From positions 2,626,501 to 2,690,500 of the forward strand of contig CP126191.1 of the NCBI GenBank assembly GCA_030272155.1: DNA of 64,000 bases. The letters are read 5' to 3'. Shown in pieces: positions 1 through 64,000 of this stretch. The notes under the pieces are model-generated. The model saw only the letters and a list, made by a program, of their open reading frames with translations. It ran no database searches and was not told the origin of the DNA. Source of the DNA: Tetradesmus obliquus (lineage: Eukaryota; Chlorophyta; Chlorophyceae; Sphaeropleales; Scenedesmaceae). A program made the position numbers and the translations under genes. Numbering within the stretch: the stretch's first letter is position 1; every line of letters begins with the position of its first letter.

Positions 1-1868
1 CACTATACATGCCCGGCAGCTGCGGCGCCCTCGCCCGCCGGATCAATCGATAAATCACCGCGATGCGATCGGCGCTGAAAGCAGGTCGCAGCGCTGCCAT
101 TTGATACAACACGCAGCCGAGCGCCCAAATGTCGGCTTTTTGATTGTAGCCGGTTCCGCCGAGCTGCTCCGGGGCGAGGATGTTTGGTGTACCCACAAAG
201 GATTGGGCCACGGCACTGCTGCGCTGGTGCTGCGCAGCGATGAAGGAGCCTGCGCCGCCGCTGCTGCTGCCGAAGAGTGAGGCGCCTGTGGCGCTGCCCG
301 TCATGCTGTGTCCTGCATCCAGCACCTGTACAGGTGGGGCAGAGGTGATGGGAGCGGATGTTGAAATCAGCGCGCCAGTGTCAGTGTTGTGCTGCATATG
401 CCGCTGAGTTTTACGACCGTTAGGACGCTAGCTGTGCAGCACTTTGCGCTCAGGCTGAGCTGGGCAGCAACGGCTGCTACATGTTCTTGTCATAGCTCCT
501 GCTGCAGTGAATACAACAGACCTCACCGGCACATACTGCATGCTGTTACTGTGGTGCTGGCTGCTGTCTTGTGCTGGCTGGTGCTGCATGACACCAGCTG
601 CTGCACACACATGTTGCACGAGCGCTTCAAAAGGAGTGATGCTTCAAAAGTTGCTGCAGCAAGCCTGCACCAACTGCAGCGCACCTTGACCAGGCCAAAG
701 TCCCCCAGCTTCAGCAATCCCTGGCTCGTCATGAAGATGTTATTTGCTTTCAAATCCCGGTGCATCAGGCCCCGCGAGTGGATGTACGCCAGCGCCGCAA
801 CCAGCTGCACAAAGTAGCGCAGCAGCAGCGGCTCCGGCAGATGCCTGCCTGCCTGGCCGGCCTGCTGCAGCCTGCTGTGCAGGTCACCGCTGTCTGCAAA
901 CTCCATCACAATGTTGAGTCTCGCGCCATCAGCAAAGCAGTCGTGATATCTGCATGAGAGGCATAGGAAAGATGGTGTTATGCAGCACACTGAGAGGCTG
1001 GTTGGTTGTACAGTGGGAGCTGCCTATGCCGCGAAGGGAGATGCAGCTGCTGCTGCGCCAGCCATGCAATGCGGCAGACGCCGGCGGCTGCAGGAGCTGC
1101 CAGCAGCATCCTCCAGCATACTGAGCCGGTAGCGGTTCCACCAGGCAGCTGTGATTACAGGTGGGCACTGCTGCAGCTCAACCACAGCCGATCATACAAT
1201 GCATTTCAACCAACCAATACAGCCGATTGTAATCGCAGCGCCTCACCGAATGATGTTGGGGTGCTGCAGGCTGGCCAGCACTGCCACCTCTCGCTTCTGC
1301 TGCTCCAGGATGGACCCCGCCTGCCCCACAGCAGCAGCAGCAGCAGCAGGCGCCTCCAGCGCCTTGATGCACACCAGCTGGCCGGTGGGCAGGTGCTGCG
1401 CCTTGTGCACGCAGCCGAATGCGCCGCGCCCCAACTCCTCAAGCATGCGATACTCGCCCTGCACAGTGCACAGGACGTAGCACAGCATGAAGGTTGCTGC
1501 CCCAAGTTTTGCAACTGCGCAGAACTTGCAGCAGCAGCAGTGACAGCTGTACTACCTCCAGCATGCTGTACTTGCCCGTGGAGTCAAGCTCGCAGTTTTC
1601 AGCCAGACTGCTTGGGACTATAAGTGTGACTGCTGCTCATGCATGGCGATGCAGCTGGCTGGGCTGGTGATGCACGTGCAAATTGAAAGCAGCGCTGCTG
1701 GCAACAAACAGCAGAACGCACAGGCTGCAACTTGCATTGAATGCTGGCCGCAGCCGCACCTGCAGCGTCACTGCCGGCTTGACTGCTGGTGTCTGCATGG
1801 GGAACAGCCGCCGCAGCGACTGCAGCTGCTTGCGTGAGAAGTCGGGAGTGGCCTGCGCCCGGCTGCTG

Positions 1869-1906
<38 letters not shown>

Positions 1907-2506
1907 CGCTGCAGCTGCTGTGGCTGCCTGCACTCCTGGCAGCTGCTTGTGGGCAGCCTCCTGGCAGCAGCATTACACCACCAGGGTTGCCCAGTCAGTT
2001 GCTGTGATGAGTTGCGAGCAGCAGCTTGAGGCTAAGATACTACATGGCAGGCCACCGCAAGCACTGCATGATTGCGGGCACGGCACAATTGCCTGGATCG
2101 TGCTGTGCTGCGTTACTTCTGCAACATCCTGCAAACAGCACTGCTGGCAGCAGGTTAAACTGCACTTGACACCTGCACTGATGGGGATGCTGCAGCAGCT
2201 GCAGGGGCCCCGGCATCCTACATTAAACTTGCGCCCAACCCTCAGCACTGCCCTGCACCGGACCCTCGGCACTCCCTGCTGGCAGCAGCCTCACCTGCGC
2301 TGATAGGGATACTGCTGCTACTACAGGGGCCCCCGCACCCTACGATGTCAATTGCACCCTAACCCTCAGCACTACACTGCAGCAGCCTCACCTGCGCTGA
2401 TGCAGCTGCAGGCGGCACCGCGCCCTCAATATTCACCACAAGATCTGTGCCATGCGGCGCCGCTGCTGACTCAGCACTCTCTCCACACATCAGCGCCTTG
2501 ATGTGT

Positions 2507-2554
<48 letters not shown>

Positions 2555-2639
2555 TCTTGTTCTAGGGCAGCATTCTTGGCCAGCAGTGCAGCTAGCTCAG
2601 GGTCGTGTGCCGCCTCTGCTGCAAGGAAGCTCCGGTAAA
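1..2639 (-). CDS. NEK-like serine/threonine protein kinase, partial (3' end off window)
   Basis: Kinase domain in three phase-consistent exons: 1247-1458, 685-949 and 391 to the left edge. Visible: glycine loop ELGRGAFGCV, catalytic lysine in VCIKALE, catalytic loop HRDLKANNIF, metal-binding DFG in KLGDFGLVK, and VGTPNILAPEQL followed by KADIWALGCVLYQM. HRDLKxxNIF and the late-domain wording resemble NIMA-related (NEK) kinases; NEK is inference. The activation loop carries an insertion of roughly 60 residues, rich in Ser, Gly and Ala, between DFG and the APE motif. Two upstream exons, 2392-2639 (coiled coil, poly-Gln) and 1760-1927 (poly-Ala, then DFSRKQLQSLRRLFP), join in phase 0 and probably encode an N-terminal extension, but no start codon was identified. 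A segment at 1572-1610 encodes GKYSMLE, resembling the start of the kinase exon (GEYRMLE), and may be a splice-edge copy. The C-terminus lies outside the window. Confidence 0.82.
2165..2405 (-). repeat. Two tandem copies of an exon edge in the kinase gene
   Basis: The 3' end and donor of the exon ending at 2392 recur at about 2287-2330 and, more diverged, at 2170-2215. The spacing is about 120 bp, and each copy is followed by a similar stretch rich in ACCCTCAGCACT. Both copies lie downstream of the true exon in transcription order. Confidence 0.65.
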
Positions 2640-3559
2640 CTGCATTTGCACGAAGCAGTTCAGCGAGATGACGATTAAGTCATCAGTATGTAGTTGTAGC
2701 GTTTGGGGTGTGGGTTTGCCTCAATGCGGCCAAGGTGTGTGCTCTGCGAACATGCTGGCCCCTACGGCTGCCTGTGCTGCATGCTCTGCACTGCTTCCAA
2801 CGCTGGACAACATAGCGCAAGGTTTCACTCACTGAACGTCCAATGCAGAGTCGCTGGGGCAGCAGTGCATGAATGATGCGCAACATGCTACTGGAACTCA
2901 TCGGCAGTACATCAGCAGTACACCACCCAACCCACATGCATACTCGTCTCCTGCGTCGATACTGCATCTGGCTTCAGACCCGCTCCAACTTTGTTCAGCC
3001 ATATGCTTTATGATTATCTTTCTGAATCAATGTGTTTATGCTGCTGTTGGCCGCGTTGTGGCCAGCTTGGTCAGACTAAGTACTGTGGAGGTGCAGCGCA
3101 GTCTCATTGCAGCAACACAGAAGCGTGTAACGTTGTTAGGGGGTCAGTTGACGTGAACATTCATCTACTCTGTTTTTGAAGAGTCTAGACGCGAGAAGAG
3201 GCTCCCTGAGTCTGCCACAGCAAGAAAAACAGGGAAGCAAGGAGGGGATGCAGAAGGGTTTGAAGGTCGTCGATCAGGACAGCCCCATACATTGAATTGT
3301 TTCCAAATACGTATAGTAGTCAAACATGTGCAGCGTCTTGTGCAAAGTCGCTGCGTCTCGCGAATGGAGGGCGCGTGGTCATGACCTGGCATGACACACG
3401 AAGGTTGACCACGCGTAGCACGTGCTTGGTTCTCGTCAGCTTTGCCACCTGAAAAAACCTTTATTTAAGCCCGATACAGCAGCTTTCAGGTGGTATTGCT
3501 TTTTGCGGGCTGCCACCTGTCACACGAGCCCGCCATCAGTTACAGCTCTGCACAGGGCT
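2640..3559. other. Intergenic region between kinase and REV3
   Basis: No convincing coding exon seen. It should contain the kinase 5' end or promoter and the REV3 3' UTR. On the minus strand a TGTAA motif, the usual green-algal polyadenylation signal, lies about 20 nt past the REV3 stop (plus strand 3538-3542). Confidence 0.5.
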
Positions 3560-6500
3560 TCACAGCAGCTGCAAGCCCGCAGCTGCAACAGCAGACATGC
3601 CTCGCAGCTCAGCCACCACCTTGTGCCGCTCATAGTACACGCCACAATCCAGAGAGCCACACACCACGCCACCATGCCTCACATTCCAGCCACCCCCTCC
3701 GCCACAGCTCTGGCACAGCCTCACAAGATGCTGATGCTGCCGCTCTAGTCTTGCTGCTCTAGCTGCAAGCACCACAGCAGTCGACTGTGGATTTGCCCTG
3801 CACCTCTCGCACAGCGGCTCTGCAGCACGCGTCAGCTCATCACAGACAGCACAATGCCTCGAGAGGTAGTACGCATCAATCGTGGCGCTGCTGCCTGGAG
3901 CAGCAGCAGCACCATGACCTGGCATCATGCTGCTGCTCAGCCCTGCTGCCCTGCTGCTGCTTGGACCAGCTGCTGCTGCTGCCGGTTCAAACCCAGCCAG
4001 CGCAGCAGCCATGCTAAAGCCAGCTCCTGCTGCTTCACCCGCCTGTCCTGCCGCTGCTGCTGCTGCACCTGCTGCTGCCGCTGCCCCGCCTGCCAGGCCA
4101 GCAGCAGTGGGCAGTCCTAGCGCGTGTGTGGGTCGCTTCTGTGGCAGCAGCCGCGTGGGCTTGCGCATGTGTGCAAACCAGGAGCGCACATCAGCGCCCA
4201 CCAGCGACAGCACACGCTCCAGCGCAGGAATGAGCTGCAGGCGATGCAATGTATGTAAGCGTACAAGCACAGTTAGGAGCAATACATACAAGAATATAAG
4301 CACAATTGGCGCCCACCAGCGACAGCACGCGCTCTAGCGCAGGAGTAATCTGCAGACGGTGCATTGCAGATGCAGGCCAAAAAGTGCGGCACATAAGCAC
4401 AGGTGGTGATGCGGTTCATAACTGCCGTCAGACGGTGCCACACACTCAACCGGAGCCTGTATGACAGGCCGACAGTGAATGAAGCCAAGAGCGCAAAGTG
4501 CTTCGAAAGGATGCTTCCCAACGGCAGGTTGGCATTGCTGCTGCTAGGGCTCAACTGGTGATGAAACAACAATGTTGGCAGCTACTTGTGCAGCACACTT
4601 GCAAGAAACGACAGAAAAAAAAACCCAAACAGCTGCAGCAGCAGCCAGCCCACCTGCTTTGTAATGTAGTAGTTGCCGTGCAGGCGCAGCGCCGCCCTGC
4701 TGCTGTCCTGCTGCACCAGCGCCTGGGGAGGCACCACCAGATCAATCAGCCTGCTGCCAGGCGCGCCTGCCACCACCTGCAGCACCAGCAATGCACCCAC
4801 AACCTCTGCTCAGCACGCAGGGCACGCGCTCCCCGTCGCGGGCTCAACACATGGTCTGAGACCAGCAATTGAGAAGAGAGACACCACAGAACAACAGCGC
4901 TGCTAGCAGATACACAATGAAAGTGTTGCTCACCACGTATGTGCACCCTAAACATGCTGATGCTATGACGTTTAAGCGGGTCAGGCCTTTTTGCGGTCTG
5001 GGGCGCCTACACGTGGTGTTGAGTTGATGATGCGTGTGCGTTTGGGTTGTTTGGCTGTACATGAACGCACCAGCCGTTATGGTGGCAGGCGAGCTGATGG
5101 TAATGCAGCATGTCCGGCGTGTGGTGCAGATGTGGAGTCATTGTCACATTTGCTTTTCAAACAGCGTTTGATTGTGCTGCGACGTCTGTGCAAAGAGATG
5201 AGATGTTCAATGAGATTAGGGCTTTGTCTGGTTGCGCTGCAAAATTGCGTAACTGTTGTCTATTACAGATGCTGAGGTGAAGGTGAAGCGGTTTGTGTCG
5301 GATGATGCTTGGGGTTCTGTTAGGTCACTGGTGTCTAGGTTCATTCCTGATTTTCTTGAACAGGCTCGGGGTGTGCGTAATGCTTGCAAACATGATGGTG
5401 TAGTGCTCCCTTCTGTTGCCGCTCCATTGGGGCGCGGGGCCGATGGCGTTGATGCTATGGCTTGATGGTTAACATGATGATGATGCTCACCACGTAGCGC
5501 CCGCTCCACGCGTGCGTCTGCCGCCATACCACAGAGATGCATACTCAAAACACAGCAACACAATAATAAGATATCACCTCTTCCCTGCACGGCTGTCATC
5601 TCACCACGTATGGCACGCGCTCGCCGTAGCGCGGCTCTGCCCTAGGGTCTGCTGCCATAGCCTTGGCCGCCACGATGGCAGCAGGCGGCAAGCTGGACGC
5701 GGTCGGCGCATAGCTGCCCAGCCGCACCTCCTTGCAAAACACAAAGTCCTGCGGTTGGATCCAAAAAGACATGAAGCTGTGTCAATGTGTCAGAAATGTT
5801 GACGGCTGCTGGGGGAAGGGTGGAGGCGCTGGGGCGTAGCTGCCCAGCCGCACCTCCTTGCAAAACACAAAGTCCTGCGGTTTGAATCCACACGCTACAG
5901 CAAAAATCCTGTTTCGGATGTGTCTAAAATGTTGACGGCGCTGGGGGCAGGCTGTAGACCATAAATCGATACCTGCCCAGCCGCACCTCCTTGCAGAACA
6001 CAAGTACTTGTGGACTAGTCCTGCAAGCAGTTTGGTGCACCGTTGCGCTTGATCCAATGATCAGTTCATGGTTACGTGCGAACTGTCAGCCGTGCCATAC
6101 ACACTCGGCCCTTGTAAGATTCGTTGACAGTGGTCGTGAACGGTCCATACCTGCACAGACACCCTGTTGCTGAGGATCTTGGCCCACTGGCGCGTGCAGT
6201 AGCCCTTGACCGCGGACAGGTCGCGGCTGGTGAACAGCTCACGCAGGCACGCCTCCAGCATCTTGGACACAGCAGGGCAGCCGTCACGCCTGCGCAGTCA
6301 AAGACGAATCCGCAATGACTGCTCTTCAGCAACACCAGCACAGGACATCAGCAGGCAATCGATCATGGCAAACACTGAGACTGGGAGAAGTTCACGTTGA
6401 CAGAAACAGGACATAAGTTCACCTCGGCAGCAGCAGCTGCAGCAGCCACAGCGTCACCTGACTGTCTCGATGCCCTTGGCGTCAAACACCGGCACCGCCT

Positions 6501-6878
6501 GCTCCGCTGACTCGTACGCAAAGCCCACGTAGCGCTTCTTGGTCTGCAGCAGGCAGGGGTGGTACACCTTCTCCAGCTTTAGGGTGACGGGGCGCGGGTT
6601 GGATGTGGTCACGGCAGCGGCGATCTCAGCGCTGCAGATGGAAGGCAGCACAGCGCAGTGGCACATGTGTTTTGCAGCATCGAGTGGCGCAGTGTGGGCT
6701 GTGTGTCAGCGGCATCGGAGCGGCAAGTGCAGCATGTCAATGTCTTGATACTGAGCGTGTAGAGTTGCTTGGCTCACATGTGCTGCATGCACCTCGCAGA
6801 CCATGCAGCAAGCCTGCCTAGACCGCCTCTGGGTGCCACAACAGCTGTCACATCAGCCGCCACATCGTTCGCCACTGT

Positions 6879-6909
<31 letters not shown>

Positions 6910-7061
6910 CACCCGATCCTGTGCGCCTCTGCCCTGCTCCTGCCCGGCAGTGCCACGAAGAGGCTGTCGGTGTCTCCATACACCACACGCGCACGCCACC
7001 CGGGGTGCTCCTCAACCAGCCTGATGGCATTCTCCAATGTGGTGCGGCCAGACTGGCACGG

Positions 7062-7102
<41 letters not shown>

Positions 7103-8764
7103 TTACTTATACTGCATGGCGAGTGGCTGCTAAAGCTTGGCAGGGAAGGAGCCGCAGTCAGCCTGGCCTGCAACAGCATGTGCGGCAGCTGACGTACACT
7201 TGTGGAAAGCGCAATGTGACGGACCGCAAAGCACAGTGCCACTCATCCGACGTAACAAACCCGTTCCAACAGCCCCAGGCGCACGACAAACCCAGCTTCA
7301 GCCCACACGAACGATCACGATGGCGTCATCCATCAGCCAGCCGGCACAACAAGCACAGCACCGCATATATGCGCAACCATACACGCCACACGCAAGGCTA
7401 CAGTTCACAGCCGCCGCACATGCACCGCCACGATGGCGTCGACTGGCAACCGGTTGCACACCAGGCACAGCACCGCACACACAACGACAAACAACATCCC
7501 AGAGCAAAGTGTGCAGGCCCCCACGCACCGCCACGATAGCATCTGCAAGCTCCGCAAGTGGCATGCGGCCTGAGAAGGAGGCGGAGGTGTAGCCGTAGCT
7601 CACGTTGGCGATCATCTTCAGCCCAAACTGGCGCGCGTTGAGGCAGCGCTGCAGCACCTGCACCGGCAGCAGCGCAGGACAGGCAAAGCCATTGGCAAGT
7701 TGGCAGGGCGGCAACAGCCCCGGCGGCGCTGGAACTTGTTGGCAGGCTTATGTCCTGCATCAGGTGTAAGCTGACGCGGTCCCCGACCCTAGTCAAAACA
7801 ACAGCAACAAACCGTAGTCAACCCCACCTTGTCGGCTTTGCAGCGCTTCATGGCCGCTTTGACCATCACCCGCGTGGCAAGGATCTCATGCAGCAGCCGC
7901 GGCAGCACGCCCGGCCGCACCCCCGGCGGCAGAAACGCCACGCCATTCGGCGCTATGATCAAACCTTCTGGGTCCGCTGCTGCTCCCGGCAGCAACGCAT
8001 CTGCTGGAGGCGCATAGCTGCTCACTCCTAGCCTCACACCGGTCCCTGCTGGATGCTGCTGCTGCGCAGCATGTGGCAATCCCTCCCCTGCACCACCGCC
8101 GCTGCTCATCTGCGATGCATTTGGTGTGAGGTCTGCAGCCGCATTTGCAGCTGCCACGCGTGCGGCGGCGGCTGCGGCGGCTGCAGCAGCAGCAGCAGCA
8201 GCAGCAGCAGCGTGCGCCGGGCGGCCCACGCATGTCGAGTAGCAGAGGTTGTAGGCGATGACTAGGGAGGGGTAGAGGCTCTGGAAGTCGAGCACCACCA
8301 CTGGGTGGACGTACAGCCGGCTTTCTGGCTCCATGACTAAGGGGAGGGCCTCAGTGGCGGGCTGCGAGCCCACCTGCAGGAAACACACATGTGATGTTTT
8401 TAGTCATCTTCATCACGAGTATGTCTGTACGAACACAACAAGGCATTGGAAGGGTGGTCCAGCACCACCACTGGGTGGACGTACAGCCGGCTCTCTGGCT
8501 CCATTACTAGGGGCAGCGCCTCTGTGGCGGGCTGCGAGCCCACCTGCGGGAAGATGTGACAAGGTATCATTGATTAGGATTTAGCATCTTGGTTTCAAAA
8601 GGCATAAATGGCAGATGCAGCAGAAGCACGGGACGCATACCCGCGAGTTCAATGGTCTCCCAGCTGAGCCGCACCTGCTCCTTGCTGGGTGAAAGCGCCA
8701 GGTAGTTCTGGCTGTGAGCCAGCCGCAGCAGCATGCTCTCCACACGGTACTGGCTGCCCCTGCA

Positions 8765-8802
<38 letters not shown>

Positions 8803-11800
8803 TCAGCAGCACAAAATGCAGCGCAATGAGCACCACGCAGCCAGCTGGCTTGAGCACAACAGGGACCATGCACTGTATCACAAAGCTGAACAGTAGACCC
8901 AACTGCGCACGTTTTTCTTTGGGTGTGCAGCGCTCGCTGGTTGGAGCTAGCAAACACCTAGAACTAGACCTGTCCAGTAGTTCTGCACTTGCTCGTTTCA
9001 AAGTCCTAGTTTGCACACACCACCACCGCACATCCACTTCTCCTGATTGGCAGCCGTCCTGGCCCCTTATGCCACAGCACCTGCTCAGTATGCTGAAGAA
9101 GCCCATAGGTGCGCACCAGCACTCCAACACATTGTATGCTTACATGCAATCAGCAGCCGCACCTGTTGAGCACGCTGAAGAAGTCAATGCCGAAGGTGCG
9201 TGCCAGCTCAGCGGTGCGCCCGGGCAGGTCCAGCGCCTCAAGCAGCTCCAGCACCAGCGCCGCACGAGCAGCAACACGAGACAGGCAGCGCCAACGGCCG
9301 CCTGCACAGCAGCAGCAGCAGCAGATGATGACAAAAGCATATAAGGCATGCCATGGCAGACATCAGGCATCCAGCAGCTGCAGCACCAGCGCGGCGCGCG
9401 CAGCAACACGAGACCGGCAGCGCCAGCGGCCACCTGCGGCACAACAGAAAGGCATGCAGCGCAAGACGCCAGATACCAGGCGATCAGTGAATCCAGCACC
9501 AGCCTGGCTCGCGCAGCAACATGAGATGGCCAGCGCCAGCGGCCGCCTGCAAACATGCAGCAGCGGCTTAGGCAATATTTGCGTAAGGCATGCGGTGCGG
9601 CCGGGCAGCTCCAGCGCCTCCAGCAGATCTAGCACCAGCCCGGCCCGCGCAGCAACACGAGACAGGCAGCGCCAACGGCCACCTGCGGCACAACAGAAAG
9701 GCATGAAGCGCAAGACGCCAGATACCAGGCGATCAGTGAATCAAGCGCCAGCCCCGCACGCGCAGCCGCACGAGACAGGCAGCGCCAGCGGCCACCTGCG
9801 CAGCAGCAGTAGATGATGATGAAAAAAACATATAAGGCATGCTATGGCAGACATCGGGCCTCAAGCAGCTGCAGCACCAGCGCGGCCCGCGCAGCGACAC
9901 GAGACAGGCAGCGCCAGCGGCCACCTGCAGCATACAAGGCATGCAGCACAAAGTGGCGTGAATCAGCTCCAGCACCAGGCCCCCCCGCGCGGCAACACGA
10001 GACAGGCAGCACCAGCAGCCGCCTGTGCAGCAGCAGCAGCAGCAGCAGCAGCTGAATCAAGGTTCGCAAGAGGCATGTATTGCAGGCATCAGGCCTCAAG
10101 CAGCTGCAGCACCAGCGCGGCACGACCAGCAACACACATGATTGAAGCATATCAAGCTGTTTGCGAGCCCCGCTGTCGCGGCCGCACCTGCATGGCCCCC
10201 GTTGAACCAGCCGGCCATGGTTGCCTGTCCCACGGCCGGCACGCGCCGCCGCAGCACCGCCGCCACGCAGCCCTCCAGGCTGTAGTGCTGCAGCTTCAGC
10301 TCGCCCGCCATCAGCCTGCAAAAGTAAACAAATCAGCAGGCAGTGCAGCTGTGAGTGTGTGATACAGCTACAGCGGTGACGCTTTCAAGCATGGTGTAGT
10401 GCTGCAGCTTCAGCTCGCCAGCCATCAGCCTGCAACACCAGCAAACAGCGCAAGGCGCAAACAACAAACGGGTGATGCAGGCAGTGCATGTGTGATGCAG
10501 CTAGGGCTCAGTGACACCTTGCAAGGCCTACCAGGAAGTGCACAAGGCCCCCTCAGCTGCTGCTGCTGCTGCCGCTGCTGCTGCTGCTGCTGCTGCGCCG
10601 TCTCACCTCCATGCGTTGAGCATGATGCGCCCTGTGGCGTGCAGGCCGCTGCTGGTGGCCCTGCCCCAGGCATCATCACTGCCCTCACGCAGGCCCGGCA
10701 GCTGCAGGCAATGCAGCAACATATAAGGATACATGCGGCGTGTTGGTAGCTGCCAAAACATGGGTCAAAGAGCATTGACTGCCCAAGGCGTCACTGCTGC
10801 CCTCATGCAGGCCGGGCAGCTGCAAACAACACGGCACAACAGCAAGACACGCATGATGTGCTCCTAGTTGACACAACATGGGTCGTGCAGCATCAGCTGC
10901 GGCGTCATCACTGCCCTGACGCAGGCGAGGCAGCTGCAGGCAGCAATGCAGGAGTACAACAAGGTGCATTGGTATGCAGGGTGCGGTTCCCATAGCATAG
11001 GTAACAAAGCGCCAGCTGTGGAAGCATTTCCCACTGAAGTGCAACTTGCGCATGGTGAGCAGGGGCTCACATGTATAAGCTGCCTTCAGGCGGGCTGTTC
11101 TCCACCCACAACATCGTACAACTTAAACACAACCCTTGTCTGGCGGCTGCCGGCCTGTTTTGTTGCGCCCCCTCACCTCTGGTGTACGTGACGCCGCCCT
11201 CAGCAGGTTGAAGCCCATCTGTGCTCCCCTGTCAGCCAGGTACCCCAGGCTGGCCTGCTGCAGGTCCCAGCCCACCAGGGCATCAGGGTCTAGGGTTTGA
11301 ATGATGGCACAAAACCCCTGCAGCAGCGCCTGCTCGCTGGCGTAGTAGTGCAGCTGCACTGGCGCCAGCCGCTGCTGCTGCTGGTCTTGTTGGGAGTGTG
11401 CCGCCCCTGCTGCTGCTGCTGGGGGCAGCATATGTGGGATGGATCCGTTCAGGCTGAGTGTTCTCAGCAGGCCGTCCCAATCTCTGTCAGGTGGGCAGCT
11501 GGCAACAGGAGCATCAATGATTGGCAGTGAAGGCAGCTTCAGCAGCTGCCGCGCAGCAGCGCTGGCTGCTGCTTCGGTGTCTGCTGCGCCTGTGCGCATG
11601 AGCGATGGTGCTGCTGCCACTGCTGCGTTTGTGGTGAGGGTCGGGCGGCCTGCTGCTGCTGCAGGCGGTGCTGCTGCTGCTGCTGCTGCTGCTGTAGCGG
11701 CAGCTGTGGCGGCGGCTGTAGCTGCTGCTGCTACTGCTGCTGGATGCTTGTCGTCCCAAATGAGGTACCTAACTACCTTGCTGCTGCTGCTGCTCTTGCT

Positions 11801-12879
11801 GCTGTTGCTGCCGGGTGCTGGCGGTGTTATCATGACCAATGCCACCACCCGCACAGAATCGTACCTGAATGGACGGGGCAGTAACATGTCACACGCGGTA
11901 GACATCAAATTTGCAAGTTGGCCAGGCAGGTACACAGCACGGCTGGTATCATTCATACTGCCATCTGACAGCTCACTAGCACCCAGGCAACCCAGTTGAC
12001 ACTGGCACAAGACGGTATCAGAGTAACAACCAACAATGAAAGCTCACCCACAGCAGCGTTGTCACTAACAAAGTGACAATTGTCATAACAAATCACCTGG
12101 GATCAGGCAGCAGACTGCCCCTGGAGTCTGCATGCACCTCCACAGCCACAATGCTCAGCTCAGGCCGCTGAACCGTCTCGGGCCCTAAACCTCCCTGAAC
12201 CCTGCGCTTGAACCCCAGCTGACTGGGCGGGGTTCTGCCGGCTGCGGTTTTGCCGCCTGGGGTTTTGCCGTCGGCTGAACCGCCTGGTGCTGCTGGCGGT
12301 GTGATGTGTTCGCTGGGGCCTGGGAGGCGCAGTGATGCTGCTGTAGCAGTACCTACAGCAGGGCTCGGCGGGGCAGCAGCAGCACCTAAGGCCTGCCGGC
12401 CTGCTGCATCTGCTGCTGCTGCTGGCGCTAGTGATGTGTCAGCTGGTAGGGTGTCGTCTGCTGCACCTTGCGCTGCCGCGGCTGCTGCTGCTGCTGCTGC
12501 CGCATCCGCAGGTGTGAGTGCCGGTGTGGCTTGCTGCATTGCTGCCCGCCTGCGCCTCCTGCTGCTGCTGCCGCCAGGCCTGCCAGCTGTACTGAAGAAA
12601 AAGCTGCGCTCATCATACTTGGGCGACGCAGGCGCCTCATAATCATCATCTTCATCTTCGCCATCACCCAGCTCAGACTCTGATCTGCTAGGCGCTGCCT
12701 CACCTGCTGCTGTTACTGCAGTTGGGCCGCCGCCTGCCTTATCACTACTGCCACCTGCTGCTGCTGCTGCTGCTGCTGCTGGTGTTGCTTTTCCCTCGTC
12801 GGCGGCTTGCTGGGAGGGCAGCGACAGCAGCAGGTTTGGGGTGGCCAGCAATGCCAGGTCACCATCAGCATCAGCCTCT

Positions 12880-12910
<31 letters not shown>

Positions 12911-14617
12911 TGCGGCCAGCTGCGCCGATAGGTGTAGCAGCAGCCAGCGCTGCTAATCCGCCGACAGCTGAGCCCGCTAACCTGCTGCCAGCTGCTTTTG
13001 CAGCAGCAGGCATCACAGGAATGAGCTTTCCTGTGTTTGCATGCATCACAAAGTCAGGACCACTGGCACCATGCTTGCTGCTTGTCGCTGCTGCTGCTGC
13101 TGCTGCTGCCCCCGCTGCCTCACCTCCCGCTGCTACTGCTGCCGCGGCCCTGCCGTAGGGTTTGACTATACCCTTGCCCCAAACTCTGCTGACCCCTCGC
13201 CTTGAACCCTGCTTTGCTGACTCAGCAGCCAGCCAGGTTTCTGTCTGAGCCCTAGACGGGGGTTTAACCGGCAGCCGCAGCAGCAGCACACCCCGGTAGC
13301 GCTGCGGCAGTGCAGCAGCCGCTTGCAATGCGCTGTCAAGCTGCTGGTGCAGTGTGGAGAGCCGCTGCTGCTTCAGGAGCTGCTGCGAAGGTGTCAGCCC
13401 CTGTTCTGCGACGCCAGTGCCGGCTAACTGCTGCTGCTGCTGCTGCTGCTGCTTGCCCTGCTGCCGCATCACTGCACGCAGCCTGGCCAGGGCACTGCTG
13501 CCTGCACCAGCGGCAGCACCAGCCGCTGCTGCTGCTGCTGCTGAGTTGGTGGCTGCATCTGCAGTGATATGTGCCGTGAACTCAGGCACATCGGCAGCAG
13601 AAGGAATCCTACACAGGCAGCACAGTCAGCAGGCAGTACACGCAGCAGGCGGTGAGGAGGACGCAGCACAGCACGATCAGCAGGCAGCACAGTTCGCAGG
13701 CACAACACCCACCCACACCTTTGCCAACAGCCTGCTAGAACCTCCCGCCCAGCAAACACAGCAGGCTCACCACCCAAACCCGCCCACACAGCCCACCACA
13801 GCCCACACAGCCCACCACAGCCCACCGCAGCCCACGCAGCCCACCACAGCCCACACAGCCCACCACAGCCCACCGCAGCCCACCGCAGCCCACCACAGCC
13901 CACACAGCCCACCACAGCCCACCACAGCCCACCACAGCCCACCGCAGCCCACCACAGCCCACCACAGCCCACCACAGCCCAGCACAGCCCACCACAGCCC
14001 ACCACAGCCCACCACAGCCCACCTGAACTCCCGCCCAGCAAACACTGCGTGCTGGCCAGGCTTGTCGCCAGCCAGCCCCCAGTGCGGCTCACCCACTTCA
14101 TCCACACCCACAACATCACCAACACCCCCCCACTCACCCGGCACACCCCGCACACTTAATACTGCTCACCTGAATTCCCTGCCGGCAAACACGGCGTGCT
14201 GGCCAGGCTTATCACCAGCCAGCCCCCAATGCGGCTCCGTATGAGCCACAGGCAGCAGCCCATGGCCCAGCGCCATGCCCTCAGCAGCAGCAGCGGGATG
14301 CGGCGGGCGCAGCAGCGGCCGCAGCAGCACCAAGCCCCTGCCGGCAGTGCCACCGGCAAGGTCAGTTAGGCGTGCTGGGCTGCGGCCAGCAGCAGCAGCA
14401 GCAGTGGCGGCAATGATTGGTGAGCGCTGCTGCTGCTGCTGCTGCGCCTGCTGGGGGGTGACCCATGAGGCAGGGGTGCTGCCACCCTGCTGCTGCTGCT
14501 GCTGCTGCTGCTGGCGGCTGCTGTCACTAGCAGCTGGGTTGTCATGGTTGTCTACCTCCATTGCACCGTCAGCAGATAACTGCTGCTGCTGCTGCTGCAG
14601 TGGTGCTTGGTTGACTA

Positions 14618-14649
<32 letters not shown>

Positions 14650-14731
14650 CTGCTGGGTGCTGCTGCAGGGCCCAGAGGGCTGCAGGTGAGGTCAAAGCTC
14701 AACACGCGAGCGAGGCGGGGCTCCTCAGCTC

Positions 14732-14784
<53 letters not shown>

Positions 14785-15060
14785 GGCAGTGGTGTTGCGG
14801 CCACATGCTGCTGCTGTGCCAGCTGCACAGTTGTAGGTGGCGGCTCAGAGTCAGGCACCACGATGGCAGGACTCACCCCGCCCGCGCCTTCAGCAGCAGC
14901 AGCAGCATCAGGTGGGCTGACAGAACTCAGAGGCACAGCAGTGACAAAACCCTCAGGCACTGCTGAGCCCTGGTCGAAACCCTGGCCTGAGCCCTGGCCT
15001 GAAACCTGGCCTGCTGAGCTGGCACTCTGCTTTGATCTCGGCTGTGAGCTTTGTGAGCCG

Positions 15061-15105
<45 letters not shown>

Positions 15106-15238
15106 GCGGCTGGGGCTGCCTTTGAGGTGTCGCTGCCTGAAGACAGCAGCAGCTGCAGCTGGGGGCCATCCCCTGGCTGCTGCTGGTCATGCTGCTGCAG
15201 CTGCTGCCACTGCTGCCATTGCTGCTGCTGCTGGCTTG

Positions 15239-15282
<44 letters not shown>

Positions 15283-15692
15283 TGAGGGTTTGATGCGGAC
15301 TGCTGTTTTGCCTGGCTGTCTGCTGGGCTATGAGTAAGGTCAATGGGTGAGTACAGCACAGGCAGAGTCGGGCTGGCCTGCTGCTGCTGCTGCTGCTGCT
15401 GCTGACTTCCGTTCTGCTGGCTGTGTTGCTGCTGCTGCTTGGTCAAGTGCTCCTGTCTGGTTTGAATGTTCAGCTGCTGGCCATCAAGCTGCCCTTGCTG
15501 CCTGATGCTCTCTGGTACCAGATGCTGCTGCGGCTGCGACTGCTGCCCCTGACTCGGCTGCTGTTGGCTGCTTGATGGTCCTGCAACACTGTCCCTTGCT
15601 CCCAGCTGCTGCTGCTGCTGCTGGCTGCTCGACAGCGCTTCAACACCCTGCCTTGCCTGCTGCTGCGAGGGACGAAGTTGTGGGGGCGGCAT

Positions 15693-15725
<33 letters not shown>

Positions 15726-16401
15726 CATTGTGGCAGCGGCTGCGCTGCTGCGGTGGCTCCTAGCCCAAGCTATGAAGTCCAGCTCATCACTGCTCTCACT
15801 GGGGCACATGCCCCCACCACCACCAGCAGCAGCAGCTGCTGGTGCATGGCCAAGAGGGACACCCGCCAGTGCAGACCTTGTTGCAGCAGCAGCACCAGCA
15901 GCACCAGCAGCAGCACTACCTGCGCCCGTCATTGCAGCAAGGGACTGCTGCACCTCAGCAACTGGACTTGGTGTAGACAACAACTGCTGCGGTGCCTGCT
16001 GCTGCTGTTGTTGTGTGCCATGAGGAGTAGCAGCAGCAGCAGCATCCCTGTCATCATCACAGTCGCTGTCACCAGCATCTCCGCCCTCACTACTGCTACT
16101 GCTGCTATGCAGTATCCCCAGTATGTCCAGCACCTTTGCACTGAGAGGCACACTGGGGCTGCGGCTGTTGCGGACAGCAGCAGCAGCGGGCGTCACTGCT
16201 TCTGCAGCAGCAGCTGCTGCAGCAGCAGGACTGCCAGCAGCTGCTGCAGCAGCAGGACTGCCAGCAGCTGCTGCAGCAGCAGGACTGCCAGCAGCTGCTG
16301 CAGCAGCAGGACTGCCAGCACCTGCTGCGGCGGCTGCTGCTGCTGCAGGTGCGTGTGATGGGGTGATGCCTGCTGCAGGTGAGGCAACACCACTTGCAGC
16401 A

Positions 16402-16442
<41 letters not shown>

Positions 16443-16604
16443 AAGCACTGCCACCTCTGCGGCTGCCGCTGCTGCTGCCTCTGCTTCGTCTGCTGCTGCT
16501 GTGGTTTCTTCTTCAGCAACATCACCTGCATGCTGCTGCTGCTGCAGCTGCTGCTGCTGACGTTTTCTGAAGAGGCCTGAGACCATGCGCAGCCCTGCAC
16601 CAGG

Positions 16605-16637
<33 letters not shown>

Positions 16638-16929
16638 TTGCTGCACCTGCTGCTGCTCAGCAGCATCCGCCACGTCGTTTTCCTGCGAGTCTTGCTGCCC
16701 CTGCTGAGTCAGCATCACTCCATCACCCTCGTCATCATCTTCATATGGCTGTGTAGGTGGAAGTTCATCCTCAACTTCATACTCATGTTCATGTTCACCA
16801 TGTAGTTCATTCTCATAGTCACTGGGAGCTTCACTGATGGCGGCGTCATCAGCCCAGTCGTCATCTGTGTCATCACCGGCGCCATCAACCTGAGGGATGA
16901 CGCCCCCTCGCTTTCGCTTCAGCCTCTCT

Positions 16930-16983
<54 letters not shown>

Positions 16984-17283
16984 GGGCTTGTGGGAAAGAC
17001 AGGTGCCTGTTGCTGTTGCTGCTGCTGCTGCCGCAGCATTTCATATGCACTGTGCAGATCCAGGCTGCCAACAGCAGTTGCTGCAGGAGCATTGGCGCCA
17101 GCTGCTGCAGCCGCTGCTGCTACTGCTGTTGCTGCTGCTGCTGCTGCTGCTGGCGCTGATCCCAGCTGCAGTGTGCTGGCAGGACTGTGGGCAGCTGCTG
17201 CTGCTACTGCTGCTGGTGGTGTGCCTCTGGGCTGTGGCTTGGAAGGTGTCAAGTACAGAGCACGCACAGCACCGCCACTGCTG

Positions 17284-17327
<44 letters not shown>

Positions 17328-17493
17328 TGGTGAGCCAATAACTGGCACTGCAGCCCTCGGAGATACCGTCAGCCTCCGCCTGCCAGCTCCTGCTGCTGGC
17401 GAGCCTGCCACTGCTGCTGCTGCTGCTGCTGCTGCTGGTGATAGCGAGACGCACAGTGGCCGCCTGCTGGGTGTACCATGCTGCGATGCCTGC

Positions 17494-17538
<45 letters not shown>

Positions 17539-18019
17539 GAGTCTGGTGTGTCATCTGGGTCCTCAATGGAGTCACCATCATCGTCAGCAGCAGCAGCAGC
17601 AGCTGCCAGGTCGACGCTGCTGCCAACATGCTGCACGCCTCCGGCCACACCAGCGGCAGCAGCAGCAGCAGCAGGGAGGCTGTCATGGCTCATCTGCTGC
17701 GCCTCGGCTTGCTGCAGCAGGGTAGTTCCTGCTGTGCCTGCTGCCTCAATATCACGATGCCCCTGCACCGGCTGCGGCTGCAGCTGCTGCTCTTGCTGCC
17801 ACGGCATGTGATCTGCTGCTGCTGGACCTGTACCATTTGCATCTGCCTGTTGTTGTTGCTGCTGCTGCTGGCGCTGCTGCCGCTGCTGCTCCAATTGCTC
17901 TAGCAGGTCCATGTAGGCTGCATACTCATCTTGGCTGCTGGCACCTGGCAACAGCAAGGGGCTGCTGCCCCCAGCAGCGGCAGCAGCAGCAGCAGCAGCA
18001 GTGCCATCTGTCTCATCCA

Positions 18020-18056
<37 letters not shown>

Positions 18057-21000
18057 TTCCATGGGAACACCCTCATCATGCTCAGCAGCAGCATCAGAGT
18101 CATCCACAAACCCAGGGCTTGCAGCAGCAGCAGCAGCAGAAGCAGCATCAGGGCTGCCATCATCTGTTTCAGGGCTGTCTGGGATGCTGCTGCTGCTGCT
18201 GTTGATTCTTTGCCGCTTGGATGCAGGCCTAGCATCATCGTCATCAACCTCGGCAGCAGCAGGCGCCTCCCCTGCAGCAAGCAGTCAGTGATTCAAGCAG
18301 TCGGCAATGCGTAGCATGCTGCTGCTGCTGCCGCTCCTGCTGCTGCTGCTGGTGCCAGCACCTGAAGCACCAGCTGTTGTGTACAACAGCCAGCAAGCTT
18401 GCAACTACATGACACTGGGACAGGACACATGACAACCGAGTCAAAGCAGTCAAAGCAGTCAAAGCAGTCAAGCATGACACGTCACTCTTGCTGGCCTCAC
18501 CTTCCTGCTCTGCCAGCTCAGCAAGCTGCACCAGCAGGTCATCTTCTTCAGACACATCTTCACGCTGCTGCTCACTGGGAACTTCACTGCTGTCACCATC
18601 TTCACTGTGATCTTCACTACCATCACTGTCACCACCAGCAGCAGCAGCATCTGCAACTTCCAGGCCCTGGCTCTGCTGCCCTTGCTGCTGCAGCCATGCA
18701 GCGGCTCCACCAGGCAAACTGCCAAGCCACTGCTGCTGCTGCTGCTGCTGCTCATCGCTGCCAGCGTCAGCAGCACTGCCGCCCTGCGATGCTGCTGCCA
18801 CTGCTGCTGCTGCCGCCGCCAGTGCAGCAGAAGTCCTGCGCCGTAGCCTGCTGACAGATGTAGTGCCTGCTGCCCTGCCTTGTGTACCGCCTTGTGTCCC
18901 GCCTTGTGTACTGCCAGGGGTACCGCCTGCTGCTGCTGCTGCTGCTGCCACACTTAGGCGGCTCATTCTCCTTCTGCTGCCGGGCTGCTGACTGTGCACC
19001 AGCTGACTCAGCAGAAGTGTGTCAACCAGTTGCTGATCATCATTATCACCTGCTGCTACTGCTGCTGCTGCTGCTGGGTCTGGCGCTAGCGGTGTTGCAG
19101 GCACGGCAAAGACTGGCACAGGCATACGCAAAGGCGTAGCACCAGCAGCAGCACCGCCAGCAGCAGAGTACGGTGTAGCTGCTACAAAAGCAGCAGCAGC
19201 GGCAGGCGCTGGCAGTGGCGTCTCAGCCACCACTGTTGGCGGTTCACTGCGCAGGACACACGGCGTTCCTGCTGCATCAAAAGCACCATCACCAGCTGCT
19301 GCTGCTGCTGCCTGTGGGCCAGGTGTTGAGCTGATGTTCAGCAGCCGTGGTTTTGTCCTGGCAGCTGGATTGGCTGAGCCCAGGGTTTTGTTGGCTGGGT
19401 GACTCGCTGCTAGCAGCTGCCCCAGCCTGCCTGATGCTGCAGGACTGGCAGCAGCAGCAGCAGCAGCAGCAGGTGTTGCAGCATGTGTGGCAGCAGGTGT
19501 TGCGGTAGCAGGTGTGCCTTGCGCAGGTGAGAAGCCACCTGCTGCTGCTGCTGCTGAGGGTGGGGGTGGGGGTGGTGTCAGCTGCTGGCTGGGTACAGGT
19601 GGTGTTGTGCCTGCAGGGCTGCCTGGCTGCTCAGACTGACCCTGCTGCTGCTGCTGCTGCTGCTGCGTGTGTGCTGCAATAGCCGCAGCTGCTGCCTCCA
19701 GCTGTGCAGCATGCTGCCTGGCAACGGCCTGCAGGGGAGCAGCAGCACAGCACAGCATAGGCAGCCGGCTGTCAACGACCAAAATGTGTGGACATAGGTG
19801 TTTGCCATGTGCAGGTGAATGCCAACGACAAGACAGCACCTACAATTCAGCGCATACCACCAGAACACAACAGCCACAGGCACCAAACAACCCCGCCCAC
19901 CCTGCACTCGTCCGACACAGCCTCCCAGTAACCCGACACGCGCACCACCACAAGGGCCCCCAACACCTGGATACACCCAGCAATCCCGCGCCAACCTTCA
20001 CAACTTCAGCACGGCCAAAAGCCGCCCCACTCACCCTGAACTCCTCCCGCACAGCTTCAACAGTAAGCCAGCAGGCACACCACCACAACAGCCCATGTCA
20101 CCTGGATACACCCAGCAATCCCGCGCCAACCTTCACAACTTCAGCACGGCCAACCGCCGCCCCACTCACCCTGAACTCCTCCCGCACAGCTTCAACAGCA
20201 GGGCACAGCGGCTGCGGGTGCCGCCTCGGCGAGGCAGGCGGCCGCGGGATGCTGGCACTGCCTAGCCTACTCCTTTCTTGCCGCCACATCGGCAGCAGGC
20301 TCGCTACTAGCTGCTGGTCTGGCGTGGCTAGTTCGAGTGGGATGTTGAGGGCATCGGCGGGGTTGAGGATGTCTTGGACTAGTGCGTCGACTTCAAGGGC
20401 GCAGGTGCTCTGGCGGGAAGGAATGGTCCTGGATGTGCAGGCGGCGGATTAAGAGTTGAGGATTTCTATTTGGCGACGATTTGGGACCACATCAAACAAG
20501 AATGATATTTGCTGTTGGACAAGTGGGCGTGTGTAAAAGAGCACTGTTTGACAACGATACAGATCCATGAGAGCAACTCCATGCACTGCTCTGTGCACAA
20601 GCAGCCAAGAGCAGTGTGCAGCATCCTCAGCGCTGCTTGCAGCAAGTTGCTAACTAACTCTCACCTGCAGCCCTGCGCAGCAGCAAATGCATTCCAGTCC
20701 CATCCCTGGGGAATGCTGCTGCTGTCCCACATAGCTGCACTGCCTTCAGGTGCTTGGCTGCTGCCAAGCCCCAGCGAAGCACCAGCAGCACTCGCCTGCT
20801 GCTGCTGCTGCTGCTGCTGAAGCTCATATGCAATGTGCACTGCGCTGTCAGCCCTCCAAGGGTCCCAACATCTGCTGCTGTTGTCAGCTGCTGCTGCAGG
20901 GGTCCTGGGGGTGTCTTGTGGGTCAAGCACATGCTGCTGCTGCTGCTGCTGCTGCTGGGGCGGGCCCTCCCTAAACAGCACCTGCCGCAGCTTGAGCCAG

Positions 21001-21468
21001 CCCATGCCCACCAAGTTGAAGTCAACCTGCAGCAGCGTGATTTATGACAAGCGGCGAGGATGAAGGAAAAGCACGTGTTTGGTGTGTCACGAGCGTCAAG
21101 GTGTACGGCAGCGCAGCACAGACTAGTGTTGCAGCGTCCTGGTGTCATATGCTGACGTGCATGACAGTCTGAAAACATGGTTGGGTGCAGGAAGCTAGCC
21201 CAGTCTGTGCTGCTGCCGGGTGGAGCCACAGCAAGTGAAAGTTAACTTTGCCCCAAGTCGAGAGGACTGTTCCACATGCGGCACACCTGCATGTCGCATG
21301 TTACTGACATAACAAAATATAACACACAAATAACACATGTAACAAATAACGGCGCACCTTGAGCTGCAGCAGGTAGGGTATGTGTGCCTCGTAGGGCTGG
21401 AAGCGCCGCCCCAGCACCGCACCGCTGCCCAGCAGCAGCGAGGCGCGGCCCACATCAGATGGGATGAA

Positions 21469-21504
<36 letters not shown>

Positions 21505-22737
21505 TCACAGCAGGTCGCATTGTGGTAGGTGGGGCAGGGCCTTGCATTAACTGCCATTTGATGTGCAGTCAACAGCGGAAAGGAATGAGGAAGTACACAT
21601 GGCAGCACTCACAGCACCACTTTGATACAAAGGGGCGGCCACCCCAGATATTGTCAACGCACGGCCATTGCAATAACACAATCCTCAAAAGCATACGTGG
21701 CGGCACTCACAGCACCACTTTGATGAACAGCGACTCCTCAGCATAGTAGCCATACACAGGCCGCGCCTTCACGAGCAGCAGGTCAGCAACATGTTGCTTG
21801 TTGCCCCGCTGCTGCTGCTGCTGCTGCCGGTCGTACGGGCCTGCACCTGGTGCTGCTGCTGCTGCTGCTGCCGCCATGCCTCCAGACATGTTCATTGCTG
21901 TGTTGATAGCGAGCGCCATGCGGCGCAAGTAATGGGCAGCTGCATGCAGCACAGTGCAGCCGTTGTGAGCACCAGACAGACACACACACACACACACTGA
22001 CACCAGAACAATGTGCTTAGCTACCTGTCCTGCTGCTGCCAAGCAGCCTGTGCTGTTGCAGAGATTTGCATGCTGGAAGTGTGTGGTGCTGCGTTGCAGC
22101 AGCAGTGCAGCAATGCTTCCTGAGGGATTAGGATTTGGCCCACAGGCGAGCAATGCTGCTACTACTGCGTTGCAAATTGAGGATCCCGGCAGCTGCATCA
22201 TGTGTGGTGATATGTGAAGCATAGCACACTACGTCAGCTGCTGCTGCTGCTGCTGCTGCTGAAGGACAACTGCTGCTGCAGTGTATGCCAGCAACCAAAC
22301 TGGGCACCAAATGAGGCGCAGCCAGCCACACGGTGCACACCTTCAGCCGGCTCAGACGGCAAATCATCAGCATATGGAACATAGAAGTAAGGGTATGCCT
22401 GCAGCAGCAGACACAACGCCCCTCAGCAACATGCAGGAATTGTGAAGCATGCGTGCCGCATGAAGTGCACGCTGAGCAGCAGCAGCAGTAGCACAGCATG
22501 CACACAGCAGCAGCAGCGCAAGCACGCTGGTACCTGGTGCAAGTGCAAGCAGACGCGTTGCCCGGCCGGTGTCGATCCGAACACGCGAATGACAGGCACG
22601 AGGTCCACTGCGGTTCCTTCAAGGCTGGAGAACGATACATCAAGCCCTTGGATTGGCGGGGCCAGGTAGTAATCAAGCGCCACGATCCGCAAATTGAATA
22701 TCGGATTATTCGTAAGAGCTTCCGTGTCTTGCATCAT
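3560..22737 (-). CDS. REV3: DNA polymerase zeta catalytic subunit REV3
   Basis: Family B polymerase for translesion synthesis, acting in the nucleus with REV7. Exons (5' to 3'): 22534-22737, 22341-22398, 21711-21939, 21358-21469, 20665-21026, 20170-20428, 18501-19728, 14170-18271, 12097-13608, 11177-11864, 10607-10701, 10188-10315, 9163-9301, 8675-8759, 7828-8373, 7529-7657, 6913-7052, 6458-6631, 6151-6289, 5605-5748, 4654-4776, 3560-4234. All junctions are GT-AG and in phase, giving about 3756 residues (human REV3L about 3130). The ATG at 22737 has an in-frame TAA upstream. N-terminus RIVALDYYLAPPIQGLD and GSTPAGQRVCLHLH, then STCALEVDALVQDILN. Motif DFQSLYPS is near residue 3097, ANVSYGYTSASFSGRMP follows, YGDTDS is near 3317, and KKRYVGF and FDAKGIETV come after. 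Two C-terminal Cys clusters follow; the second, CQSC...CGSLDC, is expected to bind [4Fe-4S]. Exons 7-9 add about 2280 low-complexity residues. All catalytic aspartates are present. Confidence 0.96.
4300..4362 (-). repeat. Copy of the 5' edge of REV3 exon 22
   Basis: Within intron 21 the acceptor plus about 50 nt of exon 22 (LIPALERVLSLVGAD) recur as ITPALERVLSLVGAN, about 120 bp upstream of the true acceptor at 4234. Confidence 0.85.
4806..5515 (-). repeat. Partial copies of the 3' edge of REV3 exon 20
   Basis: The end of exon 20 (EPRYGERVPYV plus donor) recurs in decayed form at about 4806-4860 (EPATGERVPCV), 4928-4945 (short) and 5488-5515. All lie downstream of the true donor at 5605 and are interrupted by the LINE relic. 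Confidence 0.6.
4985..5470 (+). pseudogene. 5'-truncated non-LTR (LINE) retrotransposon tail
   Basis: Plus-strand relic inside REV3 intron 20, antisense to REV3. It encodes the zinc-knuckle end of a LINE reverse-transcriptase protein: a Cys-Pro-Ala-Cys-Gly-Ala-Asp core, then ESLSHLLF, then basic residues. The frame shifts after CKEM; the continuation FVSDDAWGSVRSLVSRFIPD lies in another frame (from 5256) and stops at 5465. Base use is less CAG-biased than the surroundings, consistent with an insertion. The upstream reverse transcriptase is absent, so the copy is dead. Assignment rests on the Cx2C...H pattern and C-terminal style. Confidence 0.6.
5826..6015 (-). repeat. Two copies of the 5' edge of REV3 exon 20
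   Basis: Acceptor plus DFVFCKEVRLG recurs at 5826-5890 (nearly identical to exon 20) and 5962-6015 (diverged: VFCKEVRLG). Spacing is about 130 bp and both copies are upstream of the real acceptor at 5748. Only the 5748 copy continues into SYAPTASSLPPAAIVAAKAM. Confidence 0.9.
7305..7447 (-). repeat. Two copies of the 3' edge of REV3 exon 16
   Basis: The exon end DAIVAV plus its GTGCGT donor region recurs at about 7415-7447 and 7310-7340, each about 110 bp further into intron 16. Shared flanks such as CAGCACCGCA support tandem duplication. Confidence 0.7.
8456..8547 (-). repeat. Copy of the 5' edge of REV3 exon 15
   Basis: About 90 bp nearly identical to the acceptor and start of exon 15 (VGSQPATEALPLVMEPESRL through VVVLD). 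The copy breaks off just before the FQSLYPS catalytic motif. It precedes the true acceptor at 8373, so it offers a competing upstream 3' splice site. Confidence 0.92.
9353..10135 (-). repeat. Seven tandem copies of the 5' edge of REV3 exon 13
   Basis: Intron 12 is filled by an array of about 120-bp units. Each holds a 3' splice-site-like CTGCAG and 60-90 bp of exon 13 coding GRWRCLSRVAARAALVL. Copies lie near 9361-9438, 9481-9555, 9592-9683, 9735-9800, 9853-9927, 9963-10027 and 10087-10130. The copy at 9592 extends to LELPGRTA; the last retains only ARAALVLQLLEA. Only the unit at 9163-9301 continues to GRTAELARTFGIDFFSVLN, the conserved REV3 sequence. Confidence 0.9.
10381..10440 (-). repeat. 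Copy of the 5' edge of REV3 exon 12
   Basis: Acceptor plus LMAGELKLQHY recurs upstream of the true exon 12 acceptor (10315), then diverges to TMLE. Offset about 125 bp. Confidence 0.88.
10775..10955 (-). repeat. Two copies of the 5' edge of REV3 exon 11
   Basis: LPGLREGSDDAWG, the start of exon 11 (10607-10701), recurs as PGLHEGSSDALG (about 10781-10835) and LPRLRQGSDDAA (about 10900-10955), each with a CTGCAG-type acceptor. Confidence 0.88.
13738..14095 (-). repeat. Copies of the 3' edge of REV3 exon 8
   Basis: The exon 8 end (EPHWGLAGDKPGQHAVFAGREF plus donor) recurs at 14022-14095, nearly intact and about 147 bp away, and as a short AVFAGRE fragment at 13738-13772. The decamer minisatellite lies between them. 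Confidence 0.9.
13791..14025. repeat. Decamer minisatellite (CCCACCACAG)n in REV3 intron 8
   Basis: About 23 imperfect head-to-tail decamers, sense strand GGTGGGCTGT, with CCGCAG and CACGCAG variants. The array begins exactly at the donor of the duplicated exon 8 edge; that donor (CAGGTGGGCTGTGG) is itself one repeat unit. Confidence 0.95.
14420..18060 (-). repeat. CAG/GCA trinucleotide tracts coding poly-Gln and poly-Ala in REV3 exon 8
   Basis: Dozens of pure or nearly pure triplet runs, seen as CTG or CAG on the plus strand. Frame decides whether they encode Gln or Ala. Longest runs are near 14731-14782, 15064-15103, 15241-15282, 16933-16981 and 17287-17327. Near 16200-16345 a tandem peptide AGSPAAAAA repeats four times. 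Confidence 0.97.
19964..20066 (-). repeat. 135-bp tandem duplication covering the 3' edge of REV3 exon 6
   Basis: 19964-20063 repeats 20099-20198 at 135 bp with few mismatches. It contains the exon end VEAVREEFR and an intact GTGAGT donor. The copy could serve as a second 5' splice site only if the intron piece between the copies were retained. Confidence 0.93.
21596..21627 (-). repeat. Short copy of the 3' edge of REV3 exon 3
   Basis: About 30 bp covering IKVVL plus the GTGAGTGC donor recurs 98 bp downstream of the functional exon 3 donor at 21711. Confidence 0.8.
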
Positions 22738-23482
22738 TGCAGCAAGGAGCACTTATTGGCAGTGCAGTGGTCAGGAAAGCAGTACATGTCAAGGCATTGG
22801 AGCCTTATTGCAGTCGCACCCCATTAAACCAGTGCTATAGACAATTTAAACAACAAGCAGCTTGAGTAGCATGGCATCTCATGGTTCGCAACAGCGAAAA
22901 GACCGACAAAGCAAGCATGGTCTGAGCCATGTGGGTCACACGTCATGACAGTCACTAACATCTGTCTTGTGCCTTGTTGTTGACAGTTGCGCCGCACAGC
23001 TTCTGATGCTTCGCACTCATCTCATCACAACTGCTGCGGACGCTCTCTTAATCCATGTTTCTCATTGCTGGCTGTGAACAGCCACAGCCTGTACACCCCA
23101 TAGCAACAATGTTGTGTGAGAATGTGTCACACTGTGACAGGACTCGCTCCTCGCTGGTGCTGCCAGCAGCAGCACTCAAACAGCAGCACACACGCTACAT
23201 ACTGCCACACCACCTGCACACTTTGCTGTGTGCTGCCACATAAGCATCACACCCTGCTTACATGCTGCACAAAAAGTGGGTCCTGCACATCTCTCAGTGC
23301 GGGATAGCACTGCTGCACACATGTCTCGCATCCTTGCCCCAGCCAGCGAGGCTACACGGACTACCATGTCGCTCCAGCCCTGCTCCATTTCAACCTCAAG
23401 CTGCACTTGCAACAGCCATCTATCCTCAAGCCCCGCACTCAGCCCACGCCTATCCCACTCAACACATCCCTCACTGCTGCTG
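22738..23482. other. Intergenic region between REV3 and the DUF5765-like gene
   Basis: No coding exon recognised. It should hold the REV3 promoter and 5' UTR and the downstream gene's 3' UTR. A minus-strand TGTAA near 23255, about 225 nt past the stop, is a possible polyadenylation signal. Confidence 0.5.
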
Positions 23483-25361
23483 TTACGCCACGGGCGCGCA
23501 CCTGCTGCGCTGCTGCAGCCGCACACTGCGCCTTGGGCTACTCGGCACCTCCCCACTGCCCTGCCGCTCAAGCCCTGCCACCCCCAGCCCTGACACACTC
23601 GGCGACGCTGCATCCATCTCGTGCAGCTGCAGCCGTTCCTGCAAGCTGAAACCGCCATTTCCTGCAAGCCCCCTGCCGGTGTTTATCACCCTCAATCCAC
23701 GACCCCCTGCATCCACTGCATCTGCTGTTGCATCAGCACCATCCAGCAAGACACTTGCCCAGCCTCGCCCTGCAGTAGCACCTAGAGCCACATCATCTTG
23801 CAGTGTAGCCGCCTTGCCTGCCCTGCGTGGTGTCTGCCGGGCTGCCTGCAGGGCCTTTGCAGGAGCCAGCAGGTCGCTGCACATTGAGCCTGGCTGGGTG
23901 TCTTCTGCTGTTGAAGGCAGCGACCAGCGGCCGAGGAGGGTTTTGCCGCCCAGCAGCTCCACTGCGATGAGCAGCAGCACCTGCAGCAGCAGCAGCAAAA
24001 TGCGCGATGGCAAGGGTTTGGCGGCGGCTCAATTCCGACGCGTTGAGCAGCATGCTGGTGACAGGTGCTGCGAGTGTTGGTTGCAGTGCACAGGCAGCTG
24101 CTGAATAACGGTAATTATGTACATACGATGTTCAAGCGGTGCAGCAGTCCTGTATTTGCCAGGTTCTGCTGGTGACATCGCTGTGGCCTCTCCTTCTGCT
24201 GCTGCTGCTGCTGCTGCTGCACCGCACCTGCCCCAGTGAGAACATGCACCAGATGCTGGCCCACTCGTAGCGCCGCGCCTCAGCGTCACCACCCAGGATG
24301 ACCTCGCTGCAGCAGCAGCACACACGCACAGGCAGGCAGCACAGTCAGGGCTGTCAGCGGAGCTGCTGTCAGCAGTGTGTTGCATACATACATAGCTTTG
24401 ACTCAGGTGCACTGCAGGATGTATGCTGTCGAGATTGGGGTGAGTGCTGCATGCGGCACCAGTGGACAGCGCCATAAGCACAGGTGGCTGTCAGGTACGT
24501 CATCAGTAGATTCTCATGTCACTCTCCTCATCACGGGGCCGGTCAGCAGCGCTATAAGGCCCAGCACTTGTTGTGGCAGCCCACCCACCGCCACTCCTAC
24601 CACCAGCCCATTCACAGCAACCGTAACATTAAAGAATTCATGTCACTCACGTCATGACAGGGCCTGTCAGCAGTGCCGCCAGCCCCAGCACCCGCTGCGG
24701 CAGGCCCCCCAGCGCAAGCGCCGGCACAAAGAAGAAGAAGCCATGGATGAATGCGGTGGGGATGTAGTAGGAGTTCGGCAGCTGCGGCACGCTCCAGCCA
24801 ATGTGGAACTTGCCGGAGATGCTGCACAGCTGCAGCAGCAGCAGCAGTGCGGGGGAAGCAGGAGCAGCAGGAGAAGCGCGTCAGCAGCTGGGACTTATGT
24901 GACCACGCTTACATGCGGTTAAGCACCTTCCAGACTTGCCCAGCCAGCAGCATGCAAGCACATCCAACACATCGGCAGCATCTGCTTTCACTCATTCATA
25001 TCTGTTGGGTCCTCATCTTCATCTTATGTCCCAGCCCCCACCTGCTGCCCGCACAGCATCTCAGCGTTGTCTGCACAGCACGCAGCAGGCGCCGCCAGGT
25101 AGCCGGCAGCCTGGCTGCCCAGCACCCCACCCAGCAGACTTGTCACTGCAGCTGATAACCCCAGAAGCTGCAGCAGCGCCGGCAGGCCCTTCAGGATCAG
25201 TAGGCCTGAGGCTACACTGGCAAGCCGCCGCACGGTCCAGTGGAGGACTTGGTCAGCTTCCTTGCTGATGACTGGCTTGTTGAAAGCTGCCTGGGGCTGG
25301 CCTGCGGGCAGCAGAAATCGTGCGGCGTAGTTGAGTGCATTTGGCGGCTGGGTGCAGTGAC

Positions 25362-25394
<33 letters not shown>

Positions 25395-26148
25395 TGGTTT
25401 GGGCAACCGGCTTTTCATGCGCAGGAAGTGCACAACTGATTGCGGCCCACTTGTGTGATGGCTGCGCACTAACAATTGAAATGTGCTGCAAAAGCCAAAC
25501 ATAAACAGCAGCCGAACCCCTCCTTAGCCCCCAAGCTAGTGCAGACCTCTGTGTGCAGCATGGCTAGCGTCACGCGTGCTGCTGCTGCTGCTGCTGCTGC
25601 TGCCTCAGCATTCACAAGGTGCCGCTCACCCCACACGAACTCGTTGAACACGATGGGCTGCAGGCTGACATGGCAGTAGGCCAGCCACGTCAGCAGCTGG
25701 TTGACCTTGCTGTCACACTGGTCAACGACCATGTACTGCGCAAACTGCAGCACCTGCAGCAGCAGCACAGACGTACTCTGTGAAGACAGCAGCCTGGCAT
25801 TGTGATGCAGGCACACTACGGCTAGGCAGTCACCACTGCTGCTCTGATAAAGGGAATGTCACTAACTGTCTGTTTGTGTTGGATGTGTGTAACAAAGCAG
25901 CTTGACAGGCTGCTACCGATGCAGCAGCACCGGGAATGCTGTCGGGCCGTTGTACTGCCATGCCCAGCAGCACTCCCAGCTCATTCGGCTAGTGCCAATT
26001 GGCCGTTAAACACAGCTCTTACCTCCATCACCGTAAAGTATGCAGTGACTCCCACATACTTCATAGAACGCCCTCGCCACAGCAGAATAGCGGTGGTTAT
26101 AGCGCCCATAGCAGCGAAGCCCAGCGACACCGGCGCTGAAAAGCACAT
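23483..26148 (-). CDS. Multipass membrane protein, DUF5765-like
   Basis: Six in-phase exons: 26023-26148, 25616-25753, 25042-25290, 24651-24829, 24228-24306, 23483-23980, about 422 residues. The ATG at 26148 opens MCFSAPVSLGFAAMG, the typical start of an uncharacterised membrane family with MCxS-G-AS. Hydrophobic segments follow with family-like anchors: VVDQCDSKVNQLLTWLAY, VSLQPIVFNEF, LCGQQLCSISGKFHIGW (over the exon 3/4 junction), IHGFFFFVPAL and YEWASIWCMFSL. The last exon adds about 140 hydrophilic residues beyond the membrane core, which is unusual. Function unknown. The family name is from memory and tentative; membrane topology is supported. The exon 3 acceptor (25290) is the least certain junction. 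Confidence 0.78.
24536..24595 (-). repeat. Copy of the 3' edge of exon 4 of the DUF5765-like gene
   Basis: LPQRVLGLAALLTGPVM recurs as LPQQVLGLIALLTGPVM in the next intron, about 120 bp downstream of the real donor (24651). The copy lacks a clear GT donor. Confidence 0.9.
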
Positions 26149-26877
26149 ATTGCTGGTATGATTGGTGAAGATGAACAATCGTATTGGTTGACTTCCTGGT
26201 GTGCTATGCGTGAGTTGTCGAGTCTGTCTTGCAAGGCCGTTGCTGTCTGCAGGGCAGCTTATTGCTTAACTGCGGCTGATCAGCTCAACAAAATCTTATT
26301 ACTCCAAAATCTCATTGATATGGCATGTAGGCGATCTCAGCGCTGTTGCTCAGTAGGGTTCGGGTCACGGCGGTTACACGGTGTAACTGACACCTGAGGG
26401 GCACATGATGTGGCCCACATCATATGCCGCCCATGCAAACATGCGAACACAGAGTGCGTACCAGCTAAAGTCAGTGCAACTTGCAGCATCTGCGACAGTC
26501 CAACGTGTTGCTTTGCATACCGAAGCCACACACCTTGACATTGCACTTGCTGCTGCCTACATCCAGCCAGACCCTCACAACATGCTGCCAGTGCGCAGCA
26601 CACCTGCAGCCATACGAGCATGCCCGCAGTCCACAAGCACCCAATCTTCAAATTAGTTCATAGCAGCAGCACAGCGCTATTCATGCAGCACGTTCTGCAA
26701 CCACTGCTGGTGCATGCAGCCCCACACTTGTGGGGCAAGAACTTGTCCTGCAGTGCCTGCGTGCTGCAGCTGGCGCTGTAAGAAGCTAAGCCCAAGAAAA
26801 CCCTGAACAGCAATCCAACTGTGCATGCCTCCGTTCTGCTCAGCATCTTCAATGTGCCACACGCAGCGCCTGAGCAT
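26149..26877. other. Intergenic region between the DUF5765-like gene and eIF2A
   Basis: No coding exon seen. It contains the eIF2A 3' flank and the promoter of the minus-strand gene starting at 26148. A minus-strand TGTAA occurs near 26374. Confidence 0.45.
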
Positions 26878-29800
26878 CTAGGCAGTGCCTCCCAGCTCCT
26901 CTATTTCTGCAATCACGGATGCCTCTGCCTCAATCTTCTGCAGCTGCTCCGGCTCCAGCGCAGACGGCCCTGCCAGTGTGTGCGGCGCATGGCAGACACA
27001 CAACAGACAGCACACGCAGCACACACAGCAGGTTCTGTGTCAGCGCGCTGGTGCCACCTGCAGCTTCTTTCCCAGTTTGAACGGATTCGAAAGCATACAT
27101 TTTGCATGCCGCAGAGCATCGCATGCGCCCGGACTCCAGCTGATTGCAAATGTTGCAAGACATACTATTTGAAACCTTGCTCGTAACAGCTGCTGCTGCC
27201 CATTCTAACTGCCACTCTCAGCATGCACTCAGTACACAGCGCATTCCGTGCAGCTCACCTTCCGTGTCCCGCCTCTCCTTGAGCTGCTGTATCTGCCGCA
27301 GCTTCTTCTGCAGCGCCCGCACTCGCTTCTGCGCAGCATCCGCGTCACCCCCAGCAGCAGCGGCGCCACTCACACTGGCACCCGCCAGCTGCTCCGTAAC
27401 ACCCGCAACGCCAGCAGCAGCACTACTGCTGCTGCCCTGCCCTGCTGCTGCTGCTGCTGGTTCGTCTTCCGCATCCTCGGCTCCATCTGCTGCTCCCTCA
27501 CCACCCGCCTTGGCCTTTTTGTTAGCGCGTTTCTTCGCGTTTTTGCTGGCTGCCTTTGTGACAAACTCGGCGCCTGGCGGCATCGGCTTGCCAGTGCTCT
27601 GGCTGATGCGCCCGGGCTTGCTGCTGCTGTCGTAGGCGAGGCTAAATGTGGGGCCGCTGCCGCCGCTGTTGATGGCCGCTGCGCCTGCTTGCAGGTGCGA
27701 CTGCAAGCTACGCATGCCCGGCGGCCTGCAGAAAGCAGCAGCAGCAGCAGCAGCATGCAGGCAGCACGGCAGCAGCAGGTGAAGCAGAGCTCCCATCCAA
27801 AGTCATCATGCACACTGCGCACCACCACTTGCTGCGGCAGAGAGCACGCAAACACAGCACAAACTAAGACAAGCCTGCAAGCCAGCAACACACACTGCTG
27901 CCGACCAGCCGATCATCACCAACCCACCTATACGCTGCTGCTGGCTTGCTGGCCGCTGCGCTGCCGCCGCCTGCTGCTGCTGCTCCGCCGCCCTTGCCGC
28001 CTGCTGCCAGGCGCTCCGGGCTGGCTGGCCTGTCTTCATACGTTGTGCCTGGCGGGGGCGGCAGCCAGGCTGCCTCAAGCAGCGTCTCAAAGGGCCGCTC
28101 ACACACCTTGTCGCCTGCAGCAGCAGCCAGGAAAAAACATAATGCAGATTGCTCACATTTTGGTGGCAACAAGCCAGGGAAGGGCAGCACGGGTAAGTAA
28201 GTTTACTAGGATTTCAACCCCCGGAATGCAACGGCAGGGCGTCCTCCATACCAGTACTCAACGGTCGCTTGGTGGACAAGGTCATACACCCAGCATTGCA
28301 GCTGCTTCGCGCACCCCGCAGTCAAGTACTTATGCGCACTTTACACTTCTTGCATCCCCGCAGCTGAATGCTTCACGCACCGACATATTTGAACACGCGC
28401 ACGTTGTTGTCCACACGCAGCCACACATGTGCAGTGCAGACACGTGCAACCCAGCAATACACAATGCAACCCTGGCCATTCACGCACCAACGTAGTTGAA
28501 CACGCGCACGTTGTTGTCCACGCGCAGCCGCGGCGCAGTCGTGGCCGTCATGAAGTACCGCCCGCAGGGCGACCAGGCCGCACTGACAGACGAGGCGCTG
28601 CGCGTGGCACCCATCTGCTTGCACACTCCCTTGGATAGCTTGTTGTAAAACACAATGTCGCCTGGCGGTGGTGCAGCAGTTGTGAAAAGGCAGAAGTAAC
28701 ATGTTACTTTTCTGGCGGCTCTATAAGGGCGTGGAATGTTCTGCGGGCAGACAGATGCGCTGCTGCACGTGCAATGTCAGCTGCCAGGTGCACAAGGCGG
28801 CGCACAACCATTCAGCAACCTCACCCACTGCTCTGCTCAACACACCCTCCTACAAACAACCTGCACATCGCATGCAAGGGCTATGTTGGGATTTCCAGAG
28901 AATGCGTATTGATAGCCGCAACGTTCTGCGGGCAGACGGATATGCTGCTGCACGTGCATTGGAGCACACCGCAGCCTCACGCATCCGCAGCAATTTGCTT
29001 TACACACGCATCCGCAGCAATTTGCAGCTTACCCTTAACATATCCCAGGCATAACTGGGCTTTGTAGCTGCTGCTGCGTCTAGGAGTGCAGACAAGCAGA
29101 AGCAGCAGCATCTACCCACCCATACTAGTCACATGCAGGCCAATCCTCTTCCCCCCATCATCAGCACAAGCAGCAACAGCAACAGCAGCAGCAAGAGCAG
29201 CATAAACGGCACCCATGCACCCACCTGGCAGGTTGCCAAAGCCTGCAATGGCCAGGAAGCGCCCGAAGGGGTTCCAGCGTGCCGTGCTGTAGGGCCCTGA
29301 GCCCAGGTCGTACACGGGCTTGCAGCGGTTGTCCAGCAGCATGACCTGCGGCACGGCAGCAGCAGCAGCAGCAGCAGCAAGCGTGCTTTGCCAAGGTGCA
29401 TTAGAACAGCTGTTTGTCCACCCCCAGTTCGAGATGCAAGACAACTGTGGCACTTAGCGCTTGTGCAGAAGCTTCAAGAACACACATGCAGAGCGACCGG
29501 CAGCGTCAGCGCCTGCCAGCCCCACCGCCTCACCTTTGCCTGCACGAACCCCACCACCACTAGGAGATATTCCCTCAAACGACCCTGTGTCACATCATGC
29601 ACCAGCTGCTGCTGTTGCTGCTGCCGCTGCTGCGTGTGCCCCGCTGCCTCACCTTCGCCGGCATGAATCCCGCCACAACCACAAAGTAATCTCCCGCGGG
29701 GCTCCACTGCACATCATGCACAGGACCTTCTTTGGGCATGGCCACAGCACACGCCTCGTCAGCACGGGACATCTCTGCTGGCAGGTAGTGCAGTTTGGAC

Positions 29801-32700
29801 TCCCCGTAGTAGCTCTGGTTGGTGGCGTCTGTCTCGCAGGTGGCCATGAAGAGTACGGCGGTGCCAGATGCATTCCACATCATGGACGCGCCTGCATGGA
29901 TGAACAGAAGATGGCAAGCATTCAGTGATGTTGCTGTTGCAAAGGTAACCATGAAGAGTACGGCGGTGCCAGGTGCATTCCACATCATGGACGCGTCTGC
30001 AAAGCAGGGTGTGGAACAGCAGATGATGAGGATATGGACTGTGAAGAAATAGAGAGGGGAGAAGGCAGCAGGTATGGTGATGCTGGTCCCGTAAGTGGCC
30101 ATAAAGAGGACCGCAGTGCCAGGTGCATTCCACATCTGGACGCGCCTGCATGAGCGGGGAGAGAGTGAGGAAGCGGGGCCCCCTGCTGACGGTCAGCAAG
30201 CAGCAGGTGTGCTGGCGTCGCTTTTGCAGGTGGCCCTGCAGCAGCTCTTGCGGCTGATGGCCAACTGTTCAAGTCCCAAATCCTGCAGGCACATGCGGAT
30301 CCAAACCCCAAACCCCAGCCATCTCACATGCACGGACCCAGAACCCGAACCCTAGCACACACCTGTGGCCCTGTAGAAGCTCTTGCGGCTGATTTTGACC
30401 GGCTGCATACGTCCCAACCCTGCACGCACTTGCTGACCCAACCACAAACAAAACCCTAGTCGCTACATGCACAGCCAAACCCCAAACCCCACACCCCCGC
30501 CGCACCTGTGGCCCTGTAGAAGCTCTTGCGGCTGATGGTGACCGGCTGCTCTCCGCTGCAGTCCACCACAGTGGCCACTGCAGGCTGGCCCTTGGCCTCA
30601 GCAATGAATGCAGCCAGCAGCTGCTTGCTGGGTGCGGGGCAGGGCTGGAAGCTGCTGGCGCCTTTGATGGGGATCTTCTTGGCGGCTGGTAAGGCAGGCA
30701 GCAGGGGAGGGTTTTGGCGAGTGTTGTGTTCTGTAACATGTTATGTAACGCGCAGTTGATTTGGTGTATTTGAGAGGCCTAAGCTGCCGGTTGTCACAAA
30801 CAATGCGCAGCAGAGCAGCTAGCTGCTATGGTTCTGAGCGAGCATGACTGACGTTGGTGTGCTCGCTGCAGCCTGATATGCATATTCAGCTGCTGGGGTG
30901 CTGCTGCAGTGCTTGAGTTTGCAGGCTGGTGTGTGTTGCAGGCGTCGCGCCTGCGTCCTTACATTCGCTGCCCAGGGAGCACCCTGCAGCACTTGAAATG
31001 CACAAGCCAGCCACTCACTCTTGAAGCCGCTGGCCCTGCTGTACTGGTGCACGGTGTTGGTCACGCCGTGAAAGGCCGCCTCGTCGCCCGCGCCCCACTG
31101 CAGCAGCGGCCACGCCTCCTTGTTCACGCTCTTGGCACCAAGCTCCAACACCACTGACCCAGTAGCAGTGTCCCAGGCCTGCGTGCAGGGGCAGCAAGCC
31201 ATGCAGTGACACGTACATATGGCTCAGCAGATATGATAAAGAGTATCCAAGCGTGACGTGAAAGATGTGCGTGTATGCACTGGTGGTGTCTGGCGCCCAG
31301 CTCATGCACAACTGCTGTGCACGCAGCACACATACACACGATTCCAAGGAATGGTCAATCTTAGCCGCAGGGATGTAGCCCTGGATGGCCTTCTGGCAGT
31401 AGGCCAGACCATGATTGAGACATAGAGAATGTGCAGCTGGCACTGGCCCAGCTGACAGCTGCTGCTCAGCATCCTGCATGATATGCTGTTGGTAACGGCT
31501 GCTGGACAGACATGCTACGAACCCCGCACCCATGCTTTCAATTACACCTGCTACTGCAGCTGCTGTAGCTATCGTATTGCTGTTGGTGTGCTGCTGCTGT
31601 GATGCAGGCACAGCTAGCGGGTGCCTTCAGCGCTGCTGCTCCTGCCGAGCGCTGCTGCGGCTCCTGCTTTGCCTGTGGCTTCGGCCCCTGCTGCTGCTGC
31701 TGCTGCCTGTAGCTTTTTCAGCCCCTGCTGCTGCTGGTGCTGCTGCTGCTGCTCCTGTTGCTGACACACCTTGATGTTCTTTGCCGGCTGCCCGTCCTCC
31801 TGCTTGCTGGGGCGCTGCGCCGTGGTGAGGAAGGCGCCTGTCTTGCTCCAGTCCAGCAGCACCACGCCAGGCACAGCCAGGCTCAGCAGCTGCAGCACAG
31901 CCGGCACAATGTGAGGGAGTCACCAAACATCGCATTTCATGCGTTATGTGTTATGTGACGGTTATACGTGATGCAATAAGTGCTGAGCCCAGCAGCACCA
32001 CGCCAGGCACAGCCAGACTCAGCAGCTGCAGCACAGCCAGCACCATGTGGCATGTGAGATGTCAAACGACATCGCACTTCATCAATATTTTGTGGCAGTT
32101 ACAAGTACTGAGTGTGGTGCCAGGATCAGAAAACGCCTGTGACAGACTTGCAGGACATGTGCGGCTGGGAGTGGCTGGGGCACCCTGAGGCCTGCAGCTG
32201 GTTGGCGCTTGCTTCCTGAAGTGCTTGCAACACTGCTGTCATATTACACAATCCTGCAGAAAACTACAGTAACAGTAGCTGCTGCCACCGCACCTTTGCT
32301 CCATTGCTGAGGCTGATGATGTCCACGCCAGCATCAGTCACTGCTGCAAGCTTGGTGCCATCAGGCGAGGGCACAGCGCTCTTTGCTGGCAGGCTGTACA
32401 CCACACAATACGACAGCAGCCACACACATCAGCAGAGACAATCTGTACGTTTTGAAGAGCTGAGAACTGCGTGCTGCAAGCTGTGTAAACAGATCAGGGT
32501 CTTACCCGCTCACACCAGACTGTGCAGCAGACAGCTCAGGCAGGCCTGTCAGCACGCTGGCCGTCTCCGGCGTGCGAACTGCAAGACATTGGTGCAATCA
32601 AGTTATAGTTAATCATCATATGAGGTTACGTGCTTCAGTTGCTGTCGCTTCAAACCAGCTGCAGCAGCAACGTACCCAACAGTTGCAGTGCGGCTGCCAT
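26878..32700 (-). CDS. EIF2A: Eukaryotic translation initiation factor 2A (eIF2A)
   Basis: Twelve in-phase exons: 32676-32700, 32506-32578, 32294-32393, 31770-31889, 31019-31178, 30506-30685, 29653-29891, 29225-29345, 28488-28661, 27928-28114, 27259-27725, 26878-26969, about 645 residues (human 585). It is a WD-repeat propeller protein that delivers Met-tRNAi to the 40S subunit independently of eIF2. Diagnostic stretches: KNIKAWDTATGS, SYYGESKLHYLPAEM, GPVHDVQWSPAGDYFVVV, GFMPAK, RWNPFGRFLAIAGFGNLPG and TATTAPRLRVDNNVRVFNYV. The C-terminal exon ends in a charged helix (KKLRQIQQLKERR, EQLQKIEAEASVIAEIEEL) as in the family. The start is a 25-nt first exon (MAAALQLL) joining VRTPETASV in phase 1. 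Introns carry several exon-edge copies. Confidence 0.96.
28375..28423 (-). repeat. Copy of the 3' edge of eIF2A exon 9
   Basis: RLRVDNNVRVFNYVG with its GTGCGTGAA donor recurs as VDNNVRVFKYVG with the same donor, about 113 bp downstream of the real donor at 28488. It is a near-perfect decoy 5' splice site. Confidence 0.92.
29497..29615 (-). repeat. Diverged copy of the 3' edge of eIF2A exon 7
   Basis: VHDVQWSPAGDYFVVVAGFMPAK and its GTGAGG donor recur as VHDVTQGRLREYLLVVVGFVQAK in the next intron. This older copy has many substitutions but is still open. Confidence 0.85.
29940..30150 (-). repeat. Two copies of the 5' edge of eIF2A exon 7
   Basis: GASMMWNASGTAVLFMAT (true exon start at 29891) recurs at 29940-30003 (DASMMWNAPGTAVLFMVT) and 30087-30150 (one codon lost near the MM, frame changed). 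Both lie upstream of the functional acceptor. Confidence 0.93.
30228..30412 (-). repeat. Two copies of the 3' edge of eIF2A exon 6
   Basis: The exon end ISRKSFYRAT plus donor recurs at 30358-30412 and 30228-30272, spaced about 130-145 bp, in intron 6. The spacer carries telomere-like AACCCCAAACCCC stretches. Confidence 0.88.
31985..32047 (-). repeat. Copy of the 5' edge of eIF2A exon 4
   Basis: The CTGCAG acceptor plus LLSLAVPGVVLL recurs about 130 bp upstream of the functional acceptor at 31889, almost identical over 55 bp. Confidence 0.92.
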
Positions 32701-32949
32701 AGCTGCCAGTTGTGTCTACAAATCACAAGCACAAGCATACTGACAATGAGCAGCATGATTGACTTTTTGGTTGCAGTTGGTTGCGCCTGTCTTGACATGT
32801 GACATAGCATACGCGAAAAGGCGGGCGCCATATGTGACGGTGTGTGCTCATGTTCATTAGCCAAGTGTTTTATAATCCTTAGCGACGTTTGCTGGTGATC
32901 GTTGCGCTCATCAGCCGGGCTAGTGACCCTGGTGTGTAACCACAGCATA
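32701..32949. promoter_or_regulatory. Divergent intergenic promoter, eIF2A / adenylate kinase
   Basis: 249 bp separate the eIF2A ATG (minus, 32700) from the adenylate kinase ATG (plus, 32950). The head-to-head layout implies a shared bidirectional promoter. It is relatively AT-richer and free of CAG tracts. No specific element is claimed. Confidence 0.55.
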
Positions 32950-33553
32950 ATGCAGCAGCAGGCCAGCAGATCGTTGCTGCGCGCAGCGCACGCTTCGTTG
33001 ACAGCGACATGGTTCAGCAGTAGTGTTGCACCAGCTGCAGCTGCTGCCTACAGCACCAGCAGCAGCAACCAGGGGCAGATCAAGTGGGTGTTCCTGGGGC
33101 CTCCTGGTGTGGGTAAGGGCACCTATGCTAGCCGTGTTGCAGCTGCCTTGGACGTCCCCCACATAGCAGCAGGAGACCTAGTCCGCGCTGAGATCAAAAG
33201 TGGCTCGACTTTGGGTCAGCAGGTACGGCGCTCAGCAGTGCAGTCTGTACAGCCAGATGTGACAGCTGACTGGCTAGGAGGAGCCAGCCGGTGCAGCAGC
33301 AGCAGCAGCAGCAATTGCAGCCGCATGGAGCATCTCAGACACTGCAACAGCACTGGGTACAAAAATTGTATGTGTGACCTCTGCAATCAGCTCAGCTGTG
33401 GCTTGTGCACTGCCATGCGCTGCCACCGTCCACTGCGTGCACGAACCAGCCTGCTGCTGCTGCTGCTGCTGCCGCCGCCTGCTGCTACTCGCAGATGCAG
33501 CAGATTGTGAGCAAGGGGCAGCTGCTGCCGGATGAGGTCATCATTGAGGTGAG

Positions 33554-33590
<37 letters not shown>

Positions 33591-35158
33591 CTGTCGGCTT
33601 GCAGCACAATGCAGCTGGCAGCGACAAGCTTGTATGCCAGTGGCCCAGTCCAGGCTTGCTGCCGCCAAGCACAGCTGCAACTGTGCAGCTGGGCAGGCTG
33701 TTAACATGGAGTTTTCATAGTTTGTTAGCATGTGAAGCAGATGGAAGTAGTCGAACGAAGTGGGCGTCGAAGCGATATATCCCGCTAGGCTGTGCTGCAG
33801 TGGTGTATGGCGTAGGTCTGATGGCTGCGTGTTTGACCACCATGTGCTGTTGGTTGTGCTTGTGGTGGCTGCTGCAGGTGCTGCAGCAGCGGCTGCAGCA
33901 GGGCCGCGCTGCTGGGGAAGGAGGCTTCATCCTGGACGGCTTCCCAAGGTGATTTGATGCGCAGATGTTATGTAACCATGTTACGTTTTATGTAACCATG
34001 TTACATAACAAGGCGAAGTGATGGACAAACACAACTCTTGGAACAACGCCGTTGGCGTACAGCAGCAGCAGCAGCAGCAGCACTTGATGCCGGCATCACA
34101 TGCTGGCCTGGTAGCCATTTCACCACTTGCTTGCCTCCCTTTCACACACACTAAATCACACCAAGCAGTTATCTCAGTAGTACCAACCAAACCACCACCA
34201 ACCACCTTCTCCCCGGCCGTCGCACGCTTGCAGGACGGCGCACCAGGCGCAGCAGCTGGCAGCCGTCACTCAGGTGCAGCTCGCGCTCAACCTCTCGCTG
34301 CGCCACGAGGTGCTCGTGCAGAAATGCTGCGGGCGCCGCATCTGCGGCCACTGCGGCAAGAACTACAACATCGCAGACATCTACCTGCCTGCTGACCCTG
34401 CTTCCGGCCAGCCTGAGATTGTTATGCCGCCGCTGAGCCCTCCCAAGGAGTGTGAGCCACATCTGGAGACGCGGGAAGATGACACAGAAGAGGTGGTGCT
34501 GCGGCGGCTGCAGGTGGGAAGTTCATGGCGGCACGGGCGGGAAGTTGGGTGTGAAGTTGACGCATTGCTTAGCGGCGCACAGTGAGGCTGCAGCGTGTAC
34601 TCCAGTTTTGTGTTGTGGTAGTGCTGTTGCCGCATGTTTCTTTACCTAGGATTGTCGGGTTCTGCATCCTTTCTGTGTGCTTGTTGTAGTCAAGCGGCAC
34701 AAGGGTGACACGAAGGTGGTGCTGCCGCGGCTGCAGCTGGGTATCGCAGGAAAGGTGGGAATTAATCGGCGGCTTGGGGTGGGGAACATGGGTGTGAAAA
34801 TTGTGGAATTTCTGGCTCCACGGCGTAGCCCATCACTGCAGCCTATCATCTGCTTGGCATTAACTTTACTTTGTTAACTCGCCTGTTCATGCTCCAGGGC
34901 CCTTGCAGTGTTGTTCCCGCTGCCGTTGCCAGACATGTCTCTTGTGTTGTTCCCCTTCATGCTATCTGCCTCATCCACTCATTCCCTGGTCTTGTTATTT
35001 CTGCCTTGCCTGGCTGCAGGTCTACAATGCAGCAGCAGCGCCAGTTGAGGACTTTTACCGCGCCTCAGGCCTGCTGCTGGACTTTAAGATCACCGGGGGC
35101 ATCCCGCAGACATTGCCCCGGCTGATGGCCAGCCTGCAGCCCTACATTGTTGCAGCAC

Positions 35159-35201
<43 letters not shown>

Positions 35202-35229
35202 GAAGGAGCAGGCTGCTGCCACAGCTTGA
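32950..35229 (+). CDS. ADK: Adenylate kinase, organelle-targeted
   Basis: Catalyses ATP + AMP = 2 ADP. Exons 32950-33222, 33495-33548, 33878-33948, 34234-34513 and 35020-35229 are all in phase, about 295 residues. P-loop GPPGVGKGT at residues 50-58; AMP-site region AAGDLVRAEIKSGSTLGQQ then IVSKGQLLPDEVI and GGFILDGFPRT; LID with paired cysteines CCGRRICGHCGKNYN, then HLETREDDTEEVVLRRLQ. The first 40 residues are rich in Ala, Ser and Arg without acids, consistent with a chloroplast or mitochondrial transit peptide (inference). The last exon ends in a poly-Ser run and EKEQAAATA, and its tail is tandemly duplicated after the stop. Confidence 0.96.
34685..34790 (+). repeat. Diverged copy of the 3' edge of adenylate kinase exon 4
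   Basis: EDDTEEVVLRRLQ plus donor recurs as KGDTKVVLPRLQ, with similar following intron sequence (GGCGGC...GTGTGAA), about 230 bp downstream of the real donor at 34513. Confidence 0.8.
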
Positions 35230-35411
35230 TGGCAGCAGCAGCTGATGGCCTGCCCGCAGCCCTACATCGGCAGCAGCAGCAGCAGCAGCAGCAGCGGGAG
35301 GGAGCAGGCTGCTGCCACAGCTTGATGGCAGCAGCAGCTGATGGCCTGTCCGCAGCCCTACGTCGGCAGCAGCAGCAGCAGCGGGAGGGAGCAGGCTGCT
35401 GCCACAGCTTG
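35126..35411 (+). repeat. Threefold tandem repeat of the adenylate kinase C-terminal end
   Basis: The segment coding LMASLQPYIVAARSSS...EKEQAAATA-stop recurs twice immediately downstream (35230-35325 and 35326-35411) with internal CAG tracts of different length. The copies follow the first stop codon, so they are 3' UTR unless the stop is bypassed. Confidence 0.93.
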
Positions 35412-37811
35412 AAGGGCGGCAGCAACAGCAGCAGCAGCCGCAGCGCTGGGCAACAACGCACCTGGCAGCTGTTGGGTGTGCATGTTGACGCACGTGCTTG
35501 TGCTTGTTTCTGCTGCATTGCTGCATGCGAGTGTGGTGTGTGGGTGCAAACACCCGTGTGTAACATTGTCTGGTGTGGAGGACTCCATTTTTAAACTTGA
35601 ATCTGGTTCGTCGAAATCTGGTGTGTCTTATAATGATTGCCGAGCTTGAGGGAACGAGTTCTGGCCATAGCTCGAATATTGGCATCTCTGGTGTTTCTTA
35701 TACTTATGGCCGAGCTTGAAGCCACCACTTTCACAGGGCACCCTGCTGCGGTGATCAGGAAGGCTCTGCCTGACCACTCTGCAACAGTTTGTGAACCCCA
35801 GCCATCTACCGTTTTTAGGCCGCCAGCACATGTGCACAGCCACTGTGTACAAACACAATTGCGAAAACAAACCCATCACACGCGCGGTTACATACAACAT
35901 AGTGCCGTGACACTGTTGTGGCACAACCATCGGAACGTGTTCTGTTACAACCATCACTGTGACGGCTGTGTTGCATGATGCATCCCCAAGGGTGGACTAG
36001 TCAGTCTTGCCACAGGCACAGCATGCTGTGGTGCTGCTGTCTCGTCATGCATCTGCCATTGACAGCAACCAAAGTTCCTGGTAAGGCTGTCACATGCCGC
36101 AAGGTGGCGACGTTGACCATGTGCGGTTCATGGCAGCGCAGTGGCAGCGCCAACCCTGCGGTCGCAACATCACAGCGCACGGCATGCAGCTGCAGGGCTG
36201 TGTCTCTTCACATGCACAAGACAATGCACTGTGCCGCATGGTGCGGCGTGCAAGGATGATCAGGCGGTGAGCCCGTCCGTTGCGTCACTTATCCCCTCTG
36301 AGACGAGACACACATGTGTAGTAGTGCCATAGTATGCACCGCATGGTCTAAAGAGCAGTATCGACTAGTCAAAAGCGACATGTGTTCATTGCTGCAACTC
36401 AGCCAAGAGCAACACAGCACAGCTGATCACCAATCTGCTAAGAGACAGTAGCTCCTGTGTCAGCCAGCAACTCTACGCAGCTTGTCCAGTCAAGCTGTCA
36501 TGCAAGCAGTACTCGATACATACAACGCAAGGCCAGAGCGGGGGCTGTACCCAGGTGATCGATCATAGTGATATCACTATCGCAGCTGCTGCCACTGTAC
36601 CATCACTGCCCTCCATAACATACAGGAGCACATGCGCACCCTGCACAACAGCGCCCCAACCACCATGGCAGGAGTTGGAAAGCCCAAAAAGCACATCCTA
36701 ACCAACTGTACACTGCCATGGCGGCGGCCGCACGTAACCAACAAAACAGCAACTGCAACTGCATGTGAAATCCAAACATCACCATCGTACTACGTTAGTA
36801 ACGGAACTGCAAACCGCATGTGGTGTGTTCTTCTCACAGAGCAGCAGCTCAGCCGAGGAACAAAAGGCCGAACCCAGCACCAACTGCGGCCTCAAAATAA
36901 AACTGCGGCCATCACCATCAGCCTTGTTTGGCACCTTCGCAGGCAGGCCTGTGACAATATGTACATACATATAACATATATACATATTTGGTGGATTTGT
37001 AGTTGATGCAGTAAGAAGCAACACACATGTTTATTTTGATGGATCTGCAATTGATGCAGTAAACAACAACACACATACCCTACTCAGATTGGCAGCCAGG
37101 CCTGCTAGAGCCTAGAAAGGTTCAACACACACACACCAGCACTGACCAGAATTCACCACACACAAAGCCATCATAACGCACCAAACCAGGATACGACACG
37201 CACCAACGCAGAGCCGTCCCTCAGCACCTGAACAGTCTTTACAACAGACGGCAAAAGGCATTTCTGTCATAGTGCAATGGGCCTGCAGGTTCTAACATTA
37301 CGGAAGCCAGCCGCCAAGTGGAGTAGCTACCGGCACGGACAGAAAAGAACAGTGAGCAGCACTACCCCAAAACCTCAGCGCACACCCACAGCAAATGAAA
37401 CCACTGCAAAGTTGCCTGCACTGCTGCAGCAGCGCATGCATGCCATTCCGAATTGAGATAGAAAAGTACAGTGAGCAGCACTACCCCAATCGCAAGATAT
37501 GCTGCCGTTTGCGCCACACCCGTGTTCTAGCCCACAAGATACCCGCAAAGCATACTGCCAAGACATCGCTGCGCCAGTGACACTGCACCCCATTCTTCAG
37601 CTGTGAACCCCCTTTTGAATGTGATCCGTACATGCAATGCTGCACCTGAAATACTACCAGAGTCTCTGATTGCTGAGAGGGTGCTATCTCAACACACATG
37701 GCCGTCGCACAAGGTGTTGTTCATGCGTTGATCACACCACGAAAACCAAAAGTCCTACAATACCGCGAGCTATGCATCCCCACACTCATGCCACGATGCA
37801 TGCGCATGTAA
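35412..37811. other. 2.4-kb gene-free stretch
   Basis: No conserved exon seen on either strand. It contains a TGTAA near 35560 (possible adenylate kinase polyadenylation signal). An imperfect repeat ending GAGCTTGA lies around 35596-35720. A 20-bp direct repeat, CAGTGAGCAGCACTACCCCA, starts at 37350 and 37470. Confidence 0.5.
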
Positions 37812-39974
37812 CTATGCAGCTGCAGCTACAGCTGTGGCAGCTTGTGCTGCGGCACGCACAGCAGTAGCCAGCCCACCACTCGGGCCTTGTCTCGCCTGCA
37901 TAACCCTAAAGATCGCTTCATCAAACAGCGCAAGAGGACTTTTGCCCAATGCGCGGTACACAGCCCGCAGCGGCGCCTGAAGCGCGTGGTGCGCCTGAGC
38001 CAGCAGGTGCTGTGCTGGCATGACATGTTTGCGGGGCAGCAGCTGCAGCAGCTGCGCCTCACCCGGCCAAGCAGTGTGTGTGGATGCCGCAAAGCCCTCA
38101 ACCACGATTGAGCCTGACAGGGTCCAGGGGCTGTACATGCCCTGCTCGATGCTGGCAGTCACCTGCAACGGAGCAGCAGCAGCAGCAGCAGCAACATATA
38201 TCTGGTGAGACAAAAGCAGGGGACTGTGTGGAAGTATGCAAAAGAGATTGACAGGGCAAACACCGCGTCAGGGGCTCACTGCAAGTGCTGCTGGTGCTCG
38301 CAATATGAGGGGCAGTGAATAAAGCGCTGTTGCCGGCAGACTGCTGCAACATGTCGCAGGTAGCGATACAAGGCGTGGAGGCACATGCAACCCCCCTCCA
38401 ACACAAGCACGAACCCTACACCTGCCCACTACAGGGCACATGTGCCAGCAGCTGCAAGCACGCGCCGGCAGCTTGAAGTGCTGTTCAGGTTTCAGCAGTA
38501 GCTAGCCAACACGCTTTGGAAAACGCCCCACCTCATCAACGCGTGCCAGCACAGCTTGTTGGCCCTGCAGCAGCCACACCAAATCACCAGCAGCCACCTC
38601 GCGCGCATGCTTGAGGCACTGCTGCTGCTGTCCCACACCACAGGCAGTCGGCACGTAGTGCATGGGTGACAGTGTCAGCGCCTTGCTGCTGCCTGCCGCC
38701 CCAACAGGCGAGGCACGAATGTTCAGGTAGGTTGCTGCTGCACCTGCGTCCCTGTGGGGTGTAAGATAGACACTGTCAAACACTGCCTTGCCTGTTGACA
38801 CATCAACCGCCAGCACCTTGTCACCAACCGCCAGCTGCGCAACAGGCTTGGGTCCCGCAGGCGTTATAACACGCGCCACAGCAGGGAAGCATGTGCCGTC
38901 GTTGGGCAGAATCTGGAACGCTGTGTCTTTGCGGTTCAGCAGCGCCTTATTAACTGCGCAGGTGATGGTTACCGGCGTGCCAGAGTAGTTGCTGGCTGCT
39001 GGCTTGTTGTCCCTGTCGAATTGCCACTGGATGCTGGGCACGTCAAAGGGTGGGGCATCTGTGCAGTTCTGAGGTGATTTGGGGTCACCTGTGGGCACAC
39101 ATGTCTGGCCGTAGGTGTAGTTGAAGCCAGTTTTGCCGTACAGCATGTATGTGCAGCGGACCTTGTCCTTGATGCTGGTGAGGTTTGCAGGAAGCCGGTA
39201 GACTGCGCCGACATCGTCGAGGGTTTTTGAAGGCGAGTAGGCATATTTGAGGAGGTTGGTGATCTGGGCTGGCTTGTAAGCGGTGTGCGCCTTTGTGAAC
39301 TTGCAGGTGAAGCCGTTGGCAGTGACGGCGGACGCAAGAGGCGACACTGCAATGATGGCACCTGCAGCAGGAGGCAACAAACGCACGGTTGCATTAGTAG
39401 CAGTTTGATGATGCACGCGGGAGGGGTTAGACGCATGTACAGCCAATGAAAGAGCTAGCGAAACAGGTTTGAGGCGCCACGTTGTATGCAACAGAAAGCT
39501 GACCGCCATGGACCGCATAGATGCTAACAAATGCGCACGGCAGCGGCAGCATGCACCTGTGCAGCACGCATGTGTATGTGGTGCAGGATGCTGGGTCAAA
39601 CAAATTGCCCTCTGATATGCAGTGAGTGCCGGCTGCATTTACTGGCACTCACCAGGCTGGTAGCGCTCAGTAGGTGTGCCAGGCGGGGCTGTTGGATCCT
39701 GCTCTATTGCCTGGGTGATTATACTCATCAGGAAGCAGCCCATGCCTGGCACAAAGCCCACTGTGTAGAAGTCCAAGCTGTCTTTCACAGGGCTGGGACC
39801 AGCAGCCTGTGCAATGCCCACAGCACCAGCCACTCTGCCAATGGCCTCTTTCTTGACCTCCTGTGCCACACAGCTGGCCACCTTGCTGTAGAAGCTGCCC
39901 TGGGCAGCAGCAGCAGCAGCAGCAGCGGCAGAGGCTGCCACGAGCGCCACGAGCAGTAGGCCACTGGACCTCAT
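37812..39974 (-). CDS. Secreted Hedgehog-type Hint-domain protein
   Basis: Three in-phase exons: 39653-39974, 38532-39361 and 37812-38162, about 500 residues. The N-terminal MRSSGLLLVALVAASAAAA is a signal peptide. A roughly 250-residue Cys-containing extracellular segment of unknown family follows. Next comes a Hint domain: catalytic cysteine in GTCFPAVARVITPAG, then VAQLAVGDKVLAVD, histidine in LSPMHYVPT, REVAAGDLVWLL, and the closing strand YSPWTLSGSIVVEGFAASTH. Hint domains carry out cysteine-dependent self-processing in Hedgehog proteins; the CFP start, -GD-VLA and closing strand match. No Hedgehog signalling domain is seen. The C-terminal ~70 residues after the Hint core are Ala- and Leu-rich. 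Cleavage is inferred, not shown. Confidence 0.85.
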
Positions 39975-41297
39975 GGCGTCTGTGTTGGATGTTCAGGGCT
40001 GTCAAACCTGCAGGAAATGTACCCATGATTGCACCAGGTCGCACAGCAACATCAACAGCCAGAAGCCAGATCAGGTTGCAGGACTTGATGGTTCGAACAT
40101 CATCCAGTAGCAGTGCTAGCCACAGCCTGAAGTCTTTGAAAAAGGGAAAAGCTCATTTGCATTGAGTTATGCTCTCATCAGGAGCACGCTAGCAGCTAAG
40201 CGATGCACTAGCGCTGCATCGTAGCTGTAGCGCCAAAGGCACCAGTCCTTGCAGTACAGATCGCCCAACGCAAGTGCCATGCAACGCATTATAAAGTTCC
40301 ATAAACTGGATTTACATGAGCCTACTGCCTGTAGCCAGAGCATTGCGCTTCACCTGAGTCGACAGGAAGATCCTCGCCTTACTGACACGGAAATGCAGGT
40401 GCCACAAGCGGCTGCGGTTTGCTGTAAGATGCGCAGGCTGAGCTGCGGTGCGCAACATTAAGCTTTCTTGGTGGCCCGATTCTTGGCGGGTTGGGCTTTA
40501 ATCACTCGCTCAATGTACAATCACTCACGTGCTCACGTGAAGGGGTTCCATAACTCCTTGCCATTGTATCGCAGCGGTGGTAGTTTAGATCAATTGACAG
40601 GTGATGCAGCCCACATCATGCAGGGTGACTCAGCACATGTCACTATAAGAAATATGCAGTGTACACATGTGCAGCTGCCACAACTATCACCTCAGATACA
40701 TTCTGTACTTCAATCAATGATTTGTGACCCTTGTTGTGGCTGGCACGTGCTCGCCAGACATAAAGGCGGAAAAGGGAACTGCTGACTTCCTGCGCATGTG
40801 GCGTCATCATCAGCAGCAAGGCCAGGCAGAGGTGCAGGCCCCGTGGCTGGCCCAGCAGAGTCAGCAGTGCCGGATTTCAGCATGTGGTGCATGTGTCGAA
40901 GTAGATCAGGCAGCACTAGATGCCTTTGGCAAGGCAAATCAAACAAAAACAAGCACGCCTGCTGTGTCACCTTTTCGCAAGGGTTCAAGGACGTTTGATT
41001 TGACAGCTGGTGGTTACTTCCAGCAAAGCCGCCTGGCCTGCTGTAAGTGATAAACCGCACATCAAATAACATTAATTATAAGATTGGTGGCAGCAAAAGG
41101 TCGTGCAGCCTATTCGGCTTTAACTTGACTGAAGGCACCGAACACAGGCGCGGCCTTGACTGCTGTCCGGCTTCGCTTATTTGATTCGTCACATTTTTAT
41201 ACTTCAAAAGGATGCTTGGCTCTTGAAATCGCGCAGCCGTCGCTGAGGAGCGCCAGAACTGTGTACAACAGCAGGTGCAGCAGCAACTTGCTTGAGG
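39975..41297. promoter_or_regulatory. 1.3-kb divergent intergenic region, Hint gene / GBP gene
   Basis: It separates two head-to-head start codons (39974 minus, 41298 plus). No coding exon is recognised in it. It is poor in CAG tracts compared with the genes on either side. No specific binding site is claimed. Confidence 0.45.
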
Positions 41298-42996
41298 ATG
41301 GAATACCCTGCTGGAGCACCTGTCCCCCTGCAGCTTATATCAATAGATAGTGCAACCGGACGCGTGAGCTGCGGAGAAGAGGCACTAGCCTGCTTGCGGT
41401 CCATAAAGACCCCAATAGGGGTGGTTTCTGTCTGTGGCAGGGCCAGGACAGGCAAAAGCTACATCCTTAACCAGCTGCTGGGCCAGAGCACAGGCTTCCA
41501 GCTTGCTCACAGCCACAGGCCATGCACCAAGGGCCTGTGGATATGGTCAAAGCCCTTCAGACGCGTGGGGCCGGACGGCAATGAGTACCATCTGGTGGGC
41601 TGCAGCAGCAGACGTGTGCACATGACGCTGTTGTAACAGCAGCAGTTGCAGCAGATGGGACCAGCAGTGCAGGATCAGCAAGTTTACCACAGCAGGGTGA
41701 ATAAGGTTCAAACTCAAACAGCAGTTGCAGACAGCGCGATTTGCTGCTCGCAGTACATAGCGCATCTGTGCGTACACCGGGCACTGATGAAGTTGATAAA
41801 CACCAACAGCTGGTGCACATCAGGTGGCGCAGTGCAGCAGCAGCCATGACAAACAGCACTTGGTGTCATGTGGCGGCGCGCGGCAGTTGGGCAGCCTGGC
41901 GTACTATGCAGCAGCAGCGCTGACACTCACGTTCATGCTGCTTCGCCTGACCACAGCCATTTGCGTGTACTGCCTGTCGTAGGTATTGCTGGATTCCGAG
42001 GGGATTGATGCCTATGACCAGGTGGGATGCAGTCTGCAGCCGTGGAACCGCAGTAGTGGAACAGCAGCAGCAGCCACCACGGGAGCAGCAATGCGGCAAG
42101 CATCTACAGGGCATAGTACGATGCAGTGAAGCTGCAACAGCGCCGGGTTGCTGCTAGTAGTTGTATGGTATGTGCGATCCCAGACAGCAGTTGCTGCGTT
42201 AAATCTATCATCAACTGGTAGCTTACGCTGCTGCTGATGATGCTGATGATGCTGCTGCAGAGGGCCCAGGATGGCGTGCAGCTGCTGTCACTGGCTGTGC
42301 TGCTGTCCAGCATGTTTGTGTTCAATCAAATGGGGCCCATAGATGAGGCAGCACTGGACAGGCTCAGCCTGGTGACGCAGATCACAAAGCACATACGCGT
42401 GAGGGCAGGCGGAGCAGCAGCAGGTGAGATTGCGCTATGGCAGTAGGCTGGCGCAGCAGCAGCACCACCGCCACATGCACACTGCTGCAATGCTGCGTGC
42501 AAAACAACTGCAGTGCTCGTGACTGCAGGCAGCAGAACAGCAGCAGGCAGTTATGTGTGCAGCACTGTAGTAGTTGGCAGGCAGCCTCACCAGCGCACTT
42601 GCATGCTGCAGCTGGACTCCACTCAGCATGCCGAGATGTGCTCTGCATGGTTTGTGTTATTCTGCCGCTGCTGCTGCAGAGGATGCCAGTGAGCTATCCA
42701 CATTCACGCCCTCCTTCCTGTGGCTGCTGAGAGACTTCTACCTGGACCTGGAGGACGAGGGGCGCAAGGTGCGCAGCAGCGGCAGCAGCAGCAGCTCCTA
42801 CGATGCCAACAGATTACATACGCAGCAGCGGCAGCAGCAGCAGCTCTGTTGCAGCAAACCACATGCGCAGCTGGAGTTACAAAACAATAAGCTCGAGTTG
42901 CTCGTGTCATCAAGCCTGCAGGATGCCAGCAGCTGCGAGTGGTGCAAGACCACCCATGCGTCTGGTCGTGTACAAGTGCCGTTGATGTGTTGGAGG

Positions 42997-43033
<37 letters not shown>

Positions 43034-46000
43034 AGGTGTCGCCGCGGGAGTACCTGGAGACAGCACTGTCACCATCAGCAGGAGCAGGCGCAGCAGTAGA
43101 GGCAAAGAACCAGGTGAGGCTGGTGCAGACGGCAGAACTGTCTGTTGCTGTGTCAGCTGCGCCGGAACTCAGCCATAACAGCCAGGCCAAGCCCAGCATA
43201 ACTTAATGCAACGGCGGTTCTTGAGCTACGAGGTGTGCTTTGTTGCTTGCTCACTAGCCACTTCTGCAGTAATCCCACTCGTCAAAGCCCAATCTGCATC
43301 ATCACAGTGCTGCTGCTGTTGCCTTCTGTTGCTTTGCACCCCGCCTCACTCGCCGCCAGATCCGCGGCTCCATCAAGGCGCTGTTCCCCGACCGCGACTG
43401 CTTCACGCTGGTGCGCCCCATGCACGACGAGCGCGCCCTCAACCGGCTCAACACGCTGCAGCAGGAGCAGCTGCGGCCAGAGTTCCAGGAGGTGCGGATG
43501 CACAGCCTGCAGCTAGCAGCAGCAGGGGGCTGCTGTGGTGTTTAGGACAGTGCTGCAGCTGCTGTAGACAGTTGTAGCGCCAGTCACAGATGATGCAGAC
43601 AGGAGCAGCAGCTGCGGCCAGAGTTCCAGGAGGTGCGTGGGCAGCATGTGAGGTGCAGCCGCGCCAGCCTGCGGCGCTTTGGGCAGTGCTGCAGCTGCTG
43701 CAGACGGTTGTAGCGCCGGTCACAGATGATGCAGACAGCAGCAGCTGCGGCCGGAAATCCAGGAGGTGGGCGGGCAGCATGCGAGTGCAGCAGCAGGGGC
43801 TGCTGTGGTGCTTTCAACAGTGGTGCAGCAGGAGCAGCTGCGGGCAGAGTTCCAGGAGGTGCAGGTTCCACTTGAGGTGCAAGCGCTCGCCCGCGCCGTT
43901 TTGGGCAGCGCTGAGTGGGCACAGTCTGGAGGTAGCAGCAGCAGGAGGCTGCCGTGCGTTGGGCAGTGCTGCAGCTGCTGTGGACGTATGTAGCGCCAGC
44001 CGCAGATGTTGCAGACAGTTGATATATAGGTGTAGCCGTTGCTCTGCTGACAGCTTTGAGCGCTGATTGCTTGCAGCTGACAGCAACTCGCTGTGTTCAT
44101 GCATGTGTGCTCTCTTTCTGGCTGCAGGGCGTGTCCAAGCTAACGCGGCTGCTGCTGGCGCGCGCGCAGCCGAAGCGCATCGGTTTTGTGCCTGTCTCAG
44201 GCGTGATGCTGGCTGGGCTGGCTGAGGCGTACTCAGCGGCGATAAACGAGGGCGCTGTGCCGACCATAGCTACAGCATGGCAGGTGCGGGCACACAGCAG
44301 CTGTTTTGATTGGGTAGTACTGCTGTGCGAAGGTAGCACAGGGCAAGTCTTGCACATGGTGCAGCGTTCTGCAGCTGCCGTATGCCGTGCTTCGCATGCA
44401 GTGTGCTGCAGTGTTGCAACATATCTTGCTCCTTGCAACAAGTTTGGCTGTGGCCAGGGATCAGTGCAGCAGAGCTTGCTTGCTGCTTGCTGCTCAGCAA
44501 CCTGGCGACGCAAACCCATCATTTTGGATGGGACACTGTGTTATCGGTGCCGTTGCGTCTGCCGCCTGCCGCAGGGCGTTGCTGAGGCGGAGTGCCGGCG
44601 AGCAGCAGCAGCTGCCGAGGATGCATACCGGCTGGAGTTCAATGTGGAGGGCACGCCAGCAGAGCCGGAGGCGTTGCTGGAGGAGCACCTGGTGAGCATT
44701 TGGCAAGCCACAGCTCAGCCCTGCTGGATTGGCTCTGAGCCACAAGCTGCAGTGCCATTGCGTGCGGCTGGTGTGCGCTCTGCTTGCGTGGCAATTGTGG
44801 TAGTGCTACCTGCAGTAGGGAAAGCCAAACTCGACTGACAGCGCCAACGCTGCATCCTTGCACTGTCTGTGTACTTGTTGCTGCAGCGCTGCATGGCTGC
44901 CGCCAAGGCTGTGTTCAAGTCCATAGCAGTGGCAGAGCCGCGCGTGCGTGGCGAGGCCAAGGCAGGCCTCATAGCAGCGCTGCAGCACCGCTATGAACTC
45001 ACACGGGAGGCTGTGCTGGCGCGCGCAGCAGCGGGGGTGGACCAGGCGCTGCTCAGCGCTGCGCAGCAGATAAGCACGGTGCGTGTGCAGGCCCTGCGCA
45101 GTGTGCCATTACTGCTGCTTGTGTGTGTTACCAGCAGTTTGGCAGCAGTGAGGACGCACTGTTTGGGGTGGCGCCTGTCGAACTAGCTGTGAAGCCTGCT
45201 TCACCCTGCCGCTATTCCGGCTTATGAGGATGCCACAGTCCATGCCCTTACCTTGCCGCACTGCCAGACGCAGATGTGTGCTGCATGCCACTGGTATGCA
45301 ACTGTAACTTTGCAGGCTGCGCGGCTGCACAAGACATGGGCCGAGGTGCAGGGCCAGGTGTCGACAGCCATAGCAGCATACGACGCAGCCACTGCGGGCC
45401 CCACCAAGTGGCCCCGGTTGACGGTGTTCCTGCAGCAGCAGTACGGGCACATGGTGGCGGACTTTGTGCAGAAGTGCGAGGCAGATGCGGAGAAAAAGGT
45501 GCGCTGTTGTTGCACACAATGTGTTGCGGCAGGACGTGCTGTGAGCCTGTTGTGCCAGCGAGTTTGGTCCAGCTGCTTTGGAGCAGTTTGAACTGCTGAC
45601 GATGATGCTGCCATCCTCAAGGTGTAGGTTTTGTGGGGTTTTTCAAGTGGGCTTTCAGAAGTGTGTGTGATGGATGCTTGGCTGTACTGCCTGTGGTGCT
45701 GTGCAGATTAGCGAGGCGCACACAGCAGCGCGGGAGGCGGAGTGGAAGCTCAGTGCGGCAGAGAACAAGGCAAACAAGGTGCGCCTGCTGCCTGCACCAG
45801 CTCGCAGTCGCGCTGAGCCGTGCATGCATAGCAGAGACTAGCCTTGTTCAACTACAGCAAGCGCCACGACTTGCATCACAGATGGGTGACAGGAGCGCGG
45901 CAGCACGACTACCACAGCATTCTAAAGCTAAGGCCAATGCTGCATGCACACATCCGCACTGTTGTGTTACAGGCGGAGATCCGCGTGCGCGACTTGGTGT

Positions 46001-46125
46001 CGGCCGAAGAGGCGCTGAAGCTGCAGCTCAGCGCGGAGCGGCAGCGCCACAGCAGCAGCAGCCGCAGCTCAAGCGGCGGCGGCTGGCTGGCCTGCTTCAG
46101 GCCAAGTGAAGGAGGCGGCTTCTAG
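41298..46125 (+). CDS. Guanylate-binding protein (GBP/atlastin-type large GTPase)
   Basis: Twelve in-phase exons: 41298-41594, 41983-42021, 42261-42423, 42680-42768, 43036-43113, 43360-43491, 44128-44283, 44575-44691, 44887-45078, 45316-45498, 45707-45778, 45973-46125, about 556 residues. GTPase motifs: P-loop GRARTGKS (residues about 54-61), switch region CTKGLWIW, DxxG-equivalent LLDSEGID, and the GBP-specific RD motif in PSFLWLLRDFYLDL. Then come SPREYLE and FPDRDCFTLVRPMHDERAL, as in GBP1. The helical middle and C-terminal region (GVSKLTRLL..., AECRRAAAAAEDAYRLEF, charged coiled coil EIRVRDLVSAEEALKLQL) follows animal and plant GBPs. It ends WLACFRPSEGGGF; the lone Cys near the end could be lipidated, but no CaaX box is present. 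Substrate is GTP; role probably membrane dynamics or defence (inference). Confidence 0.93.
43600..43870 (+). repeat. Three copies of the 3' edge of GBP exon 6
   Basis: QEQLRPEFQE plus donor (exon end 43491) recurs near 43600-43637, 43738-43773 and 43828-43863, spaced about 90-140 bp. The intervening sequence is also repeated (TTGTAGCGCC-GTCACAGATGATGCAGACAG). Confidence 0.93.
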
Positions 46126-46629
46126 TGGTTGTTTATTTACTTCAAGATCTGATTATTGGTATAGCAGCAGGTGATGTTCTGCTGGAAGGTGACTAGCTCG
46201 TAGCAGGCATGCTGATTGTCACGTGAGTGCCGGCTGGTGCAGTGTGCTGCAATTGATTGGCGGCTATCTGCGCGGTTATGTTGCAGTTGGCGAGCAGCGC
46301 TACAGGTCAGGGGCATCCTGTTGCGAATGGCTGGCATAGGCCACGCCTAGCTGTGGCTGTGCTTGTAGTAAGAAGTGCCAAGCACCAAGCCAGCAGCTGG
46401 TGCGAGACCATGGATATGTAGTCAAGCAGCATGCACCGCTTGGTATATATATCGGCTGGCGTGGCTTTTTGACAGAGGCAGGTGCCGCGTATCAAGCACA
46501 GCTGTTGCTGCTGGCAAGTGGGTGGTTTGACGGGTTGTAGCCCTCTGTTTGGTGTGTTTCAGGGGTGTGGCTATGTTGGTGTGTATATACACACACATAA
46601 ATGTGCGGGTGTGCGGGTGCCTGTTGGCG
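46126..46629. other. Intergenic region after the GBP gene
   Basis: No gene seen. Contains the GBP 3' UTR and a TGTGTATATACACACAC palindromic stretch near 46581-46597. Confidence 0.5.
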
Positions 46630-46634
46630 GTCAT

Positions 46635-46880
46635 TGTAACGGGGACCTGTGGTGACACTGTCCGGTGACATGTCTCTATAGCCCGCTACAAGGTAGAGGA
46701 TGGGACGCTATCCAATACCACTGTTATACAGGAGAACGACGTGCACTCAGTGCGAGGGGATTTGATGCCGACCTCGGGTTTTATCTTGCGGTCTGGCTAC
46801 GTCGGCAAGGACGTGTGTATATATGGTGCACATCGTTCCCCAATCCCATTATCCAGTAGCAGGTCACTAGGCCTGTTACA
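46635..46880 (+). repeat. 5' LTR
   Basis: 246 bp, TGTAAC...GTTACA. Contains a TATATA box near 46817-46823. Its first 38 bp are repeated inside the element at 47021-47058. Confidence 0.93.
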
Positions 46881-46883
46881 TCT

Positions 46884-46958
46884 TGGTAGCTGAGACAGGT
46901 TTCGATCCTGTGACCTATGGGTTATGAGCCCATCACGCTTCCACTGCGCCACTCAGCT
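46884..46958 (-). tRNA. Full-length antisense copy of initiator tRNA-Met (CAT) with encoded CCA, at the primer-binding site
   Basis: On the minus strand this reads as a complete cloverleaf: acceptor AGCTGAG/CTCAGCT, D-arm GCGC/GCGT, anticodon stem ATGGG/CCCAT with loop CTCATAA, and T-arm ACAGG/CCTGT with loop ATCGAAA. The A1-U72 pair, the three G-C pairs at the anticodon and the A54/A60 T-loop are hallmarks of eukaryotic initiator tRNA. CCA follows the discriminator A directly (46884-46886), three bases from the LTR end. Nuclear tRNA genes do not encode CCA, so this is best read as a reverse-transcribed primer rather than an ordinary gene. A-box TGGCGCAGTGG and B-box GGATCGAAACC are intact, so RNA polymerase III transcription cannot be excluded. 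Confidence 0.9.
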
Positions 46959-46991
46959 GCTGCTCGAACCCAGGCCGCACCGAGCTGCTGC

Positions 46992-47017
46992 GGATAATGG
47001 GATTGGGGAACGATGTG
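46992..47017 (-). repeat. Inverted copy of an LTR segment
   Basis: A perfect 26-bp reverse complement of LTR positions 46829-46854, imperfectly extended by a few bases. With the LTR it brackets the tRNA copy and could fold into a long hairpin. Confidence 0.93.
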
Positions 47018-47020
47018 AGT

Positions 47021-47058
47021 TGTAACGGGGACCTGTGGTGACACTGTCCGGTGACATG
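47021..47058 (+). repeat. Second copy of the LTR 5' terminus inside the element
   Basis: 38 bp identical to 46635-46672 (start TGTAACGGGG, end GGTGACATG). The last three bases supply the ATG of the internal ORF. Confidence 0.93.
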
Positions 47059-47394
47059 CAGCAGCCACCGCCGCTGCCGGCGGGCCAGGCGCTTATTACT
47101 GATACACTACAGCATGCAGCTCTCACTGCTGCGCAGCAACAGCATAATCAGCTGGTAGAGCAGCGCCGACAGCAGCAGCAGCTGCATCAACAACAACAGC
47201 GACAACAGCTGGTAGCGCAGATGTTACAGGAGGCTAAGCAGCAAGCGGTGTTAAGGTTTTGGGAGTTGCTTGCTGATTTTGTGGCAACAGAGGCAGCGCC
47301 CGCTACTTGGCGGGTTGCGGTGCCTGGCAATCACCCGTTTCTGTGCTCTGATCCAGCGCAGCTGCGCATTGTACTGGCGCCCCGCTCTGGTTGA
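47056..47394 (+). CDS. Gln-rich 112-residue ORF inside the LTR element
   Basis: Starts at the ATG at the end of the duplicated LTR terminus and ends with TGA at 47392-47394. Residues 20-75 are a Gln-rich coiled coil (QQQHNQLVEQRRQQQQLHQ), followed by RFWELLADFVATEAAPATW. No Gag zinc knuckle or catalytic motif. It may be a Gag remnant or a captured host fragment; unrecognised. The rest of the interior (47395-47971) shows no ORF of note, only a triple TAGTTTGCCT repeat near 47563-47595. Confidence 0.5.
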   Translation: MQQPPPLPAGQALITDTLQHAALTAAQQQHNQLVEQRRQQQQLHQQQQRQQLVAQMLQEAKQQAVLRFWELLADFVATEAAPATWRVAVPGNHPFLCSDPAQLRIVLAPRSG

Positions 47395-47971
47395 CCTTCC
47401 TGCCTCTGCATGTTGTGCTGTCAGCAGTTGTCGATTTTCCAGTTTCTGTCAAGGACATGTTGCATGTGTTGGGTGTCACAGCGCTGGTTTCTCAGCTCTT
47501 TCCTCCGTGCTGCGTGTTTCTGTCCTTGTCAGCCGTAAGGATTGCAGAAGCAGCAGAGCCCTAGTTTGCCTTAGTTTGCCTTAGTTTGCTTTGATTTGCC
47601 TGTCAGTCGTGCACTGCGTCAGTTATGCATGCTCCTGCTTGCTGCAGTCTGGTGAGTACAGCAGTGCCTTGATGCAATCATGCCAGACATTCATGGTGAG
47701 CAGCACCTTTGTGCACCCCGCTTACTGTTTGGACCATGCTTGTCCTTCCCTGTGCGCTTTTTGCCTGGTGCGTGGAGCACATGCTGCTTTTCGTGCTGCT
47801 TTTCGCACTTGCTGCCCTGCATGTACATGTTCGTTTATGGGGAGATAGGGGCTGCGAGACGCCTCTGGAGTTTTCTTTGGTGGCGTCTTGTGGCTTGCTA
47901 TCGAGTTCATACGATATGTGAGCTGAAAGTAGGGCGAGTGACTCACTCTCGGGTGATAGCTTGCCTTCTCC

Positions 47972-48204
47972 TGTAACAAGCCTCTCCCGTGACATGTCTC
48001 TATAGCCCGCTACAAGGTAGAGGATGGGACGCTATCCAATACCACTGTTATACAGGAGAACGACGTGCACTCAGTGCGAGGGGATTTGATGCCGACCTCG
48101 GGTTTTATCTTGCGGTCTGGCTACGTCGGCAAGGACGTGTGTATATATGGTGCACATCGTTCCCCAATCCCATTATCCAGTAGCAGGTCACTAGGCCTGT
48201 TACA
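47972..48204 (+). repeat. 3' LTR
   Basis: 233 bp. Identical to the 5' LTR from GTGACATG onward; the first 17 bp after TGTAAC differ (a 13-bp length difference). No purine-rich tract directly precedes it, which is unusual for an LTR element; the preceding bases are pyrimidine-rich (TTGCCTTCTCC). Confidence 0.92.
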
Positions 48205-48641
48205 GTCATCCCATTGCTGGGCTGACCAACCCATTTGCAACCTGCCCAAGTAAGTTGGGTGGAGCTTGCTCCTTGCAGAAGCTGGTGATCACTAAGTTAT
48301 TGCGACAATTGATTGATGGCCTGTGTTATTGTCAGTGGGTGGTTGGTGTGGCCCTTGCAACACTGGCAAACCCTAGCTTAAGAAGGCAACTACAACCATA
48401 TTTCTCAATGGCGGCAGCCTTGAGGGTGATTTTTCGTCGTGATACGACTTGTTTCATGATGTCGGCTCACCTGATCTGCCTTCTGTTGTGCCGGCCCGGG
48501 ACCTTACCGGCTGTCAGTCCCGTCCGAATAGTGTAACATCGATGTATGTTGCGTGTTTTGTGCTGGGGCCGCATAATTGATACCTCGCGATCCACGTACG
48601 GCTGTCTTTTGCATTATGCAACTTCTGCCCTTTCCCCCAGA

Positions 48642-51600
48642 ATGCTCTGCCAGTGTAAGCAGTGCCTGAAAGTCAGCATAGTGCTGGTCTTATTTGCAGC
48701 CGCAGTTGCAGACAACGTACTGCGCATACCACTCTCATATCAAAAAGACGACTATCTGGTGAGCATCTGCTACGGCAGGCCCATTGATACTTGCTTCCAG
48801 CAGCACAAAGCAGCTGCTGCCAGTAGCTGCTGCTGCTGCTGCTGCTGCTGGTTTGACTTCTTCTACGTACCCACACAGGACATTCAGGCATGTTATGTAC
48901 TTCCTGTTAAATATATCTGCAGTACTATGTCACACTTGGGATCGGCACGCCAGCGCAGCCGTTCCTCCTGGTGGTGGACACAGGCAGCGCCAACCTGTGG
49001 GTGCCATCCAGCAGCTGCAGCAGCCTGGACTGCACGCAGCGAGCACAGTACAACCCTGCTGCATCCAGAACAAGCAAGGTGTGTGGGAATGCTTGGCAGC
49101 CTGCGCCGACAGTCTTGACCTAGTGGCACATGCACAAATCAGTGAACAACAGTTGGTAGTATTGTGTGGCGACATGGTCCTAGTTGCTGCTTGCTTGCTG
49201 CCAGGGTGGCCAACAGCAACATGTCTGTCATCGCCAGAACCAGCCTGAATAAAAACCCTTGTCTGTCATTGCCAAAACCAGCATAACGCAAAGTCTTGAG
49301 GCACAGCAAACAAAGCTGTTTTGCAGGGCACTGCGGGCATACATTGTGCGCTGTGACTTGGTATGCCAGCATGCACTTGGCGGCCTGGTGCTCTCATCAG
49401 CTGGCACTATCTAACGTTCTCCTGCCTGCTACTCGGTAATATACCTGCAGGTGCTAGGCAAGGCAGTGCCGATCCGCTACGGCAGCGGCGGCTCGGTGCT
49501 AGCAGTGCTAGTGGACGATGCAGTCACACTGCCGGCATCCAACAGCAGCAGCAGCAGCAGCAGCAGCTTTGCCGGAGGTGCTCGCTTCATGCAGACGTTT
49601 GGCATGGCAACTCAGATACAGCAGCCCAACGCATCAACAGATGCAACCCAGCCCTGGGACGGCATCATGGTGAGTCTGTGCAATGCAAAACTTGCTGCTT
49701 GGTGCCTGTAGTAACGGCTGCACTTGGACCTGCACTTCCCAGCACGCTCTCAGTGCAGCTCCTGGGCAGCCCATTCGTGTGCTACACCGTCAGGTCACAT
49801 CTAGCCGCAGACAACTCTCTGGCCTACAGCAGCCCGCCTTGTCAGATCAGATGGTGCCACGTCATGACCAGCAGCTAGCATGGCCCATCCCTCGCACTAC
49901 AACTATCTACTGCGCTGCTTGTGTATCACCTGTGTCAACCTGCCCCGCAGGGCATGGCCCTGCCTGCGCTGGCAGCAGGCAGTGTGCAGCTGCCTGTGCT
50001 GTCCATGCTGCAGCAGGGGTTGATTGACGCGCCCGTGTTTGGGCTGTACACAGTGCCCGATGCATCGGCAGCTGGGGCGGGCGGGGAGCTTACGATTGGC
50101 GGCTGGGCAGCAGACAGAGTGCAGGGGACCTTGACGTGGTGAGGAGCAGCTTGATGATGTCATTTTGAGTATTTACATTTCTTTTGCTACCGTTGATGGT
50201 GTGTTGAGGCCTCACAAGGGTGGCCTGACACATGCTTCCTCCATACATAACGCAGAGCTGTGCACCCTGCAGGATCGATGTAGTAAAGCCGGCCGCCCCC
50301 ACCCTCAACGGCTACTGGGCAGTGCCTATTCAGGCAATACAGCTGGACTGGCCGAGTGGCAGCGGCAGCAGCAGCGGCAGTGGCGCGGCAGCAGGCAGGA
50401 GCAGTGTGCCTGCTGGCGCGTGCAGCAGCAGTGTGGACTGTGTGGGTCTACTAGACAGCGGCACGGCGCTGATCTACGGCTCCATTGAGCAGGTGAGATG
50501 TGGCGCAAAGTGGTGGTGTGCTGGGCGCAATGCGGTGTGCTTGTGCAAGCATTAAGATGCAGCAGCAGTGTGGCATGTGTGGGTCTACTGGTGGGTAGCA
50601 CAACGCTGATCTATGGCTCGATGGAGCAGGTGCGCTGTGGTGCAAGCAGGAACTCATTTTGCGCTGGTCGGAATGTGTTATGCTGTTGCTTGCTGTTTGA
50701 TTGAAGGTGTTTGCAGCTTGCAGGCAGTGTGTTGTACCACTAGATGCGTGCTGTGCAGCAGCAAATGGTAGATGGCCTGGCTCCAAGCTGCACTGCAAGT
50801 GCTAGGTGCTGCAAGTACAGGCAGTGTGGAGCTCAACTGACGTTTCCTGCACCACACAGTGAGACAGCAGCTCTGTCATCAAAATGGGTGCCCTCACTGT
50901 TTGGCATGCCAGCTGTGCTTGAACTGCATGTGACACGCGGCGCTTGCTGCTCGTGTTTGGCAGGTAGCAGCAGTTAACGCTGCTCTGGGAGGCTCCCCCT
51001 CGCTGCAGCAGCTGCCCTTCAGCTGCAGCGAGGCGGTGGCAGAGGTGCTGGCAGCCACTGCTGCTGCGCTCAGCAGCACCACACCAGAGGAGGCAGCGAA
51101 TGCGGTGCGTGTTTGGTGGGGCGCTGAGATGCATGTGCAGCTGCTGCGCTGCTGATGCATGTAACAGTATGACTGTCGTCAAAAACATTGTGCCGTTCAG
51201 CACATCATGCACGACTGTTGGTCGACTGGCACAGGTGCGTTGTGATAGCTGAGACATCCCAACTCGCAAGTAACTGCAAGCTTACATGCACATTCCAATG
51301 CAGCGGAACGCTGCTACTCCAAACACACAAGTCTAGCCCTGCCCAAACCATTCTTTCATCTCTGCTTGCCGCTGCTGTGTGCAGGTGTGCAGTGACCTGT
51401 ATGGCGATGACGCGTCATCGCTGCAAGCCACGCTGTGCAGCGCTGTGCAGCTGCAGCTGGCAGCGCTGTCACTGGGCCCGCCCACACATGCCACACTCAG
51501 CCAGGCCCAGCAGCAGGTATGATGGTTGCAGGCACGAGTAGCAACTGTAGTTAGTGATACTTGCAGGAACAAGTTAGGCCTATCAGGGTTTGTGCCTGTA

Positions 51601-52639
51601 ACATTCAAAAGCTGCAGCAGCCAACAGCAAACATACTGAGGCAGGCAGGCCTGCACGGCTATGTCACTGTGGTTTGAGAGCGTGCGCTCAGATCCCCGCC
51701 AAGCCTTACATGTTGCTGCTGCTGTCGTGCTGCTGCAGGGTGTCGCGCTGTGTGAGCAGCTGCCGTACACAGTCAACGCGAGCCTCAGCTGCGGGCAGGT
51801 GCAGGAGCTGCCAGGCATCAGCTTCAGGCTGGGGGGCCGCAACTTCAGCATACAGCCGGCAGCCTATGCGTACCAGGTGAGCTGTTGGATATGTGTTGCA
51901 ACAGCAGGTCGCGGTGTGTTTTGTATGCTGCGCATGCTGCGTCACAGCACTGCTGCAGGCTGGTTACAAAAAGAAGCCTAGTACCCAACAGCACTTATGC
52001 CGTAAGTGGGGTGCGCGTGCTTCCCTGCACCTGCGCTGCTCCATTTGCAACTGGCATATGGCATGTGCTTTTTTTCCCTACGACCCCACTCAGCCCAAAC
52101 CCCGGCACCAAATAGCCCGAATGAGGTTTTTTTTGTTGTTGTTACCAGGGGGGGGCGAATCCTACTGGCTCGCCACACACAGCACAATTGAGCAAACCCA
52201 ATGGCATGTGCTCCCTGACCGTTAGCCCTGCTGATCCACACAACACAACCTCCACTGCCGCCTGCTGCTTGCACCTGCATGACATGCGCAGAGCCCCCAA
52301 GACCTGAAATGTTACAGTGGCCTTATTGCCATGGGCAGCCTTCCTGCAGGCACATGGCTGCTGGGCGATGCTTTCCTGCGGAACTACTACACTGTCTATG
52401 ACTATGGCACAGCAGCAGCAGCAGCAGCAGGTGGTGCCACTGGCAGTCAGCCAGCCAGGCCACGCGTGGGCCTGGGCCAGTTGACTGCTGCAGAGCAGGC
52501 AGCAGCTGCAGCTGTGTTTGACCAAGCGCTGGCAAGCAAGAGCAGCAGTGGAGTGGGCTTCGCTGCCAGCAGCAACGTTGAGCTGAGGCTGTGGATGATG
52601 ATCATGGCAGCAGTGCTGAGCTTTTGGCTGCATGGTTGA
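48642..52639 (+). CDS. Pepsin-like aspartic protease with saposin-like insert and C-terminal hydrophobic tail
   Basis: Nine in-phase exons: 48642-48758, 48923-49078, 49451-49669, 49951-50138, 50273-50492, 50964-51104, 51385-51516, 51739-51876, 52292-52639, about 552 residues. The N-terminal [13 protein letters not shown] is a signal peptide. First active site [16 protein letters not shown], flap IRYGSGG, second active site [12 protein letters not shown]. Exons 6-8 place Cys-containing helical segments ([34 protein letters not shown]) after the second active site, where plant aspartic proteases carry the saposin-like plant-specific insert; this match is inference. It ends [20 protein letters not shown] as in the family, then a low-complexity stretch and a hydrophobic end ([16 protein letters not shown]) suggesting a GPI or membrane anchor. 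A pyrimidine-rich CCCCCAG just before the ATG hints at a 5' UTR intron. Confidence 0.94.
50556..50636 (+). repeat. Copy of the 3' edge of protease exon 5 with a broken active site
   Basis: [24 protein letters not shown] recurs as a copy reading [20 protein letters not shown] with an adjacent GTGCGC donor, about 140 bp downstream of the real donor at 50492. The catalytic DSGT reads VGST in the copy. Confidence 0.93.
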
Positions 52640-52661
52640 GCTGCTGAATGCTTCGTCTGGG

Positions 52662-52947
52662 GGGGCGGCTTATTTGAGACTGAGACACCGAGTAATATGA
52701 AGGGGGGGTAAGCGACAAGCGAGCTCGATTTTCATGTGCTCCAGGGGGGATAAGCGGGAAGCAAAGTGGTCACTGCCAGTCAGCACACTGAACAGGTGGG
52801 GAAAGGCTACCAGGGGAGGGAGGGGGGGGGGGGGGAGGTAAGCGGCAAGCGACTTTGATCAGCATATAGGCAAGAGCTTGACCCCCGGTGAGCGGCTGAA
52901 CCCCTCCACAGATTAACTGGGTGTCTCAGTCTCAAATAAACCGCCCC
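52662..52947. mobile_element. MITE-like element with 28-bp terminal inverted repeats
   Basis: 52662-52689 and 52920-52947 are near-perfect inverted repeats (GGGGCGG-TTATTTGAG-ACTGAGACACC core, one mismatch). The interior has G-runs, including about 16 G at 52822-52837, and three GGTAAGCG/GATAAGCG-type repeats (52705, 52748, 52837). There is no ORF. A clear target duplication was not found, so autonomy and superfamily are unknown. Confidence 0.75.
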
Positions 52948-53208
52948 TTGGGAGTGTGCAATGACCAGAACCCGACAGGTCACTGTCACTGTCCGGCCCG
53001 GTCGCTCATGCTTGCAGCCGTTGATGAGCACTGCACAACCGTGTACGTTAAACGTTGACGTGCAACAGCTATTCAGCGACCTCGCCTTGCATCAGCAGCC
53101 TCCGTGACATTCGAGTGCCAGCACGCTAGGCCGTGCCAAGTTCACTGCAGCTCGAAGAAGACTTTTTGCAAGTAATATACACCGTGCAGTACGTCAGTCA
53201 GAGCAAAC

Positions 53209-54196
53209 ATGCCACAGAAGCCGCTGAAGGTCTCGAAGACCATCAAGAAGGCGCCAGCTGCCAACAGACATGGCAAGGTGCCCAAGATGAAAAAAGGCAC
53301 GTACATAGCTACTTCTCGTGCTTGATATGCTACCGAGCCTCCTGTGAATCTGCTACCAGCATGTGCAGCGCCATCTTTCCTGCTGCTGCTCCTGCTGCTG
53401 CTGCTCCTGCTGACCTGCTGCCGCTGTTGCTGCTGAAACTATGCACAGGAGCCTTTGACATCAAGCCCAAGAAGGCAAAGCTGGTACAAAAGTACAACGA
53501 CGAGAAGGCAAGCAGGGATAGGCTGGGCAGCGCAGCCGTGCAGCTACGCTTTGCAGCTGACAGCCGCACTGCCTCAGCTCGGAACTACATGCACCTGTCA
53601 TGTGGTGGGGCCCGTGCACTTGGTTGTGGTCTTACATGATCAAGCTCATAACTGTGTTTGTTCGTTGAGTTACAGCGTATGTGTATGTCACGCCACGCAG
53701 GACCTTACAACCATGATCAACGCAAAGAATGAGTCAAATGCAGCCGGCAAGGCGCAGCAGAATGGCGGCCAGCTAGCAGTGGTGAGTGCCACAGCAGCAG
53801 GGCAGCCGTGTTTCATTGCCTTTGTACTGCCTTTGTACTGCCTTTGTACTGCCAATACCACTGCACCACTGCACCACTTTTACTTGTCAGTTCATCTTGA
53901 AGCAGCGCCGCGGGCAACATAACTCGTCATGTGCGCCTCGCGCGCTGCACCAGCAGCAGCACTTGCAAAGTGGCCAACTTGTGACTGTACACATGTATGC
54001 ATTTGGTGGGGGTACTTCTTACTGTTTGAGGACCCCCTTCTGCACGTTCAGCTGCTCTAGGTGTAAGCTGTGCTCCGCATGGTCTGCTGCTGTGCTGCCG
54101 TGCTGCCGTCCTGCTGTGCAGGTGAAAGCTCGCGTGCTGCAGCCAGCAGACCAGAAGCAGAAAGCAAAGCAGGCCAAGGCAGCAGCCCCCAGCTGA
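53209..54196 (+). CDS. Small basic UPF0390/L10K (C19orf53-like) protein
   Basis: Four exons: 53209-53296, 53449-53507, 53701-53781 and 54122-54196, about 100 residues. Sequence: Lys-rich N-terminus (QKPLKVSKTIKKAPAANRHGK), then FDIKPKKAKLVQKYNDEK, TTMINAKNESNAAGKA and a Lys/Ala tail. Plant UPF0390 proteins share the KxxKTxK start, PKK-K and INAKNE core. The function is poorly known; it may act in the nucleus or nucleolus. Oddly, the first two introns need GC donors (AAG|GCACGT at 53297 and AAG|GCAAGC at 53508) to keep the frame. The third intron has a normal GTGAGT donor. Confidence 0.82.
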
Positions 54197-54495
54197 TCAG
54201 CAGCAGCAGCAGCAGCAGCAGCAGCGTAATGAGCTTGGCAGCAACTGCATCACCCAACAGGATTGTGGAGTGTATAGCAGCAGCCCTTTACAGCAGGTGC
54301 CTGCTGTGCTCACTGCCACGGGCGCTGCGCCAGCTTGGGAGCGGGTCAGCCAGCCATCTGTATGCCAAGCAGTGTGCAGCATACAAGCCTGAGGAGGGGG
54401 CGCGCCTCAGCAGCAGCAGCAGGACCAACAGCAGGAGCAGCAGCAGCGCATGCGCGGCAGCAGCAGCAGCAGCAGCAGCAGCAGCGCATGCGCGG

Positions 54496-54533
<38 letters not shown>

Positions 54534-56060
54534 CATGCGCGGCATCACGGGAAGCAGCTTCCAGGGCAGCTCAGTCAACTGTTCAGCAAACTGTTCAGCA
54601 GTGAGCGCAGTGGGCTCGTGGAGCAAGGCATCGTGTTATCCAAACTGGTGCTGTCTCAGCCCTGGCATGCTCAGCTTGCAGGAGCCAGTGAACTACAAGT
54701 TCCAAGTTCTGTGTACTTCCTGGCTGTCCCTAGCATTACGGCACAGCAGCAGGGATTTCACGGTCAGCGTTAGATTGCAGCGGCGCGTTTGCTTTCACCA
54801 ATTGCACGCGTTTGGCTCGCGTATGCCCACTGGGTTTGGGCGGGACAAGCACTTGGGCAGCAGCAGGCATAGGGCAGTGCAAAACGCCGCGGTTCCATGT
54901 GTGGGCAAGCAGGGGTGGGACACAAATGTCTGTGCGCGTGTCCTCTCTTGTCGCTTGAATATCTTCAGCCTAGCTTTTGGGGTTATGTTGCCTTTGCGCA
55001 AATGGCTTGTGGATGCACTGACATGCACTACAAGATAAAGTTCGCTTGGCAAGGCAGGTCAACAGTTGCATGGTTTCTGGCTGTGGCCGTCTGTGCGAGG
55101 CGCTGAATTAACGAGCTGTTTCTTGAGTTTATTAATTGGATAAGCGTTTAACACGCCTATGACGCTGTAAGCGTGAGCGATTCGTTCAATATCGCTGATA
55201 CGTTAATCAGGTTTAGTGGTTTTGGCACCGTCGCTTCGTGCATAGCGAACTGCGCCGAAGGTGCAACCTCTTGACGAAGAGGTGTAGCTTATTGTTGTGG
55301 CTGTGAGTGCGTCAAGCGCCTCAGAGGTGCTGTGCCTCACAACTTCCTGGTTCGCTTATCCGAAGGTGCTGCTGGTGCTGCTCCATCGGATGCACAACCA
55401 CCTGACAGTCATTAATCCGACAACGATGCAAGTTTAAGCTGGATCCGAACCAAGTCAGCCCAGCTCCAGTTCACATCGCTGCCAATTAAGAAGTTTGTGC
55501 GCTGACCGCTTGTTTGACGACGCTCCCGAGGTGAGTGTGGTGCTGCTAAGCACCACTAAGCAGTCCGAGGCGACTTTATTTGTGTTTCTTAGGCAATGTA
55601 CGGGGATTATGTGGCCCCGTAGGCCATGGATGCGCACAGCGACGCTCGCAGTAGCAGCTGCAGCCAGGCGCTGATCTGTCAATCGCATACAGCACACGCA
55701 TGCAGGCTTCGCAGCAGCTAGTGCACGGACGTATTGTCGAAGCTCGATTAATGTGTTCTGGCTGCTCATGCTGCGTTGTGAATTTCCATGCAACAACGGC
55801 TGGTCAGCCAGCTCTCCTGCAGGAAGCCTACTCATACCTTCTTCCTCTCTTTATATATCATGTGCACTCACACCTGATGGTTATGAATCTGCCTGCAGCT
55901 TTTTGCAAGGAACACTCAAGCTCTGGCAAGCCACAGCCGGTCCTGCAGCCCTCTCTGTGACAACCACCAGCAGCAGCACCAGCCTTGTGTCAACCACCAG
56001 GCAAGCGTGTACAAGCGCCCTAGCATCAACTCAACTCCGTACAACTCCAACAGATCCGCC
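54197..56060. other. Intergenic region between the UPF0390-like and AP2 genes
   Basis: No conserved exon found. 54410-54545 is a CAG-repeat block punctuated by three GCGCATGCGC palindromes. 55100-55640 differs in composition (fewer CAG, more AT) but matches nothing recognised. The AP2 promoter and possibly a 5' exon lie at 55640-56060. Confidence 0.5.
54446..54540. repeat. Three GCGCATGCGC palindromes spaced by CAG tracts
   Basis: Perfect decamer palindromes at 54446-54455, 54484-54493 and 54531-54540, each preceded by (CAG)n and followed by GGCA. Confidence 0.95.
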
Positions 56061-56743
56061 ATGATCTCTGACCTCCTGGGAGACCCACCTCCCCTCACCA
56101 TCCCAACAACAGCAGCTGCAGGAAACAACCCAGCTGCTACAGCAGCAGGACTCCTGCAAGCTGGTGCCCTGCCCCTCAGCAGCATCCCTGCACAGCCACT
56201 CCCCAGAGGGCCCCTGGACCTGGCCTGTGACCTAAAACCCAGGGCCAACCCACTACTGCCAGGCAATACAACTGCCCTGCTGGGCACAGCACCTGCGGCA
56301 GCAGCAGCAGCACCAGCAGCTGGCGTGCACGGGCTTGCAGGCCTGACTGCCATGCAGCAGCAGCAGCTGCTGCCGCAAGCCGGCAATTTCAGCAGCAGCT
56401 TGCACCATTCCCTGGTGACTAGCAGCCTGTCAGCTGAAGGCCGCAGCAGCTTCCCTGGACACCAGCAGTCTGTTATAACGGCTGGCAGTAGCATGCTGGG
56501 CCAGCCAGGTCAGCATGGCGGCTACAGCCTGGCCAGTAGCATCAGCCTGCCTGGGTCAGGCTACAGTGAGTTCCTGTCAGCAGTGCGCCCCACTGCGCTG
56601 CAGCTTCAGCAGGCCCAGCAGCAGCAGCAGCAGCAGCAGCAGCTGGCAATGGCGCAGCTGCAGCTGCAGCGGCCTGGGTCTCCGGTACTGGGCGGTGGGT
56701 GGCAGATGATGGTCGACAGAATGCCAGCACCCGGCCTCAGCCT

Positions 56744-56793
<50 letters not shown>

Positions 56794-56902
56794 GGTATGC
56801 AGCTGTCAACCCTGCGCTGCTGACCAGGGGTGTGACAACACCAGGTCCAATGTTTGGCCAGGGACATGGACAGGTGCCTATGTTCACTGGCCAGCTCGCA
56901 GC

Positions 56903-56937
<35 letters not shown>

Positions 56938-57015
56938 TTGCCGGCCTCCACAGTAACATGTTCCCGGCAGCCACAGCAACCATGCATGGCGGCGGTGCAG
57001 GGAACACATGGTTGC

Positions 57016-57084
<69 letters not shown>

Positions 57085-57157
57085 TCATGATGATGCAGCT
57101 CAACGACCCAGCATACGGTATGAACCTGGCGCCTGCTGCTACACCCAGCAGCCACCT

Positions 57158-57191
<34 letters not shown>

Positions 57192-58104
57192 CTGGCACAG
57201 CTACAGCAGCAGACGCCCCGAGCAGCACCATCTCATCAAGAAGCCGCAGCCGCTGCCGCCGCCGCTGCCGCCGCTGCTGCTGGCGATGGCCCCTTCATTT
57301 CACTGTCTGAGCTGGCGGGCACGCCCCAGGAGGGGCTGTATGCGGTCAGCAAGGCGCGTGCTGAGGCTGCCGTGCCCCTGGAGGCTGGCGAGCCTGACAG
57401 CAAGAGGTGCGGCAGCAGCACTGCATGGCCAGTGCTGAATTTGCGTGTGTACACGTGCCCAGCATAATGGTCTGAGTGTACAGCGCATCAAACTGTCACT
57501 GCGGCCCAAGCCATCGTGCAATTCAGCACTCGACACGTGCCCATCATGACATTGTTGACATGAAACTTGGCATGAAGGTGGGACAGCGTCCCTTGCATGC
57601 CATGCCTCTCTCTCCCCTCTGCTGCAGCCAGCGGGGGCCGCACTGCCACTCACCGCACTGTCAACCCAACTGAAGCAGACTATTTCGCCTGTCTTGCTGT
57701 GCGCTGCCCCGCAGGGACCGTGCCGCCACTGCGCGCCGTGCCCTGGCTCAGAAGGGCACCAAGACTAACCTCACTGCCTGCGTGCCTGCTGGCGTGTCAT
57801 GTTTGCAGGGACCGCGCTGCCACTGCATGCCGCCTGCAGAGCTGCCAACCGATGCACTCGATACCAAGCTGACGTAGCCTTCATCTGCCTCTCTGCTGGC
57901 CTGCTGTACGTTGCCGTGCTGTGCTGCTTCATTTGCTTCTTGCCCCGCAGGGACCGCGCCGCCACTGCGCGCCGTGCGCTTGCTCAGAAGGGCGCCAAGC
58001 CCACCTCAGCGTACAGGGGCGTGACGCACCACGTGCGCACGGGACGCTGGGAGGCACACATCTGGCTGGACGGCAAGCAGGTGGGTGGGTGTGGGGGGGG
58101 GGGG

Positions 58105-58145
<41 letters not shown>

Positions 58146-61100
58146 ATTATGCGGCAGTATGCATGGCCTGAGGTTGGGGGAGGGCCTGTCGATGGTTTAT
58201 GTGCCTGTCTGTTTGCCTGTTTGTGACAGCTGTGGGCAGTACTTGTGGGCTCGGCTAGCCAGCGCGCTGGAGGTTGCTTTGAATTATGCTTGAAGTGTAA
58301 CTGCCATTGACGTTTGTTGCAGTGCCTTGTTACAATCCCGCACGATGCCATGTCTAACTGAACCAGTTGTCCTTTGTTGCTGCTGCTGCTGCTGCTGCTG
58401 CAGGTGTACCTGGGTGGCTTTGACAGCGAGCCTGAGGCAGCCATGGCCTATGACCTGGCAGGTGAGACGCACGACCTGCCCTGCCGCTGAAGTGTTAAAC
58501 AAATGAGCTGCTTCACAAACTGCACCTATCTTTACATGGTAACACCAGCCTTGCTGCTACTACTGCTTGCCTGCAAGTTCCACCACCACATCTGGTGATT
58601 TGGGTTGCTGACTCGCTCGCTGTTGCCGTGCTGCCTTGCTGGCTGCAGCCATCAAGTTCCGCGGCAGCAACGCGCAGACCAACTTCAGCCAGAGCAACTA
58701 CGCCGCAGAGCTGCTGGCAGCACACCAGGTGCGGCTGGCTCCGCCTTGCATGCATCCGGGATCACCAGCTTGTTGCGGGGCAGGGCTTCATGTGTGACCT
58801 GTGGCAGATACATACATAAATGTAATATAACAAGTGTGACCTGCGGCAGATACATACATATATGTTATATAACATACATGCAGGCCAAGGATGTGATGCA
58901 CACCTCCAATGTCCAGTCCCTTCTGTTGTTTAGCATTGCAGCAACACGGCTTGCTGCGTGTTGATGCCTGACTTGTGACGGTTCTGTTGCTGCCGCCGCC
59001 GCCGCTGCTGCGTCTGCCGTGCAGGTGCGTGGTGACGACCTGGTGGCCTGCCTGCGCCGTCAGAGCCGCGGGCCCGCCTCCACCAGCAGCACCTTCAGGG
59101 GGGTCACCAAGCACGCCAAGGGCAGGTGAGGCAGCGCTGCTGGCGGTGCTGCTCCTGCTGCTGCTGCCGCTGCTAGCGCAATCCATGCGCGGTGTGTGTG
59201 GAGTAATATCTACGGCCTTGTAACCATTGTCAACAATCATGCCTTGCTGCCTAGCAACATCAGCGTCTGTGTGCCGGCTTGTTTGGTCTGCGTTGAGCGA
59301 CACATGACGTGCCGCTGTCACGCTGACATGCCGCTGTCACGCTGACATGCCGCTGTCACGCTGACATGCCGCTGTCACGGCCCATTCCCCGTCCGCAGGT
59401 GGGAGGCGCGCATCGGCCGCGGCGCTGGCGGGCGCCCCGCGGCAGGCGGGCGCAAGTACACCTACCTGGGGCTGTACGACACGGAGATCGAGGCGGCCAT
59501 GGCGTACGACCGGGCCGCGGTGAAGCTGAAGGGCCTGGCCGCGATTACGAACTTCGACCTGAGCATGTACCTGGACGAGCTGAACCCAGGTGCGGGCTTG
59601 TGATGTGTGCTTTTGTGGCGAGGCTGCTGGTTTGGGGGGCTGGAATGTAGGCTGGGTGGCAGCTCAGCTCGCACCATGGTTGGTACTGTTGTGCGGTGTT
59701 ATCTATTTGTTGTTCTGCCTCATGCCCGGCCGCCTGGCATAGGTTGAAGGTGGGCAGCCCGTCAGTGGCACTACCATCAGTACTTTAGTGCGCGGCTAAC
59801 CAGCAACTGCGTGTAGTTGTACATGCGTTACTTATTCAGTGTTGCGTGCACTTTCCCGCCCTGATTGCTACTGCAGAGGAGCTGCAGCAGTACATCAACT
59901 CAGGCAACTGCCCACCACAGGCCATGGAAGCAGCAGCCATGGCCGCTGCCGCCGCTGCCGGCAACGCGACACCGTCAGCAGCAGCAGACGCAGCACCATC
60001 AGCTAGCTACGGCAGCGCAGGAGCAGCAGCAGCAGCAGATGCTGATGCGGCACAGGGTGTAACTAGCCGCGGCAGGCCCCGGCGGCGCGCTGCCGCCGCT
60101 GCTGCTGCCGCATGGGCTGGCGCAGATGCTGATGCTGCTGCTGCTGCCGACGGCAGCAGGGATGCAGCAGCTACCTCGAATGATACCTCGGAGATGGATC
60201 AGGATGATCAGACAATGGAGGATGCAGCAGCCGGGCGCGGCAGGCGCCGTGTCTCAAGGTCCGGCGCCGCCAAATACAAGGAACCTGCTGCTGCTGCTGC
60301 TAATGCAGCTCAGCTGCTGGCATCTGTGACACCTCAGCCCGGCAACATCATGACAGGCAGCAACCGGCATGTGCAGCATACGAGGTTGGGTGCTCAGAGG
60401 ATGAGCCATGGATTGCCAGTGGGCGATGCCATGAGTGCTGCGGCGGCGGCGGCAGCAGCAGCAACAAGGGCAGCAGCAGCAGCAGAGGCTGCAATGATGA
60501 TGGGTGTTGATGCAGAGCTGCGGCAGGAGCAGCAGCAGTACCAGCTGCAGCTGCTGGACCAGCAGCAGCGCCAGCAGCAGCAGCAGCTCATGCAGCAGCA
60601 GCACCAGCAGCGGCAGCAGCTGCTGCGGCAGCAGCAGGCTCGCACAGCTGCTGCGCGAGGCAGCCCTGGCGTCATCACCGCATCTCCAGGCGGTGCCGCA
60701 CTGCCAGTGCCTGGCCTGTCGGGTGACGCGCTGCGGCGCACACACACTGCACCACCCATGGGTGGTCAGCTGCTGGCTGACCTCACTATGAACTTCGCAG
60801 CAGCCAGAGATCAGGCCGGAGTTCACGACTTCCTAGTGCCAGATGACAATGCACATGAAGTTACACCGTACGGCGCTGCTGCTGCTGCTGCTGCAGCAGC
60901 GGGGCGGGGCCCTGGGCAGCTGCTGCTGGGCAGTCAGGAGCGGCTGCAGCAGCTGCAGCAGCAGCAGCAGCGGCAGCTGGCAGGGTGGGGGGATGCGGCA
61001 GATGCTGAGCTGTTCTCAGCGCAGCTGGCAGCTCGCCAGGGGCTCAGAGTAGAGACTGGCATGGGCCACAGGGCAGCAGCTGACACTACAGCAGCAGCCA

Positions 61101-61312
61101 GTGAATTGCATGGTTCACCGCGGCTGCTAGGAAGTGCTTCCAAGCTAGCCAACCCCCTTGCAGCAGCGGCTGCTGGCGGCGCTGCAAGCAGCCTGGTTGT
61201 TGACTGCTTCAGCTTTTCAGACGATGAAGATGAGGACTCTACAACCTCGGACGAGCAGGACGCTCAAGCTGCAGGCGGCAGCAGGGACGCTTCGGCAGCA
61301 CCCAATGCGCCA

Positions 61313-61355
<43 letters not shown>

Positions 61356-61739
61356 CAGCAGATGGCATGTTTGGTGGGCGTGGTCTGGCGGAGTGGGTGG
61401 CGAAGGAGCTGCAGGGCCCGAGGTTTGAGGGCCATGTCGGCAGCGGTTTAGCATCCCTGCTGCAGCAGAACCCTGCTGCAGGTGGCAGCCATCTCAGCAG
61501 GAGCATCTCTGAGAGTGCAGCACTGCATGCAGCAGCAGCAGGGTTGCGCACAGCACCACCAGCTGGTGCGTCTACTGCTGCAGCACCAGCAGCAGGGCAG
61601 CTGCCGGCGTCTGCTGCCAGTGCACCTGCAGCAGTGGCTGCTGCAGCGGCAGGGTTCAGGGCAAGCCTGAGGGTTCATGCACCGCCAGCACTTGCACGTG
61701 AGCTGCTGCTGAGTCAGCAGGCTGCTGATGCATCAGCAC

Positions 61740-61785
<46 letters not shown>

Positions 61786-62297
61786 GACAGGGAGTGTGCT
61801 AGCCAGCGCGCCAGGCAGTTATGTGAGTGATGGCGCAGAGTTTGGCCTAGCAGGGGGCCCTGTGAGGGTGGTGCCTGCTGTGGTGAGGCTGCTGAAGAGG
61901 ACCAGCGCACACCCAGGGAGGATGCAGGATGGTGGCGATGATGACTCCCAGATGGAAAGCAACACTGCAGCAGCAGCAGCAGCAGGTGGTGAAGATGGTG
62001 ATGCAAGGATGGAAGAGAGGGAAGGGGGTGCAGGTGGTGAGGTTGCAGCGGCTGCTGTAGACATGGTGTTTGGAGGTGCTGCTGCTGCAGAGGCAGAGGA
62101 GGAAGAGGCAGCAGCAGCAGCAGCAGCAGCAGAGGGAGAGCCAGCAGGGCTGGCGGGGGAGGCGAGGACAGTAAGTGCTGCTGCTAACGACATGATGGCT
62201 GCAGCAGCAGCTGCTGATGCAGCAGCAGCAGCTGCTGATGCAGCAGCAGCAGCTGCTGATGCAGCAGCAGCAGCAACAGAGGGACCCACGGCTGACT

Positions 62298-62335
<38 letters not shown>

Positions 62336-62581
62336 GCAGCAGCCAAGCCAGCAGCAGCCCTGCCTGCTGGTTCTGGCGCTGGCGTGTTCAGGTTGGACAG
62401 CCATGAAGCCAACAATGCAGATGCTGCTGTAGCAGAGCAGCAGCAGCAGCAGCACGGCGATGCTGCTGCTGCAGGGGGACCTGCACTGAAGAAGCGGAGG
62501 GTGGGGTCTGCGCCTGCGCTCATGGCTGCAGCTGCACGAGTGCTGCCCACTGCTGCTGCAGCTGTGCTGGGTGAGCAGTGA
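56061..62581 (+). CDS. Double-AP2-domain transcription factor (AINTEGUMENTA/APETALA2 class)
   Basis: Seven in-phase exons: 56061-57406, 57951-58080, 58404-58461, 58649-58728, 59025-59125, 59399-59589 and 59877-62581, about 1536 residues. AP2 domain 1: [47 protein letters not shown]2 domain 2: [38 protein letters not shown] and [16 protein letters not shown]. Both keep YRG/FRG, WEAxI and LG elements that bind GC-rich DNA. The linker and double-domain layout are as in plant AP2/ANT factors. The N-terminal 448 residues carry poly-Gln; the 901-residue last exon is Ala- and Gln-rich with an acidic stretch ([16 protein letters not shown]), probably regulatory. The start is the first ATG of the open exon; the frame stays open to 56007 and beyond, so an upstream coding exon is possible. 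Confidence 0.95.
56618..57208 (+). repeat. CAG (poly-Gln) tracts in AP2 exon 1
   Basis: Five long CAG runs (near 56618-56641, 56746-56791, 56906-56935, 57018-57082 and 57160-57192). The run at 57018 contains CAA interruptions. Confidence 0.97.
57706..57850 (+). repeat. Two copies of the 5' edge of AP2 exon 2
   Basis: The acceptor GCAG plus [17 protein letters not shown] (exon at 57951) recurs at 57714-57765 ([17 protein letters not shown]) and 57808-57850 (diverged), both upstream of the functional acceptor. A weaker fourth trace lies near 57628. Confidence 0.92.
61315..62340 (+). repeat. GCA/GCT (poly-Ala) tracts in the last AP2 exon
   Basis: Poly-Ala runs near 61315-61352, 61745-61783 and 62300-62342, plus a tandem DAAAAAA peptide at 62216-62275 (18-bp units). 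Confidence 0.95.
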
Positions 62582-64000
62582 TGACCTGTCACAGGTGGGG
62601 TGGCGTTGAAATAGATATAGCTATAGCTATGGCTTGATGATTATGATGATGATGACAGGTGGGGTGGGTGGATGGTTAATGATTTGCAATGTGACGATGT
62701 CAAAATGATGGCGATGATGTGGTGTGGGTGGACTTGGATGGTGGGATGCAAGGAAGGTCGGTCTGCAGAGGGTTGCAGCAGGGCTGGCGGCAGCGCTGCA
62801 TTTCAGCGGCTAGCTTTGGGTGGTATGAGTGTCAGGGAGCAGCAGGGCTGGCGGCAACGCTGCATTTCAGCGGCTAGCGTTGGGTGGTGTGCGTGGCAGG
62901 AGCAGCAGGGCTGGCGGCAGCCTGCCGCGCTGAGCGCTGCAGGTCAGCGGCTAGCGTTGGGTGGTACAAGTATCAGGGAGCAGCAGGGCGCTGCGGTGTG
63001 CCTGTGCTGCTACTGCTTGGTGTGTGCTGCTGTAGGGAGGTTGCCAGCGCCTTGAGTGCTGCTGTTGCGCGTGGGTGCCAGGAGTAGCAAGGGTGGTTGG
63101 ACTTGGATGGTGGGATGCATAGAAGAGTAGGCTGATGAGGGTTGCAGCAGGGGCGTGCAGCAGCGCTGCACATCAGTGGAAATCTTTGGGTTGAGGGAGT
63201 GTGAGGAGCAGCAGGCCCTAGGGCACTGCGGTATGCCTATGCTGCAGCTGCTGTTTGGTGTGTGCTGCTTTGGGGGGGTTTCCAGCTGGTGCTGCAGCGC
63301 ATTAAGTGGTGCTGTTGGATGTGGGTGTCAGGAGCAGCAAGGACACTGAGGTGTGTCTGTACTACGATTGTTGATGAGGCGTGTCTGTACTATGGTGTGT
63401 GTAGTGTGCAGCATGCGTTGTGCATGCAAGCGTGGCGGATTGGTAAGTTGGGTGGAGCCGATACCAGGACTGGGACTGTGACGATGCTCGACACAGAAGT
63501 GCACACCTGTTGTTGTATTGCACAGCCAGCTTGTGTGGTTGCTGCTTGTTGTTGGAGATGCGGATGCAGGAGCGACCTTGGCCATGCTGAGGGTTGAGGG
63601 GGCGAGACGGCTGCAAGCAGCTTGTCTGTGTTTGGATGTTTGGATGCTTGTACGCACCCTGCCATGCAGGGTCAGTGTGCGATTGTGGTGGGAGTGACCT
63701 TGGCCATGCCAAGGGTGAAGGGGCCGAGACGGCTGCAAGCAGCCCGTTGTGTGTAGATGCTTGCAGCCTGCCGCGCAGGGGCAGCATGCATGGTTGGGTG
63801 AACGTTGGTGCTGAGGACTGTGAAGATGTATGAAACATGGGTGTGTTGCAAAACCTGGGGTTTGATTGCAGGGCAGGTTGGTGTTGTGGAGCAAACAGGG
63901 ATGTAGTGGCGGCATGCAGCCCTCTTTGATGCTTGTAGGGTTTAGGGTTTAGGTTTTGTTCTAAACCTTAACCCTAAACCCACCAGACCCTAAACCCACC
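62582..64000. repeat. Subtelomere-like minisatellite region
   Basis: No gene. 62770-63000 holds three to four imperfect 60-65-bp units (AGCAGGGCTGGCGGCA...TCAGCGGCTAGC-TTGGGTGGT). 63070-63200 repeats part of the 62740-62790 flank. 63570-63630 and 63700-63760 share a near-identical 50-bp block (GACCTTGGCCATGC...GACGGCTGCAAGCAGC). Telomere-type motifs end the window. Confidence 0.85.
63936..63998. repeat. Head-to-head telomere-like TTTAGGG / CCCTAAA motifs
   Basis: 63936-63953 reads TAGGG(TTTAGGG)TTTAGG. From 63961 the complementary CTAAACC, AACCCTAAACCC and ACCCTAAACCC follow, about eight bases apart. Confidence 0.85.

Follow-up and report, generated by a model that had tools for sequence, protein, structure and literature searches.

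An initiator-type tRNA-Met complement with tRNA-gene flank homology at the primer site of a young LTR insertion in Tetradesmus obliquus

How did a whole tRNA come to lie in antisense at the primer site of an LTR element, and what was it copied from? The question was raised by a 64-kb stretch of Tetradesmus obliquus DNA (G000:C1:2626501-2690500, hereafter the window) from an assembly of 104.66 Mb in 17 contigs, for which a sequence-only reading had proposed a complete initiator tRNA-Met with CCA, antisense at an LTR primer site and templated by mature tRNA. The assembly gave 52 matches to the chlorophyll a/b-binding family, in line with a photosynthetic eukaryote. The anatomical part of this proposal was borne out. 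ARAGORN, run on the whole window, returned one tRNA only, a tRNA-Met(CAT) at 46884-46958 on the minus strand; the Rfam model RF00005 matched it with 64.7 bits (E 9.2e-12, positions 1-71 of 71), and it lies 3 nt from the end of an LTR. From its resemblance to plant initiator tRNA, we take it to be the initiator (iMet).

The element around it was delimited by LTR comparison. The 5′ LTR (46635..46880, plus strand, 246 bp, TGTAAC...GTTACA) and the 3′ LTR (first 38 nt at 47021..47058, remaining 208 nt at 47997..48204, both plus strand) were identical at 246/246 positions once a 930-bp insert in the 3′ LTR was excluded, and GTCAT was found on the outer sides of both (46630..46634 and 48205..48209; a random pair of 5-mers from the window agrees with a frequency of 0.0033), confirming that these are the LTRs of one insertion. 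Without the later insert the element measures 632 bp, with an interior of 140 bp between LTRs of 246 bp. Read on the plus strand, this interior consists of the spacer TCT (46881..46883), TGG, which is CCA on the minus strand and the start of the primer site (46884..46886), the complement of the 72-nt tRNA (46887..46958, minus), 33 nt related to the 5′ flank of a tRNA-Met gene (46959..46991, minus), a 26-nt exact inverted copy of LTR positions 46829-46854 (46992..47017, minus), and AGT (47018..47020, plus) immediately left of the 3′ LTR. The LTR end passes into the tRNA as TGTTACA, TCT, TGG, leaving a 3-nt gap between LTR and CCA complement. Both inner joins show small overlaps: GGAT, the first 4 nt of the inverted copy, also forms the last 4 nt of the flank homology, and a single G is common to the inverted copy and the GAGT (47017-47020) that it meets. 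GAGT is the end of the polypurine stretch in front of the LTRs of two relatives, on contigs C5 and C8; the G-run of that stretch is absent from the window element, in which the GAGT end alone is left. The earlier description had thus placed the tRNA, the CCA and the LTR correctly and missed the gene-flank homology, the inverted copy and the insert in the 3′ LTR. In the RNA fold of 46826-47020 (-109.5 kcal/mol, z -11.1), the tRNA complement is enclosed between the inverted arms. The element is a young LTR insertion with Ty3/gypsy chromovirus LTRs and without a coding interior. A TATATA stretch (46818-46823) starts 11 nt upstream of 46829, where the source of the inverted copy begins; by the usual rule this distance is too short.

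The insert (47059..47988, plus strand) is a non-LTR-type repeat copy whose repeat end lies at 47985, followed by CCC; it is flanked by the 8-bp duplication GTGACATG (47051-47058 and 47989-47996) and splits the 3′ LTR after 38 nt. Among the 40 of 312 candidates that were scored, near-identical copies of the repeat were numerous, and several reached less far at one end but shared the other; in the same sample, clusters were seen at C1:4.95-5.02 Mb, C1:7.99-8.06 Mb, C7:3.42-3.48 Mb and C8:1.47-1.53 Mb, with single copies elsewhere. To us the repeat is reminiscent of the Zepp-like elements of algal centromeres. Its insertion is a later event, separate from that which brought in the tRNA.

The comparison with genomic initiator tRNA-Met genes that the sequence-only reading had suggested was carried out: all 72 tRNA positions were identical to the genes at C17:2629299 and C1:1453507, and three further tRNA-Met(CAT) genes (one on C5, two on C9) matched at 93-96% over 67-70 nt. 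CCA is unencoded in both identical genes, whose 3′ tails read CACAC... and AACAC..., at the place where the window copy has TGG. The first TTTT Pol III terminator follows the window tRNA after 1386 nt, compared with 18-70 nt in five genomic tRNA-Met(CAT) genes that were inspected, so that of the features of a functional tRNA gene the window copy has the intact tRNA and lacks a nearby T-run terminator. Since the tRNA is intact, its A and B boxes should be intact as well. On its 3′ side the tRNA is cut exactly at CCA, without the 3′ flank of a gene; the cut, and the missing 3′ flank and terminator, are as expected if the join went through the primer site.

The template was indicated by the other side of the tRNA. 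In a 429-bp search the match to the C17 gene ran on beyond the tRNA (query 257-366, 90%), and 46959-46995 aligned without gaps to the 5′ flank of that gene with 30/37 identical positions, 6 of the 7 differences (19%) being transitions; the matching stretch sits 5 nt further from the tRNA in C17 than in the window. The alignment scored 23, compared with maxima of 15 in 2000 shuffles (0/2000) and 16 in 3190 window 80-mers (0/3190), and the 33 nt alone scored 19 (0/5000 shuffles); the four remaining tRNA-Met(CAT) genes have flanks that scored 6-9. These matches point to a tRNA gene with its flank, copied directly or via a 5′-extended transcript, as the origin of the patch. A mature tRNA has no such flank, and the proposed read-through on a mature template is therefore not supported.

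Although the flank is 19% different from that of C17, the tRNA shows no change, so the source would most likely be another functional gene, one that this assembly did not yield. A genome search with the flank for a closer source returned the window itself only; it also missed C17 and is thus insensitive. In the RF00005 scan of the genome, the known tRNA-Met genes were not among the 63 of 1714 candidates scored, which makes that scan silent on further sources. The 33 nt were also compared, as a possible decayed inverted copy of the LTR U5, with inverted U5 (46855-46880): the score of 8 was reached by 123/5000 shuffles and lies far below that of the C17 match (19; 0/5000), and this candidate was rejected. 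As a side observation, the score of 8 for the window flank (46959-46991) compares with 5 for the C17 flank, as if the window sequence had been hairpin-corrected; a fraction of 0.038 of random versions with seven changes also reached 8, which makes this likeness marginal and post hoc.

Relatives of the element were then considered. The sequence-only reading had raised the possibility of antisense Pol III transcripts from each element copy, and had asked whether all copies of the LTR carry the 75-nt complement. The genome search found the LTR four times, twice in the window, once on C5 (1/246 differences) and once at C1:9276475 (first 197 nt); the latter two carry no tRNA, so the plural did not hold. 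The tRNA-bearing unit was found as one copy in one assembly, which is too little to call it a mobile family. The LTR copy at C1:9276475-9276671, identical for its first 197 nt, ends no more than 3 nt from the border of the inverted piece (46831 vs 46829). The LTR at C5:2308261 is preceded by GGTGGGGGGGAGT, and upstream of it protease, reverse transcriptase, RNase H-integrase and chromodomain occur in separate frames (domains RVT_1, RT_RNaseH, Integrase_H2C2, rve and Chromo); this copy is a broken Ty3/gypsy chromovirus. A 5′ LTR was not found for it, nor was any copy of the same family with both 5′ LTR and primer site, and the primer site of the window family was for this reason deduced from the C8 element, which gave the best other match to the RNase H-integrase frame of the C5 copy (58% identity). 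The C8 relative is complete (231-bp LTRs, 99.6%; duplication CGTGC), and its LTR is followed by the spacer ACT, at the same place as the TCT of the window, and by TGGTAGCTGAGA, a 12-nt primer site for the same iMet tRNA.

A search with the opening 15 nt of the window site, at most 1 mismatch being allowed, returned 53 other places (3 in the reversed control). In the 20 of these that were inspected, no uninterrupted match exceeded 15 nt; 9 of the 20 lie within 9 kb in front of an RNase H-integrase match in the same orientation. A genome search with the 75 nt gave, besides the window, no retroelement-like match except a 38-nt half tRNA on C15. Among the sites inspected, the primer site of the window is exceptional. 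At two of the primer-site-like places, C6:5925952 and C14:214794, A- and B-box-like motifs follow, perhaps as part of a tRNA-derived repeat.

A comparator for copying from the tRNA itself was provided by copia-type elements of the same genome, which use the iMet 5′ half (GGTTATGAGCC...). Half-tRNA-Met primer sites are described for Osser, Bryco and part of Gymco-II (PMC6317226). Sites were searched as CA, 0-4 nt and GGTTATGAGCC, which gave 20 rows for 19 distinct places (3 in the reversed control), all of which were read; copia pol was confirmed at C15, and the other sites are called copia-type by their primer-site sequence alone. Eight of the 19 continue into the complement of tRNA nt 26-10, mismatched at some positions, four end at exactly 14 nt (the complement of nt 27), two at 13 and five at 11-12, some of these perhaps by chance. 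In five of the eight long sites (5/19 overall) 2-3 nt are inserted exactly before the nt-26 complement, after which the sequence runs to about nt 10; the other three have no insertion. In yeast iMet, nt 26 and nt 9 are methylated. If the same holds in this alga, reverse transcription of the half tRNA might stop or falter at these two positions, and the pattern would be a possible footprint of methylation on plus-strand synthesis. Half-tRNA-iMet sites other than the short ones were seen at C3:1201459, C12:2128211, C14:1655435, C15:2730266 and C16:4327025, and three of the short primer-site-like sequences lie within 1 kb at C10:1972427, 1973122 and 1973341, each behind an LTR-like end and with differing downstream sequence.

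The window copy has no insertion scar before the nt-26 complement, which fits a gene template. Scars are not obligatory, to judge from a Ty1/copia composite at C15:2738930-2747779, in which a 3′ LTR is followed by a primer stretch, for the most part tRNA-like, and then by an LTR in inverted orientation; comparison with its own 5′ site suggests that tRNA nt 22-40 were copied at this junction apparently without a scar. TTGCA stands on both outer ends of the composite, which must for that reason have formed before integration.

The reading that we tentatively prefer, with confidence just short of even, is that a primer-site end was extended on a tRNA-iMet gene and then switched template twice at short overlaps. 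A broken or unfinished DNA end within an ordinary iMet primer site, with TGG and about 9-12 nt common to iMet genes, would have been extended on such a gene, copying what remained of the tRNA together with 33 nt of 5′ flank; it would next have switched through the 4-nt overlap GGAT onto oppositely oriented LTR sequence, of which 22 more nt would have been copied, and the new end would finally have been attached to GAGT, with which the polypurine stretch before the 3′ LTR closes. We infer the loss of the coding interior, the direction of copying and a DNA rather than RNA template, and likewise the timing, either at the cDNA stage ahead of integration or later, through gap repair. The homology to the C17 flank, the unchanged 72-nt tRNA, the 3′ cut at CCA, the overlaps at the joins, the 12-nt primer site of the C8 relative and the absence of a scar speak for extension on a gene. 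Against it, no gene with the exact 5′ flank of the window was found, C17 being a poor direct source because 7/37 differences are too many for an insertion with identical LTRs; the primer site of the element's own family is deduced from a relative with a 58% identical integrase region; and the scar argument is weakened by the three of eight long half-tRNA sites and the C15 junction that have no insertion.

A possible, though on balance doubtful, alternative is that a 5′-extended, under-modified, CCA-bearing iMet precursor served as primer and that plus-strand synthesis copied this precursor, beginning at CCA and passing through the tRNA, as far as the end of its 33-nt leader; the DNA end would then have switched at GGAT to the LTR strand and, at the polypurine end, to minus-strand DNA, to give a product that integrated. 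Gene extension and precursor copying give the same anatomy and differ in template (DNA or RNA) and in time. A precursor would account for the CCA and for the first join, neither of which then needs a jump, and for integration as one unit with a target duplication and identical LTRs; the C15 composite, which shows that rearranged cDNA integrates in the same genome, is a precedent that favours this RNA-level route. Weighing against it, Pol III precursors do not usually have leaders as long as the 33 nt or more required here, and a 5′-extended tRNA with CCA is an unusual species. In HIV-1 systems, copying of a primer tRNA that lacks its modifications reaches the 5′ end, but the full-length product is an inactive template for the next step, according to a review (PMC13191261). 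The stronger statement, that by end-to-end copying of a precursor primer reverse transcription turned a tRNA-gene transcript with its flank into a new LTR-element interior, which would double as a 75-nt primer site and as a tRNA gene, potentially Pol III-competent and directed towards the 5′ LTR, we regard as rather unlikely.

It is improbable that an antisense tRNA-iMet gene between two LTRs was transcribed from LTR to LTR, served as primer site, received its CCA through copying of the primer and was inserted whole: this would explain the gene flank, the CCA and the target duplication together, but genome searches found no donor locus, and neither the missing polypurine G-run nor the terminal inverted LTR piece is predicted by a simple composite. 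Complete copying of a mature tRNA-iMet primer, past m1A58, fits the CCA and the exact tRNA and is nonetheless very improbable, being contradicted, unless the likeness is a coincidence (0/2000 shuffles; 0/5000 for the 33 nt), by sequence that runs on into tRNA-gene 5′ flank. Hardly credible is an assembly error, or a host tRNA gene with an unrelated solo LTR on either side: a gene flank is present on one side, but CCA and spacer stand where a primer site has them, and the outer flanks match each other (GTCAT/GTCAT) but not the inner ones.

It is at the primer site that an LTR element inherently has sequence in common with host tRNA genes. If a primer-site end can be extended on a tRNA gene, as in the preferred reading, it would be a built-in door for tRNA-gene capture, through which tRNA genes could spread or move; the presence of 5′ flank is what lets mature tRNA, tRNA precursor and tRNA gene be told apart as templates. 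A literature search at title and abstract level, which left most subscription papers outside, found, among the papers listed, no account of an LTR primer site occupied by a complete tRNA gene and its flank; as a sign of novelty this is weak.

With Ty3/gypsy chromoviruses that have an iMet primer site the window element shares the LTR, in common with C5:2308261, the 5-bp duplication and the iMet site; it differs in having no coding interior, a tRNA complement of 75 nt rather than the 12-15 nt of relatives and other sites, a gene flank and an inverted LTR piece. TRIMs, which are listed for Chlamydomonas and Volvox (PMC4717578), are likewise very small non-coding LTR elements (here 632 bp, LTR 246, interior 140). 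TRIMs occur as several mobilised copies, whereas the window element was found as one tRNA-bearing copy in one assembly, with no sign of spread, and has a tRNA-gene patch as interior and no polypurine G-run. Helenus also combines tRNA-derived sequence with a miniature LTR element; in its description (PMC10886601), the tRNA-like part is located in the LTRs and is reported without complementarity to the primer site, whereas the window tRNA (46887-46958) lies outside both LTRs, is continuous with the primer site and is identical to the host tRNA. The full-length plus-strand copy of unmodified primer tRNA in HIV-1 (PMC13191261) resembles the window case in that the whole primer tRNA would be copied, and differs in that the window copy passes the tRNA 5′ end into gene flank. 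The template-switch complexes of Triticeae (PMC1950507) are also rearranged LTR elements inserted as one unit with a target duplication; they fuse two elements, whereas the window element includes sequence of a host tRNA gene.
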